Made by a program: the position numbers and the translations under genes | The notes under the pieces: model-generated | What the model saw: the letters and a program-made list of their open reading frames with translations, nothing else | Told to the model about the DNA's origin: nothing | Database searches by the model: none | Shown here: one piece after another, positions 1 through 64,000 of the stretch | How the letters are laid out: each line of letters opens with the position of its first letter | Position numbering within the stretch: position 1 is the stretch's first letter | Source of the DNA: Flavisolibacter ginsengisoli DSM 18119 | Lineage (GTDB): Bacteria; Bacteroidota; Bacteroidia; Chitinophagales; Chitinophagaceae | Assembly: GCF_900129295.1 (NCBI RefSeq) | Contig: NZ_FQUU01000018.1 | Coordinates: 1-64,000 of the forward strand | Reading direction: 5' to 3' | Length of the DNA stretch: 64,000 bases

Positions 1-300
1 GCATCAGAAAAATAATATATACCACCAATATTATTGAGAACATTAACAGGATCATAAGAAAGTACACAAAGACAAAATGCAGCCTGCCCAACGACCAGGC
101 AGTAGAAAAAGTAGTGTACCTGGCACTGATGCAAATAGCCAAAAAATGGAGCCAGCCACAGGATGACTGGGCTACCATGCTTGTAAACTTTATTGATATA
201 TTTGGTCAAGATAGATGTGATGTTGAATCATAAACCCTTTGCACAGTTATCTAAACTGGATAGAAAACCAGTTTACACAGTTATGTTAACACTCTCCTTT
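1..300 (+). mobile_element. Right end of an IS256-type insertion sequence, cut by the window edge
   Basis: The window opens inside the transposase gene of an IS256/Mutator-type element. About 65 bp follow the transposase stop. They contain two copies of a 13-bp word, TTTGCACAGTTAT at 238-250 and TTTACACAGTTAT at 272-284, and a short stem (AAACTGG / CCAGTTT) between them. The element end probably lies near 285-300, but the left end is outside the window, so the terminal inverted repeat and target duplication cannot be confirmed. Confidence 0.6.
3..233 (+). CDS. IS256 family transposase, C-terminal fragment (5' end outside window)
   Basis: The frame from base 3 is open for 76 codons to a TAA at 231-233. 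It reads as the C-terminal end of an IS256/Mutator DDE transposase: the conserved stretch IYTTNIIENINR near the start, a K-rich segment, then LALMQIAKKW and a final hydrophobic segment ending FGQDR. In the family this region follows the last catalytic acidic residue and carries the conserved T-T-N-x-I-E block, which is present. Only the C-terminal fifth is visible, so it cannot be judged whether the transposase is intact or active. A spurious shorter frame overlaps it and is not a gene. Confidence 0.8.
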   Translation: MRKIIYTTNIIENINRIIRKYTKTKCSLPNDQAVEKVVYLALMQIAKKWSQPQDDWATMLVNFIDIFGQDRCDVES

Positions 301-360
301 GGAAACTTATGCCAAATGGCAGCATATCCTGGTATTATCCCATACATAAGCCATAGATGT

Positions 361-442
361 CCCGAGGATATCCCGACCCTATAAGAGTCGGCTTATCGTC
401 GGCTTATCCTCGGGATATCCTCGGGATATCTTCGGGATATCC
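361..442. repeat. 11-bp tandem array (5 units) with an adjacent inverted copy
   Basis: Five 11-bp units run head to tail from 388 to 442. Units 1 and 2 are of the type TCGGCTTATCS and units 3 to 5 of the type TCGGGATATCY. Just before them, bases 361-376 are the exact reverse complement of bases 410-425, so the array can fold back on its own flank. The stretch 300-540 before the glycosyltransferase holds no gene. A second array with the same 11-bp period lies at 48168-48222. Confidence 0.8.
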
Positions 443-525
443 CTTCCGTTCCCTGGATTTTTAATGGCCTTAAAACAGGGAAAACTATGGGTAAAGGACA
501 GTCCATTTCAGAACCTGCCATTGAA

Positions 526-533
526 TACCTTTG
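526..533 (+). promoter_or_regulatory. Bacteroidota -7 promoter box of the glycosyltransferase gene
   Basis: TACCTTTG is a perfect match to the Bacteroidota -7 consensus TAnnTTTG. It lies 7 bases before the ATG at 541, so the transcript would start at or next to the start codon. No clear -33 TTTG is seen. The box supports the 541 start over the in-frame ATG at 487. Confidence 0.55.
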
Positions 534-540
534 CCAGCCT

Positions 541-1671
541 ATGGTGATCGCGGTTAATACACGCTTCCTCGTGGAGGGCAGCCTGGAAGGTTTTGGAAAT
601 TTTACAGCAGAAATATTTGGAATGATGGCCCGCCAGCACCCTGAACACCAGTTTCATTTTTTACTGGACCGACCATATTCAGGAATACACGATTTTCCTT
701 CCAATGTAACCATGCAGGTGATCTCTCCACCGGCCCGCCATCCCTTATTGTGGAAATACTGGTTTGATATAAAACTGCCCCCTGTATTTCGTAAGATAAA
801 AGCCGATGTATTTGTGTCACCAGACGGTTTTTGTTCATTGACCACAAAGGTTCCACAATGCCTTGTAGTGCACGACCTGGGGTTCCTGCATTACCCCGAT
901 GCCTATAAAAAGACCCATTATCGTTTTTACCGGCATTTTACCCCCAAATTCATAAAGAAGGCACAGTTTATAGCTACTGTTTCTGAATTCAGCAAGCAGG
1001 ATATAATAGCGCATTATAAAACTGATCCCGGAAAGATTGATGTTGTATACAATGGGGTGAAGGAAGATTTTAAGCCTGTGTCCTTTGACAAAAAAGAAAG
1101 CACTAAGGAAAAATATACCGGTGGCAGCGAGTTCTTCCTGTATGCCGGCGCTATACAGCCAAGGAAGAACCTGGTGAACCTGTTAAAAGCTTTCTCCATA
1201 TTTAAAAAGCGCCAACGTAGTGAGATGAAACTGGTGCTGGCAGGAAGGCTTGCCTGGAAGAACGACGAGTTCCTGGAATTATTAAAAACCTATAAATACC
1301 GGGAGGATGTGATCCTCACTGGCTATGTTGATCAAAAGGAACTGGTACTCTTGATGGCCTCAGCCTATGCGCTGGTGTATCCTTCGGTTTTTGAAGGTTT
1401 TGGCGTGCCGGTGGTAGAAGCCATGAAATGCGAGGTACCCGTTCTTACATCTGCTGGTACCTCCATGCAGGAAATAGGAGAAGATGCAGCCCTGTATTTT
1501 GATGCCTCCAGCCATACTGATATGGCGGAAAAACTGATGCTGATCTATAAAGATGAAGAGCTCCGCAAGTCACTGATCCAAAAAGGGAAGGCCATAGCCA
1601 AAAAGTACTCCTGGAAAAAAAGTGCGGAGCTGCTGTGGGGATGCATTGTTAAGGCAAGGGAACAGAACTAA
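541..1671 (+). CDS. Glycosyltransferase family 1/4 (GT4-type)
   Basis: A 376-residue glycosyltransferase with the GT-B fold. The N-terminal half starts with a Rossmann strand (IAVNTRFL) and a glycine-rich acceptor-side loop (EGFGNF). The C-terminal half carries the donor-binding block LYAGAIQPRKN and the GT4 motif FEGFGVPVVEAM with its two spaced glutamates. Such enzymes transfer a sugar from a nucleotide donor in the cytoplasm, usually for surface polysaccharide or glycolipid synthesis; donor and acceptor cannot be read here. An in-frame ATG at 487 would add 18 residues, but the promoter box at 526-533 and the look of the N terminus favour 541. It stands alone between repeat-rich spacers, so context gives no pathway. 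Confidence 0.85.
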   Translation: MVIAVNTRFLVEGSLEGFGNFTAEIFGMMARQHPEHQFHFLLDRPYSGIHDFPSNVTMQVISPPARHPLLWKYWFDIKLPPVFRKIKADVFVSPDGFCSLTTKVPQCLVVHDLGFLHYPDAYKKTHYRFYRHFTPKFIKKAQFIATVSEFSKQDIIAHYKTDPGKIDVVYNGVKEDFKPVSFDKKESTKEKYTGGSEFFLYAGAIQPRKNLVNLLKAFSIFKKRQRSEMKLVLAGRLAWKNDEFLELLKTYKYREDVILTGYVDQKELVLLMASAYALVYPSVFEGFGVPVVEAMKCEVPVLTSAGTSMQEIGEDAALYFDASSHTDMAEKLMLIYKDEELRKSLIQKGKAIAKKYSWKKSAELLWGCIVKAREQN

Positions 1672-1785
1672 GATTTTATAGGATTGAGAAGGATTTTTGG
1701 GGAGATGCAAGCTCGTAAATAATTCACTCTGCATTGGATAAGCTGATAAAGCTGTATCATATAACCCCGTTGTTTTAAATTTTTC

Positions 1786-1864
1786 CGCCGTGCATCTCTG
1801 TGTAATGCCTCCGTGCTTCCTCAAAACTTCCTACTTCTGGCTCCCGACTCCTGACTCAGGAGTC
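1786..1864. repeat. Composite intergenic phrase repeat (CTCTGTG-type followed by CCCGACT-type)
   Basis: Bases 1786-1820 are a degenerate run of the words CTCTGTG and CTCCGTGC. Bases 1841-1864 carry the second phrase, CTCCCGACTCCTGACTC. The same two phrases occur in the same order at 20232-20303. The last 19 bases (1846-1864) are a palindrome with 9-bp arms around one central base, directly before the gldC -7 box. Confidence 0.6.
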
Positions 1865-1869
1865 CTTCC

Positions 1870-1877
1870 TATCTTCG
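1870..1877 (+). promoter_or_regulatory. -7 promoter box of gldC
   Basis: TATCTTCG is a common variant of the Bacteroidota -7 box and lies 17 bases before the gldC ATG. The palindrome 1846-1864 sits where the -33 region would be; no TTTG is seen there. Confidence 0.5.
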
Positions 1878-1894
1878 CGTTTCAAAATTCAAAA

Positions 1895-2254
1895 ATGGCA
1901 AAATCAAGTATAGTGATCGATGTGGAACTGGATGAAGGAAGGGTTCCCAGCAGCATTGAATGGAAGGCATCTGAAAGTACCGCTGAAAAACCCCAACAGG
2001 CAAAAGCCTTTTTGCTTTCACTCTGGGATGGTACGGATAAAACAGCGCTTCGTATAGACCTGTGGACACAAAAGATGATGGTGGATGAGATGGCAGATTT
2101 TTATTACCAGACCCTGATGACCATGGCTGATAGCTTTGACCGGGCCACAAGAAATACAGAACTGGTAACGGATATGAAGAACTTCGCTAAATTGTTCTTT
2201 GCCAAATTCCAGGAGCAGCAAATGAAAGCTAATAAGCTGGAGACAGGAAAGTAG
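1895..2254 (+). CDS. gldC: Gliding motility protein GldC
   Basis: A 119-residue protein that reads as GldC: N terminus SSIVIDVELDEGRVP, then IEWKA, and the conserved centre LSLWDGTDKTALRIDLWTQKM followed by MADFYYQTL. GldC is a small, soluble accessory protein of the gliding machinery of Bacteroidota, with homology to the SecB fold suggested in the literature; it is not one of the essential GldKLMN motor/secretion subunits. Several proteins in this window with T9SS sorting domains agree with a gliding/T9SS background. The longer open frame from 1790 includes intergenic repeat sequence; the ATG at 1895 matches the family start. The gene is alone and promoter-proximal. Confidence 0.9.
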   Translation: MAKSSIVIDVELDEGRVPSSIEWKASESTAEKPQQAKAFLLSLWDGTDKTALRIDLWTQKMMVDEMADFYYQTLMTMADSFDRATRNTELVTDMKNFAKLFFAKFQEQQMKANKLETGK

Positions 2255-2267
2255 CAAATGTCGAAAA

Positions 2268-2526
2268 GAATGGCCACAAAGGCGCCAAGTCACGAAGAAT
2301 ACACAAAGGGGAAAGGAATATCGAATATCGAACGAGAAATTTCGAATGATGAAGTGGTTTAGGTCAGAGATTCATTTCTATGGCAGTCATTCTAAGTTTG
2401 AAGAAAGAAGAATGCTCAATGAGCAATGTTCAATAATCAATGTTCAAGTGAGAAAAGATTGAAATAAGAAAGTAGCTCGGACCTAACGAACCAGGAACAA
2501 AAAACCAGAAACTATAAACTTTATAT
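2268..2526. repeat. Repeat-rich spacer between gldC and the YqeY-like gene
   Basis: No gene is seen. Bases 2272-2310 hold the CTCTGTG/CTTTGTG-type phrase in inverted orientation. Bases 2313-2352 hold AATATCGAATATCGAA words. Bases 2410-2450 hold CAATGTTCAATAATCAATG words. Bases 2488-2520 hold an inverted copy of the TTTCTGGTTTTTTG phrase also found at 5082-5112 and 20030-20072. Confidence 0.6.
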
Positions 2527-2979
2527 ATGTCTTTAGAACAAAAGATCATGGGCGAGATGAAGGAAGCCATGAAGTCGAAAAATGAAGCAACTTTAAGAGC
2601 GTTAAGAGCAATAAAAGCCGAGATCATCAAAGCAAAGACAGAGCCGGGTGCTCATGGTGAGATCAATGAGGAGAATGAAGTAAGCATGTTGCAGAAGATG
2701 ATGAAGCAGCGAAGGGACTCACTGGAAATTTACCAGCAGCAAAGCCGTACCGACCTGGCGCAAAAAGAACAGGAGGAGATGGCGGTGATTGAAAAATTCC
2801 TTCCGCAACAATTAAGTGGCGAGGAGTTGAAGGCAGAATTGCAACAGATCATTACAGAAACCGGGGCATCTTCAGCTGCAGACATGGGAAAGGTGATGGG
2901 AGTGGCTACGAAAAAGCTGGCTGGCCGTGCTGATGGTAAAGCCATTTCGGCTACGGTAAAAGAACTGCTGGCTAAATAA
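2527..2979 (+). CDS. GatB/YqeY domain protein
   Basis: A 150-residue protein of the YqeY family, close to the usual family length. It starts with the typical helix SLEQKIMGEMKEAMKSKN and has the conserved LRALRAIKAEI and the C-terminal block ADMGKVMGVATKKLAGRADG. The family equals the tail domain of the GatB subunit of Asp/Glu-tRNA amidotransferase and is thought to bind tRNA; free-standing YqeY has no proven catalytic role. It lies 7 bases before cvpA, so the two are probably co-transcribed. Confidence 0.9.
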   Translation: MSLEQKIMGEMKEAMKSKNEATLRALRAIKAEIIKAKTEPGAHGEINEENEVSMLQKMMKQRRDSLEIYQQQSRTDLAQKEQEEMAVIEKFLPQQLSGEELKAELQQIITETGASSAADMGKVMGVATKKLAGRADGKAISATVKELLAK

Positions 2980-2986
2980 TATCAGC

Positions 2987-3523
2987 ATGTTCATAGATAC
3001 GGTTGCCCTGGTCTTATTGATTATTTCTGTATTTAAAGGGTTTACAAAAGGATTTATTGTAGCACTTTTTTCATTCCTGGCTTTTATTATTGGCCTGGCA
3101 GCAGCATTGAAGCTTTCCACCCTGGCAGCCAGTTATATTGGGAATGCTGTGAACATTTCCCAGCGATGGTTGCCCGTGCTTGCCTTTTTTGTGGTATTTC
3201 TAATAGTAGCACTGGCCATCCGGTTGGGTGCAAAAATGCTCGAAGGCGTTGTTAAGCTGGCCATGCTGGGCTGGTTGAACAGGTTGGGAGGAATCATCTT
3301 CTATATACTGATCTACTTTTTCATATTCAGTATTTTACTTTTTTATGCGCAGCAATTGCATTTTTTAAAGCCTGAAACGATTGAAGCATCTGTAAGTTAT
3401 CCCTGGATACAACCTATCGCTCCTAAAATAATGAGTATAATGGGTGCGGTTATGCCATTTTTTAAAGATATGTTTGATCAACTATTACAATTCTTTCAAA
3501 ACGTTTCGGGTAAGAAAGCCTAG
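2987..3523 (+). CDS. CvpA family inner-membrane protein
   Basis: A 178-residue integral membrane protein with about four hydrophobic segments (around residues 2-17, 20-42, 58-78 and 97-120) and the CvpA pattern FKGFTKGFIVALFSFLAFIIG near the N terminus. CvpA proteins were named for colicin V production and are linked to envelope stress and peptidoglycan-related phenotypes; the molecular activity is not settled. It follows the YqeY-like gene by 7 bases and is likely in the same operon. The C terminus is predicted amphipathic and cytoplasmic (inference). Confidence 0.85.
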   Translation: MFIDTVALVLLIISVFKGFTKGFIVALFSFLAFIIGLAAALKLSTLAASYIGNAVNISQRWLPVLAFFVVFLIVALAIRLGAKMLEGVVKLAMLGWLNRLGGIIFYILIYFFIFSILLFYAQQLHFLKPETIEASVSYPWIQPIAPKIMSIMGAVMPFFKDMFDQLLQFFQNVSGKKA

Positions 3524-3610
3524 GTAGTATATTCTGTTTTGTATTGTTGCGATAGCTTAGGGATTTGATGTAAAACGTTTATTTTAGCAAAAATTAGATT
3601 GATTAAGCCG

Positions 3611-4387
3611 ATGCAATATTCCATTAAAGAGCAAGGCAAGTTTAAATATATCGAGGAAGGAGAAGGTGAACCATTGGTGTTGTTGCATGGATTGTTTGGT
3701 GCCCTAAGTAATTTCAAAGATCTCATTGAACATTTCCGTTTGCAGTACAAGGTGGTAGTTCCCATGCTGCCTTTATTTGACCTGGATATTTTACACACCA
3801 GCGTTGGTGGCCTGGCGAAACACGTTAATAAGTTCCTGGAAACAAGAGATTATAAAAATGTGAACCTGTTAGGTAATTCGCTGGGAGGCCATGTAGGTCT
3901 CGTGCATGTATTAAAACACCCCGAAAGGATCAAATCGCTGATATTGACCGGCAGTTCCGGTCTGTTTGAAAATGGTATGGGGGATACTTATCCCCGTCGT
4001 GGCGATTATGAATATATCAGGAAAAAAACTGAAGTAACTTTTTATGATCCTAAAATGGCTACCAAGGAATTGGTGGATGAAGTGTTCGAGATCACCCGTA
4101 ACCGCCTGAAGGTCATAAAGATCATAGCCCTGGCTAAAAGTGCTATCAGGAATAACCTGGGAGACGAGCTCAATAATATCAAGCAGCCAACCTTACTGGT
4201 ATGGGGCAATAACGATACGATCACCCCTCCCTTTGTGGCACGGGAATTTAACAGGTTAATACCAAACAGTGAGTTGCATTTCATTGACCAGTGTGGACAT
4301 GCTCCTATGATGGAGCAAGCGGCAGAGTTCAACGCTATTTTAGATAAATTTTTGAAAAAGCTCAGCCAGCCTGCAACAGTTGTATAA
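3611..4387 (+). CDS. Alpha/beta-fold hydrolase
   Basis: A 258-residue alpha/beta hydrolase. The oxyanion-hole motif LLHGLFG is at residues 24-30, the nucleophile elbow GNSLGG has Ser90, the acid is probably the Asp of WGNND, and the base is the His of QCGHAPMM near the C terminus. It lacks a signal peptide, so it is cytoplasmic. The substrate cannot be read; the closest general types are esterases and C-C hydrolases of the MhpC kind. An upstream TTG at 3599 would add four residues; the ATG at 3611 is preferred. A TATTTTAG element at 3580 may be its -7 box. Confidence 0.85.
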   Translation: MQYSIKEQGKFKYIEEGEGEPLVLLHGLFGALSNFKDLIEHFRLQYKVVVPMLPLFDLDILHTSVGGLAKHVNKFLETRDYKNVNLLGNSLGGHVGLVHVLKHPERIKSLILTGSSGLFENGMGDTYPRRGDYEYIRKKTEVTFYDPKMATKELVDEVFEITRNRLKVIKIIALAKSAIRNNLGDELNNIKQPTLLVWGNNDTITPPFVAREFNRLIPNSELHFIDQCGHAPMMEQAAEFNAILDKFLKKLSQPATVV

Positions 4388-4420
4388 CATCGCTTGTCTT
4401 TATTATTGAAACCGTTAGCT

Positions 4421-5077
4421 ATGTTAACCCGCGAACTCATATCGAACTCAATACCTTATCTCCATAAAGAAGATAAAGTTCATCATGCGCTACAGTTGAT
4501 GAATGATTATCATGTTGCACATCTGCCAGTTGTGGAGAATGACAGCTACCTGGGCATTATCAGCGAAGAACAATTACTGCAAAGCGATGATGATGATACC
4601 CTCGATGAGTTGCACATCACTGATGGAACTACATCCGTGCAGGCAAATGATCACTTTTTGAAAGCCATTCAAACAGCGGTGATCAATAAACTTAGCGTAG
4701 TGCCCGTAGTGGAAGAAAAGCACCTGCTGGGCATTGTTACCTATAATGACCTGCTGCGCAATGCATCTAACTTCATGAGCCTGAACGAGCCCGGCGCCCT
4801 GATAGTGCTGGAGATGGACAGTAAAAACTATTCTTTTAACGAGATCAACCGTATTGTTGAATCCAACGATGCACAGATCACGCAGTTAAATACATTCACA
4901 GATCCCGAAAGTGGCATGAGCCAGATCACCATCCGTGTAAGTAAACTGGAGGTTTCAGATATCATAGGTACTTTTCAGCGTTACGAGTATAATGTGAAAT
5001 ACTACTTTGGTGAGGAATTGTTTGAGAATGAACTCAGGACGAACTATGATAACCTGATGAACTATTTAAAAATATAA
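4421..5077 (+). CDS. CBS-domain pair protein with C-terminal ACT-like region
   Basis: A 218-residue soluble protein. Residues about 1-60 and 65-120 form two CBS repeats; the first has HHALQLMNDYHVAHLPVVEND followed by YLGIISEEQLL, the second KLSVVPVVEEKHLLGIVTYNDLL. CBS pairs bind adenine nucleotides and act as energy or ligand sensors. Residues about 135-200 (GALIVLEMD through ITIRVSK) look like an ACT-type fold. No enzyme domain is attached, so this is probably a regulatory protein with an unknown partner. The first ATG is at 4421; the open frame from 4394 would need a TTG. It lies 33 bases after the hydrolase. Confidence 0.8.
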   Translation: MLTRELISNSIPYLHKEDKVHHALQLMNDYHVAHLPVVENDSYLGIISEEQLLQSDDDDTLDELHITDGTTSVQANDHFLKAIQTAVINKLSVVPVVEEKHLLGIVTYNDLLRNASNFMSLNEPGALIVLEMDSKNYSFNEINRIVESNDAQITQLNTFTDPESGMSQITIRVSKLEVSDIIGTFQRYEYNVKYYFGEELFENELRTNYDNLMNYLKI

Positions 5078-5407
5078 TAGTTCCTGGTTTATTGTTTTTG
5101 GTTTCTGGTACTTTAAGTTGATGCAACCTTATTTCCTACTGGCTTTCCTTAGTTTTAAGCATAGTAATATTTGAATTACGTTTACAATGTGCCGGTACCT
5201 GGAGTCATTTTCAGGCTTTCAGCTTTTTTCAAAGAGGTTTTTTCCTGCACATACCAATTTTTTTGAAGTGTTTCATTGTTGTAATCCCAAACAAGAAATT
5301 CAAAGGCATAAATCCCATTATAGCCTGGACGCAACGGGTAAAACACTCTATATTTACAGTAACGGTACAGCAATTGATTCAAAGAATTTTAGATAAAAGG
5401 ATACGTT
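5078..5407. other. Intergenic region before nadK
   Basis: About 330 bases without a convincing gene. Bases 5082-5112 carry the TTCCTGGTTT...TTTCTGGT phrase repeat. A minus-strand open frame at 5182-5382 (66 codons) has a plausible amino-acid make-up but no recognised motif and no promoter; it may be a gene remnant. AAAAGGA at 5394-5400 is a likely ribosome-binding site for the TTG start of nadK. Confidence 0.5.
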
Positions 5408-6286
5408 TTGAAGGTAGCCATATATAGCAGGGTTTTGGATGAATCACAGCAACAATACATCCAGTTGTTTTTTGATGAACTTCATAAAGAGGGCATAGTG
5501 CCTGTTATTTTCCTGCCATTTTATAATGAAGTAAAAACCCAGCTTTCTCTACCTGAGACCACCGAAACATTTTCTTCACATGTTGACCTGAACGACCAGA
5601 TAGATTTTGTTATCAGCCTGGGGGGTGACGGTACCTTGCTTGATACTGTAACACTCGTTAGGAATAAGAACATCCCAGTGGTAGGCATCAACTTTGGAAG
5701 GCTGGGTTTCCTGGCCAGCATTGGCCGTGAGGAGATGTCAGAAGCCATAAAGGCACTGGCGAGACGGTCCTATATTATTGATCGCAGGACCTTGATTCAC
5801 CTGGACTCCAATGTACCTATGTTCAACGATGTGCCGTATGCCCTGAATGAATTTGCCATACACAAAAGAGATACCTCTCCAATGGTGAAGATCCATACGT
5901 ACCTGAATGGAGAATTATTGAATACTTATTGGGCCGATGGGTTGATACTGGCTACCCCAACCGGGTCAACGGGTTATTCTCTCAGTTGTGACGGACCTGT
6001 GGTCTTCCCGGATGCCTGCAGCCTTGTTTTAACGCCTATTGCTCCGCACAACCTCAATGTGAGGCCAATAGTGATCCCTGATAACACCATCATTTCTTTT
6101 GAAGTAGAAAGCCGTGCAGATGATATTATCTGCGCCCTTGACTCTCGAAGGGAAATAGTCAATAAGAGTGTACTACTTGCAGTTAGAAAAGAAAACTTCA
6201 TGTTGAACCTTGTTCGCCTGAACGAAAACAACTTCCTGCAAACGCTTCGCAACAAACTTTCCTGGGGGCTTGATAAAAGAAATTAA
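5408..6286 (+). CDS. nadK: NAD kinase
   Basis: A 292-residue NAD kinase that makes NADP from NAD using ATP or polyphosphate. The family signatures are clear: GGDGT at residues 72-76, the substrate loop NEFAIHKRD, the glycine-rich TPTGSTGYSLS motif, and the late block LTPIAPHNLNVRP. The start is a TTG: no ATG lies near the N terminus, the family start MKVAIYSR matches exactly, and AAAAGGA sits 7 bases upstream. It opens the conserved Bacteroidota order nadK-DUF6089-uppS-bamA, although gaps of 135 bases or more suggest separate promoters. Confidence 0.95.
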   Translation: MKVAIYSRVLDESQQQYIQLFFDELHKEGIVPVIFLPFYNEVKTQLSLPETTETFSSHVDLNDQIDFVISLGGDGTLLDTVTLVRNKNIPVVGINFGRLGFLASIGREEMSEAIKALARRSYIIDRRTLIHLDSNVPMFNDVPYALNEFAIHKRDTSPMVKIHTYLNGELLNTYWADGLILATPTGSTGYSLSCDGPVVFPDACSLVLTPIAPHNLNVRPIVIPDNTIISFEVESRADDIICALDSRREIVNKSVLLAVRKENFMLNLVRLNENNFLQTLRNKLSWGLDKRN

Positions 6287-6421
6287 GCTTTCAATGGCAG
6301 CAGGCCTTTACTTTACCTTTTCTTTTTAATTTCCTCTTTAGTTCCCGGTTTTTTCGCTGCCTCAATACCAAACAGGACTAAATTGCGTTAAATCTCGAAG
6401 CTAAAATCTTATTTTGCAGAT

Positions 6422-7264
6422 ATGAGAAAATTTCTGGCCCTTGTCATGTATTGCCTGCCCCTTGGAGTTTTAGCCCAGAACTCTATAGTGCAGGAAGGGG
6501 AATTTGGTGTGGGTGTTGGCGCTGCACATTATTTTGGTGATCTAAATACCAAGGCAAAACTGAATAGGCCCAAATTGGCGGCCAGCATTTTCTTTCGCAA
6601 GAATTTTGGAAACTATATAGGGCTGAGGGTGGAAGGTACCTTTGCCCAGTTGGGTTATTCTGATGTGTACAATACGCATAATGAATACATGCATAGGCGC
6701 AACCTTAGTTTTAATACCAGTATTTGGGAACTCGGTCTGCAGGGCGATTTTAATTTCTTCCGGTTTATGCCTGGCGACCCGGACTTTCGCTTCACACCCT
6801 ATATTACCCTGGGTGTAAGTGCCTTTAATTATGATCCTTATGCTTACCTGGAAGGTCAGAAATATAACCTGCGCCAGCTAGGCACTGAAGGACAGAATGA
6901 TCCTACAACCACCAACAACAAACCATATGGTTCCATGGCTTTTGCGGTTCCTTTTGGCGTAGGTGTAAAATATTCTTTGAACGACAGGATGAATATTGGC
7001 TTTGAGGTGGTTCACCGCTTTACCAATACTGATTATATTGATGATGTGAGTAAAACCTATGTGGATCCTTCTGTTTTTCCTCCCAATCCTGATGGGTCAC
7101 CTAACCCGGCCTACCTGTTATCAGACAGGTCATATGAAACAGGCCCAAGGATAGGAGCCAAGGGAAGACAAAGAGGAAATAGCCAGAATAAGGACCAGTT
7201 TGCAACTGCATTGTTGTATGTGAGCTTTAACCTACAGAGTTATAAGTGCCCTTCGGCCAATTAA
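6422..7264 (+). CDS. DUF6089-type outer-membrane beta-barrel protein
   Basis: A 280-residue exported protein with an N-terminal signal peptide (MRKFLALVMYCLPLGVLAQ, cleavage after AQ). The mature part is rich in alternating aromatic and polar strands (FGVGVGAAHYFGDLNTK, IGLRVEGTFAQLGY, FRFTPYITLGVSAF), as in small outer-membrane barrels. The opening GEFGVGVGAAHYFGDL and its place between nadK and uppS/bamA fit the DUF6089 family of Bacteroidota. Its role is unknown; the neighbourhood suggests envelope assembly (inference). A TATTTTG element lies about 10 bases before the ATG. Confidence 0.8.
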   Translation: MRKFLALVMYCLPLGVLAQNSIVQEGEFGVGVGAAHYFGDLNTKAKLNRPKLAASIFFRKNFGNYIGLRVEGTFAQLGYSDVYNTHNEYMHRRNLSFNTSIWELGLQGDFNFFRFMPGDPDFRFTPYITLGVSAFNYDPYAYLEGQKYNLRQLGTEGQNDPTTTNNKPYGSMAFAVPFGVGVKYSLNDRMNIGFEVVHRFTNTDYIDDVSKTYVDPSVFPPNPDGSPNPAYLLSDRSYETGPRIGAKGRQRGNSQNKDQFATALLYVSFNLQSYKCPSAN

Positions 7265-7298
7265 AAAATTATTATATACTTATTGTTTTAAGATAAAA

Positions 7299-7317
7299 AG
7301 TACGGCTTTGCCGTGCT
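7299..7317 (+). terminator. Hairpin terminator after the DUF6089 gene
   Basis: Arms AGTACGGC (7299-7306) and GCCGTGCT (7310-7317) pair with one G-U and a 3-base loop, followed by TTCCC and TTTT. Weak T tract, so efficiency is uncertain. Confidence 0.5.
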
Positions 7318-7354
7318 TTCCCATTTTAATAACACCATGCTCGGGATAGCTGTT

Positions 7355-7362
7355 TATTTTTG
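7355..7362 (+). promoter_or_regulatory. -7 promoter box of uppS
   Basis: TATTTTTG matches TAnnTTTG exactly and lies 45 bases before the uppS ATG, downstream of the previous hairpin. It supports separate transcription of uppS. Confidence 0.5.
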
Positions 7363-7407
7363 CACCACTAAACCTCCCGGGGATTCCAGGATTCTTAACC
7401 AGTAATA

Positions 7408-8157
7408 ATGTCTGAGCTTTTAACGCAAATTGATAAAAACCGTTTACCCAAACACATAGCCATTATCATGGATGGCAATGGACGTTGGGCCAAAGAACAG
7501 GGACAGGATCGCCTTTTTGGTCACTATCATGGGGTGGAGAGTGTAAGGGATATTGTAGAAGGCTGTGCTGAACTGGGGATTAAATACCTGACCTTGTATG
7601 CTTTTTCTACCGAAAACTGGGACCGCCCTCAGTATGAAGTAATAGGGTTGATGGAACTGCTGGTGAGTACCATCAGGAATGAAGTAGAAAGCCTGGATAA
7701 AAATAATATTCGCCTGCACGTGATTGGCGATATGAACATGCTGCCCGAATATGCCCGCAAAGAATTGAATGAAGCGCTGGAGATTACTAAGAATAATACA
7801 GGCCTTAACCTGGTTATGGCATTAAGCTACAGTGGGCGGTGGGAGCTATTGAATGCGGTAAAAAATATTGCCTGGGAGGTGAAGAATGGAAAGATAAACA
7901 TAGAGGAAATAGACCACGAAACCCTTCAGCAATACCTGTGCACAAGTAATTTTCCTGACCCTGAATTAATGATACGAACCAGTGGGGAATACCGGATCAG
8001 CAATTTTCTTTTGTACCAGCTGGCCTATGCCGAGCTTTATTTTACCAATGTTCGCTGGCCTGATTTCAGGAAGGAAAACCTTTATGAAGCCATTATTGAC
8101 TACCAGAACAGGGAGCGTCGTTTTGGAAAAACCAGTGAGCAGATAGAAACAGCTTAA
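7408..8157 (+). CDS. uppS: Isoprenyl transferase (undecaprenyl diphosphate synthase)
   Basis: A 249-residue cis-prenyltransferase. It condenses isopentenyl diphosphate onto farnesyl diphosphate to give the C55 lipid carrier for peptidoglycan and surface glycans. The catalytic block HIAIIMDGNGRWAK has the key Asp at residue 22. FSTENWDRP and, near the end, RTSGEYRISNFLLYQLAYAE are the other family signatures; the Arg and Ser residues there bind the second diphosphate. The full family length is present. Its position just before bamA is common in Bacteroidota and other phyla. Confidence 0.97.
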   Translation: MSELLTQIDKNRLPKHIAIIMDGNGRWAKEQGQDRLFGHYHGVESVRDIVEGCAELGIKYLTLYAFSTENWDRPQYEVIGLMELLVSTIRNEVESLDKNNIRLHVIGDMNMLPEYARKELNEALEITKNNTGLNLVMALSYSGRWELLNAVKNIAWEVKNGKINIEEIDHETLQQYLCTSNFPDPELMIRTSGEYRISNFLLYQLAYAELYFTNVRWPDFRKENLYEAIIDYQNRERRFGKTSEQIETA

Positions 8158-8453
8158 AAGCCGATAGAGGTGATGCGGAAAGGAAAGAAAAATGGTAGCC
8201 TGCTCTTGCTGCGAAGTTAGACCCCATTTACAGACCTTTTATTTATACATCTCTTACCTATATAAATATGCGTTGAGCACCAGTAGAGTCAGCCAGTTTT
8301 TTATATGATTGAAAAACTTAGCCTTACGTGGCTGCTCCCAGCTTTCGGGAGTGCAGAATGGCTTTCTCTTTTAACAAAACCGATTGAAATTTACCTTTAA
8401 TTTGCCTGCCAAACTGCGATTTGCCTAATTGCATTACCGACTGAACTTATTAT

Positions 8454-11183
8454 ATGCGACGATTTTTATCCGGAATTCTTACATTAAGCTTGTGCACGCT
8501 CATTGCTTCTATTTCATATGGCCAGGATACGACAAAGGTTACATCGGTTGACCCTGACCTGCTTGCACTTCAAAATTCCAGGATACCTAAAGAATACACC
8601 ATCAACTCAGTTAAGGTAACTGGTCTAACCACGCTTGATTCAGCCATTGTGCTGTCTATTTCGGGTATACAAAGAGGTGATAAGGTAATGATCCCTGGTG
8701 GAGATATTTTTTCAAAAGCCATAACCAATCTTTGGCGCCAGCGCTTTTTCAGCAACGTAGAAATATTCATTACCGGTGTTCATGAAGATCGTATTGACCT
8801 TGAGATCAATGTGCAGGAAAGGCCTAAGCTGGGTAATATCAAGTTTACAGGCATTAAAAAATCTGAGGCAGAAGAGATACAGGGAAAGGCTGGTTTGGTG
8901 AGACAAACAATCATTACAGAGAATACCCGACGTAACGCTATAGAAGCCATCCGTAAATATTATACAGAGAAAGGCTTCATGAATGTGCAGGTTGACATTG
9001 AAGAAAAGCCAGATCCTGCCTTTGCAAATTCTAATTCACTGACCTTTCATATCAACAAGGGAAACAAAGTAAAAGTGAATGAGATCAATTTCTTTGGCAA
9101 TGAAACAGTTGGCGACCTGCAGTTAAAGAAACAATTAAAGGGTACTAAAGAAAGGACCAAGTTCACACTGAACCCTACCAAAACACCAAGTCCATTTGGA
9201 GAGAACAATAACCTGTCTTTTGGTGAATATGTAAAGGAATATGGCTTTTTGTCCCTTTCTAAAACCAAGGCCCTCCTGGACCCATATTTCCGCTTCAAAC
9301 TTTTCAGCAGTGCCAAGTTTGACCGTAAGAAATTTGAGGAAGACCTGCAAGGGGTAGTAAATTATTACAACTCACAAGGCTACAGGGATGCACAGATCAT
9401 TGATACTGCCCTTTATTATAATAAGGATGGCAACCTGCAGGTTGACATCAAGGTCTCCGAAGGCAATAAATATTATTTTGGCAATATTGGATGGAGAGGA
9501 AATACGAAATATCCTGATTCATTATTGAATGTCATTCTTGGTATCAACAAGGGTGATATATATAATATAGACATACTTAATAAAAGGTTGGGTAAGCAGT
9601 TGAGTGCGGAAGGTGGCGATATTGGAAGCTTATACCAGGATGACGGTTACCTGTTTTTCCATGCCGACCCTGTAGAGACGTCTGTATATAATGATACCAT
9701 TGATTACGAGATCAGGATAGTAGAAGGTCCACAAGCCAGGTACAGGAATATCACCATCAGCGGTAATGAAAAGACAAAAGATTATGTTATTCGCAGGGAA
9801 CTAAAGACCATGCCCGGTGAATTATTCAGCCGTACTGACCTGATCCGCTCACAAAGAGAGCTGGCTAACCTGCAATATTTCAACCAGGAAAAGATCAACC
9901 CAAATGTGGTGCCTAACCAGGACGACGGTACCGTAGATATTAACTGGGAACTGGAAGAAAAATCATCTGACCAGCTGGAATTATCCGCAGGCTGGGGTGG
10001 TGGTGTTGGATTGACAGGAACACTTGGTGTTACTTTCAACAACTTCTCTATAAAGAACATCTTTAAGAAAGATTCATGGGATCCATTGCCACAGGGCGAC
10101 GGCCAAAAGCTTAGCCTTCGTTACCAATCCAATGGAAGGGCCTATAACTCTTACAACTTCTCCTTTACCGAGCCTTGGCTGGGAGGTAAGAAAAGAAATT
10201 CGTTTACGGTGGCATTATACCGCAGTAAGTTTTCCAATGCTTACAATTATTCTACCGGCATGTTTGATAAGGCTAAATCAGACACCAACTATTTAAAGAC
10301 CTTTGGTGCGTCTGTTTCTTTAGGTAAAACATTAAAATGGCCTGATGACTTTTTTACCCTTGTCTATTCTTTGAACTATACAAAGTATAGCATGAGGAAC
10401 TATCCCATTTTCTCAGGGTTTGACAATGGAACTTCTAATAACGTTAGTTTTAAGATTGCCTTGCAACGTTCCTCTGTATACGATCCTACTTTCCCAAGGA
10501 GTGGATCAAACTTTGTGGCCAGTGTGCAATTGACACCTCCATATTCCATGCTGAATCCTGACCTGGTAACTTCAGGCAATCCATATAAAAATCCGGAATA
10601 CCATAAATGGCGTTTTACTTCTGAGTGGTTTGTTCCTATAGGTAAGCCAACAGGAGCAGATAAGAACCGCCAGTTTGTATTAAAGCTTGCCGCGAAATTC
10701 GGTTTCATGGGTCGTTATAACAGCAAGCTGGAAGTATCACCATTTGAGCGTTTTCAACTGGGTGGCGATGGTTTAACGAATAGTTATGGACTATTGGGAT
10801 ATGATGTTGTTTCTTTAAGAGGGTATCCTGTTTTTGAAACATCAGATCCTTCGATCAACAATCCTGACCAGACAAGCACCAATAAGTTCTTTACCATTTT
10901 CAATAAATACTCCCTGGAGTTGCGTTATCCACTGGTGACGAACCCAGGTAGTACTATATACGGATTGACCTTCTTTGATGCAGCCAATGGCTGGTATAAT
11001 TTCAAAGAGTACAATCCTTTCCGTTTGCGTCGCAGTGTGGGTGTGGGTATGCGTTTCTTCCTGCCTATGTTTGGTTTGCTTGGATTTGACTATGGGGTAG
11101 GACTTGACCGTTTGCAACCTGGAGCCAACCGCTTCAAGAATGCGACACGCTTCACCTTTATGCTTGGATTTGAACCAGAATAA
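8454..11183 (+). CDS. bamA: Outer-membrane protein assembly factor BamA
   Basis: A 909-residue Omp85 protein, the core of the BAM complex that inserts beta-barrels into the outer membrane. A signal peptide ends near YGQ (residue 23). Several POTRA domains follow; repeated features are VKVTGLTTLDSAIV, GNIKFTGIKKSEAEEI, VNEINFFGNETV and RNITISGNEKTKDYVIRREL. The C-terminal half is the 16-strand barrel, with the family motif LRGYP near residue 790 (VRGF/Y-type, lid loop) and a final strand ending FMLGFEPE. The 296 bases before it hold no gene; TAATTTG near 8398 may be its -7 element. Two OmpH/Skp chaperones follow, as expected for barrel biogenesis. Confidence 0.95.
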   Translation: MRRFLSGILTLSLCTLIASISYGQDTTKVTSVDPDLLALQNSRIPKEYTINSVKVTGLTTLDSAIVLSISGIQRGDKVMIPGGDIFSKAITNLWRQRFFSNVEIFITGVHEDRIDLEINVQERPKLGNIKFTGIKKSEAEEIQGKAGLVRQTIITENTRRNAIEAIRKYYTEKGFMNVQVDIEEKPDPAFANSNSLTFHINKGNKVKVNEINFFGNETVGDLQLKKQLKGTKERTKFTLNPTKTPSPFGENNNLSFGEYVKEYGFLSLSKTKALLDPYFRFKLFSSAKFDRKKFEEDLQGVVNYYNSQGYRDAQIIDTALYYNKDGNLQVDIKVSEGNKYYFGNIGWRGNTKYPDSLLNVILGINKGDIYNIDILNKRLGKQLSAEGGDIGSLYQDDGYLFFHADPVETSVYNDTIDYEIRIVEGPQARYRNITISGNEKTKDYVIRRELKTMPGELFSRTDLIRSQRELANLQYFNQEKINPNVVPNQDDGTVDINWELEEKSSDQLELSAGWGGGVGLTGTLGVTFNNFSIKNIFKKDSWDPLPQGDGQKLSLRYQSNGRAYNSYNFSFTEPWLGGKKRNSFTVALYRSKFSNAYNYSTGMFDKAKSDTNYLKTFGASVSLGKTLKWPDDFFTLVYSLNYTKYSMRNYPIFSGFDNGTSNNVSFKIALQRSSVYDPTFPRSGSNFVASVQLTPPYSMLNPDLVTSGNPYKNPEYHKWRFTSEWFVPIGKPTGADKNRQFVLKLAAKFGFMGRYNSKLEVSPFERFQLGGDGLTNSYGLLGYDVVSLRGYPVFETSDPSINNPDQTSTNKFFTIFNKYSLELRYPLVTNPGSTIYGLTFFDAANGWYNFKEYNPFRLRRSVGVGMRFFLPMFGLLGFDYGVGLDRLQPGANRFKNATRFTFMLGFEPE

Positions 11184-11229
11184 AAGGTGTCAGCATATTT
11201 ATTAACTTGATTGCATTAAATCAAACTAT

Positions 11230-11742
11230 ATGAAAAAGGTATTCTTCCTTGCAGCCTTCTGCCTAGGTATTATTGGATTTACAAACGCGCAGCGTTATGC
11301 GGTCATTGATACCAAGTACATCCTGGATAAAATGCCGGAGTATAAAACGGCTCAAAAAAACCTGGATGATGTAGCCGCAGGCTGGCAGAAAGAAATAGAT
11401 GGCATGCAGCAGGAACTGGATAAAATGTATAAAGACTTCGACGCCGAGCAGGTAATGCTTAGTGATGAATTGAAGAAGAAAAGAGAAGACCAGTTGTTTG
11501 TAAAAGAGAAGACCTTAAGAGACCTGCAACGCCAGCGTTTTGGTTTTGAAGGGGAGCTTTTCAAAAAAAGACAGGAGCTGATAAAACCCGTACAGGACAA
11601 GGTTTATAATGCTGTGCAAAAATTAGCGGTAGCCAGGGGATATGACTTTATACTCGATAAAAGTGAAGGAATTACGGTTATATTTGCCGACCCTAAACTG
11701 GAAAAAAGCGATGATGTGCTGAAGGAACTGGGAGTGAAATAA
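11230..11742 (+). CDS. OmpH/Skp family periplasmic chaperone (first copy)
   Basis: A 170-residue protein with a signal peptide ending FTNAQ (about residue 21) and the typical Skp opening RYAVIDTKYILDKMPEYK. The middle, residues 40-115, is a long charged coiled coil (ELDKMYKDFDAEQ, LKKKREDQLFVKEK), and the C terminus returns to the body domain with YDFILDKSEGITVIFADP. Skp-type trimers hold unfolded outer-membrane proteins in the periplasm and hand them to BamA. It lies 46 bases after bamA and is probably co-transcribed. Confidence 0.92.
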   Translation: MKKVFFLAAFCLGIIGFTNAQRYAVIDTKYILDKMPEYKTAQKNLDDVAAGWQKEIDGMQQELDKMYKDFDAEQVMLSDELKKKREDQLFVKEKTLRDLQRQRFGFEGELFKKRQELIKPVQDKVYNAVQKLAVARGYDFILDKSEGITVIFADPKLEKSDDVLKELGVK

Positions 11743-11823
11743 TAAAAATTATTTAAAAGCAATTAATCAATACAACCATAAACCACAAAAACGAATCATA
11801 AATAAACATCACAAAACAATCTC

Positions 11824-12393
11824 ATGAACAAGATCAAATTATTTTTAGTTGCAGCAACTATTTTCACTATCGCAGGCAGCGCTGCAGCACAGAAAACAGG
11901 ATACATCAGGGTGGATGATGTAGTAAGATTAATGCCTGAAACAGCCAAGGTACAAGCAACCCTTGAAAAGTTTCAATCCGATTCATTACAACCAAGGTTC
12001 AATTATACATTATCAGAATTTCAGCGTAAGGATAGTTTAGTTAATGGTAAAGATTCATTAAAAACACCTGCAGCAGCACGGGCTAAAATGCGTGAAGAAA
12101 TGCAGCAGGATATGTATGAGTTGCAAAACTGGCAACAGTTGTCCCAGCAAATGGTTCAAAGCAAGCAGGAGCAATTACTGGAGCCTATTTATGCTAAGGC
12201 AGTAACAGCCATCCAGACTGTAGCCAAAGAAAGCGGTTATACTTATGTGTATACCAAAGATGCTTTACTGGTAGCTCCTGAATCAGATGATCTGTTGCCT
12301 CTTGTTGCTAAGAAATTAAACCTGACTATTCCCGGAGGTGCAAAAGCGGCTGCTAACAGGCCAGCTACACCTGCAGCAGGTAAAAAACAATAA
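11824..12393 (+). CDS. OmpH/Skp family periplasmic chaperone (second copy)
   Basis: A 189-residue second Skp-like protein. The signal peptide ends SAAAQ, the mature N terminus is TGYIRVDDVVRLMPETAK, and the coiled coil (residues about 40-125) is Gln-rich (MQQDMYELQNWQQLSQQM). It ends in an Ala/Pro-rich tail (NRPATPAAGKK) that the first copy lacks. Tandem ompH genes behind bamA are usual in Bacteroidota; whether the two form mixed trimers is unknown. An intrinsic terminator follows 21 bases later, closing the bamA unit. Confidence 0.92.
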   Translation: MNKIKLFLVAATIFTIAGSAAAQKTGYIRVDDVVRLMPETAKVQATLEKFQSDSLQPRFNYTLSEFQRKDSLVNGKDSLKTPAAARAKMREEMQQDMYELQNWQQLSQQMVQSKQEQLLEPIYAKAVTAIQTVAKESGYTYVYTKDALLVAPESDDLLPLVAKKLNLTIPGGAKAAANRPATPAAGKKQ

Positions 12394-12414
12394 TTTATTT
12401 ATTTTTATTTAGGC

Positions 12415-12439
12415 ATCCCGCTTCCCTTCGAAGCGGGAT
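12415..12439 (+). terminator. Intrinsic terminator after ompH2
   Basis: A 9-bp perfect stem, ATCCCGCTT with AAGCGGGAT, 7-base loop, followed by TTCTTTTTG. It closes the bamA-ompH-ompH unit. Confidence 0.85.
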
Positions 12440-12483
12440 TTCTTTTTGTAATGGGGACTAAATTTTGATTTTCCCCTTCTCCT

Positions 12484-12515
12484 CTTGTCAACTTTTCAAC
12501 TTGTTAACCTGTTAA
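12484..12515. repeat. 8-bp-period repeat array
   Basis: Four 8-bp units in a row: CTTGTCAA, CTTTTCAA, CTTGTTAA, CCTGTTAA. The same family occurs at 36053-36084 (inverted), 36473-36506 and 47229-47252. It lies between the ompH2 terminator and the murI promoter. Confidence 0.7.
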
Positions 12516-12533
12516 CCCCTTTCCGTTCCTCCC

Positions 12534-12541
12534 TATCTTCG
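12534..12541 (+). promoter_or_regulatory. -7 promoter box of murI
   Basis: TATCTTCG, the same box variant as before gldC, 18 bases before the murI ATG. Confidence 0.5.
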
Positions 12542-12559
12542 TAGCTCATACTTCATCAC

Positions 12560-13378
12560 ATGGGTCCAATAGGTGTTTTTGATTCAGGTTATGGTGGATT
12601 AACGGTATTGAGAGCGATTGTCAATCAATTACCACAATACGATTATGTGTACCTGGGAGATAATGCAAGCTCACCCTATGGCACCCGTAGTTTTGATACT
12701 GTTTACCGGTACACCCTGCAATGTGTGAAGTGGTTACTGGACCAGGGTTGCCCTCTTGTCATCCTTGCCTGTAACACAGCTTCTGCCAAAGCATTGAGAA
12801 CCATCCAGCAACATGATCTTCATGACCTTAATCCTGATGCGAGGGTTCTAGGCGTGATCCGGCCAACTACCGAGGTTATAGGAAATTATACCACCACCAA
12901 CAATATTGGTATCCTTGCTACCCCGGGAACGGTTCAATCGCAGTCCTACCTTATTGAGATTGAAAAGTTTTTTCCGGGCATCAGGGTAGAACAGGAAGCC
13001 TGCCCCATGTGGGTGCCCCTGGTAGAGAATAATGAACACCAGTCTGATGGCGCCGATTACTTCATTAAAAAGAATATTGATAACCTCTTAAGCCGCGACC
13101 CTGATATTGATGCCGTATTGCTTGCCTGCACGCATTATCCCTTATTAAAAGATAAGATACGTAAATACCTGCCGGGTAAAGTAAAGCTGCTATCACAAGG
13201 CGAGATCGTAGCCCATAGCCTGGAAGATTACCTGCAGCGCCATCCGGATATGGAGGTACGTCTTACGAGGGATGGTAAAAGAAGTTTTTTCACCACTGAT
13301 GCGCCTGCAGATTTTGATACCCGTGCAAGCCTTTTCTTTGGAGAAGCTGTGAGTTCCAACCATGTAGCTATCAATTAA
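12560..13378 (+). CDS. murI: Glutamate racemase
   Basis: A 272-residue cofactor-independent racemase that makes D-glutamate for peptidoglycan. The two catalytic cysteines are visible: Cys71 in LACNTAS and Cys190 in ACTHYPLL. The N-terminal motif IGVFDSGYGGLTVL and the loop LGDNASSPYG are also diagnostic. The length is standard. It is transcribed from its own promoter box, and a hairpin overlapping the stop codon ends it. Placement after bamA-ompH is conserved in related genomes. Confidence 0.97.
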   Translation: MGPIGVFDSGYGGLTVLRAIVNQLPQYDYVYLGDNASSPYGTRSFDTVYRYTLQCVKWLLDQGCPLVILACNTASAKALRTIQQHDLHDLNPDARVLGVIRPTTEVIGNYTTTNNIGILATPGTVQSQSYLIEIEKFFPGIRVEQEACPMWVPLVENNEHQSDGADYFIKKNIDNLLSRDPDIDAVLLACTHYPLLKDKIRKYLPGKVKLLSQGEIVAHSLEDYLQRHPDMEVRLTRDGKRSFFTTDAPADFDTRASLFFGEAVSSNHVAIN

Positions 13379-13417
13379 GCTTTTCCTGGTAAGTAAAAAC
13401 AGGCCGGGGAAAAGCTT
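13377..13417 (+). terminator. Hairpin overlapping the murI stop codon
   Basis: Arms AAGCTTTTCC (13377-13386) and GGAAAAGCTT (13408-13417) form a 10-bp perfect stem. No T tract follows, so it may be an mRNA 3'-end hairpin rather than a classical terminator. Confidence 0.5.
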
Positions 13418-13497
13418 TATAAGAATTACCGGGCTATTTTAACAGCTTTCCAGTTAAAATCTTTACTGAATGGATCTCAATTATCCCAATTCTCCCC

Positions 13498-13505
13498 TAC
13501 CTTTG
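13498..13505 (+). promoter_or_regulatory. -7 promoter box of rpmH
   Basis: TACCTTTG, a perfect -7 match, 101 bases before the rpmH ATG. It predicts a leader of about 95 bases with one weak hairpin (GCCTG/CAGGC at 13557-13574). Confidence 0.5.
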
Positions 13506-13606
13506 CCGTCCTTTCACAAAACCAACGGGTGTGGTGACCTGTAGGTAACTGAAACCAGCCTGGCTCTCCACAGGCCATTTAGTAACGTGGAAAAACTGAT
13601 TAAACA

Positions 13607-13762
13607 ATGAAACGTACATTTCAACCGCATCGCCGCCGCAGGAAAACAGTTCATGGATTCAGAAAGCGCATGCAGACCGCTAATGGCAGGAAAGTGTTGG
13701 CAAGCCGTCGTGCAAAAGGACGTCATAAGCTGACCATCAGCGATGAGAAGAAATTAAAATAA
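13607..13762 (+). CDS. rpmH: Large ribosomal subunit protein bL34
   Basis: A 51-residue, very basic protein, start ATG at 13607 and stop TAA at 13760-13762. It reads [20 protein letters not shown] at the N terminus, then [20 protein letters not shown], the hallmark of bL34. It sits just upstream of rnpA, the almost universal arrangement in bacteria. The C terminus has a short extension ([11 protein letters not shown]) as is common in Bacteroidota. A perfect hairpin with a T-rich tail separates it from rnpA. Confidence 0.97.
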
Positions 13763-13799
13763 TTGAACTCTGCCCCAGGGCATAGATCGTTTACATCAT

Positions 13800-13819
13800 T
13801 AGCCTCTTTTAAGAGGCTA
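13800..13819 (+). terminator. Terminator-like hairpin between rpmH and rnpA
   Basis: TAGCCTCTT and AAGAGGCTA are perfect complements (9 bp, with the innermost pairs likely open), followed by TTTTGTTTTATTTTA. It would limit readthrough from the ribosomal protein gene into rnpA. Confidence 0.75.
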
Positions 13820-13838
13820 TTTTGTTTTATTTTACAGC

Positions 13839-14246
13839 ATGGCCAAGCCGTTTGGACTAGGGAAAAAAGAGAAGCTGAAAAGCCGCAAACAAATAGATAC
13901 GCTGTTTGCCAGTGGTAAAAGCTTTACTGTTTTCCCAATCAGGGTCACTTACAGGTTTGTCTCCTCTGCTGATGAACACCACGCGCAAATAGGCGTTACT
14001 GTAAGCAAACGGTATTTTAAAAAGGCTGTTGACCGTAATAAGGTCAAAAGATTATTGAGGGAAGCATATCGTCTTCAAAAAGCAGAACTTGCCGGCCAGT
14101 TGCAACAATCTAAACTGAAAGCTTACCTTTTCTTTATTTATACAGATAAGACAATTGCCTCTTTTGACGTTTTTAAAACAGCCATGTCTGCCTGCCTGAG
14201 AAAACTACAAAATAAACTGGCTACCGTTCATGAAGACACTGTTTAA
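13839..14246 (+). CDS. rnpA: Ribonuclease P protein component
   Basis: A 135-residue basic protein, the protein subunit of RNase P, which helps the RNA subunit cut the 5' leader from pre-tRNA. The signature [13 protein letters not shown] is at about residues 66-78. The N-terminal [20 protein letters not shown] and the RVTYRF strand also fit. Its end overlaps yidD by 17 bases, so the two are translationally linked. Confidence 0.95.
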
Positions 14247-14460
14247 AATATTGGCACTTCCTTTTATTGGCCTGATAAAGATTTACCAGGTAATGATCTC
14301 TCCCTGGCTGGGACCCAAGTGCAGGTTCACGCCTACCTGTTCTCACTATGCTGTAGAAGCTTTTGAGAAGCATGGAGTTTTCAAGGGATTATGGCTCACC
14401 GTTCGCCGTATCAGTCGTTGTCATCCCTGGGGAGGTCATGGCTATGACCCTGTTCCGTAA
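14230..14460 (+). CDS. yidD: Membrane protein insertion efficiency factor YidD
   Basis: A 76-residue protein with the YidD core: [20 protein letters not shown], then [12 protein letters not shown] and [18 protein letters not shown]. The conserved cysteines and the CHPWGGxGxDPVP end are intact. YidD assists YidC-dependent membrane protein insertion. An amphipathic N-terminal helix associates with the inner membrane. It follows rnpA with overlap, the usual order; yidC itself is not in this window. Confidence 0.95.
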
Positions 14461-14475
14461 ACAGGCATAAAAAAA

Positions 14476-14491
14476 GAGCCCCGGGGAGCTC
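14476..14491 (-). terminator. Terminator of the superoxide dismutase gene
   Basis: A GC-rich hairpin (GAGCCCC / GGGGAGCTC, one bulged base). On the minus strand it is followed by seven T, so it should mainly stop sodA transcription. It may also act on the plus strand, where TTTCTTT follows. Confidence 0.6.
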
Positions 14492-14515
14492 CTTTCTTTA
14501 ATTAATCTATTCTAT

Positions 14516-15124
14516 TTACTTACCTGCATTATCGAAATGCTGTGCCACTTTGTTCCAGTTGATTACATTCCAGATATTAGTAAGGTATTCAGGTCTCCTG
14601 TTTTGATATTTCAGGTAATAGGCATGTTCCCATACATCTATTCCCAGAATAGGTGTTCCTTTTACTTCAGCCACATCCATTAAAGGATTGTCCTGGTTAG
14701 GTGTGGAAGAAACTTCAAGCTTGCCATCCTTTACAAGCAACCAGGCCCAGCCGCTACCAAAGCGGGTTGCACCGGCAGTGTTTACTTTTTCTTTCAATGC
14801 ATCCAAAGAGCCAAAGGTTTGGTTAATGGCATCAGCCAGTTTTCCGGAAGGTTGACCACCAGCATTAGGGGCCAGGATCTCCCAAAAGAAACTATGGTTC
14901 CAATGACCGCCGCCATTATTACGAACTGCCGGCGAAATGGTGCCTGCATTGCGTAACAATTCTTCAAGGCTCTTATTTTCATTAGGGCTACCTGCAATAG
15001 CCTTGTTCAGGTTATCTACATAAGCCTGGTGGTGTTTATCATGATGGATCTGCATGGTTTGAGCATCAATATGTGGTTCCAGTGCGTTGAACGCATACGG
15101 TAAAGGAGGGAGAGTAAAAGCCAT
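14516..15124 (-). CDS. sodA: Superoxide dismutase, Fe/Mn family (Mn-like)
   Basis: A 202-residue cytoplasmic superoxide dismutase without signal peptide. The metal ligands are visible: His27 in MQIHHDKHH, the His of [11 protein letters not shown], and the Asp and His of [13 protein letters not shown]. The second-shell Gln in TPNQDNPL, together with GSGWAWLL, resembles the manganese type, though cambialistic use cannot be excluded. It is a single gene on the minus strand facing away from the SusC gene. Confidence 0.93.
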
Positions 15125-15446
15125 AACAATTGTTTTTAAATTTTTCTATTAATTATAAATCTTCTTGATTAAGGAGACACAAATTTATTAAGGATAGCTG
15201 GTATGACGGTCTCATTCCTTAAATTCTTTCAAGGGGGAAGTGATCATGCTGTTTTATTTGCGTTTTTTGCGGTGTTGTTGAGTATTGATCATTATAAATA
15301 TCTTAACAAATCAATTTTTTTGATAACTTTCATTTGAAATTGACACTATGCGGAATTTTTGCAAGTTTTTGCAGGATTCTATATGTAAGCTTGAGGTTAG
15401 GATGCTAATTGCTAATTAAGACCAATAAAAATCAACATTCGCTTTT
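15125..15446. other. Divergent intergenic region between sodA and susC
   Basis: About 320 AT-rich bases with no gene. It should hold the sodA promoter (minus strand) and the promoter of the SusC/SusD pair. No clear TAnnTTTG box or strong inverted repeat was found on either strand. Confidence 0.4.
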
Positions 15447-18400
15447 ATGAAGAAAACACTGCTATCTGCATGGATACTGCTATTTATATCCATGCCATTC
15501 TGGGCATTGTCCCAATCCCGGCAAATTACAGGAATAGTCAGCGATGAAAAGGGAGTTCCTCTTTCAGGCGCATCTGTTTTGCAAAAAGGAACGACCAACG
15601 GAACTAGTACGGATGAAAGGGGAAGTTATACCCTGACCGTTACAGGTGTTAGCCCGGTACTCGTATTTTCCTTCGCTGGACGACAGTCGCAGGAAATGGC
15701 TGTAGGTACAGGGAATATTTACAATGTAAGCCTGGGTTCCTCAGGCGCTATGTCAGAAGTGATCGTTACAGCCCTTGGCATCCGTAAGGAAAAACGATCT
15801 TTAGGCTACACCGTTCAAAGTGTGAATGCTGAAGATCTGACCGTCAATCACCAGTCAAACGTAGTAAATGCATTACAGGGGAAAGTTGCAGGTGTAACTA
15901 TTTCCTCTACAGGAGGTGCACCAGGGCAGGGCGCGAGGATTCAGATCAGGGGTATCAACTCCCTTGATGCCGGAAGAAATAACCAGCCGATTTTTATTGT
16001 AGATGGAGTGGAGGTGGATAACAGCACTTTCACTACTGGGGGTGGTGATACAAGAGGTATGACCAACAGGGCTGCTGATATTAATCCCGATGACATTGAA
16101 AGTATCTCGGTATTAAGAGGAGGTGCGGCCACCGCATTATATGGTATACGTGCTGCTAATGGTGCAGTGTTAATCACCACTAAGTCAGCCAGGGCAGGTA
16201 AAATACAGGTAAGCTATACCGGTAGTTATGGCTTTGACAATGTTAACAAGACTCCGGATGTGCAGACGAAGTTTACACAGGGTTACTTAGGTGTATATGA
16301 CAACACAAGCTTCTGGCCTTCCTGGGGACCTACAGTAGCTGAGGGTAAAGCCCAGGATCCAACACACCCTGACCAGATATTTAACAACTTCAAAAGAGCC
16401 TACAGGCAGGGTAACCAGACACGCCACAGCATCAACCTGGGAGGTGGATCAGAAATGATGCAGCTAGGCGCATCCTTCTCCTATTCCAACCAGAATGGTG
16501 TCATTCCCTTCAGTGATTATAAAAGTTATAATGCAAGGGTAAATGGTAACCTGAACGTAAGCAAGAAACTCAAGATAGGTGCCTCTATGAACTTTATCAA
16601 TTCAGGAGGTTCCCGCGTTAACTCTGATCGTTATGGCGAGCAATTGATCTACTGGTCTCCAAGATGGGATGTGATGGATTATATCAAGCCTGATGGTACC
16701 CAAAAAAATTATGGTCCTGACAATGATAATCCTGTATACACACTGGCTACCAACCGTTTCTTTGATAATGTGAATAGGGTCATAGCAAGTACCAATGTAA
16801 ATTACGCCCCAACCAGCTGGTTAAACTTTACCTACCGTTTTGGTAATGACTTTTATACTGATGGCAGGACACACTATGCACCAGGACCAAAAGGGGTGGT
16901 GGATGAATTAGTCAATTCTGATAATGATATGGGTTTTTACGAGGAACACACTATCAGGAACCGAATCATCACTTCTACATTTATTGCTAATGTAAACCAC
17001 AACATTGGCAATGATTTTTCAATAGATCTGAAACTGGGTCATGACCTTAAAGATGCGAAGCTGAGAAGAGTTAGTACTACCGGTGACACCTTAGTAGTAC
17101 CTGATCTTTTCCTGTTGCAGAACACAAAAAAAATACTGGCTTCTAACCTGTTAGAAGACTACCGTAACTATGGTATTTTTGGCGACCTTACCTTAGGGTT
17201 CAGGAATTATCTTTTCCTTGAAGTAACTGGCCGTAATGACTTTACTTCTACCCTGTCTAAAGATACACGAAGCTATTTTTATCCTTCCTATAGCCTTAGT
17301 TATATTTTCAGTGATATGCTTCATCTCCCTACCTGGTTTAGTTATGGAAAATTAAAGGCTTCCTATGCAAAAGTGGGTAAAGATGGAAATCCCTATGGTA
17401 CAACCACGGGCTTCGTGCCAGGTAATCCAATAGGAAATGTTATACCCTGGACTAATGTGGACAGGTTAGGCAACCCATTGTTAAAACCAGAGTTTACTAC
17501 CACTGCAGAAGCAGGTTTTGAATTGCGCTTCCTGAACAATCGTTTAGGATTGGAGGTAACAGGATATAAGGCTAACAGTAAGGACCTTTTAATTCCAGTG
17601 AAGATTTCCAACACTACAGGTTTTGATGAAGCATATATTAATGCCGGCGAGATCAAGAACAAAGGAATTGAGATTAGCCTCAATGCCATGCCTGTAAGGA
17701 GCAATGATTTTTCATGGGATTTCACCATCAACTTTTCTTCCAATAAGAACGAGGTGGTTAAATTGAACCAGGGTTTGAATGAGATCCTTTTGGAATCTCA
17801 GTTTGGTTACCTTTCTTCCAATGCCAACATGAAGCTCATACCTGGTTATGAATATGGAGCCTTATTTGGCAGAACATATAAGCGCTATTATGGCACCAAG
17901 ACAGAAGACCCATTAAGGATCGATGAAAGTGCGCCATTACTGATCGGTGCTAACGGCTTCCCACAGATAGACACCAAGCAAAAATACCTGGGTAGTTCTC
18001 AGCCTGATTATATAGCCAGCACTTTACAAACCTTCCGCTATAAGCAATTTGCTGTTTCTGCTTTGCTGGATACAAGACAGGGGCAAATGAAGTACAACCA
18101 GTTTGCCAACTTCATGGCAGCCTTTGGTGTTTCCAAAATAACAGAGAACCGCACAGAAACTATTGTATTCCCGGGTGTATTAGCCGATGGTTCCCCAAAC
18201 ACCAAGCCTGTTTATTTAGGCCAGGCCACTGGACCTGATGGTGTAAATTATGGTAACGGATACTACAGGAATGTTTATCGTGGTATTACTGAGAATTTCG
18301 TTGAGGATGCTTCCTGGATCAGGTTGCGCTCATTGTCATTAACCTATAATCTTCCAGGTAGTATATTGAACCGTACGAAAGTGTTAAAAGGCGCTTCTGT

Positions 18401-18560
18401 TTCGCTTACAGGCAATAATCTTTGGCTGAAAACCGATTATACTGGTTTTGATCCGGAATCAAGTTCATTCAGCTCAGGTGCTAATAGCTCTGAAGGTTTC
18501 TCCGGATTTACATATCCCGGTGTTAGAACATTTATGGCATCTGTAAACATTCAATTCTAA
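15447..18560 (+). CDS. SusC/RagA family TonB-linked outer-membrane transporter
   Basis: A 1037-residue TonB-dependent transporter. After a signal peptide (ending WALSQ) come a carboxypeptidase-regulatory-like domain (ITGIVSDEKGVPLSGASV), a TonB-box-like stretch near EVIVTALGIRKE, the plug (VNALQGKVAGVTISSTGG, IRGINSL, PIFIVDGVEV) and a 22-strand barrel ending VRTFMASVNIQF. Such proteins form a lidded channel with the adjacent SusD lipoprotein and import oligosaccharides or peptides. No enzyme or regulator gene lies next to this pair, so the substrate is open. It is 10 bases before its susD partner. Confidence 0.95.
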   Translation: MKKTLLSAWILLFISMPFWALSQSRQITGIVSDEKGVPLSGASVLQKGTTNGTSTDERGSYTLTVTGVSPVLVFSFAGRQSQEMAVGTGNIYNVSLGSSGAMSEVIVTALGIRKEKRSLGYTVQSVNAEDLTVNHQSNVVNALQGKVAGVTISSTGGAPGQGARIQIRGINSLDAGRNNQPIFIVDGVEVDNSTFTTGGGDTRGMTNRAADINPDDIESISVLRGGAATALYGIRAANGAVLITTKSARAGKIQVSYTGSYGFDNVNKTPDVQTKFTQGYLGVYDNTSFWPSWGPTVAEGKAQDPTHPDQIFNNFKRAYRQGNQTRHSINLGGGSEMMQLGASFSYSNQNGVIPFSDYKSYNARVNGNLNVSKKLKIGASMNFINSGGSRVNSDRYGEQLIYWSPRWDVMDYIKPDGTQKNYGPDNDNPVYTLATNRFFDNVNRVIASTNVNYAPTSWLNFTYRFGNDFYTDGRTHYAPGPKGVVDELVNSDNDMGFYEEHTIRNRIITSTFIANVNHNIGNDFSIDLKLGHDLKDAKLRRVSTTGDTLVVPDLFLLQNTKKILASNLLEDYRNYGIFGDLTLGFRNYLFLEVTGRNDFTSTLSKDTRSYFYPSYSLSYIFSDMLHLPTWFSYGKLKASYAKVGKDGNPYGTTTGFVPGNPIGNVIPWTNVDRLGNPLLKPEFTTTAEAGFELRFLNNRLGLEVTGYKANSKDLLIPVKISNTTGFDEAYINAGEIKNKGIEISLNAMPVRSNDFSWDFTINFSSNKNEVVKLNQGLNEILLESQFGYLSSNANMKLIPGYEYGALFGRTYKRYYGTKTEDPLRIDESAPLLIGANGFPQIDTKQKYLGSSQPDYIASTLQTFRYKQFAVSALLDTRQGQMKYNQFANFMAAFGVSKITENRTETIVFPGVLADGSPNTKPVYLGQATGPDGVNYGNGYYRNVYRGITENFVEDASWIRLRSLSLTYNLPGSILNRTKVLKGASVSLTGNNLWLKTDYTGFDPESSSFSSGANSSEGFSGFTYPGVRTFMASVNIQF

Positions 18561-18570
18561 AAACACTCGC

Positions 18571-19980
18571 ATGAAAAATACACTCACTTATATATTACTG
18601 CTGTCGGTTTTCGCGCTTGGCAGTTGCTCAAAGAACTACCTCGATGTGAACGAGGTAAATCCTAACCAGACGCAAAATCCACCAATAAACGGATTGCTGG
18701 CACAGGTAACCTATCAAACTGGACTTAACTATTTCCGGGCGGGAAATATTACGGCCTATTATACCCAGCAACTGGCTTCTCCAAATGCTTCAAGCGGGTC
18801 GGATATTTATGATAATGTAGACCGCAGCTCTCTTTGGTACAATATCTATAATACGGTGCAGGATGGCAGGATAATGAAAGAAAAAGCCGCCGCCCTTAAT
18901 GGCTATGAGCATATGGGAGTGGCCGATGTTACAGAGGCAATGAATATGAGCCTGCTGATCAGCATATTCGGCGATGCCCCTTATTCTCAGGCCTTTGATC
19001 CTAAGAACTTTACCCCGGCATATGATAAAGAACAGGATATATTCAATGCCTGTTTAAAGCTGCTTGACGATGCAGTTGTCGAATTCAATAAAGCAGATCC
19101 AACCATTAAGCTGGATGCTAACAGTGACCTTATACACCATGGTAGTGTGAGCAACTGGATCAAGACTGCCTATGCAGTAAAAGCAAGGCTGCTGAACCGC
19201 TTGAGTAAGAAGGCTGCTTATAATCCTACCGCTATCCTTGATGCATTGTCAAAAGCTTATACTTCCAATGCAGATGATGCACAGCTCACCACATTTGCTG
19301 GTGCCAGCCCATGGAACCAGGTAGCTGTAAATAATACAAAATTATTATTGGATGGCTGGATGAGTGAGCAATCTGTAGATGCGATGAACGGAACAACCTT
19401 TGGTGTTGTAGACCCCAGACTTAAGTATATTGCTTCATTAACAAAGTTTAACGATTATCGTGGCACGCCTAATGGAAAAGGTCGTACAGGCACCGGAACC
19501 AATCAAGAGGAAAGTTACTTATCCGTCACTGGATTTTATTCTAAACCAGGAGCACCATTGTTGTTGGTCACTTATTCTGAGATGAAGTTCATCGAAGCAG
19601 AAGCTACTTTCGCAACTGATAAAGCAAGATCTTACCAGGCCTACCTGGATGGAATTGCAGCGAATATGGATAAACTGGGTGTACCTGCTGCAGAAAAGAA
19701 TGCTTATTTATCTGATCCTGCAGTAGCAGTAGGCGTTGCCAACTTTACAAAGGACCTGATATTTAAGGAAAAGTATATCGCAATGTTCCTGCAGCCTGAA
19801 GCATGGGTTGATGCCAGGAGATTTGATTACCAGTACAAGGACTTTACGCTTCCTGTCAATGCATTATTGACCACATTTATCAGGAGGTCAAATTATCCTT
19901 CTACAGAAACTGACCGAAATGCCAAAAATGTTCCTGTAGTAACTTCTTTAGCAGACAAGCTGTGGTTCGACCAGCCATAA
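18571..19980 (+). CDS. SusD/RagB family nutrient-binding lipoprotein
   Basis: A 469-residue surface lipoprotein. The signal peptide ends in a lipobox, LGSC with Cys19 lipidated, followed by SKNYLDVNEVNPNQ. Helical TPR-like segments and the phrases YAVKARLLNRLSKKA and YSEMKFIEAEATF are typical of SusD proteins, here closer to the SusD-like group that starts with NPN repeats. It forms the lid over the SusC barrel upstream. A UUCG-capped terminator follows 21 bases after the stop, so the unit is just susC-susD. Confidence 0.93.
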   Translation: MKNTLTYILLLSVFALGSCSKNYLDVNEVNPNQTQNPPINGLLAQVTYQTGLNYFRAGNITAYYTQQLASPNASSGSDIYDNVDRSSLWYNIYNTVQDGRIMKEKAAALNGYEHMGVADVTEAMNMSLLISIFGDAPYSQAFDPKNFTPAYDKEQDIFNACLKLLDDAVVEFNKADPTIKLDANSDLIHHGSVSNWIKTAYAVKARLLNRLSKKAAYNPTAILDALSKAYTSNADDAQLTTFAGASPWNQVAVNNTKLLLDGWMSEQSVDAMNGTTFGVVDPRLKYIASLTKFNDYRGTPNGKGRTGTGTNQEESYLSVTGFYSKPGAPLLLVTYSEMKFIEAEATFATDKARSYQAYLDGIAANMDKLGVPAAEKNAYLSDPAVAVGVANFTKDLIFKEKYIAMFLQPEAWVDARRFDYQYKDFTLPVNALLTTFIRRSNYPSTETDRNAKNVPVVTSLADKLWFDQP

Positions 19981-20001
19981 TAGAGTTAGTAAAATTTTGG
20001 A

Positions 20002-20028
20002 AAGAGCTGCCTTCGGGTGGCTCTTTTT
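20002..20028 (+). terminator. Intrinsic terminator with TTCG tetraloop after susD
   Basis: Arms AAGAGCTGCC and GGTGGCTCTT pair over 10 positions (two G-U pairs) around a TTCG loop and run into TTTTT. Very typical intrinsic terminator. Confidence 0.9.
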
Positions 20029-20306
20029 ATTTGGTTTCTGGTTTTTTGTTTATCGTTTCTTGTTTGTTAGGTCAAAGCGAACTATGGTATGAACCATTCA
20101 TTAGTTCAAATACAGATGAATGTAAGTTTGTTGAACGCAATATGCAACAATCCCTTAGTTTAAAAATGAGATGGAAAGAATCACTGCAAGGTTTAATACA
20201 GGAAAACACATAGGTGTATTGCAGGCAAAATACTCTGTGCCTCTCTGTGTCATCGGGTCTCCGAGGTTCTTTCTCCTGACTTTCGACTCCCGACTACCGA
20301 CTCAAT
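20029..20306. repeat. Repeat-rich spacer between susD and tadA
   Basis: No gene is seen. Bases 20030-20072 carry the TTTCTGGTTTTTTG phrase. Bases 20232-20270 carry the CTCTGTG phrase. Bases 20275-20303 carry the CGACTCCCGACTACCGACTC phrase. The last two occur in the same order at 1786-1864. Confidence 0.6.
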
Positions 20307-20744
20307 TCATCTTCTCATCCTGAAAAATGATTTCATCAATTCACTGCATTCCGTTTGTAATATGCCTTTTACCAGTTCTGTTTTTGGATGAAAGGGAGAT
20401 GTATTCCCTGTGATATGGAGGTAGCCATTCTTTTCGTCAGAAGCACCATATAATATCTTTCCTATTTTGCTCCAGTACAAGGCACCTGCACACATCAGGC
20501 AGGGTTCGACGGTTATATAAATAGTTGCTTCAGGCAAATATTTACTACCTAAAAAGTTAAAGGCGGAAGTCAGGGCAATGATCTCTGCATGTGCTGTTGG
20601 ATCATTTAACTTTTCCACCTGGTTATAACCCCTGGAAATGATCTTGTTATTGATCACGATAACGGCTCCTACAGGCACTTCTTCTTCCGTGAAAGCCTGT
20701 TGTGCCTGCATCAGCGCCTGGCGCATATAATATTCATCATCCAT
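20307..20744 (-). CDS. Nucleoside deaminase, TadA-like
   Basis: A 145-residue cytidine/adenosine deaminase-fold protein. The zinc site is complete: His52 and Glu54 in HAEIIAL, and Cys82 and Cys85 in PCLMCAG. The N terminus EYYMRQALMQAQQAF and the block EVPVGAVIV match TadA, the tRNA adenosine-34 deaminase that makes inosine in the anticodon wobble position; guanine deaminase is the main alternative. The length fits TadA. It may be co-transcribed with the gene at 20813-21259, 68 bases upstream. Confidence 0.85.
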   Translation of the reverse strand: MDDEYYMRQALMQAQQAFTEEEVPVGAVIVINNKIISRGYNQVEKLNDPTAHAEIIALTSAFNFLGSKYLPEATIYITVEPCLMCAGALYWSKIGKILYGASDEKNGYLHITGNTSPFHPKTELVKGILQTECSELMKSFFRMRR

Positions 20745-20812
20745 CCCTTCGAAATTATTTATTTGTAAGGGAGTTGCAGCGTAAATCTTTTGATGGAACT
20801 TTCACCACATAG

Positions 20813-21259
20813 TTAATATGTGGCGTGCAACTTAGACATGGGATCCAGGCCTTCCTTTTTGCGTTGTTGTTTCAGCAAGGCTGTACCGAACGTCAGCTTC
20901 TTCGCCGTTGGTGATGTTTCATCAATCACTCTCCAGAATGGCGTGATCTTCTCCAGGGGCGTTCCTTGCCTGTAAGCCTCGTAGGCTGCTTCTGCCGCTA
21001 TACGCAGGAAGATACCTGTTGTCAGCGGACAGGTAATTTCCGCATGGTATTCAGCTGCCAGGTCTTTACGAAGTGTGATGCTATCTACCTGCCTGCCTTT
21101 GGGAATCTGCCTGATATAGGCATCTACCAGCCTGGGTGTTGGTATCAGCATCATTTGCCCCGCCTTCACACCGCCAAAATCCTTCTCCACTTTTTCTATT
21201 TCCGGGCTGCGGTCAACATTCAGTTTCTCTGCCCAGGTCTTTCTTTGATAAGCACACAT
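20813..21259 (-). CDS. MGMT-fold protein lacking the alkyl-acceptor cysteine (alkyltransferase-like)
   Basis: A 148-residue protein. Residues about 55-110 resemble the DNA-binding domain of O6-methylguanine methyltransferase: IRQIPKGRQVDSITLRKDLA fits the IPxGxVxTYxxIA helix-turn-helix. TPFWRVIDE sits where MGMT has PCHRV, so the catalytic Cys is replaced by Phe and the His by Trp. Then follows FGTALLKQQRKKEGL, as in the C-terminal helix. ITCPLTTGIFLRIAAEAAYE is a strongly patterned extra block. Alkyltransferase-like proteins without the Cys bind alkylated DNA and recruit nucleotide excision repair; that role here is an inference, and remote similarity only is possible. The N-terminal 50 residues are not recognised. 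Confidence 0.55.
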   Translation of the reverse strand: MCAYQRKTWAEKLNVDRSPEIEKVEKDFGGVKAGQMMLIPTPRLVDAYIRQIPKGRQVDSITLRKDLAAEYHAEITCPLTTGIFLRIAAEAAYEAYRQGTPLEKITPFWRVIDETSPTAKKLTFGTALLKQQRKKEGLDPMSKLHATY

Positions 21260-21284
21260 GGCTTGTTTTTCTTAAAAATAAAAC

Positions 21285-22247
21285 ATGCCAGTATCAAATC
21301 CAATGACCAACTTTGTTCCGGGGCTGGCACATCTTTATTATAACTTTTACGTGTACCATCAGACCATCACATTACCAGATCAACGAAAGCTGGGCTTTGC
21401 ACTTTACGGGCCTGCCTCAGGAGCACCCTTGCTATATTTTCATGGCTCTCCCAGCTCAAGGCTGGAACCACTACTGTTGCAGGAATTTGGACATAACCTT
21501 GAGGCATTGCTGCTTCGTGCACATGTAAGGCTGATAGCTGTTGACCGTCCGGGGATGGGACTGTCTACGTTTAATCCTGATGGATCTTTTCTTTCTTTTG
21601 CTGATGATGTGGCGATACTGGCGCACCAGCTCTTCCTGGATCAATGTCCTGTTTTATCCTGGTCAGGGGGTGGTCCATATGCATTGGCGGTTGCACACCG
21701 TTGTCCGGAGCTGATCAGCAAAGTAGCTATAATAGCAGGCATCAGCCGTTATTTTGACGCTCCTGTATTCAGGCAAATGGGTATTAATAAATGGTATTTC
21801 CGCATGGCTAAATTCAGTCCATGGTTACTACAGCGCACCCTTGGTGTTTTATGCAGTAAAAAATTGACCAGGCCTATACCAGAAAGACTAACAGGGTTTC
21901 CCCATATTGATTATGAGCTGATCAGGGATGTGAAGCATCTCAATGCACTTGCAAATCTTACCTATAAGGAGGCTTGTCGAAATGGAACTACTGGTGCGGT
22001 GTATGAAGCACGCCTGTATTGCAGGGAGTTTGGATTTCCCATTGCAGACATACGTCAAACAGTACATTATTGGTGGGGCAATTTGGATAGCAGTGTATCT
22101 GTCATTCATGCTGAAACTATTGAAAAAGAAATATCTTCTGCCATCATGCATTACCGCAATGGCGAGGGCCACCTGTCCATGTTTCAAAAAGGTTTCCCCG
22201 AAGCATTACAAATATTTTTAAATAAGTCAGCTGTTACTGCCTCATAA
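21285..22247 (+). CDS. Alpha/beta-fold hydrolase
   Basis: A protein of up to 320 residues with the alpha/beta hydrolase fold. YFHGSPSSRLE supplies the oxyanion hole, LIAVDRPGMGLS is the next conserved strand, and SWSGGGPYALA carries the nucleophile (Ser127 in this numbering; the usual first Gly of the elbow is Ser). The His base is probably in GEGHLSMF near the end. No signal peptide is clear, and the true start is uncertain: ATG codons at 21285 and 21303 are both possible. It is divergent from the minus-strand pair before it and 30 bases before a GNAT gene. Substrate unknown. Confidence 0.8.
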   Translation: MPVSNPMTNFVPGLAHLYYNFYVYHQTITLPDQRKLGFALYGPASGAPLLYFHGSPSSRLEPLLLQEFGHNLEALLLRAHVRLIAVDRPGMGLSTFNPDGSFLSFADDVAILAHQLFLDQCPVLSWSGGGPYALAVAHRCPELISKVAIIAGISRYFDAPVFRQMGINKWYFRMAKFSPWLLQRTLGVLCSKKLTRPIPERLTGFPHIDYELIRDVKHLNALANLTYKEACRNGTTGAVYEARLYCREFGFPIADIRQTVHYWWGNLDSSVSVIHAETIEKEISSAIMHYRNGEGHLSMFQKGFPEALQIFLNKSAVTAS

Positions 22248-22277
22248 AGAAATTAGTTTTTGAAAGTAAATTGCAAT

Positions 22278-22793
22278 ATGACGCTAACCGTTAGGATGGC
22301 CACTAAAGATGATGCTGTTTTAATTGCTGATGTGAGCAGGCAAACATTTTATGACACATTTGCTGCTAACAATACGGCTGAGAACATGGAGCTGTTCCTG
22401 TCTAAACAATTCACCAGGGGGAAACTTATATTAGAAGTGGGTTCTTTTGGTAATACTTTCCTGCTGGCAGAGGAAGATGGCGAAACGGCCGGCTATGTAA
22501 AGTTGCGTGAATCAAGACCACCCTGGTCATTGGGAACTATGAATGCTATTGAAATTGCAAGGCTCTATTCTGTTGTTGATAAAATTGGAAAAGGAGTGGG
22601 TAAGGTATTAATGCAGGCTTCTCTTGACTGGTCAAAGGAAAAAGGCGCACAGGCAGTTTGGCTGGGTGTGTGGGAAAAGAATCAAAGGGCCATAGATTTT
22701 TATACTAAATGGGGTTTTGAGAAATTTGATGAAACGGATTTCCTGCTGGGCAAGGACCTTCAAAGGGATTGGCTGATGCGTAAATTCCTCTAA
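22278..22793 (+). CDS. GNAT family N-acetyltransferase
   Basis: A 171-residue acetyltransferase. TVRMATKDDAVLIADVSRQTFYDTF is the family's first strand and helix; IEIARLYSVVDKIGKGVGKVLMQASLDW contains the acetyl-CoA-binding Q/R-x-x-G-x-G/A segment (here KIGKGVG); WLGVWEKNQRAIDFYTKWGFEKF is the classical last motif. It acetylates an amine from acetyl-CoA; the substrate is unknown, with polyamine or peptide acetylation as family precedents. The ATG at 22278 gives a normal N terminus. A small terminator hairpin follows. Confidence 0.88.
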   Translation: MTLTVRMATKDDAVLIADVSRQTFYDTFAANNTAENMELFLSKQFTRGKLILEVGSFGNTFLLAEEDGETAGYVKLRESRPPWSLGTMNAIEIARLYSVVDKIGKGVGKVLMQASLDWSKEKGAQAVWLGVWEKNQRAIDFYTKWGFEKFDETDFLLGKDLQRDWLMRKFL

Positions 22794-22798
22794 ACATA

Positions 22799-22826
22799 AA
22801 GCCCTGGTTACGGGCTTGTTTTTTGC
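22799..22826 (+). terminator. Terminator after the GNAT gene
   Basis: AAGCCC and GGGCTT form a 6-bp stem with a 7-base loop, followed by GTTTTTTG. Confidence 0.6.
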
Positions 22827-22838
22827 TTACATATTGCA

Positions 22839-24614
22839 ATGGCAATTTTATGGAAGTATCTCCATCCCCAGCGCTGGCTAATATTGCTGTCTCTCGCACT
22901 GGCTGGTATCAGCCAGTTGCTTAACCTTGTTGACCCGGTTATTTTTGGTAAGATCATCGATGAATATGCTACCAAACCTGGTAATCGCACGGAACATGAA
23001 CTGGTAAGTGGTATAGTATGGTGGCTGGGAATAGCCATTGCTGTAGCCCTGGTGGCCAGGATAGCCAAATCTTTCCAGGAATACTTCACACGCCTGGCTG
23101 TGCAGAAATTTGGTATGCAGATCTTCAATGACGGGTTGAAACAAACCCTCCGTCTTTCCTTCCAGGAATTTGAAGAACAAAGAAGTGGTGAAACACTTTC
23201 AGTGCTGCAAAAGGTTCGCACCGATACACAACTGTTCATCAATGCCTTTATCAACATACTGTTTTCTTCGGTGGTGGGTCTTGGTTTCCTCATCTGGTAT
23301 AGCATTACAAAAAACTGGATGCTGATCCCTGTTTTTGTAATTGGCATTTTGGTATTGGGCTCACTTACAGGATTGTTAAGCAAGAAGATCAAGACCACGC
23401 AGCGGTCTATCAACCGCGAGACCAATAAAATGTCAGGAGTTATCACCGAATCATTGCGCAATATTGAATTGGTAAAAAGCCTGGGATTGACCTTTCCCGA
23501 AATACGAAGGCTCAAAGATCAAACGCTGAAGATCTTTGAACTGGAAATGGTGAAAGTGAAAAAGGTGCGTTCTCTTACTTTCATGCAGGGCACCACTTTA
23601 AGCATTTTGAAACAGTCGATCCTGTTTATACTTCTCTGGCTCATATTTCGAAAAGTATTAACAACCGGGGAGCTTATTACCATGCAATTTATTTCCACTT
23701 CCATTTTCGGTCCCCTGCAGGACCTTGGAAATATCATCTTAAGTTATAGGGAGGTAGAGGCCTCTGTTCATAGTTTTGACAACCTTATGCACAAGCCCAT
23801 TGAGCAACGGCCTGAGAATGCAGTGCATATTGGCGAATTGAACTCTATCCGTTTTGAAGATGTTGTGTTCAGGCATAAAACTGCAGGACACAATGCCGTA
23901 GATGGAATTTCCTTTGCGGTGAAAACAGGTGAGACCATTGCATTTGTGGGACCATCAGGGTCGGGTAAATCAACCCTGGTAAAGCTGCTGGTGGGCTTAT
24001 ATAAGCCTGTCCAGGGTGATATTTATTTTAATGATCACTCGGCCCAACAGATACGGTATAATGAATTACGCCGGCAGATAGGATTTGTGACACAGGATAC
24101 ACAGCTTTTTGCGGGTACTATCAGGGAAAATCTTTTGTTTGTGAAGGCTGATGCTACTGATAATGATATCAGGGAAGCCTTGCACAAAGCTTCATGTGAA
24201 CAGTTGTTGAAAAGATCATCTAAAGGAATAGAAACTGTGTTGGGGGAAGGAGGCATGAAATTGTCGGGTGGTGAGAAGCAGCGCATATCCATTGCCAGGG
24301 CATTGTTACGTCACCCACGACTCCTCATTTTTGATGAAGCCACTTCAGCACTTGATTCGTTGACAGAGGAAGAGATCACTAATACCATTCGCGAAGTATC
24401 TAAAAGCCAGGAACAGATATCTATACTGATTGCTCACCGGCTCTCTACCATCATGCATGCTGATGTCATCTATGTATTGGAAAAGGGAAAGATAGTTGAA
24501 ACAGGCAGCCATGATGACCTGCTGCTACAAAAAGGATTGTATTATGCCATGTGGCGCCAGCAAGTGGGAGAGAGGAGAGAGAGTCTGGTAAAAGAACCTG
24601 GTATTAACGAATGA
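22839..24614 (+). CDS. ABC exporter half-transporter (permease fused to ATPase)
   Basis: A 591-residue fused ABC protein. Residues about 1-310 form a six-helix transmembrane domain (LLSLALAGISQLLNLV, LVSGIVWWLGIAIAVALVA, ILFSSVVGLGFLIWYSI, LIPVFVIGILVLGSL and two later helices). The ATPase has Walker A GPSGSGKST (about 369-377), Q-loop GFVTQDTQLF, signature LSGGEKQR (about 473), Walker B LLIFDEATSALDS and H-loop IAHRLST. All catalytic residues are present. It should act as a homodimer exporting lipids, peptides or drugs. Its end overlaps the convergent ALDH gene by 11 bases. Confidence 0.93.
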   Translation: MAILWKYLHPQRWLILLSLALAGISQLLNLVDPVIFGKIIDEYATKPGNRTEHELVSGIVWWLGIAIAVALVARIAKSFQEYFTRLAVQKFGMQIFNDGLKQTLRLSFQEFEEQRSGETLSVLQKVRTDTQLFINAFINILFSSVVGLGFLIWYSITKNWMLIPVFVIGILVLGSLTGLLSKKIKTTQRSINRETNKMSGVITESLRNIELVKSLGLTFPEIRRLKDQTLKIFELEMVKVKKVRSLTFMQGTTLSILKQSILFILLWLIFRKVLTTGELITMQFISTSIFGPLQDLGNIILSYREVEASVHSFDNLMHKPIEQRPENAVHIGELNSIRFEDVVFRHKTAGHNAVDGISFAVKTGETIAFVGPSGSGKSTLVKLLVGLYKPVQGDIYFNDHSAQQIRYNELRRQIGFVTQDTQLFAGTIRENLLFVKADATDNDIREALHKASCEQLLKRSSKGIETVLGEGGMKLSGGEKQRISIARALLRHPRLLIFDEATSALDSLTEEEITNTIREVSKSQEQISILIAHRLSTIMHADVIYVLEKGKIVETGSHDDLLLQKGLYYAMWRQQVGERRESLVKEPGINE

Positions 24615-25989
24615 TCTTTTTGAACAGGTTCAGTTTGCCTTTGAAAGGAGGGTATTTAATTCCGGGATCAAACCAGGTTGGCGTTTTCATGATTGCCTTA
24701 CTGTGGCTGAAAACATCAAATGAATAACGGCCATGGTACTTACCTATGCCACTATTGCCCCTGCCTCCAAAAGGAAGGTTGAAATTGGTAAGGTGCCAGC
24801 TGGCATTATTGATACAACCGCCCCCAAACGGAACTTCTTCTATCCATTTCTTTTCCGTGCTTTCACTGCTGGTAAATACATATAAGGCCAGTGGATTGGG
24901 ATTGAGGTTTACAATGTCCCTGGCTTCTTCAAAACTGGTAAAGGAAAGAATGGGAAGTACAGGGCCAAAGATCTCATCACCCATTACAGAAGTATGCAGG
25001 GGTACCTGCTCCATCAAAGTGGGTTGCATATGCAGTGTGCCTGCATCATGTGCTCCACCATAAATGATGGTGCCCTGGTCCAGGTAATGCTGCAGCCTGT
25101 AGAATTGTTTTTCGTTAATGATCTTCCCGTAATTATAACTGGAAGAAGAATCTTCTGAAAAGAACTGCTGAATGCAATGAATGAGTTCTTTTATCAAGGC
25201 ATCTTTTATGGAGGCATGCACCAACACATAATCAGGGGCTACACACATTTGCCCTGCATTTGAAAACTTGGTCATGGCAATGCGTCGCGCAGCCACTTTA
25301 AGATTGGCATCCGCCTCTACGATGCAGGGGCTTTTACCTCCCAATTCCAACGTAACAGGCACCAGCTTGCTGGCAGCCATTTGGTACACCAGTTTTCCCA
25401 CCTGGGTGCTCCCGGTGTAAAACACATGGTCAAACCGGAAAGACTCCATCAGTTGTGGTACCACTATAGCTCCATCGCCTTCTGCATACATTATATAATC
25501 AGGTGGGAAGGTTTCTGCGATCAGCTTTTTCATGACCGCAGCAGTGGAAGGTGCAAATTCACTGGGTTTTAATACCACGCAATTGCCAGCAGCGATAGCG
25601 CCTGCTAAGGGTGTAAATAATAATTGGAGAGGATAATTCCATGGACCAATGATCAATACGGTGCCAAGCGGTTCCTTGTACACATAACTCCTGCTGGGAA
25701 GGTTCAACAGGTTGGTAGGCACTTTTTCTCTTTGCATCCATTGGCGCAGGTGCTTCAATGTATGGTTGATCTCGGCCACAAGGAAACCTATTTCTGTCAC
25801 CCAACTCTCTTCAGGGCTTTTTTTAAGGTCAGTATACAAGGCTTCGTAAAATTCTTTTTCATACTTCAACACAGCTTTTTTAAGCTTTACCAATTGCTCT
25901 TTCCGGAAGGCATAGGGCCTGGTAACACCTGTTTGAAAAAAGGCAGCTAATAGCCCGGGTTCTGCAATTATTGGAGGATGAACTGCCAT
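24604..25989 (-). CDS. Aldehyde dehydrogenase, ALDH3-like
   Basis: A 461-residue NAD(P)-dependent aldehyde dehydrogenase. VLIIGPWNYPLQL is the family's nucleotide-binding loop, VTLELGGKSPCIVE holds the general-base Glu, and FSNAGQMCVAPDYV the catalytic Cys. The C-terminal NLPFGGRGNSGIGKYHG is typical of the class-3 group, which oxidises long-chain or aromatic aldehydes and is shorter than class 1/2 enzymes, as here. No signal peptide is seen. The gene is convergent with the ABC exporter and divergent from psd. The substrate cannot be deduced. Confidence 0.93.
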   Translation of the reverse strand: MAVHPPIIAEPGLLAAFFQTGVTRPYAFRKEQLVKLKKAVLKYEKEFYEALYTDLKKSPEESWVTEIGFLVAEINHTLKHLRQWMQREKVPTNLLNLPSRSYVYKEPLGTVLIIGPWNYPLQLLFTPLAGAIAAGNCVVLKPSEFAPSTAAVMKKLIAETFPPDYIMYAEGDGAIVVPQLMESFRFDHVFYTGSTQVGKLVYQMAASKLVPVTLELGGKSPCIVEADANLKVAARRIAMTKFSNAGQMCVAPDYVLVHASIKDALIKELIHCIQQFFSEDSSSSYNYGKIINEKQFYRLQHYLDQGTIIYGGAHDAGTLHMQPTLMEQVPLHTSVMGDEIFGPVLPILSFTSFEEARDIVNLNPNPLALYVFTSSESTEKKWIEEVPFGGGCINNASWHLTNFNLPFGGRGNSGIGKYHGRYSFDVFSHSKAIMKTPTWFDPGIKYPPFKGKLNLFKKIIR

Positions 25990-26084
25990 AGTTTAAAAGT
26001 ACTGTATCGCTGAACAAGATGGATCAGTTTTTAAACCTTTGGGGGCTGTTAGGGAAACTTGACAATTCTGTGTGCCCTTCTTCC

Positions 26085-26092
26085 TAAATTTG
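26085..26092 (+). promoter_or_regulatory. -7 promoter box of psd
   Basis: TAAATTTG matches TAnnTTTG; it lies 17 bases before the ATG. A TTG at 26059-26061 is the nearest -33 candidate, with slightly long spacing. Confidence 0.5.
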
Positions 26093-26109
26093 ACCCTTCA
26101 ATCTAACTA

Positions 26110-26766
26110 ATGAAAATACACAAAGAAGGTTTTCAAACTATTGTCATCAGTACTGTTATAGTGGCTGTTGTGGTCTTACTGACCGTGTTGCTGGTGATGC
26201 CACGATACCCGGTATTGGGTTGGATCATTGCAGTGGGCATTACGGGGCTGTTGATCTTCATCCTATCCTTTTTTCGCATTCCCGGCAGAGTGCATACAGA
26301 GGGAGAGGATGTGATTGTGGCTCCCTGCGATGGAACGGTGGTGGTTATAGAAGAGGTGCAGCCAGATGAATACTTCAAAGACAAGCGTTTGCAGCTTTCC
26401 ATTTTCATGAGTCCATTAAATGTGCATGTTAACCGGAATCCTGTGAGCGGTGAAGTGTTATACAGTAAATACCATCCGGGAAAATACCTGGTGGCATGGC
26501 ACCCGAAATCATCAACTGACAATGAAAGACATTCTGTAGTCTACAGGCAGGGTGACAAGGAAATGCTGGTGAAACAAATTGCCGGCGCTCTGGCCAAAAG
26601 GATCGTCAATTATCTAAAGGCAGGTGATAAAGTGCAGCAAGGTGCTGAAATGGGCTTTATTAAATTTGGTTCCAGGGTTGACCTGATATTACCACTTGAT
26701 ACCAAGGTTGAGGTTAAAATCAACCAAAAGGTAAAGGGTGGTGTTACTGTATTGGGGAGATGGTAA
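26110..26766 (+). CDS. psd: Phosphatidylserine decarboxylase proenzyme (short type)
   Basis: A 218-residue short-form phosphatidylserine decarboxylase that makes phosphatidylethanolamine. Two N-terminal membrane helices span residues about 10-30 and 35-55. APCDGTVVVIEEV, FMSPLNVHVNRNPVSGEV and the C-terminal FGSRVDLILP follow. In this group the proenzyme cleaves itself between Gly and Ser of the GS pair, and the Ser becomes the pyruvoyl cofactor; both residues are present. A small exported peptide gene and a terminator lie downstream. Confidence 0.93.
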   Translation: MKIHKEGFQTIVISTVIVAVVVLLTVLLVMPRYPVLGWIIAVGITGLLIFILSFFRIPGRVHTEGEDVIVAPCDGTVVVIEEVQPDEYFKDKRLQLSIFMSPLNVHVNRNPVSGEVLYSKYHPGKYLVAWHPKSSTDNERHSVVYRQGDKEMLVKQIAGALAKRIVNYLKAGDKVQQGAEMGFIKFGSRVDLILPLDTKVEVKINQKVKGGVTVLGRW

Positions 26767-26869
26767 TTCTAAAAAATTGTCTTACCTTATATTGACAAAT
26801 TCCTGATGGAAATGGTCATAACCTCCAGATCAACCATCACTGCCAGGATAACCAATTAAATGTTTGCGG

Positions 26870-27034
26870 ATGAAAAAGAAATTATTAGTGGCAGGAGTAG
26901 CATTGCTGACTACAGCAGCTGTAACAGCAACTGTGCTTACTACCAGCCACCGGAAACCAACAAAGGACACGGGCAAATGCACCATGAAGAAAGCGACACA
27001 CTGCAACAGGGCTTCTAATGTTGCTTGCTATTGA
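26870..27034 (+). CDS. Small exported peptide, cysteine-containing, unknown function
   Basis: A 54-residue open frame with a strong signal-peptide look: MKKKLLVAGVALLTTAAVTA, then LTTSHRKPTKDTGKC and a basic tail with three Cys residues (GKC, THC and VAC) ending in Tyr. The predicted mature peptide is about 30 residues and basic. No family is recognised. It lies 103 bases after psd and ends 6 bases before a strong terminator, which supports a real transcript. An overlapping frame from an ATG at 26859 is also open but lacks a signal peptide and is less likely. Confidence 0.55.
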   Translation: MKKKLLVAGVALLTTAAVTATVLTTSHRKPTKDTGKCTMKKATHCNRASNVACY

Positions 27035-27040
27035 AGGAAA

Positions 27041-27067
27041 AGTCCCGCTGCTGCGGGACTTTTTTTT
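27041..27067 (+). terminator. Strong intrinsic terminator after the small peptide gene
   Basis: AGTCCCGC and GCGGGACT form an 8-bp perfect stem with a TGCT loop, followed by seven T. Confidence 0.93.
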
Positions 27068-27090
27068 ATAAATACAAATTAGTCAAATAA

Positions 27091-27120
27091 AAAGGAGCAA
27101 CCTCGATGGGTTGCTCCTTT
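27091..27120 (-). terminator. Terminator of the S46 peptidase gene
   Basis: AAAGGAGCAACC and GGTTGCTCCTTT form a 12-bp perfect stem around TCGATG. On the minus strand it lies 20 bases after the peptidase stop and is followed by TTATTTG. Confidence 0.85.
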
Positions 27121-27140
27121 TAAAATTATAGCAGCCAAAC

Positions 27141-29306
27141 TTACTTTCTTAGTGTCAGTTCTTTTACTATCTGTGGCGCTCCGCCCAGTTTATCTATACA
27201 CCATAATACATAGCGTATATCCACACAAATGGTGCGGTTAAGATCTTTATCAAAAGCCATCTTATGGCTCAATGCCTCGTAGTTGCCATCAAAAGCAAGT
27301 CCCAGTAATTCACCATTGCCATTGATAACAGGAGAACCTGAGTTACCACCTGTGATATCATTGGTAGTGATAAATCCAACTACTAAATTGTTAGTGCGGG
27401 CATCTTTATATTGACCGTAGTCTTTTGCTTTCAGCAATTCTATTTCTTTGGCCGGCAGGTCAAATTCATAATCTCCCGGAACATATTTCTCCAGTATACC
27501 TTTTGAAGTAGTCACGTAATCATAATGCACGGCATCCCTGGGATTATAAGAAGCTACCTTACCATAAGATACCCTCATGGTGAAAGTGGCATCAGGATAC
27601 ATTACCTTTTTGGGGTTCATTTCTCTTACACCTTTCAGGTAAAGCCTGCCCCATTCATTATTCCTGGTTACAAATTGCTGGTACAATGGAAGGTATTTTC
27701 CCTGCCAGTTACGTAAAATGGTATTCACCAGGTTATAAGCCATATCCTGCTGAAGTGTATTGGCATCCGGGTTCTTTACAAAATCATTCCATTTGGCATC
27801 ATCCAGGATCATGGTATTTTTAAAAATGGCTTCTGCATACTTCTTATAAGTGTTAGCATTATCCAGGGAGCCATATTCATTTCTGATGGCGGGGAATAAA
27901 GCCTGTGGCTGCTGATCTTTTGGAACTTCATTGTAATACATCTGCAATACAGTGCCTATGATATTCTGGTCAGAAGCCTTATTCTCACTTTCCAGGAAAT
28001 TTTTCCTTGATGCATTAGCGGCATCTATAACCTTACGGATGGCATCTGAAGAAACACCTGGCTTCACCATAGTATTTTCCACCTGTTGCAGGCTGGCTGC
28101 AAAGGCAAGCAATGGTGAGCCTAATATGCCTTCATTAATGAACATGCGATGCGCGGCATATGGTCTCCAGTCATTATAGGCAGTTTCCAGGTCTTTAAAA
28201 ATGTCCTTATACTCAGGTTTGTTAGCTGCCCATTTCAAAAACTCCTGCTCCTGTTTTTTCTTTTGGCCATAAACATCATATTTCAACAACTGCTTTGTTT
28301 CTCCATCAAAGAACTTCCAGTAATTGGCAATGCCTGCATAGTCAGATGCTAACTGCAATTTGATGGCAGGGTCGGTCTTCATCTGCTCAAACATGTATTT
28401 CAGGCGCATGTCACGCAGCTTCACCAGGGTTGGGTTATTGATGTCAGTTGACAATTTCACACCCAGGGAAGATTCATAACGGTTGGTGCCACCAGGGTAG
28501 CCCCAGATCATAGTAAAGTCACCTTCTTTTACACCCTTCATGGAAACAGGCAGGTACCATTTTGGCTTCAAAGGCACGTTAGATGCACTGTATTTGGAAG
28601 GCTGGCCATCTTTTGTGCCATACACACGGAAAATAGAGTAGTCACCGGTGTGACGGGGCCACTCCCAGTTGTCAGTATCGCCACCAAACTTACCAACAGC
28701 TTCTGGTGGTGCGCCTACCAGGCGAACGTCAGTATAACGCTGGTAAACAAATGCCAGGAACTGGTTGCCTTTAAATAATGGGCTGATCCTGGTCTCAATA
28801 TTCTTATCAGGATCGGATAAGCGTTTGTTGATGGAAGCCAAAACAGAAGACTGCCTTGATGCCCGCTCAGCACCGGATAGTCCTTTCAGGGAATCTTCCA
28901 CTTCTTTGGTCACATCATCTATGCGCACCAGGAACTGTACGGACAAATTGCCCCCAGGTATCTCTTCACCATTGTTTTTGGCATAGAAACCATCGCGGAG
29001 GTAATTATGTTCCATAGTGCTTGCTCCTGCAATAACACTATAGCCACAGTGGTGATTAGTGAAGATCAGGCCTTGAGGGCTTACCAGTTCACCGGTACAG
29101 CCACCGCCAAAAATAACAATGGCATCTTTCAAGGAAGCCTTGTTTACACTATACAATTGTTCCTTGGTGAGTTTCAAACCCTTTTTCACCATATCGTTGT
29201 AAACCTGCTGGCCCAGTAACAAGGGCAGCCACATTCCTTCATCAGCCGCAGCTTTGAATACTACGGAGATGCTCAGCGTGAAAACGATTAAAAGTTTTTT
29301 CATCAT
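27141..29306 (-). CDS. S46 family dipeptidyl-peptidase, DPP7-like
   Basis: A 721-residue periplasmic serine exopeptidase with a signal peptide (cleavage near AAADEG). The catalytic His is in TNHHCGYS (residues 85-86) and the Ser is Ser656 in GGNSGSPV. Family S46 removes N-terminal dipeptides. In Porphyromonas DPP11, Arg673 (18 residues after the catalytic Ser655) gives Asp/Glu specificity, while DPP7 has Gly there. Here Ser656 + 18 is Gly674 in AFDGNYE, so preference for hydrophobic residues is predicted. Length is normal. It is a single gene with its own terminator. Confidence 0.93.
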   Translation of the reverse strand: MMKKLLIVFTLSISVVFKAAADEGMWLPLLLGQQVYNDMVKKGLKLTKEQLYSVNKASLKDAIVIFGGGCTGELVSPQGLIFTNHHCGYSVIAGASTMEHNYLRDGFYAKNNGEEIPGGNLSVQFLVRIDDVTKEVEDSLKGLSGAERASRQSSVLASINKRLSDPDKNIETRISPLFKGNQFLAFVYQRYTDVRLVGAPPEAVGKFGGDTDNWEWPRHTGDYSIFRVYGTKDGQPSKYSASNVPLKPKWYLPVSMKGVKEGDFTMIWGYPGGTNRYESSLGVKLSTDINNPTLVKLRDMRLKYMFEQMKTDPAIKLQLASDYAGIANYWKFFDGETKQLLKYDVYGQKKKQEQEFLKWAANKPEYKDIFKDLETAYNDWRPYAAHRMFINEGILGSPLLAFAASLQQVENTMVKPGVSSDAIRKVIDAANASRKNFLESENKASDQNIIGTVLQMYYNEVPKDQQPQALFPAIRNEYGSLDNANTYKKYAEAIFKNTMILDDAKWNDFVKNPDANTLQQDMAYNLVNTILRNWQGKYLPLYQQFVTRNNEWGRLYLKGVREMNPKKVMYPDATFTMRVSYGKVASYNPRDAVHYDYVTTSKGILEKYVPGDYEFDLPAKEIELLKAKDYGQYKDARTNNLVVGFITTNDITGGNSGSPVINGNGELLGLAFDGNYEALSHKMAFDKDLNRTICVDIRYVLWCIDKLGGAPQIVKELTLRK

Positions 29307-29718
29307 GTTTGTTTTTTGGTATTACCGTCAGAATTGCGGGATTGGCAAACCTACTTAAAAATGCCATGTGCCACCCCGTTTGGTTTATTGAACTATTTAT
29401 GATTTTGCGCACCTTCCGGGCTCAACCTTCGCTCTTCCCGGGTTCCGGCATAACTACTTCCTATCTCCTCCCTATCAAAGGCATGGATACTCCGTGCAGG
29501 TACGGAGTATCCCGGGCGTAGATAGGAAGGAACCTGGGCGTAGCTATAGAGGAGACCGGTCGGAGGCCGGACTTCTTATTTCTTCCGGATGGCTGTAACA
29601 GGAAGACTGAAGATTGCTGCCAGGAGTTGTGCAGGTGCTGTTAATTGATTTAAAAAAACAATGCATAAGGCCTTGCTTTCAAAATGATGTTGTGGATTAA
29701 CAGGTCAGGGTCTTAACA
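29307..29718. other. Intergenic region between the S46 peptidase and obg, with a composite hairpin element
   Basis: No gene is seen. The main content is the structured element at 29437-29555, described separately. The remainder, including 29580-29718, is unremarkable. Confidence 0.5.
29437..29555. repeat. Nested inverted-repeat (REP/MITE-like) element
   Basis: The core is a perfect 11-bp stem, GGATACTCCGT (29485-29495) with ACGGAGTATCC (29502-29512). Outside it CTTCCTATC (29457-29465) pairs with GATAGGAAG (29521-29529), and CCCGGGTTCC (29437-29446) pairs with GGAACCTGGG (29529-29538) with one mismatch. TCTCCTC (29464-29470) can also pair with GAGGAGA (29549-29555). The whole can fold as one long arm. 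Confidence 0.65.
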
Positions 29719-29749
29719 AAAAGGCAGCACTTGTTACATGCTGCCTTTT
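29719..29749 (-). terminator. Terminator of obg
   Basis: AAAAGGCAGCA and TGCTGCCTTTT are an 11-bp perfect stem, 20 bases past the obg stop on the minus strand. T-rich on both sides. Confidence 0.9.
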
Positions 29750-29769
29750 CTGATCTATAATAGGTTTTA

Positions 29770-30771
29770 TTAAGAAGCGGGAGTATTCAGCACTTTCCAC
29801 AACAGGTCTTTCATTTCCTGGATATTATAGTTGGTGACTGAAGAAAGGAAAATATGCGGGATGTCCGTAGGTAATTCCTTCTCGATATCCCTTCTCAGTT
29901 CTTCATCAAGCATATCGCTTTTGCTGATGGCGATAATGAATTGCTTGTGCAATAATTCGGGATTGTATTCTTCCAGCTCGTTTACCAATATTTCAAATTC
30001 TTCTTTATGGTTCTTGCTGTCTGCGGGTATCAGGAAGAGGAGTACAGAGTTGCGTTCAATGTGACGGAGGAACCGGTGTCCAAGGCCTTTTCCTTCAGCC
30101 GCCCCTTCAATGATACCGGGGAGGTCGGCAATGCAAAAGCTTTTGCCATCCCTGTATTCCACCATGCCCAGCTGGGGAACAATGGTAGTAAATGCGTAAT
30201 CTGCTATTTTTGGTTTTGCAGCTGTCATCACTGAAAGAAGGGTTGATTTGCCGGCATTCGGAAAGCCAACAAGACCAACATCAGCCAATACCTTCAATTC
30301 AAGCACTTTCCAGCCTTCCTGGCCGGGTAAACCTGGCTGGCAATGTTCGGGTGCCTGGTTGGTTGGGGTTTTGAAATTGGTATTGCCCAAACCTCCTTTA
30401 CCACCGGGAAGCCATACCTGCTCTTCACCGTCTGCCAGTATCTCCACTTCTTTTTCGCCGGTTTCCTCGTCCCGGGCAATGGTTCCCAGGGGCACTTCCA
30501 GGATAATATCCTTACCATTACGGCCTGTTCGGTTGTTATCACTGCCTCTTTCGCCATCTTCGGCCAGTACGTTCTTATAATAACGTAGGTGTAATAATGT
30601 CCATAGGTTGCTGTTACCTCTTAGTACAATATGGCCACCACGGCCGCCATCACCGCCATCAGGGCCGCCCATGGCTGTTAGTTTATCGCGCCTGAAATGC
30701 TTAATGCCCGCACCACCATGACCGCTTTTACAAAAGACCCTGATCTGGTCTACAAAATTGCTTTTCTCCAA
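29770..30771 (-). CDS. obg: GTPase Obg/CgtA
   Basis: A 333-residue Obg GTPase, an essential factor in 50S ribosome assembly and stringent-response control. The glycine-rich Obg fold covers residues 1-158 (CKSGHGGAGIKHFRRDK, GGPDGGDGGRGGH, LPGGKGGLGNTNFKTPTNQAP). The G domain follows with P-loop GFPNAGKSTL, switch II ADLPGIIEGAAEGKGLGHRFLRHIER and the SKSD nucleotide-specificity motif. The third OCT domain of some homologs is absent, as usual for Bacteroidota. It is divergent from a small gene whose promoter lies over its first codons. Confidence 0.96.
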   Translation of the reverse strand: MEKSNFVDQIRVFCKSGHGGAGIKHFRRDKLTAMGGPDGGDGGRGGHIVLRGNSNLWTLLHLRYYKNVLAEDGERGSDNNRTGRNGKDIILEVPLGTIARDEETGEKEVEILADGEEQVWLPGGKGGLGNTNFKTPTNQAPEHCQPGLPGQEGWKVLELKVLADVGLVGFPNAGKSTLLSVMTAAKPKIADYAFTTIVPQLGMVEYRDGKSFCIADLPGIIEGAAEGKGLGHRFLRHIERNSVLLFLIPADSKNHKEEFEILVNELEEYNPELLHKQFIIAISKSDMLDEELRRDIEKELPTDIPHIFLSSVTNYNIQEMKDLLWKVLNTPAS

Positions 30772-30787
30772 GAGGTATCTATTTTTG
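30758..30787 (+). promoter_or_regulatory. Promoter of the DUF6970-like gene, overlapping the 5' end of obg
   Basis: TTG at 30758-30760 and TATTTTTG at 30780-30787 are 19 bases apart, matching the Bacteroidota -33/-7 layout. The ATG at 30826 follows 38 bases later. The -33 element lies within the first codons of obg on the other strand. Confidence 0.6.
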
Positions 30788-30825
30788 CTGTTTTACAAAG
30801 ATACCGGTACAACTATCATTGCCAT

Positions 30826-31173
30826 ATGAAATCGATTTTATTAACTTCTTTAATTGCACTGGCCGCTGCAGGAAAACACTGCAACAAAGACCGTGTGACT
30901 GCATTGCCTTCCTGTATTCAACAAAAGATAGAAACCATAAAGAAGGAACCTAAATGGAACCCTCCTGCCGAAGTATATGAATATAACTATAAGGGTAAAA
31001 GGGTTTTTTACTTTTCCAGCAATTGCTGCGATCAGTACAATATTGTAGTGGATGAACAATGCAATCAAATATGTGCACCGAGTGGTGGCTTAACTGGAAA
31101 GGGCGATCTGAAATGCCAGGACTTCAAAGACAGTGCACGATTGGTAAAGCTGGTGTGGAAGGATGAGAGATAA
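30826..31173 (+). CDS. Small exported protein, DUF6970-like
   Basis: A 115-residue protein with a short signal-like N terminus (MKSILLTSLIALAAAGKHC; the Cys19 could be lipidated). The core reads PSCIQQKIETIK, PPAEVYEYNYKGKRVFYFSS, NCCDQYNIVVDEQCNQICAPSGGLTGKGDLKCQDF. The five cysteines in that core and the CAPSGGxxGKGD block fit a small Bacteroidota family that I take to be DUF6970; its function is unknown. The start at 30826 follows a good promoter; upstream in-frame codons belong to the obg antisense strand. Confidence 0.7.
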   Translation: MKSILLTSLIALAAAGKHCNKDRVTALPSCIQQKIETIKKEPKWNPPAEVYEYNYKGKRVFYFSSNCCDQYNIVVDEQCNQICAPSGGLTGKGDLKCQDFKDSARLVKLVWKDER

Positions 31174-31269
31174 AAGATGTTATAACTAGGTATCCTGGCA
31201 TCTGGATGATATGTAATCGCAGCCAATAAAAATTGACCATTATTTCACAAATTCTATAAGCAATCATAT

Positions 31270-32145
31270 TTACCAATCGCCTGAGGCCCCACCACCAGAA
31301 AATCCACCTCCCCCATCTCCGCCAAAACCTCCAAATCCCGAAGAGCCAGAGCTGTCACTATTAAAATAATCACCGTAAGTGGAAGCAAAATAACTGCTTC
31401 CGATACCTAAATACACACCATTTACAGTATTTTGTTTGATATATCTCTTTTTATATCTCCATGCCCAAATGCTAAAGCCTAGCAATCCTAAAACAATTCC
31501 ACCAATTGCATAATTACCAAGACGATCATATTTAGCTTTCCTGGTTTCAAATTCCATTCTTGACTGTAATTCAGGTGAGAGTGGGCCATTGTTTACCTCT
31601 TCAAAGAGAATATTGGGAGTTGTATCATTAGAGTTGTACGTTGAATCAATTTCCATATGTGGTGCTGCACCCAATTCAATTTCAAGACTGGAAATCAATA
31701 ACTCCAATGCATTATAATATTGCTTTTCTGCCAGGTAAGGTTTCAGGCCTTCTATAATAGCAAAGGCTTTTATATCAGGTATCTCACCTTCAAGGTTTCT
31801 TGCGACTTCCAGCCTGTGCTTACGCTCATTTAGTGCAGCCACATAGACGAGACCGTTATGGTTATTTCCCACCTTCCATTTATTTCCAACAGTGCGTGCA
31901 AAATCTTCTAAGCTCATACCACCTGGCAGATCATTGATCAGTAGAACTGCCAACTGCACCGTCGTTTCTTTTTCAAGATGTAAAATATGTTCGTTCAGTT
32001 TTTGGATTTCTCCAGGCTGTAAATTGTTGGTGTAGTCATTAATATAGGTATTAGGCTTGGGATCTGGAATTTGGCCAAAACATAAAAGTGGAAAAAATAC
32101 TACCAGGTGGATTAATCTAAGCATTAGTTTTTTGGGGTTACCCAT
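31270..32145 (-). CDS. TPM domain protein (membrane-anchored)
   Basis: A 291-residue protein. After a signal peptide (ending LCFGQ) comes the TPM domain: INDYTNNLQPGEIQKLNEHI, VQLAVLLINDLPGG, DFARTVGNKWKVGN, GLVYVAALNERKHRLEVARNLEG. A transmembrane helix is at about residues 212-230, followed by a Gly/Ser-rich tail (GGFGGDGGGGFSGGGASGDW) typical of this group. TPM proteins were first described in photosystem II repair, but bacterial homologs have an unknown envelope role. ATG codons at 32145 and 32124 are both possible starts. Confidence 0.85.
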   Translation of the reverse strand: MGNPKKLMLRLIHLVVFFPLLCFGQIPDPKPNTYINDYTNNLQPGEIQKLNEHILHLEKETTVQLAVLLINDLPGGMSLEDFARTVGNKWKVGNNHNGLVYVAALNERKHRLEVARNLEGEIPDIKAFAIIEGLKPYLAEKQYYNALELLISSLEIELGAAPHMEIDSTYNSNDTTPNILFEEVNNGPLSPELQSRMEFETRKAKYDRLGNYAIGGIVLGLLGFSIWAWRYKKRYIKQNTVNGVYLGIGSSYFASTYGDYFNSDSSGSSGFGGFGGDGGGGFSGGGASGDW

Positions 32146-32305
32146 ATAAGAACTGTGAAAAATACCATATCAAAGGGCTATATCCAAACTGTCTTATCAA
32201 AGTTTTTAAAGAATTTCCCTGAGTAAGTTGGTGTGTTGGATAGTGAATTTTTTATTGATAATATGTAATATGGATAGTGCTTGCATCTTTTTCTAAAAGC
32301 TCATT

Positions 32306-33022
32306 ATGACCAAAATATGTATGTTTTTAGTCTGCTTAATAACTAGTTTCATTAGCCAGGCACAAGCTAAAAACTTTATTGACCAACCATACCTTGAAGT
32401 AACTGGCAGTGCTGATACCTTAATTGAGCCAGATGAGATCTATATTAATATTATCATTTCTGAAAAAGATAATCGGGACAGAATTCCGGTTGAAGAGCAG
32501 GAAACCAGGATGTTAGCGTCTTTCAAAGAGATAGGCATAGATATAGAAAACAACCTGAGTGTAAACTATATGGGAAGTAATTTCAAGTATATCTTACTGA
32601 AGGGAAAGGAGGTTATTAAAACAAGGCAATATGTATTAAAAGTGAAAGATGCACGGACGGCTGCACAAGTTTTCTTACTCCTGGAGCAATTGGATATTTC
32701 AAATTCTTCCATTCAGAAAGTAAATTATTCTGCCATAAATTCCCTTAGGAATATTATGCGAAATAAGGCTGTGGCAAATGCCAGGGAAAGAGCTATTGCT
32801 TTAACTTCCGCACTGCAACAAAATGTTGGTAATGCTATTTATTTAGTTGACATTGATAATAACAATTTGGCAAATCAACTTTATGGAAGTCAATTACAAG
32901 ATGTGGTGGTAACTGGTTATACAGTAAAGCTTAAAGGATTAACGCAAGGATCTAATCCTGGCGTAGAATTCGAGAAAATAAAAGTATCCGCGTTAGTAGG
33001 TGCCAAGTTTCTATTAAAATAA
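32306..33022 (+). CDS. SIMPL domain protein
   Basis: A 238-residue exported protein with a signal peptide (ending SQAQA). YLEVTGSADTLIEPDEIYINIIISEKD is the typical SIMPL/BP26 opening, and the conserved late part includes NKAVANARERAIALTSALQQNVG. BP26-type proteins form periplasmic ring assemblies; the function is poorly known. It is divergent from the TPM gene (160 bases between) and closed by a strong terminator. Confidence 0.87.
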   Translation: MTKICMFLVCLITSFISQAQAKNFIDQPYLEVTGSADTLIEPDEIYINIIISEKDNRDRIPVEEQETRMLASFKEIGIDIENNLSVNYMGSNFKYILLKGKEVIKTRQYVLKVKDARTAAQVFLLLEQLDISNSSIQKVNYSAINSLRNIMRNKAVANARERAIALTSALQQNVGNAIYLVDIDNNNLANQLYGSQLQDVVVTGYTVKLKGLTQGSNPGVEFEKIKVSALVGAKFLLK

Positions 33023-33040
33023 TACCTTGAAAATAAAAAA

Positions 33041-33062
33041 ACGCTGGCTTACGGGCCAGCGT
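33041..33062 (+). terminator. Bidirectional terminator between the SIMPL gene and the T9SS protein
   Basis: ACGCTGGC and GCCAGCGT pair over 8 bp around a 6-base loop; six or more A before and TTT after make it usable in both directions. Confidence 0.85.
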
Positions 33063-33081
33063 TTCGTCAGAGGGTTCAGGT

Positions 33082-34335
33082 TTACTGAACCAACACTTTT
33101 TGAGTAAATACTGATAATTTTTCTTTATCGAAAACCTTAACCAGGTAGGTTCCTCTTGCATGGCTCCTGCTGATACCCATTGTTTCCACCTGGTCTTCCT
33201 GGTTTACAGTTACTTTTCTTTGAAGCACACTGCGGCCCAGCACATCTGTCAGTTCAATGGTATATTCCCCATCAGGCACTTTGTTGAATTGAACTGTAAC
33301 ATTATCATTGATCACAGGATTAGGGTATACTGCGATAAGTTTGGCAAATTTTTCTGTTGGGGCAAACCTTGTCAGTTGAACATTTACCAATTCTGGTCTT
33401 ATTGTTTTATTACTTCTCAGGTAATTACTATTAGCCAGGTCTGAACTCTTATATACACTGTTGGTTCCCTTGTAAGCCAGTGCCGTCCAGTCTTTAGGAT
33501 TTACTATATAATAAGCGCTGGCATCCACAGCACTGCTCACCAATAGAGATCCTTCAGGATCAACCACAGCACCATTTACAGTAAATGTAGGAGGCAGATT
33601 TTTAATATTACCCAGGTAGGTGGCCACCTTAGTTTCTGTATTCACACGGAATACAGAGTTACGTGCAGAAAGAATGAATAGGTTACCATTGTCATCTGCT
33701 ATCATATCACCACCGTAAGACGAACAGCTGTTATGAATGGAAATATTGGTATTGGAGGCATCATCTACCAGCGAGCCTAATTGCTCAATAAATGGTTTCT
33801 TGCCTGTGGTGAACCTGATGAAGGTGTTGCCATCATTGCTGATCGCATATCCATTTCCGTCAGGAGCTATCACCATGCGGGTGATGACCTTCGACTGGTC
33901 ATTATGCATATCTCCACTGTTGCTGAATGGTTGCCCGGTGATATAATAAACCTTCATTGTCTTCAGGTCAATATACCGGAGCTGATCAACGAACATTGGT
34001 GTAAAGTACAGCCGGTTGTGTCTTCTGTCATAAGCTGCAGCTGCCACGCCTGTACCAAAAGGAGTTTCCAGCAAAGTGCCATAGCGGGCATCAGGTTGTT
34101 GTTTTATTTCTTTTTGGGTAATAGCATCATATATGCTAACACGATTGTCAGTTCCATTCAGAATTACATTGCTGTATTCACCTGTTTGCAGGTCCAGTTT
34201 ACGTAAGGCATTCCAACCGGCACCTTCTTTAGTGAGATCGGTAATGGCATAAGCAAAACGGTCACGTTGGGCATTTATTTGGGTGGAGGAAAGTGCAAGG
34301 GAGGCAGCAATGAGAAATGGTATAATTCTTCTCAT
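33082..34335 (-). CDS. Secreted protein with T9SS type A sorting domain
   Basis: A 417-residue protein with a signal peptide (ending INAQ) and a C-terminal type A sorting domain from about residue 335: YPNPVINDNVTVQFNKVPDGEY, then LTDVLGRSVLQRKV and a final GTYLVKVFDKE...KVLVQ. The middle (about 25-320) has repeated strand patterns (RLYFTPMFVDQLRYIDLKT, GNLFILSARNSVFRVNTET) suggesting a beta-propeller or similar fold. Type IX secretion would carry it across the outer membrane and cleave the tail. No catalytic motif is recognised. Confidence 0.85.
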   Translation of the reverse strand: MRRIIPFLIAASLALSSTQINAQRDRFAYAITDLTKEGAGWNALRKLDLQTGEYSNVILNGTDNRVSIYDAITQKEIKQQPDARYGTLLETPFGTGVAAAAYDRRHNRLYFTPMFVDQLRYIDLKTMKVYYITGQPFSNSGDMHNDQSKVITRMVIAPDGNGYAISNDGNTFIRFTTGKKPFIEQLGSLVDDASNTNISIHNSCSSYGGDMIADDNGNLFILSARNSVFRVNTETKVATYLGNIKNLPPTFTVNGAVVDPEGSLLVSSAVDASAYYIVNPKDWTALAYKGTNSVYKSSDLANSNYLRSNKTIRPELVNVQLTRFAPTEKFAKLIAVYPNPVINDNVTVQFNKVPDGEYTIELTDVLGRSVLQRKVTVNQEDQVETMGISRSHARGTYLVKVFDKEKLSVFTQKVLVQ

Positions 34336-34417
34336 GATCTTTTTGGTTTAGCGGTTAATTATGGCTTTAAATTACAAAATATTATTACAGGAAGTTCTTT
34401 TTGACAGATGACAGGTA

Positions 34418-35008
34418 TCAGCTTTTTTTAAATGGTTTATAGTCAATGGGTGAGGTGAACTGCTGAGGTATCACTTCGTTTAATGGTTCACAGATTTTGA
34501 GAGTTTCCTGGCATTGTTGGGGTAATTGCTGGTAGATGGAAGTGCCTTCAGACTTCCAGTTCATCATTTCATCACTCACTGGTTTTATGATACGTGCTGG
34601 ATTGCCGGCTACCAAAGACCTGGCAGGAATTTTCTCCCCTTGCCTGATGAAGCTTAGTGCACCCACAATGCATTCGTCCCCCAGCTCCACTTCGTCCATG
34701 ATTACAGCATTCATACCGACCAGGCTATTACGGCCAATGGTTGCTCCATGGATAATGGCCCCATGACCGATGTGTGCATTTTCCTTTAACAATACAGTGA
34801 CACCAGGGAACATATGTACCGTACAATTCTCCTGCACATTGCAGCCATCTGAAATAATGATCTTTCCCCAATCTCCACGAAGCGCACAACCGGGTCCGAT
34901 ATACACATCTTTTCCAATAACTACATTGCCGGTTACCGCAGCCTGGGGATGAATGAAGGAAGATGGATGAACCACCGGTTTAATGCCATTGAATTCATAA
35001 CAAGCCAT
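34418..35008 (-). CDS. paaY: Gamma carbonic anhydrase-type hexapeptide protein, PaaY-like
   Basis: A 196-residue left-handed beta-helix protein with hexapeptide repeats (VTGNVVIGKDVYIGPGCALRGDWGKI, CNVQENCTVHMFPG, ENAHIGHGAIIHG). The His residues of TVHMFPG and IGHGAIIHG are the expected metal ligands. PaaY is a gamma-class carbonic anhydrase/thioesterase family protein found with phenylacetate genes; the place at the 3' end of this paa cluster supports the name. The C-terminal 35 residues extend beyond the helix, as in PaaY. A gap of 48 bases separates it from the VTT gene. Confidence 0.8.
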   Translation of the reverse strand: MACYEFNGIKPVVHPSSFIHPQAAVTGNVVIGKDVYIGPGCALRGDWGKIIISDGCNVQENCTVHMFPGVTVLLKENAHIGHGAIIHGATIGRNSLVGMNAVIMDEVELGDECIVGALSFIRQGEKIPARSLVAGNPARIIKPVSDEMMNWKSEGTSIYQQLPQQCQETLKICEPLNEVIPQQFTSPIDYKPFKKS

Positions 35009-35056
35009 GCCACAAACCTATATGTTTTTTTGAAGCTTCTACCTGTCACAGGCAAT

Positions 35057-35614
35057 TCATTTGCGGGTCTTGAAAAATGCCTCCCTGGCAAGAAAAAATA
35101 AAAGTAATAAGGATATGGTAGTAAGCAGCAATTTCCCGATCAGGCCAAACTGCATCACTTCGTAAACAGAAAAGGCTTCTAGTAATAATGCGGGCAACTT
35201 GCCTGTAGAACTGGCAATTAGGAAGGTGAGTGCAGATACTCTCCCAATGGAAGCGGCAAAAGTGACCAGCCCGGAAGGGACATATGGTATAAGTCGAAGT
35301 GCCAGTATAAGCAGAAAAGCCTGCCTGCCTTCTGCTTCGGTTAATCGCTGAACCTTGGGGTATTTTTGCAACTGGATTGATATGCTTTTCTTAAATCCTG
35401 CCCTGTACAGGAGGAAGGCGATAATAGCTCCCACCGATTCCCCGATAAAAGAAATGGCGGTGCCTTCCCAAAAACCAAAAAATAAGATATTGGCCGCAGT
35501 GATAAAAAAGCTGGGAATAACTCCTAATAAGGCAACGACAACACTAATGAATATGCTGATCAGCAATGCTGCATGGGGATATTGCTGGAACAGGTGGAGA
35601 ATGGTTTCTTTCAT
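35057..35614 (-). CDS. VTT-domain (DedA/TVP38-like) membrane protein
   Basis: A 185-residue polytopic membrane protein. Hydrophobic segments are at about residues 15-35, 38-60, 100-122, 125-145 and 155-175. FFITAANILFFGFWEGTAISFIGESVGAIIAFLLYRAG and LRLIPYVPSGLVTFAAS carry the VTT pattern, including the functional Arg and Pro-Gly region. Family members act as lipid flippases or scramblases, including for undecaprenyl phosphate. Its start overlaps the paaI stop by one base (TAATG), so it is translated with the paa genes, though no link to phenylacetate is known. Confidence 0.85.
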   Translation of the reverse strand: MKETILHLFQQYPHAALLISIFISVVVALLGVIPSFFITAANILFFGFWEGTAISFIGESVGAIIAFLLYRAGFKKSISIQLQKYPKVQRLTEAEGRQAFLLILALRLIPYVPSGLVTFAASIGRVSALTFLIASSTGKLPALLLEAFSVYEVMQFGLIGKLLLTTISLLLLFFLAREAFFKTRK

Positions 35615-36033
35615 TAAAGCACGGGTTTACCTGTTCTGAAACAAGTGCCTTTAAATAGTCCTACCTGCACATTGTTCTGATTATATAAGGTTACCAGGTA
35701 GACACCGGTGCTTTTGCCATTGTGTAATTCTTTGGCTTCTGCCACCAGTTCATCGCCGGGCATTAATGGCTTTGTGAAATTGATGCTGGTATCTAATGCA
35801 AGTGATAGGTTATTCCTGTTGTTGCAGGCAAAAGCAAAGGCACTGTCGGCCAAAGAAAATGCCACACCACCATGCACTACGCCCAGGCCATTGATCATAT
35901 CTTCTCTTAGTTTCATCTTTGCCTTGCAATAGCCTTCGCTGACCTCCATGATCTCTATTCCCAGCCACTGGCTGAATTTGTCGAGGCGGAGCATGTGGTG
36001 GGAGATAGAACTAGGTGTAGAACTAGGATTCAT
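35614..36033 (-). CDS. paaI: PaaI-type acyl-CoA thioesterase
   Basis: A 139-residue hotdog-fold thioesterase. GLGVVHGGVAFSLADSAFAFACNNR is the PaaI signature, with the catalytic Asp in LADSAF and the Gly-rich oxyanion turn HGG. PaaI hydrolyses ring-hydroxylated phenylacetyl-CoA and rescues CoA when the pathway stalls. The N-terminal 13 residues are Ser/Pro-rich; a second ATG at 35994 would remove them. The gene is separated from paaG only by the four-helix-bundle cassette. Confidence 0.85.
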   Translation of the reverse strand: MNPSSTPSSISHHMLRLDKFSQWLGIEIMEVSEGYCKAKMKLREDMINGLGVVHGGVAFSLADSAFAFACNNRNNLSLALDTSINFTKPLMPGDELVAEAKELHNGKSTGVYLVTLYNQNNVQVGLFKGTCFRTGKPVL

Positions 36034-36052
36034 AGGATTTGATGATATTTAG

Positions 36053-36084
36053 TTGACAGGTTGACAAGTTAACAAGTTGAAATG
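36053..36084. repeat. 8-bp-period array, left flank of the four-helix-bundle gene
   Basis: Units TTGACAGG, TTGACAAG, TTAACAAG, TTGAAATG in a row, ending 5 bases from the stop codon of the four-helix-bundle gene. It is the inverted form of the array at 36473-36506. Confidence 0.75.
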
Positions 36085-36089
36085 GAGTT

Positions 36090-36461
36090 CTATGGATCGA
36101 TTTTCTTTTCGATATAGTGAATGTATCCATTTAAAAGTTTTTCAACTTCAGCAATTTTTGCCTTGTATTCATTAAGTACTGTTTCTGTAATATAATTTTC
36201 ATCCAGGGCATCTATAAGGTGGTTCAGGGTTTCACTTAAAGATCCTCTTGCTATAATACAGAAACGTAGTCTATCTGGATAAGTGCGACGGCCATGTCCC
36301 TCGGCTAGTTGGGAATTGACAGACCTTGAACTTCTTACTAATTGGTCGCAGAGCCTGAATTTTTCTTCCGGAGGAAATGTCAGGGTAAGTTTCCTTATAT
36401 CAATTTTCAATGCCCTTGCTTTTTTCCAAACTTCAAGATCTTCAAAGTTTTGGTAACTCAT
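36090..36461 (-). CDS. Four-helix-bundle protein (23S rRNA intervening-sequence type)
   Basis: A 123-residue all-helical protein of the family first found in 23S rRNA intervening sequences and related to the Avd protein of diversity-generating retroelements. Its marks are the N terminus YQNFEDLEVWKKARAL, the DQLVRSSRSVNSQLAEGHGRR loop and helix, and the closing helices ITETVLNEYKAKIAEVEKLLNGYI. Such genes are scattered through Bacteroidota genomes as single copies with no known function. Here it sits between paaG and paaI, on the same strand, with 8-bp-period arrays in opposite orientation 5 bases from its stop and 12 bases from its start, as if inserted as a cassette. Confidence 0.9.
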   Translation of the reverse strand: MSYQNFEDLEVWKKARALKIDIRKLTLTFPPEEKFRLCDQLVRSSRSVNSQLAEGHGRRTYPDRLRFCIIARGSLSETLNHLIDALDENYITETVLNEYKAKIAEVEKLLNGYIHYIEKKIDP

Positions 36462-36472
36462 AAGCTAATATA

Positions 36473-36506
36473 CTTATCAACTTATCATCTTGTTAACCTT
36501 TCAACC
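36473..36506. repeat. 8-bp-period array, right flank of the four-helix-bundle gene
   Basis: Units CTTATCAA, CTTATCAT, CTTGTTAA, CCTTTCAA plus CC. It begins 12 bases upstream of the four-helix-bundle ATG and ends 7 bases from the paaG stop. Confidence 0.75.
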
Positions 36507-36512
36507 AGCGGT

Positions 36513-37286
36513 TTATTCCCCCGTAAAATTTGGATTTCGCTTTTCCAGGAAAGCCTGCACACCTTCTTTGAAATCTTTGGTGGCCGAGGCTCTTTGCTGA
36601 AGTACTTCCTCAGCATGGAGTTGTTCTTCAAAACTGCTGATAAAACTCTGGTTCAGGGCTTTTTTGGTCAGGGCCAAAGCTTTGGTGGGCAACTGCGATA
36701 AGGTTGTAGCTATGGCTATTGAGTCTTCATTGAAAGTTTCATCAGGTAGCGTTTTGTAGATCATTCCCATTTTTTCTGCTTCATCGGCAGATAATTTATC
36801 GCCCAACATGGTTAATGCAAAGGCTTTTTGAAGACCAACAAGGCGGGGTAAGAAAAAGGTTCCACCGGTATCGGGTACCAGGCCAATTTTGGAAAACGCC
36901 TGTATGAAGCTGGCAGATCTTTTAGCTACTACGATATCACATCCTATTGCCAGGTTAGCGCCAGCACCAGCAGCTACTCCATTAACAGCTGCCATTACAG
37001 GTTTTTCCAGGTATCTTATTTTACTTATGATAGGATTGTAATGATCAGAAACAATGTTAACCACCTTGGGACCTTTAGGGTCAACTACTTCATCCAGATC
37101 TTGTCCCGAACAAAAAGCTTTACCAGCGCCCGTGATATATACACAACGTATGGAAGGGGCTTTGCACTCTTCAAGTTTTTCCTGCAACAGGAGGGCCATT
37201 TCCCGGTTAAAAGCATTATACTTTTCCGGGCGGTTGAGCGCAATAAAAGCTATGGAATCCTTTATCTCAAATAAGATAGATGACAT
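36513..37286 (-). CDS. paaG: Enoyl-CoA hydratase/isomerase, PaaG-like
   Basis: A 257-residue crotonase-fold protein. The oxyanion motifs are FCSGQDLDEV and NGVAAGAGANLAIGCD; FSKIGLVPDTGGTFFLPRLVG holds the conserved Asp of the PaaG group in place of the hydratase Glu. PaaG isomerises ring-1,2-epoxyphenylacetyl-CoA to the oxepin. PaaF-type hydratase activity is the alternative, but PDTGG and the position next to paaABCD favour PaaG. It is the next gene after paaD, 45 bases on. Confidence 0.85.
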   Translation of the reverse strand: MSSILFEIKDSIAFIALNRPEKYNAFNREMALLLQEKLEECKAPSIRCVYITGAGKAFCSGQDLDEVVDPKGPKVVNIVSDHYNPIISKIRYLEKPVMAAVNGVAAGAGANLAIGCDIVVAKRSASFIQAFSKIGLVPDTGGTFFLPRLVGLQKAFALTMLGDKLSADEAEKMGMIYKTLPDETFNEDSIAIATTLSQLPTKALALTKKALNQSFISSFEEQLHAEEVLQQRASATKDFKEGVQAFLEKRNPNFTGE

Positions 37287-37330
37287 GGTAAATGATTTGG
37301 TATTGTAAAACTAAAAGAAATATGCGGGCG

Positions 37331-37816
37331 TCAGTGACACTTGAAATAATCGAAAGCTTCTTTGCAGTCAAGGCAGCGATACATGGCCTTGCAGGCTGTG
37401 GATCCAAACTGGCTGATCAGTTCTGTGTGATAGGAATTGCACCGCGGACATGCCACTGCTTCCTGGCGAAACATTTCGGTTGTGCAAAACTGTTGCTTTG
37501 GATTAGGGGGTGCAATGCCAAAGGCTTTTAATTTTTGCTTGCCTTCTTCACTCATCCAGTCGGTAGTCCAGGCTGGTGACAACTGCTGGCGTACGGAAAT
37601 GTCCCGAAAGCCTTTTTCTATCAACTTCAACCGGATATCCATGGAAATGACATCCATGGCAGGGCAACCTGAATAAGTTGGGGTGATCACAACATCAATA
37701 TGGTTGCCGGTGATGGTAATGGAGCGTATGATACCCAGGTCAATTACGGAAAGGACAGGTACTTCGGGGTCTTTTACTTCTGCCAGTATTTGCCATATTT
37801 CCTTTTCTTCCGGCAT
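37331..37816 (-). CDS. paaD: Phenylacetyl-CoA epoxidase maturation protein PaaD
   Basis: A 161-residue protein. The N-terminal part is the MIP18/DUF59 domain (WQILAEVKDPEVPVLSVIDLGI, TPTYSGCPAMDVI), linked to Fe-S or di-iron centre assembly. The C-terminal part is a zinc ribbon, ACPRCNSYHTELIS then YRCLDCKEAFDYFKC. PaaD is needed for an active PaaABCE epoxidase. Its ATG overlaps the paaC stop by one base (TAATG). Length is normal. Confidence 0.93.
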   Translation of the reverse strand: MPEEKEIWQILAEVKDPEVPVLSVIDLGIIRSITITGNHIDVVITPTYSGCPAMDVISMDIRLKLIEKGFRDISVRQQLSPAWTTDWMSEEGKQKLKAFGIAPPNPKQQFCTTEMFRQEAVACPRCNSYHTELISQFGSTACKAMYRCLDCKEAFDYFKCH

Positions 37817-38646
37817 TACCAGGTAGCATTTGGATAAGTTCTTTGCAATTGCTGCATTTCTGCAAGCAGGTAGCCCATATGTTCTGTATGTCTTCCTTCC
37901 TTACCTCCGTGCTGCATCCAGGAAGGTGTAGGAACATCCAGTAAAGCCTGCTGGAATATAGTACGGACTTTTTCCTGCCATGGTTCTTTGTATAACTGCG
38001 GATCTTTAATAACCCCTTGCTGCACTACTATCTGCTCATAAGCAGCAGGAACAAAAAGCTCTCCCGTGAACATCCATATATCAGCCAGGGCATTGTTCAA
38101 CCGGGTATTGCTTTCTTCCGTTCCATCTCCCAGGCGTATCACCCATTCACTGCTCCAACGCAGGTGATAGGATACTTCTTTAACTGATTTCTCTCCTATA
38201 GCTGCTAACTGGTTATCAGTACTATGCAATAGATCCTGGTAAAGGTTCATCAGGAAGGCACTATAGAAAAATTCCTTCAGCACTGTGAAGGCCCAATCGC
38301 CCCTGGGGAGTTCAGTTAGCAACACATTCAGAAACTGGTGTTCTTCTCTAAGAAATGCAAGGTCATCTTCCTGTAACTCACGCTGGAAAGATTTCCAAAG
38401 CCGTGGGATGTATTTATCCATTGCTGCCTTTTCCGTTTCCGGGGCATTATTATACAATGAAGCAGCATACTGGTATAAATTTCTTGATTGACCCAGGTAA
38501 TCCAGTGCAATATTGGTGATGGCAATATCCTGTTCCAGCACAGGCCCATGGCCCGTCCATTCACTATGGCGTTGGCCCATCAGGAGGGTACTGTCAGCAA
38601 GTTGAAGGGTATATAGAAATAATTCTGTTGTTGGCAAGTTGAACAA
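37816..38646 (-). CDS. paaC: Phenylacetyl-CoA epoxidase subunit PaaC
   Basis: A 276-residue ferritin-like structural subunit of the epoxidase. LYTLQLADSTLLMGQRHSEWTGHGPVLEQDIAITNIALDYLGQ is the family's conserved N-terminal region (given here as positions 12-54), and EEHQFLNVLLTELPRGDWAFTVLK follows. The start is a TTG: an in-frame TAA lies directly before it and the next ATG (in LLMGQR) would cut into the conserved part. PaaC pairs with PaaA to form the catalytic core. It lies 24 bases after paaB. Confidence 0.92.
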   Translation of the reverse strand: MFNLPTTELFLYTLQLADSTLLMGQRHSEWTGHGPVLEQDIAITNIALDYLGQSRNLYQYAASLYNNAPETEKAAMDKYIPRLWKSFQRELQEDDLAFLREEHQFLNVLLTELPRGDWAFTVLKEFFYSAFLMNLYQDLLHSTDNQLAAIGEKSVKEVSYHLRWSSEWVIRLGDGTEESNTRLNNALADIWMFTGELFVPAAYEQIVVQQGVIKDPQLYKEPWQEKVRTIFQQALLDVPTPSWMQHGGKEGRHTEHMGYLLAEMQQLQRTYPNATW

Positions 38647-38670
38647 TTAAAAGTTATAGTTTGACAGGCC

Positions 38671-39036
38671 TCACATATGTGTCAATTCATCCGGCAGGTC
38701 ATAAAAGGTGGGGTGACGGTACACCTTATCATTGGCTGGCTCGTAAAAACTTTCGGCATCATCAGGATTGGATGCATGGATGTATTTACTTTCCACTACC
38801 CAAATGCTAACGCCTTCCTGCCGGCGGGTATACACATCCCGAGCATTCTCAATGGCCATCCGTGCATCGGCTGCATGTAGCGAACCTACATGTTTATGAT
38901 CCAGTCCCTGTTTGCTGCGAATAAACACTTCCCAAAGAGGCCATTCATTGGCAACAGGACTGTGCTGGCCTGCTCCGGAAGGCATTTCTTTGTCGCCATA
39001 ATCTCCATAGTAGTATTTGATAATTGTTTGATTCAT
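38671..39036 (-). CDS. paaB: Phenylacetyl-CoA epoxidase subunit PaaB
   Basis: A 121-residue bridging subunit. WPLWEVFIRSKQGLDHKHVGSLHAADARMAIENARDVYTRRQEGVSIWVV is the whole PaaB core (roughly residues 33-82). It has about 30 extra N-terminal residues (KYYYGDYGDKEMPSG) compared with proteobacterial PaaB; an internal ATG at the MPSG position is an alternative start. In the complex PaaB links PaaAC dimers. It lies 59 bases after paaA. Confidence 0.92.
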   Translation of the reverse strand: MNQTIIKYYYGDYGDKEMPSGAGQHSPVANEWPLWEVFIRSKQGLDHKHVGSLHAADARMAIENARDVYTRRQEGVSIWVVESKYIHASNPDDAESFYEPANDKVYRHPTFYDLPDELTHM

Positions 39037-39095
39037 TATTCCTGGCTTTCTTGTTCTTTAATATTGAGGTTGTTGCTTGTTTAAAGCAGCATTGA

Positions 39096-40043
39096 TCAGG
39101 CAGCCTGTTGTTTCTCCCTGAGCACTCTTTTCTCAGCGTGGGCTTTGGCAGCTTCACGTACCCATGCACCTTCCTCCCAGGCTTTGCGGCGTGCATCAAG
39201 GCGTTGTTTATTACAGGGACCATTTCCACTTACCACATTCCAGAATTCTTCCCAGTTGATCTTTCCAAAATCATAATGCCCCCTGGCCTCATTCCATTTA
39301 AGTTCGGGGTCCGGCAGTGTCATATCTAAAAGCTTCACCTGTTCTGCGATCATATCTACAAAGCGCTGCCTCAATTCATCATTACTGAAGCGTTTGATCT
39401 TCCACTTCATGCTGGCTTCAGTATTCGTGCTTTCGGCATCATGAGGTCCAAACATCATAATGCTTGGCCACCACCACCTGTCAATTGCATCCTGCACCAT
39501 AGCCCTTTGTTCCGGTGTGCCATTACTGAGAACCAACAGGCTTTCAAATCCCTGGCGCTGGTGAAAACTTTCTTCTTTACAAACGCGGATCATAGCCCTG
39601 CTATATGGTCCATAGGAGGTTCGGCACAGTGGCACCTGGTTCATAATGGCTGCTCCATCTACCAGCCAGCCAATGGCGCCCATGTCGGCCCAGGTAATCG
39701 TCGGATAATTAAATATGGATGAATATTTGGCTTTGCCGCTGTGCAGTTGTTCTATCATTTCATCCCTGGTGATACCAAGGGTTTCAGCGGCACTATACAA
39801 ATAAAGGCCATGACCGGCTTCGTCCTGCACTTTGGCTATCAGTATTTGTTTGCGTTTTAAGGAGGGTGCACGGCTGATCCAGTTTCCTTCGGGGAGCATG
39901 CCAACAATTTCACTATGTGCATGCTGGCTTATTTGACGGATAAGGGTCTGGCGGTATTTACCAGGCATCCAATCCCTGGGCTCAATGCGAACCTCGGCAT
40001 CCACCTTATCCTGGAAATTCTTTTCAAGTTCCTGTGTAGTCAT
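39096..40043 (-). CDS. paaA: Phenylacetyl-CoA epoxidase catalytic subunit PaaA
   Basis: A 315-residue di-iron oxygenase subunit that epoxidises the aromatic ring of phenylacetyl-CoA. The ligand motifs are visible: [23 protein letters not shown] (first E-x2-H) and [15 protein letters not shown] (second E-x2-H). The C-terminal [32 protein letters not shown] is typical of PaaA (positions about 250-280). The ATG at 40043 gives the family start [10 protein letters not shown]; a GTG at 40061 would add six residues but falls on the promoter box. It heads the paaABCD-paaG unit. Confidence 0.95.
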
Positions 40044-40060
40044 ATAGCATTTCGTTACCA

Positions 40061-40068
40061 CAAATTTA
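40061..40068 (-). promoter_or_regulatory. -7 promoter box of the paaABCDG operon
   Basis: On the minus strand TAAATTTG matches TAnnTTTG and lies 17 bases before the paaA ATG. No clear -33 TTTG was seen. Confidence 0.5.
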
Positions 40069-40314
40069 ATGAAACCATTTCCCCTTTGGTGTTAATTCCG
40101 GAAGAGCTTAAAAGCATATGTTTTTGCCAATTGATACTTAGCAACAAGTATTTTCTATGAATGCAGCTGGTACTATATAGAATAGGGCCAGACTGGTGAA
40201 AGCATCAGTTCATAAGGTAAGGGATTTAAAACTTCTGCCAAGTTAGGTACCTGATAGATTATTTGCTGTGAAATAGAGCTATTACAATATATCTTTAGTT
40301 TTTAATTTAAGCGA

Positions 40315-41037
40315 ATGAAACCCATTGCTGCACTTATTTTCTTGCTGTTTACGCTTGGCTTGCATGCCCAGGTCAATATTGCGGTTACCGATGCTTCTGT
40401 AGTAAAAGATTCCACAGGCAGGGTGTACCCGTTACAGGAATGGCGAAAGCTATTCAACAGCGGTGATTATGGATTGAGACCAGAAAATCCTAATGACCAA
40501 AAGAGCGCTTTAATATTAATGAAATTGAGTGAGAATGCCATTGATGCTGAATACTCAAAAATGCCTAAGCCCAAGGAAAGTAATTTTTTTACAACCGGGA
40601 AGAAATTAGAGCTATTTACTACAAAGGATCTTAATGGGAATCCTGTGGACCTGGTCAATGCAAAAGGAAAGATCATTGTATTGAACTTTTGGTTCATCAA
40701 TTGTGGCCCCTGCCGCCGGGAAATACCAGATTTGAACAAACTGGTGGAACATTTCAAAGACAATAAGGACGTTCTTTTTATAGGCGTATCACTGGACTCT
40801 CCCAAGGATATTGCAAACTTCCTTACTAAAATGCCATTTAACTATACCATGGTTGAGGGCGGGGGTATGATCGCTTCTAATTACGGGGTCAGGTTCTACC
40901 CAACACATGTGGTGCTGGATCCTTCAGGGAAGGTATATTTTCATACTTCAGGGCTGGCGCCAAACACAGTTTACTGGGTGAAAAGGTCCATTAATGAATT
41001 GCTGCAAAAATCCGCACCAGGGATTGCAGCTCATTGA
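40315..41037 (+). CDS. TlpA-like thiol-disulfide oxidoreductase
   Basis: A 240-residue periplasmic thioredoxin-fold protein. It has a signal peptide (ending LGLHAQ) and the redox site Cys130-Gly-Pro-Cys133 in FWFINCGPCRREIPDL. The stretch FIGVSLDSPKDIANFL and the cis-Pro region VRFYPTHVVLDPSG are typical. Residues 20-95 form an N-terminal extension without recognised domain. It may reduce or resolve disulfides in the periplasm. It lies on the plus strand inside the paa cluster; its TGA directly abuts the TGA of paaE on the other strand, forming TGATCA. Confidence 0.88.
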   Translation: MKPIAALIFLLFTLGLHAQVNIAVTDASVVKDSTGRVYPLQEWRKLFNSGDYGLRPENPNDQKSALILMKLSENAIDAEYSKMPKPKESNFFTTGKKLELFTTKDLNGNPVDLVNAKGKIIVLNFWFINCGPCRREIPDLNKLVEHFKDNKDVLFIGVSLDSPKDIANFLTKMPFNYTMVEGGGMIASNYGVRFYPTHVVLDPSGKVYFHTSGLAPNTVYWVKRSINELLQKSAPGIAAH

Positions 41038-42117
41038 TCATCGTGCATCAAAATCAACTGTGATCTTTTCAGATCTTGGGTGCGACTGGCAGGTAAGGAT
41101 AAAACCCTTTTCCACTTCCTCGGGTTCCAGTCCCCAGTTTACGTCCATGGTCACTTCACCCTCGGTAAGCCTGGCCTTGCAGGTAGTGCATACACCACCT
41201 TTACAAGCATAGGGAAGGTCTGCTCCTTTCTCCAGCGCCGCATCCAGTACACTTTGTCCTTCATAGGCGAGGTCAAAATCAAAAAGGATCCCATCAAGCT
41301 TCACCTGCACCCTGGCTGTAGCGCCTTGTTCCTCAATAGCTTTTTCATGTGTATCTATTCCTGTTGTTTTTTGCCCCGGAACAGTAAATAATTCAAAGTG
41401 CACCTTATCAGGGGCAATGCCTTTGCCTGCCAGGTAACCTTTAATGCAAAAGATCATTTCCTCGGGACCGCAAATAAAGAACTCATCGCAGTGTTGGGCA
41501 TCTATCAGCTTTGAGAAGAGAAGATCTAATTTATTTGTGTCGATACGTCCATAATTAATTTCTGCATCTGATCTTTCCCTGCTAAGAATATGATAGATAC
41601 GGAACCGGTCAATGAATTTATCCTTCAGGGCTTCCAGTTCTTCTTTAAATATGATGGAATTCTTGGTGCGGTTTCCATAAACCAGTGTAAACTGGCTTTT
41701 AGGTTCTGTTAATAAGGTGGTTTTGATGATGGATAATATTGGTGTGATACCGCTGCCAGCTGCGAATGCTACGTAGCTTTTCTTTTGCTCGGGGTACAAT
41801 TCAGTGTAAAACTTTCCCGTAGGAGGCAACACTTCCAGTTCATCCCCAGGTTTTAATTCGTCATTAGCAAATGAAGAGAACAGGCCGCCTTCTACTTTCT
41901 TTACAGCCACCTGCAGTATATTGTCAAAAGGGCTGCTGCAAATAGAATAATTGCGTCGAACTTCTTCTCCATTGAACTTTTTGCGGATGGTGAGCGTTTG
42001 TCCCTGTTTGAAGCGGAATGTATCCTTCAATTCTTCAGGAACAATAAAACTGATGGAAACACAATCATCTGTTTGCCTGTCTATTTTTTCAACACGAAGG
42101 GAATGGAAATGGATCAT
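41038..42117 (-). CDS. paaE: Phenylacetyl-CoA epoxidase reductase PaaE
   Basis: A 359-residue ferredoxin-NADP reductase-type protein. The FAD domain is at about residues 1-105 (RRNYSICSSPFD binds FAD), the NAD(P) domain about 110-235 (AAGSGITPILSI, FFICGPEEMI), and the 2Fe-2S domain at the C terminus with CKGGVCTTCKARL and a fourth Cys in ILTCQSHP. It passes electrons from NADPH to PaaA. It is split from paaA by the TlpA-like gene of opposite strand, so it must have its own promoter. Confidence 0.94.
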   Translation of the reverse strand: MIHFHSLRVEKIDRQTDDCVSISFIVPEELKDTFRFKQGQTLTIRKKFNGEEVRRNYSICSSPFDNILQVAVKKVEGGLFSSFANDELKPGDELEVLPPTGKFYTELYPEQKKSYVAFAAGSGITPILSIIKTTLLTEPKSQFTLVYGNRTKNSIIFKEELEALKDKFIDRFRIYHILSRERSDAEINYGRIDTNKLDLLFSKLIDAQHCDEFFICGPEEMIFCIKGYLAGKGIAPDKVHFELFTVPGQKTTGIDTHEKAIEEQGATARVQVKLDGILFDFDLAYEGQSVLDAALEKGADLPYACKGGVCTTCKARLTEGEVTMDVNWGLEPEEVEKGFILTCQSHPRSEKITVDFDAR

Positions 42118-42242
42118 ATAGCCTCAATAGCGCCAAAGATAAGGATGCAGCCATCAAATGATTATAGGCCTGCAGGTACTTTGTTTCAATTTCAATTGAA
42201 TCATATTACCTTAGGAGCACATACAACCAAAACTTACACTAC

Positions 42243-42989
42243 ATGAAAAGAATCTTTTTCCTGCTTGCCCTCAGTTGCCTGTTCCAGCATGTAAACGCCC
42301 AGGCCGGCGATGCTGCAAATAATGAGCATTATATCCCTTTTACCATCATAAAATGGAATCCTTCCAGTCTTTATTTTGGCAAAATAGGTTTGATGGGAGA
42401 ATACAATTTCAAAAAGAAGAAATCTGTAACCTTTAATATTGGTATTCCCATAAGCAAGACAACATCAGTTAGAATAGATGATAAGGACCGGGAGGTGGAA
42501 ATGAAGACCTTTTCCGTCATGGGTGGCTATCGTATGTACCTGGGTAATGCAGCAATGGCAGGAATGTATTTTGAGCCCTACCTGAAGTATGTAAAAAGTG
42601 ATGGATCAACCATCCTTGATACAGATCTAGATGGCAAGCCAACCAATTTTGCCACCACGAGCGCCTATAAAGGATTTGGAGTTGGTGCACAATTAGGTGT
42701 TCAGTTCCTGATAGCCAAAAGAGTAGTGATTGATTTCTTCTTCCTGGGACCTGAAGCTAACAGCGCTACCCATAAAGTGGTTATGCACGATATTACCTCC
42801 ACAGATCCCTGGGATGCGCAGGATGCTGCAGATGCCCAGGCAGAGATCAATAGCTCTATTGGAGACCTGCCCATAATTGGCGATAAGCTGAATGTGGTGG
42901 TAGATCCAAATGCCAAAACAGTTTCATCGGACTACAGCGGTTTTTTGCCCGGTCTGCGGTTTGGGCTTTCTATTGGTGTGCGGTTTTAA
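42243..42989 (+). CDS. Outer-membrane beta-barrel protein, unknown function
   Basis: A 248-residue exported protein. The signal peptide ends HVNAQ. Alternating strands follow (SLYFGKIGLMGEYNFKKKKSVTFNIGIPI, MKTFSVMGGYRMYLG, MAGMYFEPYLKYVKSDG, GFGVGAQLGVQFLIAKRVVIDFFFLGPEA), ending FLPGLRFGLSIGVRF with the aromatic terminal residue of barrels. No family name is certain; DUF3575-type barrels are similar in pattern. It is divergent from paaE with 125 bases between. Confidence 0.75.
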   Translation: MKRIFFLLALSCLFQHVNAQAGDAANNEHYIPFTIIKWNPSSLYFGKIGLMGEYNFKKKKSVTFNIGIPISKTTSVRIDDKDREVEMKTFSVMGGYRMYLGNAAMAGMYFEPYLKYVKSDGSTILDTDLDGKPTNFATTSAYKGFGVGAQLGVQFLIAKRVVIDFFFLGPEANSATHKVVMHDITSTDPWDAQDAADAQAEINSSIGDLPIIGDKLNVVVDPNAKTVSSDYSGFLPGLRFGLSIGVRF

Positions 42990-43075
42990 CACGGGGTTTA
43001 CATAAAAGGGCATTCCGTGAAAAGGTAACAGGCTATAAACACCAAATAATTAAAGGCAGCTTATTAAAATTACTT

Positions 43076-43083
43076 TAGGTTTG
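43076..43083 (+). promoter_or_regulatory. -7 promoter box of the PfkB kinase gene
   Basis: TAGGTTTG matches TAnnTTTG; the ATG is 90 bases downstream, giving a leader of about 85 bases without clear structure. Confidence 0.5.
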
Positions 43084-43173
43084 CACGCCGTATAAACGTC
43101 CGTGTTTCCTGGCCTGTTTAAGTATGCTACAGGCTTTGAATAGTGGTAATCTCTAATCTAATTTAAACTAGAA

Positions 43174-44097
43174 ATGTCTTTAATCGTTGTTGGTACAATG
43201 GCATTTGATGCTATTGAAACTCCTTTTGGAAAAAGTGATAAGATCATAGGTGGTTCAGCTACTTATGTAGCCTATGCAGCTTCAAATTTCATTAAGCCGG
43301 TGCAGCAGGTATCTATTGTGGGATATGATTTTCCCGAGGCTGAAATGAATGAACTGAAGGAGCGGGGTGTAGAGGTAGAAGGTGTAGAAATAGTACCGGA
43401 CAAACCTTCTTTTTTCTGGGCAGGGAAGTACCATATGGACATGAATACCCGCGATACACTGGTGACTGACCTGAATGTACTCGCTGATTTTAACCCTGTT
43501 ATTCCAGAGAGCTACCAGGGAGCAGAGTTCCTGATGCTGGGCAACCTGATGCCAAAACTTCAAAAAGCGGTTATTGAGCAATTGAGAGAGCGCCCTAAAC
43601 TTATAGTACTGGATACTATGAATTTCTGGATGGAAACCGCTTTAGATGACCTGAAAGAAGTGCTTACCATGACGGATGTTTTATTGGTGAACGATGGGGA
43701 GGCAAGAGAACTTAGTCATGAGTTTTCCCTGGTAAAAGCAGCCAAAAAGATCCTTACTATGGGCCCTAAATACCTGATCATTAAAAAGGGTGAACATGGT
43801 GCTTTATTGTTTCATGGCGATGAGGTGTTTTTTGCTCCCGCCCTGCCCCTGGAAGACGTCTTTGATCCAACAGGAGCAGGTGACACATTTGCCGGCGGCT
43901 TCATTGGCCATCTTGCAAAGACCAGGGACATTTCTTATGAGAATATGAAGACTGCTATCATCGTCGGTTCGGCAATGGCCAGCTTCTGCGTGGAGAAATT
44001 TGGCACACAACGAATAAAAGAAATTACAAAGTCAGATATTGACCGCCGCTTACAGCAGTTCCAGGAACTGGTAAGCTTTGACATAGAACTGGTATAA
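43174..44097 (+). CDS. PfkB family carbohydrate kinase
   Basis: A 307-residue ribokinase-fold sugar kinase. GGSATYVAYAASNF is the N-terminal substrate-side motif, VLLVNDGEARELS the middle motif, and FDPTGAGDTFAGGFIGHLA the C-terminal PfkB signature 2 with the catalytic Asp and anion hole. The substrate is not evident; ribose, fructose, adenosine and inositol kinases share this fold. It is transcribed alone and closed by a strong terminator. Confidence 0.9.
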   Translation: MSLIVVGTMAFDAIETPFGKSDKIIGGSATYVAYAASNFIKPVQQVSIVGYDFPEAEMNELKERGVEVEGVEIVPDKPSFFWAGKYHMDMNTRDTLVTDLNVLADFNPVIPESYQGAEFLMLGNLMPKLQKAVIEQLRERPKLIVLDTMNFWMETALDDLKEVLTMTDVLLVNDGEARELSHEFSLVKAAKKILTMGPKYLIIKKGEHGALLFHGDEVFFAPALPLEDVFDPTGAGDTFAGGFIGHLAKTRDISYENMKTAIIVGSAMASFCVEKFGTQRIKEITKSDIDRRLQQFQELVSFDIELV

Positions 44098-44120
44098 CAC
44101 CATTTGTTCAAATAATTATA

Positions 44121-44148
44121 AGAGCCTACCTGTTAGGCTCTTTTTTTT
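44121..44148 (+). terminator. Terminator between the PfkB gene and the lamin-tail gene
   Basis: AGAGCCTA and TAGGCTCT form an 8-bp perfect stem with a CCTGT loop, followed by eight T on the plus strand. Confidence 0.9.
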
Positions 44149-44173
44149 AAAGTAACCGCAGGCCCCCGGATGC

Positions 44174-45889
44174 CTAATTTTTTCTTGCAAGGACAATGGT
44201 GCTCTTAAATTGTTTCTTTTTACCCTGCAGGTTGAAGAGTTCTGTATAAATGATATAGGTACCCCGGGGTAGCTTTTGTTGTTTATCATCCAGTCCATCC
44301 CAGTTCCAGTAGCCATTTAATCCCAGGGTTTGGTTTCTTGCAAGGGAGCGCACAGGTATTCCATTTGAGTTGAATAATGTGATATTGGCCACATAACCTC
44401 TTTCTTCCACCAGGTATTTTATTGTGGCTATATCATCCAGGCCATCATTATCAGGAGAGAATATTTTTGGAGAGACCTCGATGGTAGAGCCAGCAGATTC
44501 GTTTGATCCATATTGTGAATTAAGGTACCCCGGTGTTCCATATCCTGCAGTGGAAGCAGCCGAATGCCAGTTCCCTGCATCAGCAGAAGGAGCGGAAGGA
44601 TTAATTCTTTCCAGTGCCACTCCTTCAGCATCAGCAATCAGCGCAAAATGCCATTGGGAAGAATAAGGCACTTCATCTACTATCTGCCCCTGCAAATTTG
44701 TTACAATAGCATATCCCTTGTCATCAGGGAAAGAAGGCAGCATAGGAATGTTTATGATGGTGGCTGGGTCCCTGACCAGGTATTCCTTTTGAAGCGAAAT
44801 GGGATCCTCGGTTAGCACCAGGTAATCCCCGGGAAACATTATTTGAGGCAGATCGGTAAACTTTTTGACTGAACTGAGCTCTCCTGCAGTATTTCTATTG
44901 GCAACATATAGATGCGAAGCATCTAATATCTTATTACTGTTGTTATACACTTCCAGGTAATCAGATGCACCTGGCCTGGGGTCAAAAAGGATCTCATTGA
45001 TCACCAGGTCTCCCGGGGAAGCCTCTTCCGTCCAGCCAGCCCTGGCTTTATTAAATCCCGCAATGGAATTGCCTGAGCAATCCGTCACAGATAGCACGGT
45101 TAAATTGTATTGGGTCTTTTTTTGCATAGGCTCAGCCAGCCTGATGGTAACCATATTGAATAAAGGAGCCTCCGGTGTTACGCTATTAATAAGCAGGTTA
45201 TTAAAACTATAGCTGGCCTTATTGGATGCAGACAGACTGTCTAATGATTCATTAAATACAGCAACTACTGTAAGGCTGTCCAGGCTGTAGGTCCTTATTA
45301 ATTGAGGCGGTGCTTCATCCCTGTTTAAACCATCCGCGGAATTCTTACTGCCAGGTGTACCTCCACGGGGGTCAATAGATGCTTTCCAGTTATTTACTCC
45401 TTCACAGGGATTATGCGTATCTATCATTTCAAGGCTCCAGCCTCCATCTGCTTTGACAGGGTTCTGGTACCAGCCGGAAGAATAATTGACCGCATGTATC
45501 ACTATACCTTCTTTGGATTGCAGGATCAACATCGTTCCTTCATTCAATAAGGAAGGGAAAGAAGGAATGCCAAGTGTACGTCCATAGTTGGTAAACAATA
45601 GAGCATTGGTAGTGGAGCTTATAATCAAAAAACTGTCGGCAGGCAAAATATATGGAGGAAAAGCGCCACTGGTGGATGAAGCAGTGCGCAGTCTGCATCC
45701 TGCAAGGTTTAGCTCATGGCCGCTGGTGTTTTTTAATTCTATGTATTCAGCATTTGGAAGTTTAACCTGTGGGGAAGGGTCTGCCATGATCTCGTCGATC
45801 ACTATATCATAACGTGAGATGGTTTGCGCAAAGAGAACAGGGGTACTGAATAGTGCCAGGAGTAATGGCAGCAGTAGTTTTGGCCTCAT
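44174..45889 (-). CDS. Secreted lamin-tail-domain protein with C-terminal FlgD/CHU-type region
   Basis: A 571-residue exported protein. After the signal peptide (ending PVLFAQ) a first lamin-tail domain runs from about 25 to 150 (YDIVIDEIMADPSPQVKLPNAEYIELKN). A middle Ig-like region carries the LDSLTVVAVFNESLDS pattern, and a second lamin-tail domain starts at GDLVINEILFDPRPGASDYLEVYNN. The C terminus (SPKIFSPDNDGLDDIATI, then GYWNWDGLDDKQQKLPRGTYIIY) resembles the gliding-associated/FlgD-like end used for type IX export. Lamin-tail proteins in Bacteroidota are often linked to surface nucleases, but no nuclease motif is present. The ATG at 45889 opens a normal signal peptide. It is divergent from asd. 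Confidence 0.83.
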   Translation of the reverse strand: MRPKLLLPLLLALFSTPVLFAQTISRYDIVIDEIMADPSPQVKLPNAEYIELKNTSGHELNLAGCRLRTASSTSGAFPPYILPADSFLIISSTTNALLFTNYGRTLGIPSFPSLLNEGTMLILQSKEGIVIHAVNYSSGWYQNPVKADGGWSLEMIDTHNPCEGVNNWKASIDPRGGTPGSKNSADGLNRDEAPPQLIRTYSLDSLTVVAVFNESLDSLSASNKASYSFNNLLINSVTPEAPLFNMVTIRLAEPMQKKTQYNLTVLSVTDCSGNSIAGFNKARAGWTEEASPGDLVINEILFDPRPGASDYLEVYNNSNKILDASHLYVANRNTAGELSSVKKFTDLPQIMFPGDYLVLTEDPISLQKEYLVRDPATIINIPMLPSFPDDKGYAIVTNLQGQIVDEVPYSSQWHFALIADAEGVALERINPSAPSADAGNWHSAASTAGYGTPGYLNSQYGSNESAGSTIEVSPKIFSPDNDGLDDIATIKYLVEERGYVANITLFNSNGIPVRSLARNQTLGLNGYWNWDGLDDKQQKLPRGTYIIYTELFNLQGKKKQFKSTIVLARKN

Positions 45890-45930
45890 TGCGTTAAATG
45901 TAAAAACTATTTGTAAAAAAATATAGTCTA

Positions 45931-45962
45931 TTTGGAAAGAAAAAGATTTGGCGTTACTTTCG
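45931..45962 (+). promoter_or_regulatory. Promoter of the asd leader
   Basis: TTTG at 45931-45934 and TACTTTCG at 45955-45962 are separated by 20 bases, the expected -33/-7 layout. Transcription should start within a few bases of the leader ATG at 45970. Confidence 0.7.
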
Positions 45963-45969
45963 CCCCGCA

Positions 45970-46032
45970 ATGTTGATCATTACACATACAAAACGTACGA
46001 AGAAACAGTTTTCCCAAACGGAAGGTGTGTAA
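45970..46032 (+). CDS. Putative asd leader peptide (20 residues)
   Basis: A short frame with ATG at 45970 and TAA at 46030-46032. Residues 3-12 read IITHTKRTKK: eight of ten are Ile, Thr or Lys, all end products of the pathway that asd serves. The peptide ends QFSQTEGV. The last four codons and the stop (46020-46032) are the left arm of a predicted antiterminator. The promoter box lies only 7 bases before the ATG, so the peptide would be translated from a nearly leaderless 5' end. No homolog search was done; translation is inferred from position, composition and structure. Confidence 0.65.
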   Translation: MLIITHTKRTKKQFSQTEGV

Positions 46033-46089
46033 CGTATGAGTATGTTTTAAATAGATTACAAGCCTTCCCTAAACGGAAGGCTTTTTTTT
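46020..46089 (+). promoter_or_regulatory. Transcription attenuator: competing antiterminator and terminator before asd
   Basis: Terminator: AGCCTTCC (46061-46068) pairs with GGAAGGCT (46075-46082), loop CTAAAC, then eight T. Antiterminator: GGAAGGTGTGTAA (46020-46032) pairs with TTACAAGCCTTCC (46056-46068) at 12 of 13 positions counting one G-U. Both use 46061-46068, so they exclude each other. A ribosome at the leader stop codon would cover the antiterminator arm and let the terminator form; one stalled at the earlier Ile/Thr/Lys codons would leave it free. Confidence 0.8.
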
Positions 46090-46121
46090 GCCATTATAAC
46101 AAACCACTAAAAGAAACAAAA

Positions 46122-47114
46122 ATGAAAGTTGCAGTTGTTGGCGCCACCGGCCTTGTAGGTACAAAAATGTTGCAGGTATTGGCTGAAAGGAATTTTCCTG
46201 TAGATGAATTAGTTCCAGTAGCATCAGAAAGATCAGTTGGAAAAGAAGTTGACTTTAAGGGAAAGAAATATAAGGTGGTGAGCATGCAGGATGGTATAGA
46301 TGCCAAACCAGCCGTTGCGCTGTTCTCTGCCGGCGGAAGCACCTCGCTGGAGTGGGCTCCTAAATATGCCGCTGCGGGCATAACTGTTATCGATAATTCC
46401 TCTGCCTGGAGAATGGATCCTACCAAGCCATTGGTGGTTCCGGAAGTAAATGCAGATGTGCTCACAGTAAATGATAAGATCATAGCCAATCCCAATTGCT
46501 CTACTATCCAGATGGTAGTAGCGCTGCAGCCATTGCATAAAAAATATGGTGTGAAAAGGGTAGTAGTGTCTACTTACCAGAGTGTAACAGGTACAGGCAA
46601 GAAAGCGGTTGATCAATTATTTAATGAAAGGGAAGGCCGCCAGGGCGAGATGGCTTATAAATATGCCATCGACCTGAATGCATTGCCGCAGATCGATGTG
46701 TTCCTGGATAATGGTTATACCAAGGAAGAAATGAAGATGGTGAACGAGACTAAAAAGATCATGCAAGATGATTCCATCAAGGTAACTGCAACCACAGTGC
46801 GCATACCCGTTATGGGAGGCCATAGTGAAAGTGTGAATGTGGAGTTTGGGAAAGACTATGATCTGAACGAGGTGCGTGAATTACTCTGTACATCACCTAG
46901 TATCATTGTTCAGGATGACCCTTCGCAGCAGGTATATCCAATGCCTTTGTGGGCGCATGAAAAAGATGAAGTGTTTGTAGGGAGATTGCGTCGGGATGAA
47001 ACGCAGCCCAATACACTGAATATGTGGATCGTTAGCGACAACCTGCGCAAGGGTGCTGCCACCAATGCTGTACAGATAGCAGAATACCTGGTGGGAAAAA
47101 ACATGCTGGGATAA
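46122..47114 (+). CDS. asd: Aspartate-semialdehyde dehydrogenase
   Basis: A 330-residue enzyme that reduces aspartyl phosphate to aspartate semialdehyde with NADPH, the branch point for Lys, Thr, Met, Ile and diaminopimelate. VGATGLVGTKMLQVL is the NADP-binding motif, Cys126 in IANPNCSTIQM the catalytic Cys, and VPVMGGHSESVNVEF carries the substrate-side His. The open frame extends upstream to 45948, but the ATG at 46122 is the family start and the upstream part is the attenuator leader. It stands alone and is closed by a 14- to 15-bp terminator stem. Confidence 0.97.
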   Translation: MKVAVVGATGLVGTKMLQVLAERNFPVDELVPVASERSVGKEVDFKGKKYKVVSMQDGIDAKPAVALFSAGGSTSLEWAPKYAAAGITVIDNSSAWRMDPTKPLVVPEVNADVLTVNDKIIANPNCSTIQMVVALQPLHKKYGVKRVVVSTYQSVTGTGKKAVDQLFNEREGRQGEMAYKYAIDLNALPQIDVFLDNGYTKEEMKMVNETKKIMQDDSIKVTATTVRIPVMGGHSESVNVEFGKDYDLNEVRELLCTSPSIIVQDDPSQQVYPMPLWAHEKDEVFVGRLRRDETQPNTLNMWIVSDNLRKGAATNAVQIAEYLVGKNMLG

Positions 47115-47132
47115 GATTTACTGATAAGAGAG

Positions 47133-47172
47133 TTTAGTTAGGCCAGGCCGAAAGGTTCCTGGCCTAACTAAA
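47133..47172 (+). terminator. Terminator after asd
   Basis: A very long stem: TTAGTTAGGCCAGG (47134-47147) with CCTGGCCTAACTAA (47158-47171), 14 bp perfect and extendable by one T-A pair. No long T tract, but near-symmetric, so it can serve both strands. Confidence 0.75.
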
Positions 47173-47228
47173 TTAATTTATAAGTTATTTGCAGACATAC
47201 TCCCAGTAATGGTTAAGTGCTTTTACTT

Positions 47229-47252
47229 CTTGTCAACTAAAAACCTGTTAAC
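47229..47252. repeat. 8-bp-period array at the 3' end of the lipoprotein gene
   Basis: CTTGTCAA, CTAAAAAC, CTGTTAAC: a shorter and more degraded member of the family seen at 12484, 36053 and 36473. It covers the stop codon of the lipoprotein gene. Confidence 0.45.
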
Positions 47253-47937
47253 TCCTCTTCTTATACGGAAAATGTTTTCCAAAATTATCCGTGATGTCAT
47301 AGATGACAGTTTCGGATGGATTATTATAATCTGCACCACGTTGGTAGTTATCATTCCATAAGGTTTGATTGTTGCTTACCACATTGCAGGAGGCATAAAT
47401 ATCATTGGTCTTGTCTGATACATAAGGAAAGGGAAAACGACTGCCGGCACCTAACTGGTATAACACCTGCCTGCCCATATTGACTCCCATTGATGCCAGG
47501 TCGCTCATGTATCTTTTCTTTTGAATGCGCATCCTGACTACTGCATCCACACCCAGGATTTTAGCTAATTGCCGGTCATCCTGCTTCCATGAATCCCTGA
47601 TCGTAATCTTATTTTCTTCCAACAGCTTTAAGGTAGTTCCTATATCCTGCACGTTGATACTGGTATAGTACTTCCTGCCATTGGCATGACGAAGGATGCT
47701 GTTGTATAATGAATTTTGAAAGGTGCGGCTCTCTGTTTCTTCAATCAAGGCAATGTCCTCTGGTGACAGATTTTTTGGCAGCGTGCCTGTAAAGACCATT
47801 TCAGCAGGGAGCACCGCTATCAATTTATGCCTTGCCGTCTGTTGATCAAAGGAAGAGGAAGTGTAATATTTATGTCCTGCACAGGAAGTAAAAAGGACAA
47901 AGAATAAAACTGGCAAAAGGAGTAGATCTCTTTTCAT
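47248..47937 (-). CDS. Lipoprotein of unknown function
   Basis: A 229-residue lipoprotein with lipobox LFTSC (Cys19). The mature part contains HKLIAVLPAEMVFTGTLPKNL, SRTFQNSLYNSILRH, QDIGTTLKLLEENKI and AKILGVDAVVRMRIQKKRYMS. The pattern 'conserved LP + nucleotide-like strand + ILGVDAVV' resembles Bacteroidota lipoproteins of the CsgG/TolB-like N-domain type (GNA1162-like), but no name is certain. The ATG at 47937 is preferred over one eight codons upstream. Its stop codon lies inside an 8-bp-period repeat array (47229-47252). Confidence 0.7.
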   Translation of the reverse strand: MKRDLLLLPVLFFVLFTSCAGHKYYTSSSFDQQTARHKLIAVLPAEMVFTGTLPKNLSPEDIALIEETESRTFQNSLYNSILRHANGRKYYTSINVQDIGTTLKLLEENKITIRDSWKQDDRQLAKILGVDAVVRMRIQKKRYMSDLASMGVNMGRQVLYQLGAGSRFPFPYVSDKTNDIYASCNVVSNNQTLWNDNYQRGADYNNPSETVIYDITDNFGKHFPYKKRS

Positions 47938-48621
47938 GAATACAGTTTTTTGGTACAACAAGATTACAAATCAATAAATGTGGATCATAGCCTCTTAACA
48001 ATTCTTATTGTTGTGAAATTGTAAAAACGGGGTGTAAATACAATAGAAGGCATAGAAAAAGAATGGGTCTATGCTTCCGATAACAATAAGACAAGTTTTA
48101 TTGGAATAATTATTAAAAACTGACAACCTATTTGGAGCTACCCAGCATCCCAATAAAGGCTATTATGTAACGCCTATGTACCGCCTATGTGCCGCCTTTG
48201 TAACGGCTCTGTAACGGCTCTTTAAAGAGGCGGTACAAAGGTGCTTCAATCGTGTCTTATCCCTGGAATATTGGTGGTTGATGGTAAACTTATCAGCTTC
48301 ATTGTTTGTTTATCAAAGGTTGCTGTATGAATGTAAAAGTGGAATTATTGGAGTGCACTCATTCTTTAAGGGTTCAACTACCTTTTATGCTTATTTGATT
48401 ATAAGAAAATGGACAACATTTGTTACTATTTGAATCTTGTATCATTTACCAGGTTAAGGGATTGTCCCTGTTGCCAATCCAGACAAATGCTCGTTTCAAT
48501 GAATTGATTTTGACTAATTAAGACATGAAGAAATAGTTATACTGATGAGTTTATATTGTGTTTTTATTTAATAACTTTAAATAGCCATCTTCTTCACATT
48601 TAGGATAAAAGCTTAACTGTT
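47938..48621. other. 684-base intergenic region
   Basis: No gene is seen on either strand. The centre holds the 11-bp array at 48168-48241. The rest is AT-rich (especially 48360-48600) and should include the promoters of the two divergent genes; no clear TAnnTTTG box was found. Confidence 0.5.
48168..48241. repeat. 11-bp tandem array (5 units) with an adjacent inverted copy
   Basis: Units TAACGCCTATG, TACCGCCTATG, TGCCGCCTTTG, TAACGGCTCTG, TAACGGCTCTT occupy 48168-48222. Directly after them, AGAGGCGGTACAAAGG (48226-48241) is the near reverse complement of the unit type CCTTTGTACCGCCTCT. Same period, copy number and inverted-flank layout as the array at 361-442, with a different sequence. Confidence 0.8.
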
Positions 48622-49806
48622 ATGAAGAAGTGGTGTGCCTGCCTGATAATAGCCGGAGCGTTGCTGCCCGTAAAGACAGTTTATCCCCAAAACCTGGTTA
48701 TAAACTCAATGGATGCAAATGGTGCATCTCATGTCGTAGCTACTAAAGGTAGCTCCAAGGATAATTCTTCTGATTTTACTCCTGGTTTTCAAAACATGTC
48801 CTATGGGGCTGTTATTGATAAAGCAACTGGAATTCCGGATCTCTCATTTGTGCAACCTAATAGCAGGGTGGCAACGGCAGCACCTGATGGAAACGGAGGC
48901 TGGTATATAGGCGGGTTCTTTACACAGGTAGGCGGTCAGCCCCGTCATTATATTGCCAGGATCAACAAAGACGGATCTCTTTCATCCTGGAATGCCGATG
49001 CAGATCAACCGGTGTTGGATATTAAGGTGGCAGGCAACCTTGTATATGTAGCAGGCGAATTCAATCATATTGGAGGGCAGCCAAGAACAAGCCTGGCAGC
49101 ATTAGACGCAATTACAGGCAAAGCAATAGCATGGAATCCATCCGTAAAAGGATGGGTATTTAATATGGCCCTGGCAGGGAACCTTGTATATATAGTAGGT
49201 TATTTCAAAGAAGCTGGTGGAACTGCAAGAAACTACCTGGCAGCTATTGATGCTAATACTGGCATTGCTACAGGGTGGAATCCTAATGCTGACAACCTTA
49301 CCTATTCCATTGGCATTGATGGTTCAGTGGCATATGTTTCCGGTGACTTTACTTCTATACAGGGACAACAAAGAAATTACCTGGCAGCTGTTGATCTGGG
49401 CTCGGGTAATGTGCTGCCATGGAATCCGAATTCAAATGGCAGGATATCATCGGTTATGAAGGATGGCAGTACAGTTTACGTAGGTGGAAATTTTACTGCC
49501 ATTAACGGTCAATCAAGAAATAACCTTGCAGCCATTGATGCCAGTACCGGTATGGTTACTTCCTGGAATCCAAATGCCAACGGAGGTGTCACATCCATTG
49601 CTATTGATAGTAATACATTGTATGCAGGAGGTGGTTTTTTTTTAATTGGTGGCATGGCACGCAATCACCTGGCAGCTATCGATAAGCGTACAGGTTTTCT
49701 TACAGAATGGGACCCGGGAACAGATGATGTAGTATTCTCATTAGCTGTAAGTGAACATACAGTTTATGCAGGTGGTGATTTCAAATATGTGGAGCGTGGT
49801 AAATGA
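48622..49806 (+). CDS. Exported beta-propeller-like repeat protein (DUF5122/delta-60-type repeats)
   Basis: A 394-residue exported protein with a signal peptide (ending VYPQ). From about residue 90 it consists of six 48-residue repeats, each with the pattern V-Y-x-G-G-x-F-x-x-I-G-G-Q-x-R-N-x-L-A-A-I-D...W-N-P. After the sixth Trp-Asp it ends in half a repeat (VYAGGDFKYVERGK). That may be the strand that closes the propeller on the first partial blade, or a truncation. Unlike many such proteins it has no T9SS sorting domain. Surface or periplasmic scaffold role is likely but unproven. Confidence 0.75.
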   Translation: MKKWCACLIIAGALLPVKTVYPQNLVINSMDANGASHVVATKGSSKDNSSDFTPGFQNMSYGAVIDKATGIPDLSFVQPNSRVATAAPDGNGGWYIGGFFTQVGGQPRHYIARINKDGSLSSWNADADQPVLDIKVAGNLVYVAGEFNHIGGQPRTSLAALDAITGKAIAWNPSVKGWVFNMALAGNLVYIVGYFKEAGGTARNYLAAIDANTGIATGWNPNADNLTYSIGIDGSVAYVSGDFTSIQGQQRNYLAAVDLGSGNVLPWNPNSNGRISSVMKDGSTVYVGGNFTAINGQSRNNLAAIDASTGMVTSWNPNANGGVTSIAIDSNTLYAGGGFFLIGGMARNHLAAIDKRTGFLTEWDPGTDDVVFSLAVSEHTVYAGGDFKYVERGK

Positions 49807-49808
49807 AA

Positions 49809-49836
49809 CACATGGCTACCATGCGGTAACCATGTG
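49809..49836 (+). terminator. Hairpin after the propeller gene
   Basis: CACATGG pairs with CCATGTG and, inside, TACC with GGTA around ATGC (one mismatch between the stems). It starts 3 bases after the stop codon. No T tract follows. Confidence 0.5.
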
Positions 49837-49880
49837 CATAATTATAAAAGTTCATTTAAATGATTTCATTGACAGGTAAG

Positions 49881-50717
49881 TCAGTTTTCGAAAACGGTAC
49901 TTACAGAAATGGCTTCATTGGCGGTAATATCTTTTTCTACCGAAGCCAGTTTGGCTCTCATTCCCTGTATAGTTGTTTTACCCAATGGCAGGCGCAAAGG
50001 TTCCCTGTTGTTGTGAATGTAATCTACTATGGCGCGGGCTGCCTTTTCGGGATCACCTTCCTGTTTACCATTCATGCGTTCCATATATTGATACATCTGG
50101 GCAACAGCTGTTTTGCTATAGGCATCGAGGGTTTGTTGCGGGGTCTTTACAGATGATCCAAGGAATTGAGTTCGGAAAGGTCCGGGTTCTACAATGACCA
50201 CCTTAATGCCGAAAGGTTGTACTTCCTGGGCCAGTGCTTCACTGAAACCTTCCAGTGCAAATTTGCTGGCATTATAGATACCAAACCCCGCAGAGGCCCT
50301 GAAGCCTGATTGAGATGAGATCTGTATTATATGTCCGCCACCTTGTTCTCTCATCAGGGGCAGGGCTTCCTTGGTTACTGCAACAGCACCGAAGAAGTTA
50401 GTTTCCATTTGCTCCCTGATCTCGTCAAGGTTAAATTCTTCAATGGCTCCAATAGTGCCATATCCTGCATTGTTCACCAATACATCTATGCGTCCAAACT
50501 TGTTTTTTGCTTCCTGTAGTGCCTTCGAAATATCTGCTGTATGGGTAACATCCAGCACCAGGCCCATCCCGTTCTCTTTTGCTTCCCTGGAAAATGCTTC
50601 TGCCTGTTCCGGCCTGCGAAAAGTGGCCACCACTGAATCCCCTGCAGACAGTACCGCTTGTGATAATGCTTCTCCCAACCCACTAGATGCGCCGGTTATA
50701 AACCAGGTCTTTGCCAT
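49881..50717 (-). CDS. Short-chain dehydrogenase/reductase (SDR)
   Basis: A 278-residue classical SDR. FITGASSGLGEALSQ is the nucleotide-binding TGxxxGxG motif, VLVNNAGYGTIG the NNAG motif, and the catalytic Ser (IQISSQSG) and YNASK tetrad residues are present. The arginine in ATFRRPEQ suggests NADP preference. It oxidises or reduces an unknown alcohol or carbonyl; the family includes many general oxidoreductases. It is a single gene next to the DUF2461 gene (57 bases), possibly co-transcribed. Confidence 0.9.
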   Translation of the reverse strand: MAKTWFITGASSGLGEALSQAVLSAGDSVVATFRRPEQAEAFSREAKENGMGLVLDVTHTADISKALQEAKNKFGRIDVLVNNAGYGTIGAIEEFNLDEIREQMETNFFGAVAVTKEALPLMREQGGGHIIQISSQSGFRASAGFGIYNASKFALEGFSEALAQEVQPFGIKVVIVEPGPFRTQFLGSSVKTPQQTLDAYSKTAVAQMYQYMERMNGKQEGDPEKAARAIVDYIHNNREPLRLPLGKTTIQGMRAKLASVEKDITANEAISVSTVFEN

Positions 50718-50774
50718 ATAATTGTTTTAGTGTTATAGGAACAAATTTCCGGCCGTAATGGTTCAATCACCTTT

Positions 50775-51443
50775 TCATACGTCAATGGCTGTATTGATAA
50801 AATTGAGCAGTGGTTGCAAAGCTTCAAAGGCCGTCAGTGTTTTTTTATGCAAGCTGGCCTTTACCAGTTCTTCGTCTGTCACTGCTGTTTCTGCAATGAA
50901 AACTTTCAACTTTAAGTAAGTAGCGGCGGGATTATCTTTTTCATATCCCTTAGGCGTGGTGCTCAGGCTCATGCCCTCACCCATATATAGATCGCCGTAG
51001 GTTTTTTTAAAATTTCTTTCTTTTAAAATAGCCTGGAATTCTTCCCAGTTGTAATCAATTTCCTGCCTCACATTTTTTAAAGCCGCGGGCTCGGGCATCC
51101 ATAATCCTCCGCCAATAAAACTATTTCCCGGCTCCAGGTGGAAATAGTACCCGGCAAAACCGGATTTACGTCCACCTCTTTTAATGCTGGCTCCAAAATT
51201 TGTCTTATAAGGTTGTTTGTCTTTAGAAAAGCGAATGTCCCGGTTGATACGAAACATGCACTCCCTTGATGTCATGCCTGTGATAGTGGTATCTTTTAAC
51301 TGCAGTGCGTCAATAAGCAATTGAATAAAATTGGAAAAGTCGATGCGTGCAGCTTCATATTGCGCCCTGTGCTCGTCAAACCAGGGTTTATTGTTATTTT
51401 TTTTTAGCTTTTTTAAGAAGGTCAGGGTTTGCGGTTCTATCAT
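50775..51443 (-). CDS. DUF2461 family protein
   Basis: A 222-residue cytoplasmic protein. The opening TLTFLKKLKKNNNKPWFDEHRAQYE, then MFRINRDIRFSKDKQPYKTNFGASIKRGG and GYYFHLEPGNSFIGGGLWMPEP are the DUF2461 (TIGR02453) family blocks. The function of this widespread family is unknown. The length is standard. A hairpin terminator separates it from the monooxygenase gene upstream. Confidence 0.9.
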   Translation of the reverse strand: MIEPQTLTFLKKLKKNNNKPWFDEHRAQYEAARIDFSNFIQLLIDALQLKDTTITGMTSRECMFRINRDIRFSKDKQPYKTNFGASIKRGGRKSGFAGYYFHLEPGNSFIGGGLWMPEPAALKNVRQEIDYNWEEFQAILKERNFKKTYGDLYMGEGMSLSTTPKGYEKDNPAATYLKLKVFIAETAVTDEELVKASLHKKTLTAFEALQPLLNFINTAIDV

Positions 51444-51502
51444 GAAATGAAGATAAAGAATCTGTGCAGGTGAACCTTATTGTGCGGTCAAATGAAAAGT
51501 AA

Positions 51503-51539
51503 AAAGTTGACTGCAGCATGCTGGTCTGCAATCAACTTT
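51503..51539 (-). terminator. Terminator of the monooxygenase-domain gene
   Basis: AAAGTTGACTGCAG and CTGCAATCAACTTT pair over 14 positions with one G-T, loop CATGCTGGT. On the minus strand it is followed by TTTTTACTTTTC. Confidence 0.8.
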
Positions 51540-51545
51540 CAACCT

Positions 51546-51863
51546 TCATAAAATGGGATAAGAAGGAGTAAAAGCTTCTATCTCGTTGTACACCTTGATA
51601 GTAGGCTCTTTCATAAAGAATTTCTCAAGTTTGTTGACCAGGGATTTGTAAATGCCACTTGTATGATAGGCGTCGGCATCTTCTTTGGATTTCCATTCAG
51701 TTACAGAAATAAAATCATCTGCCATGTCAACAGGCTCGAGCAAAAAGATCCGGAGATTCCCTTTTTGTTTTTTTGCTACAGGAACAATGTCCTGGTTGTA
51801 AACCCTTTTAGCTTCGGTAATCTTATCGGGCAGGAATTTGCAGAACGTAAGTCGGACAACCAT
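51546..51863 (-). CDS. Antibiotic biosynthesis monooxygenase (ABM) domain protein
   Basis: A 105-residue ferredoxin-like ABM-fold protein. VRLTFCKFLPDKITEAKRVY, KKQKGNLRIFLLEPVDMADDFISVTEWKSKEDADAYHTSGIYKSLV (blocks given without the linker) fit the family, which includes quinol and heme-degrading monooxygenases acting without cofactor. The exact substrate is unknown. No signal peptide. Confidence 0.8.
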   Translation of the reverse strand: MVVRLTFCKFLPDKITEAKRVYNQDIVPVAKKQKGNLRIFLLEPVDMADDFISVTEWKSKEDADAYHTSGIYKSLVNKLEKFFMKEPTIKVYNEIEAFTPSYPIL

Positions 51864-51989
51864 AAAAACCTCCTTTATTTTAAGTGAAGAAAGGCAATTT
51901 CAGGTGTGGATTATACGCCTAAAGTTAGTCCAATTCACTAAGTTGCCCGGACTATTTAATGACTCTTTGATGCACTCTTCCAGGTACTT

Positions 51990-52550
51990 CTAAACCCTTC
52001 CCCAGTTCTCACCACTTTTGATACGGTACATAGTCATTTCACTGACATCGTATTTATCGGCAAGTTGTTTAATGGTGAGCCTTCGGTTCTTATTGTTTAG
52101 CTGATCCTTTATCTTTTTTACCTGTGAAGCCGTTAATTTCAGCCCCACTTCGCGGTTGGCCTGTTTTTTCTTATAAGCGATCTTGGCCGGGCTGCCTTGC
52201 TGATGTTCGATCATTTCTTCAAGGGTTGCCCATTTGAGGTTTTTCACAGAATTGTCCAGCTTATTATGGTTCTTATGAATAACAAACCTATACTTAGGCG
52301 ATGGTCTCTGTAAGAAGAGCTTCGCCAGCTCCCTGTGAATATATAGAGTGCCTTTATGACCTGGCCGGTGCAGGTTTAAAGTGCGGTACCCAGTGGTTAA
52401 GGAGCCATTCAATAGTTTGCCATCCTCCAGTACATCATCCTTAAAACTGGCTATTCTACCTGAGGAGGAAACAGCATAACGGTTACGCAGGTCCTTACTT
52501 CCTTTAAATACCAGGGGTTTCCATGTTTCACCGGCTAATTTTTTGATCAT
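51990..52550 (-). CDS. NUMOD4/HNH-like protein with C-terminal helix-turn-helix
   Basis: A 186-residue protein. Residues 8-50 look like a NUMOD4 DNA-binding module (ETWKPLVFKGSKDLRNRYAVSSSGRIASF). Residues 60-115 match an HNH-like region (LYIHRELAKLFL, VIHKNHNKLDNSVKNLKWAT) but the usual Asp-His pair is Ile-His, so nuclease activity is doubtful. The C-terminal LTASQVKKIKDQL...LTIKQLADKYDVSEMTMYRIKSGENWGRV is a helix-turn-helix of the resolvase/NUMOD1 kind. Such modules come from homing endonucleases; here the gene is free-standing next to ligA with no intron visible. It may work as a DNA-binding regulator. Confidence 0.75.
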   Translation of the reverse strand: MIKKLAGETWKPLVFKGSKDLRNRYAVSSSGRIASFKDDVLEDGKLLNGSLTTGYRTLNLHRPGHKGTLYIHRELAKLFLQRPSPKYRFVIHKNHNKLDNSVKNLKWATLEEMIEHQQGSPAKIAYKKKQANREVGLKLTASQVKKIKDQLNNKNRRLTIKQLADKYDVSEMTMYRIKSGENWGRV

Positions 52551-52710
52551 ATCGTTTGCCTTTAGAAGTTATAACGGTCAACAATAGTGGCAATATACTA
52601 CATGAAAATTTTATGCCGCAACCTATTTCTGGCAGATTATCATGAAAGAGACTAAAAATTTACGCTGCTAACTATAATAAACAGGTTAAAGGAATATTAA
52701 GACCTTGTTG

Positions 52711-54813
52711 TTATGCTTCAGCTTGTAACATTTTTAAAAACTGGTCTTCAGAAAGTATCCTGATGGTATTGATCTTTTTGGCTTTTTCCAGCTTGCTGCC
52801 TGCATCTTCTCCTACTACCAGGTAGTTCAGCTTGCTGCTGACACCTGAGATGAGTTTCCCTCCATTTTGTTCCACCAATTCTTCAGCTTCACTACGCTTC
52901 AGGCGGGTAAGTGTACCTGTAAAAAGGAACGTTTGTCCGTCGAGGTTTCCTGCACTGGCATACTCCTTTTTTTCATTTTTTAATGTAAGGCCCTGGAATT
53001 CCAGGGTTTTGATCATTTCAATATTGTCCTTATTGCTGAAAAACTGCACCACACTTCCGGCAACTTTAGGCCCAATATCTTCCAGGCTTTGCAGTGCGGC
53101 TTCATCAAGCTTAGCCAGATCCAATAGATGATCAACTGCATGGGCTAATGTTTTAGCTGTAGTTTCTCCCACATACCGGATACCTAATGCATAGATCAGC
53201 CGGTGTAATGGTTGTTTCCTGGAATGCTCAATTGCCGATTTGAGGTTATCTATTGATTTCTTGCCAAAACCTTCCATTTTACTAATTGCATCATAATCGA
53301 GTTGATAAACCTGGGGTATGGATGTAAGCAGACCTAACGAATGGAATTTTTCTATAATTGCTTCACCCAGTCCCCGGATATCCATAGCATCTTTAGAGGC
53401 AAAATGGATCAGGCGCTCCAATACCTGTGCAGGGCAATTGATATTCACACATCTCCAGGCGGCTTCTTCGGGTGACCGAAACAGTTTGTCGCCACAGGAA
53501 GGGCAATGTTTGGGGAAGTGAATGGGCTGTTCATCACCTGTTCTAAGCTCCGTGAGTGGTTTTACAATATAGGGTATCACATCTCCGGCTCGTTCAACTA
53601 AAACAGTATCGCCTATGCGGATATCCTTTTCCCTGATCACATCTTCGTTGAATAAAGAAACAGAGGTTACGGTCACTCCACCAATGTGTACAGGTTCAAT
53701 TTTCGCCACAGGCCCGATATTGCCTGTACGGCCAACCTGGTAACCAACTTTGATCAATTTACTGGTGGCCTGCCTTGCTTTAAACTTATAGGCTATGGCC
53801 CAACGGGGATGATGCGTGGTCATACCCATCCGGTCCTGTAATTCAAAATCATTAACCTTGATCACCATACCATCGATCTCGTATGGCAGGTTCTCACGCT
53901 GTTCTTCAAATGCAATGCAATGGTCTATAACAGCCTGTATGCCTTTAACCAGCTTTTTCTCTTTCTCAGGACTACGAAAGCCCAGATCCCATAACATTTC
54001 AAGAGTTTCAGCATGCGTGGAGAGTGATGGATGAGTCTCTTTACCTTTTCTCTCGGTATAATAACTAACATGGTACACAAAAGCCTCGAGGTTCCTTCTT
54101 TTAACTTCAACAGGGTCTTTTATGCGTAATGTTCCAGCTGCAGCATTCCTTGGATTGGCCAGTGGTGCCAGGCCCTGTTCAGTAAGGCCATCATTGAATT
54201 TCTTGAAATTATTCTTATTGATCAATACTTCACCCCTGATCTCAATGCTTTGTATGCCATAATCCGAAAACTTTGCTGAAAGCGGTATACTCCTGATCTG
54301 CTTTATATTAGGTGTGATGTCATCTCCATGTACACCATCACCCCGCGTAGCACCCCGCTCCAGGTGGTCATCTTCATAAATAAGTGATATGCTCGCTCCG
54401 TCAAATTTAGGCTCAATGCAATATTCTATCAGTTGAAGACCGGTAAGTTCCCTGGCCCGGCGGTCAAAATCAACCAGGTCCTCACTGTTATAGGAGTTAT
54501 CGAGGGAGAGCATTGGGACCAGGTGCTGGACTGTTGGAAATTCTTTTGTCAGGCCTTTGGCTACCCGCTGTGTAGGCGAATCGGGAACAACAAGATCCGG
54601 GTTTTCTATTTCAAGAGCTTCCAGCGCCTTATAAATTGTATCGTACTCAAAATCTGAGATCAGGGGATCATTGAGGATATAATAACGATTCTCATGAAAG
54701 CGTAAAACAGTTCTCAGGTCTTGTATGTCGCTGGAAGAAATATTACCTGATTGACATTGTTTCAGTAATTTTTGAGTTAGCGCCTGGATTTCTTTTGTTG
54801 GGTTGCTGGCCAT
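52711..54813 (-). CDS. ligA: NAD-dependent DNA ligase LigA
   Basis: A 700-residue DNA ligase that seals nicks with NAD. The adenylation motif EPKFDG has the nucleotidyl Lys at residue 136. The Ia domain (YYILNDPLISDFEYD), the OB fold (RTGNIGPVAKIEPV), the four-Cys zinc finger (CPSCGDKLFRSPEEAAWRCVN then CPAQ), HhH repeats (MEGFGKKSIDNL, LEDIGPKVAGSV) and a C-terminal BRCT domain (LDGQTFLFTGTLTRLKRSEAEELVEQNGGKLISGVSSKLNYLVVG, in two blocks) are all present. Length is normal, so it is intact and essential. Confidence 0.97.
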   Translation of the reverse strand: MASNPTKEIQALTQKLLKQCQSGNISSSDIQDLRTVLRFHENRYYILNDPLISDFEYDTIYKALEALEIENPDLVVPDSPTQRVAKGLTKEFPTVQHLVPMLSLDNSYNSEDLVDFDRRARELTGLQLIEYCIEPKFDGASISLIYEDDHLERGATRGDGVHGDDITPNIKQIRSIPLSAKFSDYGIQSIEIRGEVLINKNNFKKFNDGLTEQGLAPLANPRNAAAGTLRIKDPVEVKRRNLEAFVYHVSYYTERKGKETHPSLSTHAETLEMLWDLGFRSPEKEKKLVKGIQAVIDHCIAFEEQRENLPYEIDGMVIKVNDFELQDRMGMTTHHPRWAIAYKFKARQATSKLIKVGYQVGRTGNIGPVAKIEPVHIGGVTVTSVSLFNEDVIREKDIRIGDTVLVERAGDVIPYIVKPLTELRTGDEQPIHFPKHCPSCGDKLFRSPEEAAWRCVNINCPAQVLERLIHFASKDAMDIRGLGEAIIEKFHSLGLLTSIPQVYQLDYDAISKMEGFGKKSIDNLKSAIEHSRKQPLHRLIYALGIRYVGETTAKTLAHAVDHLLDLAKLDEAALQSLEDIGPKVAGSVVQFFSNKDNIEMIKTLEFQGLTLKNEKKEYASAGNLDGQTFLFTGTLTRLKRSEAEELVEQNGGKLISGVSSKLNYLVVGEDAGSKLEKAKKINTIRILSEDQFLKMLQAEA

Positions 54814-54907
54814 ATTCTATGTAAAAATAGTAGTGCTTTTGAAAGAGTGTTCGAAAAAGAATGTGTTTTAAGTACATATTATTATCTTTAGTCCGAATAA
54901 ACTTGCT

Positions 54908-57781
54908 ATGAAGAGATTGCTGCTCCTATGTATGCTGGCCATAATGGGCCTGGTAACCAATGCTCAATTACTTACCTGGACTCCGGCTTTTCCAAAAGAT
55001 ACTGATGTTATTACGATCACTGTTGATGCTACAAAAGGAAACCAGGGGCTGATGGGTTTCACTGGTAATGTTTATGTGCACGTAGGAGCCATTACCAGTC
55101 AGAATAATTACTCAGGCTGGTTACATGCGCCATTTACCTGGGGCTCAGCCGAAGCAGCGGCCCAGGCTACTTATGTTGGACCTAATAAATGGAAGTATAC
55201 TATCAATAATCCAAGGATTTTCTTTGGTTTAGCTCCAGGGGAGATCCTGAAAAGTATAGCCATTTTGTTTCGCGAGGGAAACTGTAGTTCTTCCTGCAAA
55301 GCACAGCGTAATACCGATGGAAGTGACATGTATGTGCCTATATACAATAACAACCTGGCAGTTAGAATTGATGCTCCGCCTTCACAACCGAAATATGACC
55401 CGGTACCGGAACCACAATCCTGGGCAGTTGGCAGTGTCGTAACCTTAACTGCCAATTCAAGCCAGTCAGCAGATTTGAAATTATACCATAATGGTACACT
55501 TATAGGAGGTACTACCGGAACTACCCTAACGGCCAATTCGATCATTAATGCTATTGGCAATCAACAATTTATTGTTTCAGCTATCAAGGGAACCATTAGT
55601 GTCTATGACACACTCAACATTTTTGTGTCCGGCGGGGCATCTCCTGTTGCAGCACTGCCAGCCGGCGCCAGGGATGGCATCAATTATGAACCGGGAGATA
55701 CATCGGTTACCCTGGTATTGAGGGCTCCAAATAAATCAAATGTAACTGTGATCGGAGAGTTTAATAACTGGACTCCCCAGGCTGGTGATATTATGAACAA
55801 AACGCCCGACGGGAAGTTCTTTTGGTTGCGCATTCATCCATTGGTACCCGGGAGGGAATATGCTTATCAATACCTTGTTGATAATAATTTAAAGATCGCA
55901 GATCCCTATACTGAAAAGGTACTGGACCCCTATAGTGATGGGTACATTCCTGCTGCTACCTATCCCAACTTAAAGGCTTATCCTTCTGGTCAGACCGGTG
56001 TTGTTAGCCTGCTGCAGACTGCAAGTCCGGTTTACAATTGGAACAGTACATTTTCGCGTCCTGATAAAAGAGGACTTGTGATCTATGAAATGTTGCTGCG
56101 TGATTTTGTAGCGGCACACGACTGGAAAACAGTCATGGACAGCCTTAATTATTTAAAAACCCTGGGCATCAACGCTATCGAGCTGATGCCATTGAATGAG
56201 TTTGAAGGCAATAGCAGCTGGGGCTATAACCCCGACTTCTATTTTGCACCTGATAAATATTATGGCACTAAGAATTCCTTAAAGCAATTCATTGATTCCT
56301 GCCATAAAAATGGTATTGCAGTGATCATGGATATAGCCCTCAACCATTCTTTCGGTTTGTCTCCCATGGTGCAGTTGTACTGGGATGCAGCCAATAACAG
56401 GCCTTCGGCTGACAATCCCTGGTTCAACCCGGTACCAAAGCATGCTTTTAATGTTGGCTATGATATGAATCATGCAAGTGCAGATACAAAATATTTTGTC
56501 AGCAGGGTTTTAGAGAACTGGTTGCAGCAATACCATATTGATGGGTTCAGGTTTGATCTATCCAAAGGATTTACACAAACGCAGACCTGCGATGCCAATG
56601 GAGGCAATTGCAATGTAGGGCAATGGAGTAATTATGATGCCAGCCGGGTAGCCATCTGGAAGGGTTATTATGATACCTTACAAAACAAGTCACCTGGTTC
56701 CTATGCCATCCTTGAACATTTTGCTGCGGACCAGGAAGAAAGGGAGCTGGCAGATTACGGTATGATGCTTTGGGGCAACATGAACTATAATTATGGGCAG
56801 GCTTCAATGGGGATTGCACAGGATTGGGATTTTTCAAGGGCGATACATACCGTTCGCAATTTTACAAAACCACACCTGGTGAGCTATATGGAAAGCCATG
56901 ATGAAGAGCGTATAGTCTTTAAAAATCTCAACTATGGCAATTCCAGCGGTGCTTATAATATAAAGGATACCACAACAGCTTTAAAAAGAATGGAGTTGGA
57001 TGCAGCCTTCCTTTTTACCATCCCTGGTCCAAAGATGATATGGCAATTTGGCGAGCTGGGTTATAGTTACTCGATCAATACCTGTTCTAATGGTACCATC
57101 AGCAATGATTGCCGCCTTGCAGAAAAGCCTATCAGGTGGGATTACCTAAATGACCCCCGGCGTAAATCTATATATAACACCTATAGCCAGTTACTTCACC
57201 TGCGTTCACACCCCTGGTATAAAGAAGCATTTTTGTCCGGCACCATTACACAAAACTTTTCCGGTCCTGTAAAATGGTTATCCGTTTCCTCTGGTGACAG
57301 TTCAAAGCTTCTTGTTGTTGGCAACTTTGATGTAACTGTACAATCTGCCAGCGTTAGTTTTCCTTCTGCAGGGACCTGGTTTGATTACCTTCAGAATACC
57401 ACTTTTACAGCCACAGGATCAAATCAGAATGTAAACTTATCTCCCGGCGAGTTTCATGTATACGTGAACAGAAATGTGAATAATGTAGCCGTAACCCCGG
57501 TTTCAAATATTCCATGGACGGGTACTACACTGGAGGCTAAGGTCTATCCTAATCCCATTACCTCAACGTATATGCTGGAAGTAAACCTGCCGGCAGCAGG
57601 TGATCTTAGGGCTGACCTGTACAATGTTACAGGGCAGTTTATGGCAACCTTGCATGACCAGTTTCATTCAAAAGGAGATCATCAATTGAAAATGAATGCC
57701 CTGAAACTAAACAGGGGTAATTATTTTATAAAGGTTTCCAGTAAACAATTAACCAAAACCATTTCCGTAACCATTCAATAA
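54908..57781 (+). CDS. Secreted GH13 alpha-amylase-family enzyme with CBM48-like and T9SS sorting domains
   Basis: A 957-residue secreted glycoside hydrolase. Order: signal peptide (ending TNAQ), an N-terminal beta-sandwich (about 20-160), a CBM48-like domain (about 265-360, TVIGEFNNWTP, YAYQYLVDN), the GH13 barrel, and a type A sorting domain (from about 880, VYPNPITSTYMLEV). Catalytic motifs: IAVIMDIALNHS (region I), DGFRFDLSKGF with the nucleophile Asp (region II), AILEHFA with the acid Glu (region III) and MESHDEER with the third Asp (region IV). It should cut alpha-1,4-glucans outside the cell. Downstream, six bases on, is the Nudix regulator and then SusC/D/E. Confidence 0.93.
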   Translation: MKRLLLLCMLAIMGLVTNAQLLTWTPAFPKDTDVITITVDATKGNQGLMGFTGNVYVHVGAITSQNNYSGWLHAPFTWGSAEAAAQATYVGPNKWKYTINNPRIFFGLAPGEILKSIAILFREGNCSSSCKAQRNTDGSDMYVPIYNNNLAVRIDAPPSQPKYDPVPEPQSWAVGSVVTLTANSSQSADLKLYHNGTLIGGTTGTTLTANSIINAIGNQQFIVSAIKGTISVYDTLNIFVSGGASPVAALPAGARDGINYEPGDTSVTLVLRAPNKSNVTVIGEFNNWTPQAGDIMNKTPDGKFFWLRIHPLVPGREYAYQYLVDNNLKIADPYTEKVLDPYSDGYIPAATYPNLKAYPSGQTGVVSLLQTASPVYNWNSTFSRPDKRGLVIYEMLLRDFVAAHDWKTVMDSLNYLKTLGINAIELMPLNEFEGNSSWGYNPDFYFAPDKYYGTKNSLKQFIDSCHKNGIAVIMDIALNHSFGLSPMVQLYWDAANNRPSADNPWFNPVPKHAFNVGYDMNHASADTKYFVSRVLENWLQQYHIDGFRFDLSKGFTQTQTCDANGGNCNVGQWSNYDASRVAIWKGYYDTLQNKSPGSYAILEHFAADQEERELADYGMMLWGNMNYNYGQASMGIAQDWDFSRAIHTVRNFTKPHLVSYMESHDEERIVFKNLNYGNSSGAYNIKDTTTALKRMELDAAFLFTIPGPKMIWQFGELGYSYSINTCSNGTISNDCRLAEKPIRWDYLNDPRRKSIYNTYSQLLHLRSHPWYKEAFLSGTITQNFSGPVKWLSVSSGDSSKLLVVGNFDVTVQSASVSFPSAGTWFDYLQNTTFTATGSNQNVNLSPGEFHVYVNRNVNNVAVTPVSNIPWTGTTLEAKVYPNPITSTYMLEVNLPAAGDLRADLYNVTGQFMATLHDQFHSKGDHQLKMNALKLNRGNYFIKVSSKQLTKTISVTIQ

Positions 57782-57787
57782 TTGCTT

Positions 57788-58522
57788 ATGCAGAACACGG
57801 GTTTGAAAACCGCTGCCATTGAAAAGATCAGCCATAAAGAATATTTCAATATTGCAGTTTCGGTTGATTGCGTCATTTTCGGATATGAAGAGAAACAGTT
57901 AAAGGTTCTATTGATTAAATCTGACCTGAAAGAATTTGAAGGGCTTTGGTCCCTATTAGGTGATTTGGTCACCCCTAATGAAAACCTGGATGATGCGCCC
58001 TATAGGGTTTTGCTTGAGCGGACCGGCTTAAAAGATGTTTACCTGGAGCAGGTGCATAGTTTTGGGGATGTTCACCGACATCCCTCCGGCCGGGTAGTTA
58101 CTATAGCCTACTATTCACTGGTTAATATAAAAAGCCATAAGTTAAACCTTACTGATAATGAGCTTCACTGGCATAATGTAGCCGAATTAAACAGTATGGC
58201 CTTTGACCATAAGCTCATCCTTGACACCTGCCTGCAGAGGCTCCAGGAAAAAGTATTGGAGCACCCGGTAGTTTTCAATCTTTTGCCTGAGAAATTCTCA
58301 CTTAGAGAATTACAGGATCTCTACCAGGCTATCCTGGGACAAGAGCTTGACCGCAGGAATTTCCGTAAAAGAATCAATCTGAAGAACTGGTTGGTTGATC
58401 TTAATGAAATGGAAGAGGATGTACCCCACAGACCTGGAAAATTGTACAAATTAAAATCCGGTTTGAAAAAGATAAGCACAGATCTGAACCGGTCAAAACC
58501 AGTAAAAACTCACCTGGTGTAA
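57788..58522 (+). CDS. Nudix-fold transcriptional regulator (NrtR/AraR-like), catalytically degenerate
   Basis: A 244-residue protein. The N-terminal half (FNIAVSVDCVIFGYEEKQLKVLLIKS) is a Nudix domain. The Nudix box reads GDLVTPNEN...YRVLLERTGL, where the metal-binding REUxEE has become R-V-L-L-E-R, so hydrolysis is unlikely. The C-terminal half (LLPEKFSLRELQDLYQAILGQELDRRNFRKRI) is the winged helix of NrtR-type regulators, including the arabinose regulator AraR of Bacteroides. The ATG at 57788 is used. Position between the amylase and susC suggests it senses a sugar or sugar nucleotide and controls this locus. Confidence 0.85.
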   Translation: MQNTGLKTAAIEKISHKEYFNIAVSVDCVIFGYEEKQLKVLLIKSDLKEFEGLWSLLGDLVTPNENLDDAPYRVLLERTGLKDVYLEQVHSFGDVHRHPSGRVVTIAYYSLVNIKSHKLNLTDNELHWHNVAELNSMAFDHKLILDTCLQRLQEKVLEHPVVFNLLPEKFSLRELQDLYQAILGQELDRRNFRKRINLKNWLVDLNEMEEDVPHRPGKLYKLKSGLKKISTDLNRSKPVKTHLV

Positions 58523-58545
58523 ACCTGAAAGTGAATAGGGACCTA

Positions 58546-58577
58546 AGTTTCCTCTGTATGATATTGGTCAGGAAACT
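58546..58577. promoter_or_regulatory. Inverted repeat after the regulator gene
   Basis: AGTTTCCT and AGGAAACT are 8-bp arms with a 16-base spacer. No T tract follows on either strand, so an operator or mRNA hairpin is as likely as a terminator. Confidence 0.4.
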
Positions 58578-58613
58578 GAAATAAATTTTAGGGAATGTTA
58601 AAAAACATCTATA

Positions 58614-58627
58614 ATTGTGTCCACAAT
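58614..58627. promoter_or_regulatory. Candidate operator before susC
   Basis: ATTGTG and CACAAT are inverted 6-bp arms separated by TC, nested in GTGT...ACAC. The element overlaps a -7-like TATAATTG at 58610-58617 and lies 50 bases before the susC ATG. It is a plausible binding site for the adjacent Nudix regulator. Confidence 0.45.
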
Positions 58628-58676
58628 ACACATTAACGACTGCAAAATCCGCTTTATTAATAAATATTCATTGCTT

Positions 58677-61600
58677 ATGAACATGAGAAAATTGCTCCAT
58701 TGTATTGGGCTGCCCCTCTTTCTCTTTTTTTCCCTGATCGTATCCGCACAAGAAAGAGTGATCTCCGGAAAGGTTAGTGACGTTACCGGTAAAGGTGTTT
58801 CCGGTGTGTCTGTAACCGTGAAAGGAAGAACCATTGGGACAGTAACTGCCGAGGACGGTGGTTATACCCTTAACGTTCCTTCGTCAGCTACAACCCTGGT
58901 TTTTACATCAGTAGGTTATAGCGCACAGGAAGTTCCTATTAACAGTAATTCTATTAACATCACCCTACAATCTGGAATGGGCAACCTCAACGAGGTTGTG
59001 GTAATTGCCTACGGGTCCCGTAGAAAAGGCGACCTGACGGGTTCTGTTTCATCTGTCTCAGCCAAGGATTTTCAAAAAGGTTTTATTCCTTCACCTGAAC
59101 AGTTATTGCAGGGTAAAGTGGCTGGTTTACAGGTCACTTCCGGTGGTGGATCTGCAGGTGGTGGTAGTAAGATCCGCATCCGCGGCGGTGCTTCCCTTAA
59201 CTCCAGTAACGACCCTTTGATCGTTATCGATGGAGTGCCAGTGGAAAGTAACGGCATTTCAGGTACAGGCAACCTGTTAAGTACCATCAACCCCAATGAT
59301 ATCGAATCTGTGAGCGTCTTGAAAGATGCCTCTGCAACAGCATTGTATGGTTCACGTGCTTCAAATGGGGTATTAATGATCACCACCAAGAAGGGTGCAA
59401 AAGGTAAGGTGCGTTTCAACTTCAACTCACAGGTTTCTATGAGTGAGGTAAGCAAAAAAGTAAAAGTGATGACTGGCGACCAGGTTCGTGAGATCATCAC
59501 TGCCGATGCTGCTGAAACAGGATTACAAACCTGGAAGAATATTATGGGAACTGCCAATACTGACTGGCAGGATGTGATCTACCAAAAAGCCCTGGGTGTT
59601 GATAATAACATCAGTGCCAGTGGTAGCCTTGGCGTAGTGCCATTCAGGCTTTCACTTGGGTACCTGAACCAGGAAGGGGTACTGTTGAAAAATACATTCG
59701 ACCGTCTTTCTTCCTCCCTGAACTTAAGCCCTAAGTTTCTTGATGATCACCTGGCAGTAAACCTGAATCTGAAAGCCAGCACAATCAAGAACAATTTTTC
59801 TGACCAGGGTGCAATTGGCGCTGCGGTAAACTTCGATCCTACACAGCCAGTTTACGCTAACAATAAATTTGGTGGTTACTATGAGTGGCTGCAAAGCGAT
59901 AACAACCCGGTGCAATTAGCCACCCGTAACCCGCTTAGCCTGATCAACATGAGGGATAACCGCTCCCGCGTGAATCGCGTGATTGGGAATGTGCAGTTTG
60001 ATTATAAATTACATTTCCTGCCTGACCTGCATTTATTATTGAACCTCGGAATGGATTACAGCAAAGGAAGTGGTAATGATAATATAGATTCTTTATCAGC
60101 TACTAACTATAAAACAGGTGGTCGCAGATCTTATTACCAGCAAGGAAAGAAGAATACGCTGGCTGATGTACAGTTGTTTTATTCCAAGGAACTGAAAGAT
60201 ATCAATACTAAGTTTGATATCCTTGTTGGACACTCTTACCAGGAGTTCCTTACTGATGTATATAATTATGCTGCCTTCAGCTACAGGGCACTTTCCGACC
60301 CAAGCAAGCCTGCATTGAAAGACACCATTGCAAATTCACAACCCACGTTTGCAACAGACGATCCTAAATACAGGTTGGAATCTTACCTGGGTCGTGTAAA
60401 CTTTACCATTGCTGATAAGTATTTGCTGACAGCTTCTTTAAGAAGAGATGCAAGCTCCAAGTTCTCGCCTGAAACAAGGGTTGGTTATTTTCCTGCCCTT
60501 GCTGCAGCATGGAAACTGAAAGAGCAATTCTTTCCTAATGCAGGTGCGCTTAGCGAGTTTAAACTTCGTTTAGGATGGGGTGTTACCGGCCAACAGGATG
60601 GCATACCTTATTATTCTTACCTTACCAGGTACACACGTAGTAATTCATCTGCCCAGTACCAGTTTGGCGACCAGTTCTACACTTACCTGCGTCCTGAAGG
60701 TTATGATCCAACGATCAAATGGGAAACAACCACTACTACTAACGTAGGTTTTGATTTCGGATTCCTGAAAAACAGGATATCTGGTTCAGTTGATTATTAC
60801 TTCAAAAAGACCAAGGACCTGTTGAGTGATGTACCTGTTGCACCTGGAGCCAATTTTGTGAACAGGATCACTACCAACGTAGGTAACCTTGAAAATAAAG
60901 GCGTAGAGGTTGTATTGAATGCTACACCTGTAAGAAATTCAGATGTGAACTGGGATCTCAGTTTCAACATTGCTTATAATACCAGCAAGATCACAAACCT
61001 GTTGAGATACCAGGATTCTAATTTCAAGGGTATTGATGTAGGTGGTATAGGTATAGCTACTGGTAACTTCCTTGGCAAGAATATCGTAGGTTATGCGCCT
61101 AATTCATTCTTTGTTTACAAGCAGATCTATGGCAAGGACGGCCGCCCTATTGAAGGATTATATGAGGATATCAACCGCGATGGAAAAGTAGATGCGGATG
61201 ACCGTTACCTGTACAAAAAGCCTGCAGCTGACTTTATCCTGGGCTTCAGCACACAGGTAAGCTACAAGAAATTCAGCGCCGGTGTTGCCGCACATGGCAT
61301 GATAGGCAACTACCTGTACAATCAATATAATGCAGGTTCAGGTATACGTTCAACCATTACCAACCCGCTGGGTTATATTGGAAATGCCTCCGTGGTATAT
61401 TTTGAAACTGGATTTCATAACAACAGTGCCAACCAGTTCCTGTCTGATTACTTTATTGAGAATGCTTCCTTCCTGCGTATAGACAATATCAACCTTGGCT
61501 ATAATGTAGGTAAGGTATTCAACAACCAGGCAAATCTTCGCATCCAGGGAAGTATCCAGAATGTGGGATTGTTCACAGACTATAAGGGACTGGATCCGGA

Positions 61601-61682
61601 AGAATCAAGTGACTATGGTATTAATGGAAACATTTACCCACGTCCAAGAGTGTATTCACTGGGTGTCAATTTAGATTTCTAA
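58677..61682 (+). CDS. SusC/RagA family TonB-linked outer-membrane transporter (starch-type locus)
   Basis: A 1001-residue TonB-dependent transporter. The signal peptide (ending IVSAQ) is followed by a carboxypeptidase-regulatory-like domain (VISGKVSDVTGKGVSGVSVTVKG), a TonB-box region near NEVVVIAYGSRRKGDLTGSV, the plug (LLQGKVAGLQVTSGGG, IRIRGGASL, IVIDGVPV) and the barrel ending PRVYSLGVNLDF. The family phrase NEVVVIGYG is here NEVVVIAYG. The upstream GTG at 58617 is too far for a signal peptide. With SusD and SusE it should import maltooligosaccharides released by the GH13 enzyme; starch as substrate is an inference from that neighbour. Confidence 0.94.
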   Translation: MNMRKLLHCIGLPLFLFFSLIVSAQERVISGKVSDVTGKGVSGVSVTVKGRTIGTVTAEDGGYTLNVPSSATTLVFTSVGYSAQEVPINSNSINITLQSGMGNLNEVVVIAYGSRRKGDLTGSVSSVSAKDFQKGFIPSPEQLLQGKVAGLQVTSGGGSAGGGSKIRIRGGASLNSSNDPLIVIDGVPVESNGISGTGNLLSTINPNDIESVSVLKDASATALYGSRASNGVLMITTKKGAKGKVRFNFNSQVSMSEVSKKVKVMTGDQVREIITADAAETGLQTWKNIMGTANTDWQDVIYQKALGVDNNISASGSLGVVPFRLSLGYLNQEGVLLKNTFDRLSSSLNLSPKFLDDHLAVNLNLKASTIKNNFSDQGAIGAAVNFDPTQPVYANNKFGGYYEWLQSDNNPVQLATRNPLSLINMRDNRSRVNRVIGNVQFDYKLHFLPDLHLLLNLGMDYSKGSGNDNIDSLSATNYKTGGRRSYYQQGKKNTLADVQLFYSKELKDINTKFDILVGHSYQEFLTDVYNYAAFSYRALSDPSKPALKDTIANSQPTFATDDPKYRLESYLGRVNFTIADKYLLTASLRRDASSKFSPETRVGYFPALAAAWKLKEQFFPNAGALSEFKLRLGWGVTGQQDGIPYYSYLTRYTRSNSSAQYQFGDQFYTYLRPEGYDPTIKWETTTTTNVGFDFGFLKNRISGSVDYYFKKTKDLLSDVPVAPGANFVNRITTNVGNLENKGVEVVLNATPVRNSDVNWDLSFNIAYNTSKITNLLRYQDSNFKGIDVGGIGIATGNFLGKNIVGYAPNSFFVYKQIYGKDGRPIEGLYEDINRDGKVDADDRYLYKKPAADFILGFSTQVSYKKFSAGVAAHGMIGNYLYNQYNAGSGIRSTITNPLGYIGNASVVYFETGFHNNSANQFLSDYFIENASFLRIDNINLGYNVGKVFNNQANLRIQGSIQNVGLFTDYKGLDPEESSDYGINGNIYPRPRVYSLGVNLDF

Positions 61683-61700
61683 TAAAAAATTAATTGGTAT

Positions 61701-63329
61701 ATGAAATTCAGAACAATAAATAATTTAATCATCGGCTGTTTAATAGCTGCAGGAATAACTTCCTGTTCTAAAAAGCTTGATGTATTTCCTAAGAATGACC
61801 TAACCCCCGCAACTACGTACTCTACCGCTGCGGGTTACAAAAGCGTATTAGCTAAGGTATATGGTGGGTTGGCCACTACCGGTAATTCCGGTCCTGCTGG
61901 TTCATCAGATATACAGGGCCTGGATGAGGGTTCTCAATCTCCCTTTATCCGTGGATTTTTTAATGCGCAGGAATTACCTACTGAAGAAGCTATCGTATCA
62001 TGGGATGACCAGACCATTAAAGATTTTCATGGTCTGAAATGGACAAGTTCCGATCCTTTCATTTTAGGATTGTATTCCAGGTTGGTATATAATGTTTCTA
62101 TCGCCAATGAATACCTGAGAGAAGCAACAGATGATAAGTTATCATCCCGCAATATCAGTGGTTCTGAAGCAGCTGATATCAAAAATTCAAGAGCTGAAGT
62201 GCGCTTTCTTCGTGCGTTTAACTATTGGGCGTTGATGGACCTTTTTGGGAAGTCCACTTATATTACTGATTCCATGCAGGTAGGAACTAAACTTCCTGGA
62301 GAGATCGGCCGTAAAGAGCTGTTTCACTATATAGATAAGGAGTTGAAAGAAATTGATGGTGAATTAGCGCCTGCTCATACCATTGAGTATGGCCGGGTTG
62401 ACCAGGCTGCTGCCTGGGCCTTGCGCGCCAGGATGTACCTGAATGCACCTGTTTACCTGGGATTCTCTACAGAAGATGGCCAGGCTATTCCTTATTACAC
62501 AGATGCCATTACCTATTCTAAAAAAGTGATCGATGCAGGTTATCAACTGGTATCGGGTTATCCCAAGCTGTTTATGGCTGATAATGACAAGCAAAAAGCT
62601 GAATTTATCTTCACCATTAACTGTGATGGTCTTCGTACACAATCTTTCGGAAATACAACCTTCCTGGTGAAAGCTGCGGCAGGAACAGATTTTCTTGAAT
62701 ATGGTATGAGTGAAGGATGGGCAGGTTACAGAACTACAGCAGCCCTAGTTGATAAATTCCCTGATCCTACCGGCAATACTGACCAACGGGCTTTGTTTAG
62801 CAATTTATCTGCAAAGACCATTAATAATGTTGGTGATTATGCACAGGGCGTTCATGTAAGGAAATTTGTGAACAAGCGTTCTGATGGCGGTCCGGTATCT
62901 GATGTACAGCACAATTTTGCTGACATCGATTTCCCTGTTTTCCGCCTGGCAGAAATGTACCTGATCTATGCGGAAGCAGTGCTTCGTCATGGTACGGGTG
63001 GGGATGCTACTACTGCGCTGACCTATATGAATAAATTGCGTTACAGGGCTTATGGCGATAGTTATGGACCTAATAGCGAAGGATTGTTGCTGGCAGGAGA
63101 TCTAAACCTCCAGTTAATCCTGGATGAGAGAGCACGTGAGTTATACTGGGAAGGACACCGTCGTACAGACCTGATCCGTTATAACCTGCTTACTACAAGC
63201 ACTTACCTATGGCCATGGAAAGGCGGGGTAGCTTCTGGTACAGGCGTAGACTCTAAGTACAATTTATTCCCTATTCCTGCTACTGTTCGTAGTGCTAACC
63301 CAACCCTGACTCAAAACACAGGTTATTAA
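61701..63329 (+). CDS. SusD/RagB family nutrient-binding lipoprotein
   Basis: A 542-residue surface lipoprotein with lipobox ITSC (Cys22), followed by SKKLDVFPKNDLTPATTYST. Typical SusD elements are EVRFLRAFNYWALMDLFG, the TPR-like segment AAWALRARMYLNAPVYLG, FPVFRLAEMYLIYAEAVLRHG and the C-terminal ERARELYWEGHRRTDLIRY, the best-conserved RagB/SusD block. It pairs with the SusC barrel 18 bases upstream. Starch-type SusD proteins bind cyclic and helical glucan, which fits the amylase neighbour. Confidence 0.94.
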   Translation: MKFRTINNLIIGCLIAAGITSCSKKLDVFPKNDLTPATTYSTAAGYKSVLAKVYGGLATTGNSGPAGSSDIQGLDEGSQSPFIRGFFNAQELPTEEAIVSWDDQTIKDFHGLKWTSSDPFILGLYSRLVYNVSIANEYLREATDDKLSSRNISGSEAADIKNSRAEVRFLRAFNYWALMDLFGKSTYITDSMQVGTKLPGEIGRKELFHYIDKELKEIDGELAPAHTIEYGRVDQAAAWALRARMYLNAPVYLGFSTEDGQAIPYYTDAITYSKKVIDAGYQLVSGYPKLFMADNDKQKAEFIFTINCDGLRTQSFGNTTFLVKAAAGTDFLEYGMSEGWAGYRTTAALVDKFPDPTGNTDQRALFSNLSAKTINNVGDYAQGVHVRKFVNKRSDGGPVSDVQHNFADIDFPVFRLAEMYLIYAEAVLRHGTGGDATTALTYMNKLRYRAYGDSYGPNSEGLLLAGDLNLQLILDERARELYWEGHRRTDLIRYNLLTTSTYLWPWKGGVASGTGVDSKYNLFPIPATVRSANPTLTQNTGY

Positions 63330-63349
63330 TTTAAAAATTGTCTATTAAT

Positions 63350-64000
63350 ATGAAAAATAGATTGCTTATACTATTCTCCCTTTCCTTGTTGATCCTTGCT
63401 TCGTGCAAAAAGGATGAGAACAAGATCTATTATGAAGGAGGAACCGCACCTCAGCTAACAGCAACGGTGAGCAACACCATTCCTCTTTCATTTGCTAATA
63501 AGGATAAGGAAGCCATGACGCTTTCATGGACCAATCCTAATTACATGTTCACCACAGGCGTCAGTTCGCAGGATGTAAACTATGTGATAGAGTTTGATAC
63601 GGTGGGAGCCAACTTTACAAGCCCTCAAAAACAATCAGTGGTGGTAAGTAAAGAAATGAGCAAAACCTTTACCCAAAACCAGATCAATGATTACCTGTTG
63701 AACCAGATGGGCCTTCAGGTAAATAAGCCTCACCAGATTGAGGTAAGAGTAAAGTCCACCCTGGCTAACAATTCAGCACCATTGCCTTCCAACGTGCTAA
63801 CCTTTACTGCAACGCCATTCTCTACACCTCCTAAGGTGGAACCACCGGCAGCAGGAACCCTGTGGATGACAGGAGACGCAGCACCATCAGGATGGTCTAA
63901 TCCCTTATCAGACCCTTATTTAACTTCCCAACAGTTCACACAGGTTTCACCTACTGAATATGAATTAACGGTAACCTTACCAGGTGGTGGTAACTATAAG
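63350..64000 (+). CDS. SusE-like surface lipoprotein (3' end outside window)
   Basis: The first 217 residues of a lipoprotein with lipobox ILASC (Cys19) and then KKDENKIYYEGGTAPQLTAT. It has SusE-type fibronectin/Ig-like opening strands (LSWTNPNYMFTTGVSSQDVNYVIEFDT in two blocks) and, near the edge, TLWMTGDAAPSGW, the start of the glycan-binding module that SusE and SusF share. SusE/F bind starch on the cell surface. It follows susD by 20 bases. The window ends inside it, so length and following genes are unknown. Confidence 0.88.
   Translation, partial: MKNRLLILFSLSLLILASCKKDENKIYYEGGTAPQLTATVSNTIPLSFANKDKEAMTLSWTNPNYMFTTGVSSQDVNYVIEFDTVGANFTSPQKQSVVVSKEMSKTFTQNQINDYLLNQMGLQVNKPHQIEVRVKSTLANNSAPLPSNVLTFTATPFSTPPKVEPPAAGTLWMTGDAAPSGWSNPLSDPYLTSQQFTQVSPTEYELTVTLPGGGNYK

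Follow-up and report, generated by a model that had tools for sequence, protein, structure and literature searches.

Between the paaG-like and paaI-like genes of Flavisolibacter ginsengisoli DSM 18119, on the 64,000-nucleotide stretch of contig NZ_FQUU01000018.1 analysed here (the window), lies a four-helix-bundle gene set between two inverted arrays of short tandem units, and the same arrangement, with a unit proper to each protein clade, recurs around most genes of the family. At the level of sequence, the system displays bracketing of the gene, periodicity and fixed convergent orientation of the arrays, covariation of array unit and protein clade, co-occurrence of dispersed arrays with the gene, insertion into a tight gene junction, and purifying selection on the protein. 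These features are probably best accounted for by a selfish gene-repeat pair, in which a ring-shaped protein would recognise its own arrays and host enzymes would spread the cassette together with the arrays.

Free copies of IVP/S23 four-helix-bundle genes, common as they are, have no known explanation, and neither have the heptamer arrays seen in Bacteroidota, Cyanobacteria and Xanthomonas. The pairing of clade and array gives each of them a candidate partner, ties both to the rRNA intervening sequences and to the IVP genes inside cas operons, and makes an old puzzle accessible to simple binding and insertion tests; a gene-plus-repeat system could explain free gene copies and bacterial heptamer repeats alike. 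No earlier report of a link between the four-helix-bundle gene and such arrays was found in the open-access literature searched.

The cassette in the paaG-paaI gap

The four-helix-bundle gene occupies positions 36090-36461 on the minus strand and has an open reading frame of 123 amino acids. Its product matches PF05635, the 23S rRNA intervening-sequence protein family (IVP/S23; profile search, 112 bits, E 5.5e-32), and the TIGR02436 profile "four helix bundle protein" (E 1.3e-29). The nearest solved structure is 2GSC, that of XCC0516 of Xanthomonas, which is a toroidal homopentamer according to the literature (PMC4990558). Upstream, and on the same strand, lies a paaG-like isomerase gene (36513-37286; TIGR02280, E 2e-90, below the equivalog cut-off), and downstream a paaI-like thioesterase gene (35614-36033, minus strand; TIGR02286, E 6e-34, just below the equivalog cut-off). 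The two arms of the cassette, as read from the letters and by TRF, are convergent arrays of about 34 bp with four GTTGACAA-type units each. The 5' arm (36473-36506), read on the minus strand, is made of four 8-bp units, GTTGAAAG-GTTAACAA-GATGATAA-GTTGATAAG, the first of which can also be read as GGTTGAAAG, followed by GTTAACAA GATGATAA GTTGATAAG; it lies 11 bases from the gene start and 6 bases from the paaG stop at 36513. The 3' arm (36052-36085), 4-5 bases from the stop of the gene, is the inverted copy and reads GTTGACAG-GTTGACAA-GTTAACAA-GTTGAAAT-GG on the plus strand. The gene and its two inverted arrays, which take up the whole space between paaG and paaI, the core of the original prediction, are therefore confirmed by the letters, the open reading frame, TRF and the profile matches. 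The inverted-repeat score of the flanks, 35.5, is the highest among the 56 ORFs of the window, this gene included, and none of the other ORFs scores 24 or more.

Two arrays that had been noted elsewhere in the window are equally real, and neither is accompanied by a four-helix-bundle gene. The one at 12484-12516 on the minus strand (L044) is a complete ~34-bp element of the same kind standing alone, GTTAACAG-GTTAACAA-GTTGAAAA-GTTGACAAG, while the one at 47229-47256, also on the minus strand and read from the printed sequence, is a degenerate copy of the same repeat type. The window further contains tandem 11-bp units at 388-442 and 48164-48216 (TCGGCATATCC and TATGTAACGCC, about five copies each), whose period is unrelated to the heptads.

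The junction was compared in 18 genomes of the genus (G000 is the window's species, the other G numbers being further genomes searched). In 13 of them paaG and paaI abut or nearly do so, and these are the empty junctions that the original prediction had proposed to look for. Only G000 and a distant congener, G015, have a four-helix-bundle gene there; its absence from the other 16 shows that it is no constant feature of the locus and supports the idea of a cassette with inverted ends set into the paa operon. Both cassettes have GTTGAYAAG-type arms, and the two genes differ with a pS of 0.76, synonymous sites being near saturation, and a pN of 0.24. The cassette is most simply seen as sequence added to an abutting junction, the alternative being many clean losses; the empty sites available for a comparison of target-site duplications come from distant species only. 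In G013 (L135) and G010 (L130) the junction lacks the gene but contains short hairpin-like repeats built from different units, and it may for that reason be a favoured site; in G012 it is a plain short spacer.

Arms, protein clades and dispersed arrays

PF05635 matches are present in 48 of the 58 genomes searched, the window's genome having eight. Inverted arms with a score of at least 24 flank 101 of 131 PF05635 loci, in contrast to 8 of 320 control ORFs, mostly non-periodic, from 400 kb of the congener G015, a result that rules out the idea that genes in general have such arrays. In an earlier set of loci the median arm score was 33.5 for true pairs versus 16 for mismatched pairs. The expectation that other four-helix-bundle genes have inverted arrays is thus strongly borne out, but not the expectation that the arrays are the same. 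At 97 loci, most flanks consist of inverted, degenerate short tandem repeats whose unit varies from copy to copy (GTGAATG, GTCCATG, GTTTGGG, TTAGCCA, GTGAGACG and GTTCACAA are examples). The notion of identical arrays around every gene of the family is wrong as stated, each clade having its own unit, and a search for identical arrays would therefore have missed the pattern.

The best period is 7 in 62 of 82 arms and 8 in 18, and periodic self-match amounts to 0.70, as against 0.44 for shuffled arms. Since G exceeds C in the 5' arm in 65 of 73 cases, the arms are oriented with the gene. The cassette is co-directional with its neighbours on both sides at 61 of 92 loci, and about 23% of PF05635 genes have no detectable arms. 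Among the PF05635 proteins compared, pN is 0.10-0.24 with pS near saturation, which indicates that the protein is maintained by purifying selection. Frameshifted or stop-containing four-helix-bundle genes were also seen (L173 and L177, as split matches, L019, L026 and L186).

In a tree of 93 proteins, loci of the same clade have the same array unit even where their neighbour genes differ, a statement that holds for the shallow clades, the alignment being short and the deep forks unsure. Protein identity and arm similarity are correlated when pairs with homologous neighbours are left out (Mantel rho 0.28, 0 of 500 permutations): 54% of pairs share arms at 60-70% protein identity and about 1% or less below 40%, arms becoming alike only above about 50-60%. 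Cassettes that carry their ends along with them would produce such covariation, and so would a protein that chooses its own site. If one arm were copied from the other as a template, arm identity within a locus should exceed that between relatives; it does so in 17 of 45 pairs at different sites and in 0 of 19 at shared sites, and is thus no general rule.

Arms are also found beyond the genus and outside the phylum. Chromosomal database relatives with arms come from one deltaproteobacterium and several groups of Bacteroidota, and two CPR relatives have them weakly. Arms likewise flank 10 of 18 plasmid-borne four-helix-bundle genes, with units such as (TAGGGAG)n and (AGGTGAC)n; the hosts of this set include Nostoc, Anabaena, Calothrix, Picosynechococcus, Leptolyngbya, Stanieria, Geminocystis, Azospirillum and others. 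On plasmids of Picosynechococcus, Anabaena and Pseudanabaena (L289, L292 and L298) the gene is lodged inside a cas6-cas4 or a cmr2-cmr3 junction, with arms in two of the three cases. IVP genes have been reported in cas loci (PMC3936711), and armed plasmid genes inside cas junctions offer an explanation for them. TAACTGA arrays occur on plasmids of Nostoc, Microcystis, Fischerella, Planktothrix and Bernardetia, and a 33-bp match with 91% identity recurs on Klebsiella plasmids (29 records).

Arrays that stand alone are numerous. In the 4.68-Mb genome of the window's species, the pattern GTTNACARGTTNACA has 32 matches and its reversed reading none, a difference far beyond chance. The free copies of G000 and G015 are mostly an ordered GTTGACAG-GTTAACAA-GTTGAWAA-GTTGAYAAGG, that is, four units in about 34 bp with an abrupt start, and at least nine of those in G015 are exact 33-bp copies among the matches listed. 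Each cassette arm resembles one such ordered copy facing inward. None of the array places examined in G000 falls within an ORF of 100 aa or more. Convergent pairs of arrays without a gene exist as well, which rules out the possibility that an inverted pair always encloses a gene.

The abundance of arrays was assessed by pattern searches for four array types in the 18 genomes. The GTTRAYAR type (GTTRAYARGTTRAYARG) has 46, 18, 7, 55 and 161 matches in the five genomes that possess the cognate gene; of those without it, eleven gave zero and the other two 3 and 17, most of the 17 belonging to a single satellite. For the GTTCAC type the counts are 4, 33, 29 and 92 with the cognate gene, and 25 and thirteen zeros without; the cognate gene of G015, which accounts for the 92, is split and apparently frameshifted (L173). 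Matches of the GTGARACG and GTGARTGG types likewise tend to be concentrated in genomes with the cognate gene, with exceptions. One-sided Mann-Whitney p values of 0.0003 (GTTRAYAR), 0.0002 (GTTCAC) and 0.02 each (GTGARACG and GTGARTGG) are only indicative, because the patterns were written after the arms had been inspected and the 18 genomes are related and non-independent. Arrays without a detected cognate gene are present in G014 (GTTCAC), G015 (GTGARACG), and G006 and G013 (GTGARTGG), and a cognate gene with zero strict-pattern matches is found in G012, and likewise in G001 and G007. Arrays without a gene had been held against the original prediction; dispersed solo repeats are what a gene-repeat pair predicts. 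The view that the arrays are the ends of a small, passively moved or self-targeting element is supported in part: the cassette does have inverted ends, but passive movement finds no support, as the arms co-vary with the protein and it is chiefly in genomes with the cognate gene that free arrays are abundant; movement itself is inferred from sequence comparison.

Other aspects of array distribution deserve mention. No replication-strand bias was evident by eye in G015 when the matches listed were set against GC skew. Among the matches listed, about 65 of the 161 of GTTRAYAR type lie at ~3.02-3.52 Mb of G015 contig 1, a region that makes up 9% of the chromosome and is close to a change in the sign of GC skew at ~3.4 Mb, and clustering near the replication origin is possible. 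Long pure satellites are found in G011 (contig 21, 179474-179594, about 16 units of GTTGATAG) and in G015 (contig 1 from 1854730, dozens of alternating GTTCACGG/GTTCACAA units), and indicate that slippage does occur. G005 is the only near-complete congener without a PF05635 gene, and it likewise lacks any Y1 transposase match and is almost free of arrays.

A candidate mechanism and its rivals

The proposed element would comprise an IVP-type gene, two convergent arrays of about four 7-8-bp units, and solo or paired gene-less arrays elsewhere. Because arm and clade covary, because arrays and gene co-occur, and because the solved relative is an oligomeric ring, an attractive hypothesis is that the protein, forming a similar ring, recognises its own tandem units, either as DNA or in the transcript. 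Recognition would allow the cassette and the arrays to be copied to new intergenic sites by host enzymes, which are invoked since genes for a nuclease, a transposase or a reverse transcriptase are all missing from the element. The predicted RNA fold of the whole cassette has the arms paired (z -4.6). Within an operon, this predicted IVS-like stem around the gene may let RNase III cut the cassette from the transcript, and such removal may be what makes the paaG-paaI insertion tolerable. On this view, a classical IVS would be a cassette of this kind that came to rest in an rRNA gene. The retention of cassettes and arms at orthologous sites, even past synonymous saturation, also agrees with a beneficial role instead of pure selfishness.

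The main rival to the gene-repeat pair is a host regulator with a regulon. The protein would bind tandem heptads in mRNA or DNA, the arms would autoregulate its gene, and the dispersed arrays would be sites fixed by selection or small duplications. That arms and cassettes have long been conserved where sites are orthologous, and that the arrays are intergenic, agrees with this scheme, as do the proposal, made for TAACTGA repeats, that an unknown protein binding heptamers regulates translation (PMC4679880) and the figure of 83% of Xanthomonas heptad sites common to two species (PMC4692102). It nevertheless appears unlikely, given that the gene is patchy (missing from the paa junction in 16 of 18 genus genomes, while a 7-Mb congener has zero PF05635 genes), that several differing gene types sit at varied loci in one genome, and that a regulon does not need inverted bracketing of the gene itself. 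Moreover, the free arrays are ordered copies of one four-unit sequence, which suggests copying and not convergent evolution of sites. Repeats might instead spread by slippage, recombination or some other enzyme, the genes being simply trapped between them, a view not far from the original prediction, and both the satellites of G011 and G015 and the gene-less arrays would follow. This explanation is already disfavoured, and very improbable, since no other gene class is bracketed (the few control ORFs at the cut-off being mostly non-periodic), arm type goes with protein clade and array abundance with the presence of the gene, and the RAYT genes of the same genus have a different repeat class.

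The likeness of PF05635 proteins to Avd (PMC10053308), the frequent co-direction of the cassette with both neighbours, and the predicted folding of its RNA into a closed hairpin would suit an Avd-like protein acting with a reverse transcriptase in trans, which would copy the hairpin transcript back into DNA. However, RVT_1 is found in only 6 of the 18 genomes, the sole match in the window's genome is below the cut-off, and the near-complete G007, G009 and G013 have 18, 17 and 8 four-helix-bundle genes with zero RVT_1 matches. Such RVT_1-free genomes, rich in the gene, contradict a resident RVT_1-family reverse transcriptase as the shared partner, and the scheme is very improbable; a host polymerase with reverse transcriptase activity may remain compatible as the copier. 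A RAYT that would move these arrays along with its own repeats was rejected, RAYT-like genes having their own GC-rich palindromic REPs. With no catalytic gene in the element, RVT_1 missing and RAYT-like genes bound up with other repeats, the gene-repeat pair is therefore the best supported explanation.

Comparison with known systems

Avd of the diversity-generating retroelements is of related fold and family (PMC10053308). Unlike those retroelements, the cassette has no reverse transcriptase, template or variable repeat, and its neighbours are paa genes; reverse transcriptase is absent from several carrier genomes, and the window's genome has no RVT_1 match above the cut-off. In the REP/RAYT system (REP-associated tyrosine transposases; Nunvar et al. 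2010, PMC2817692), as here, a gene lies between two inverted copies of a short repeat, the repeat co-evolves with the protein, dispersed copies follow the presence of the cognate gene, and solo and paired repeats populate intergenic space. The protein, in contrast, is here an unrelated and apparently non-catalytic PF05635/TIGR02436 member and not a Y1 (HUH) transposase, the PF01797 matches of the window's genome being located elsewhere, and tandem 7-8-bp units replace the GTAG-tagged imperfect palindromes. Y1 transposases are common in the genus, and the RAYT-like ones have inverted GC-rich palindromic REPs; in these genomes, classical REP-flanked Y1 genes (L269, L272-L275, L278, L284 and L287) thus form a gene-repeat system parallel to the present one.

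The rRNA IVSs of Coxiella and Leptospira (PMC4990558) share with the cassette the same protein family between complementary, stem-forming ends. They share tandem heptamers too: the Coxiella IVS has a 28-bp terminal stem, with tandem heptamers (GACAGAT) ahead of the S23p start (PMC4990558). The cassette differs in that it lies in a protein-coding paa operon and not in an rRNA gene, in that its cognate arrays are dispersed through the genome, and in that purifying selection acts on its gene, while decay is reported for the Coxiella ORF (PMC4990558).

Dispersed heptamer arrays have been described with the unit GGGAATC for Xanthomonas and GGGGA(C/T)T for Nostoc (PMC4692102), as TAACTGA in Beggiatoaceae, Cyanobacteria and Bacteroidetes (PMC4679880), and as the trnL P6b heptads of Nostoc (PMC3488679). 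Like the present arrays, they exist in many copies, are mostly short and mostly intergenic, often form convergent pairs, and are of unexplained origin; their units are of ~7 bp, those of the paa-junction type being of 8 bp. The main text of PMC4692102 reports convergent pairs for Xanthomonas and Nostoc, four units as the commonest number in Xanthomonas, and no association found with mobile elements, and it makes no statement on GGGAATC arrays bracketing xcc0516. For the TAACTGA arrays, an unknown binding protein has been proposed, with the suggestion that this protein could be the part that moves (PMC4679880). No protein is tied to heptamer arrays in PMC4679880, PMC3488679 or the main text of PMC4692102, whereas here each array type has its four-helix-bundle clade. 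By analogy, the Xanthomonas, Nostoc and TAACTGA arrays look like the same dispersed component. A broader proposal, put forward tentatively, is that ring-forming, non-catalytic IVP-type proteins and their heptad arrays constitute a separate minimal mobile class, which would spread with the help of host enzymes as the oligomeric ring recognises tandem repeats, would be the source of most degenerate heptamer arrays of bacteria (in Bacteroidota, Cyanobacteria, Xanthomonas and Beggiatoaceae), and would be the ancestor of the rRNA IVS.
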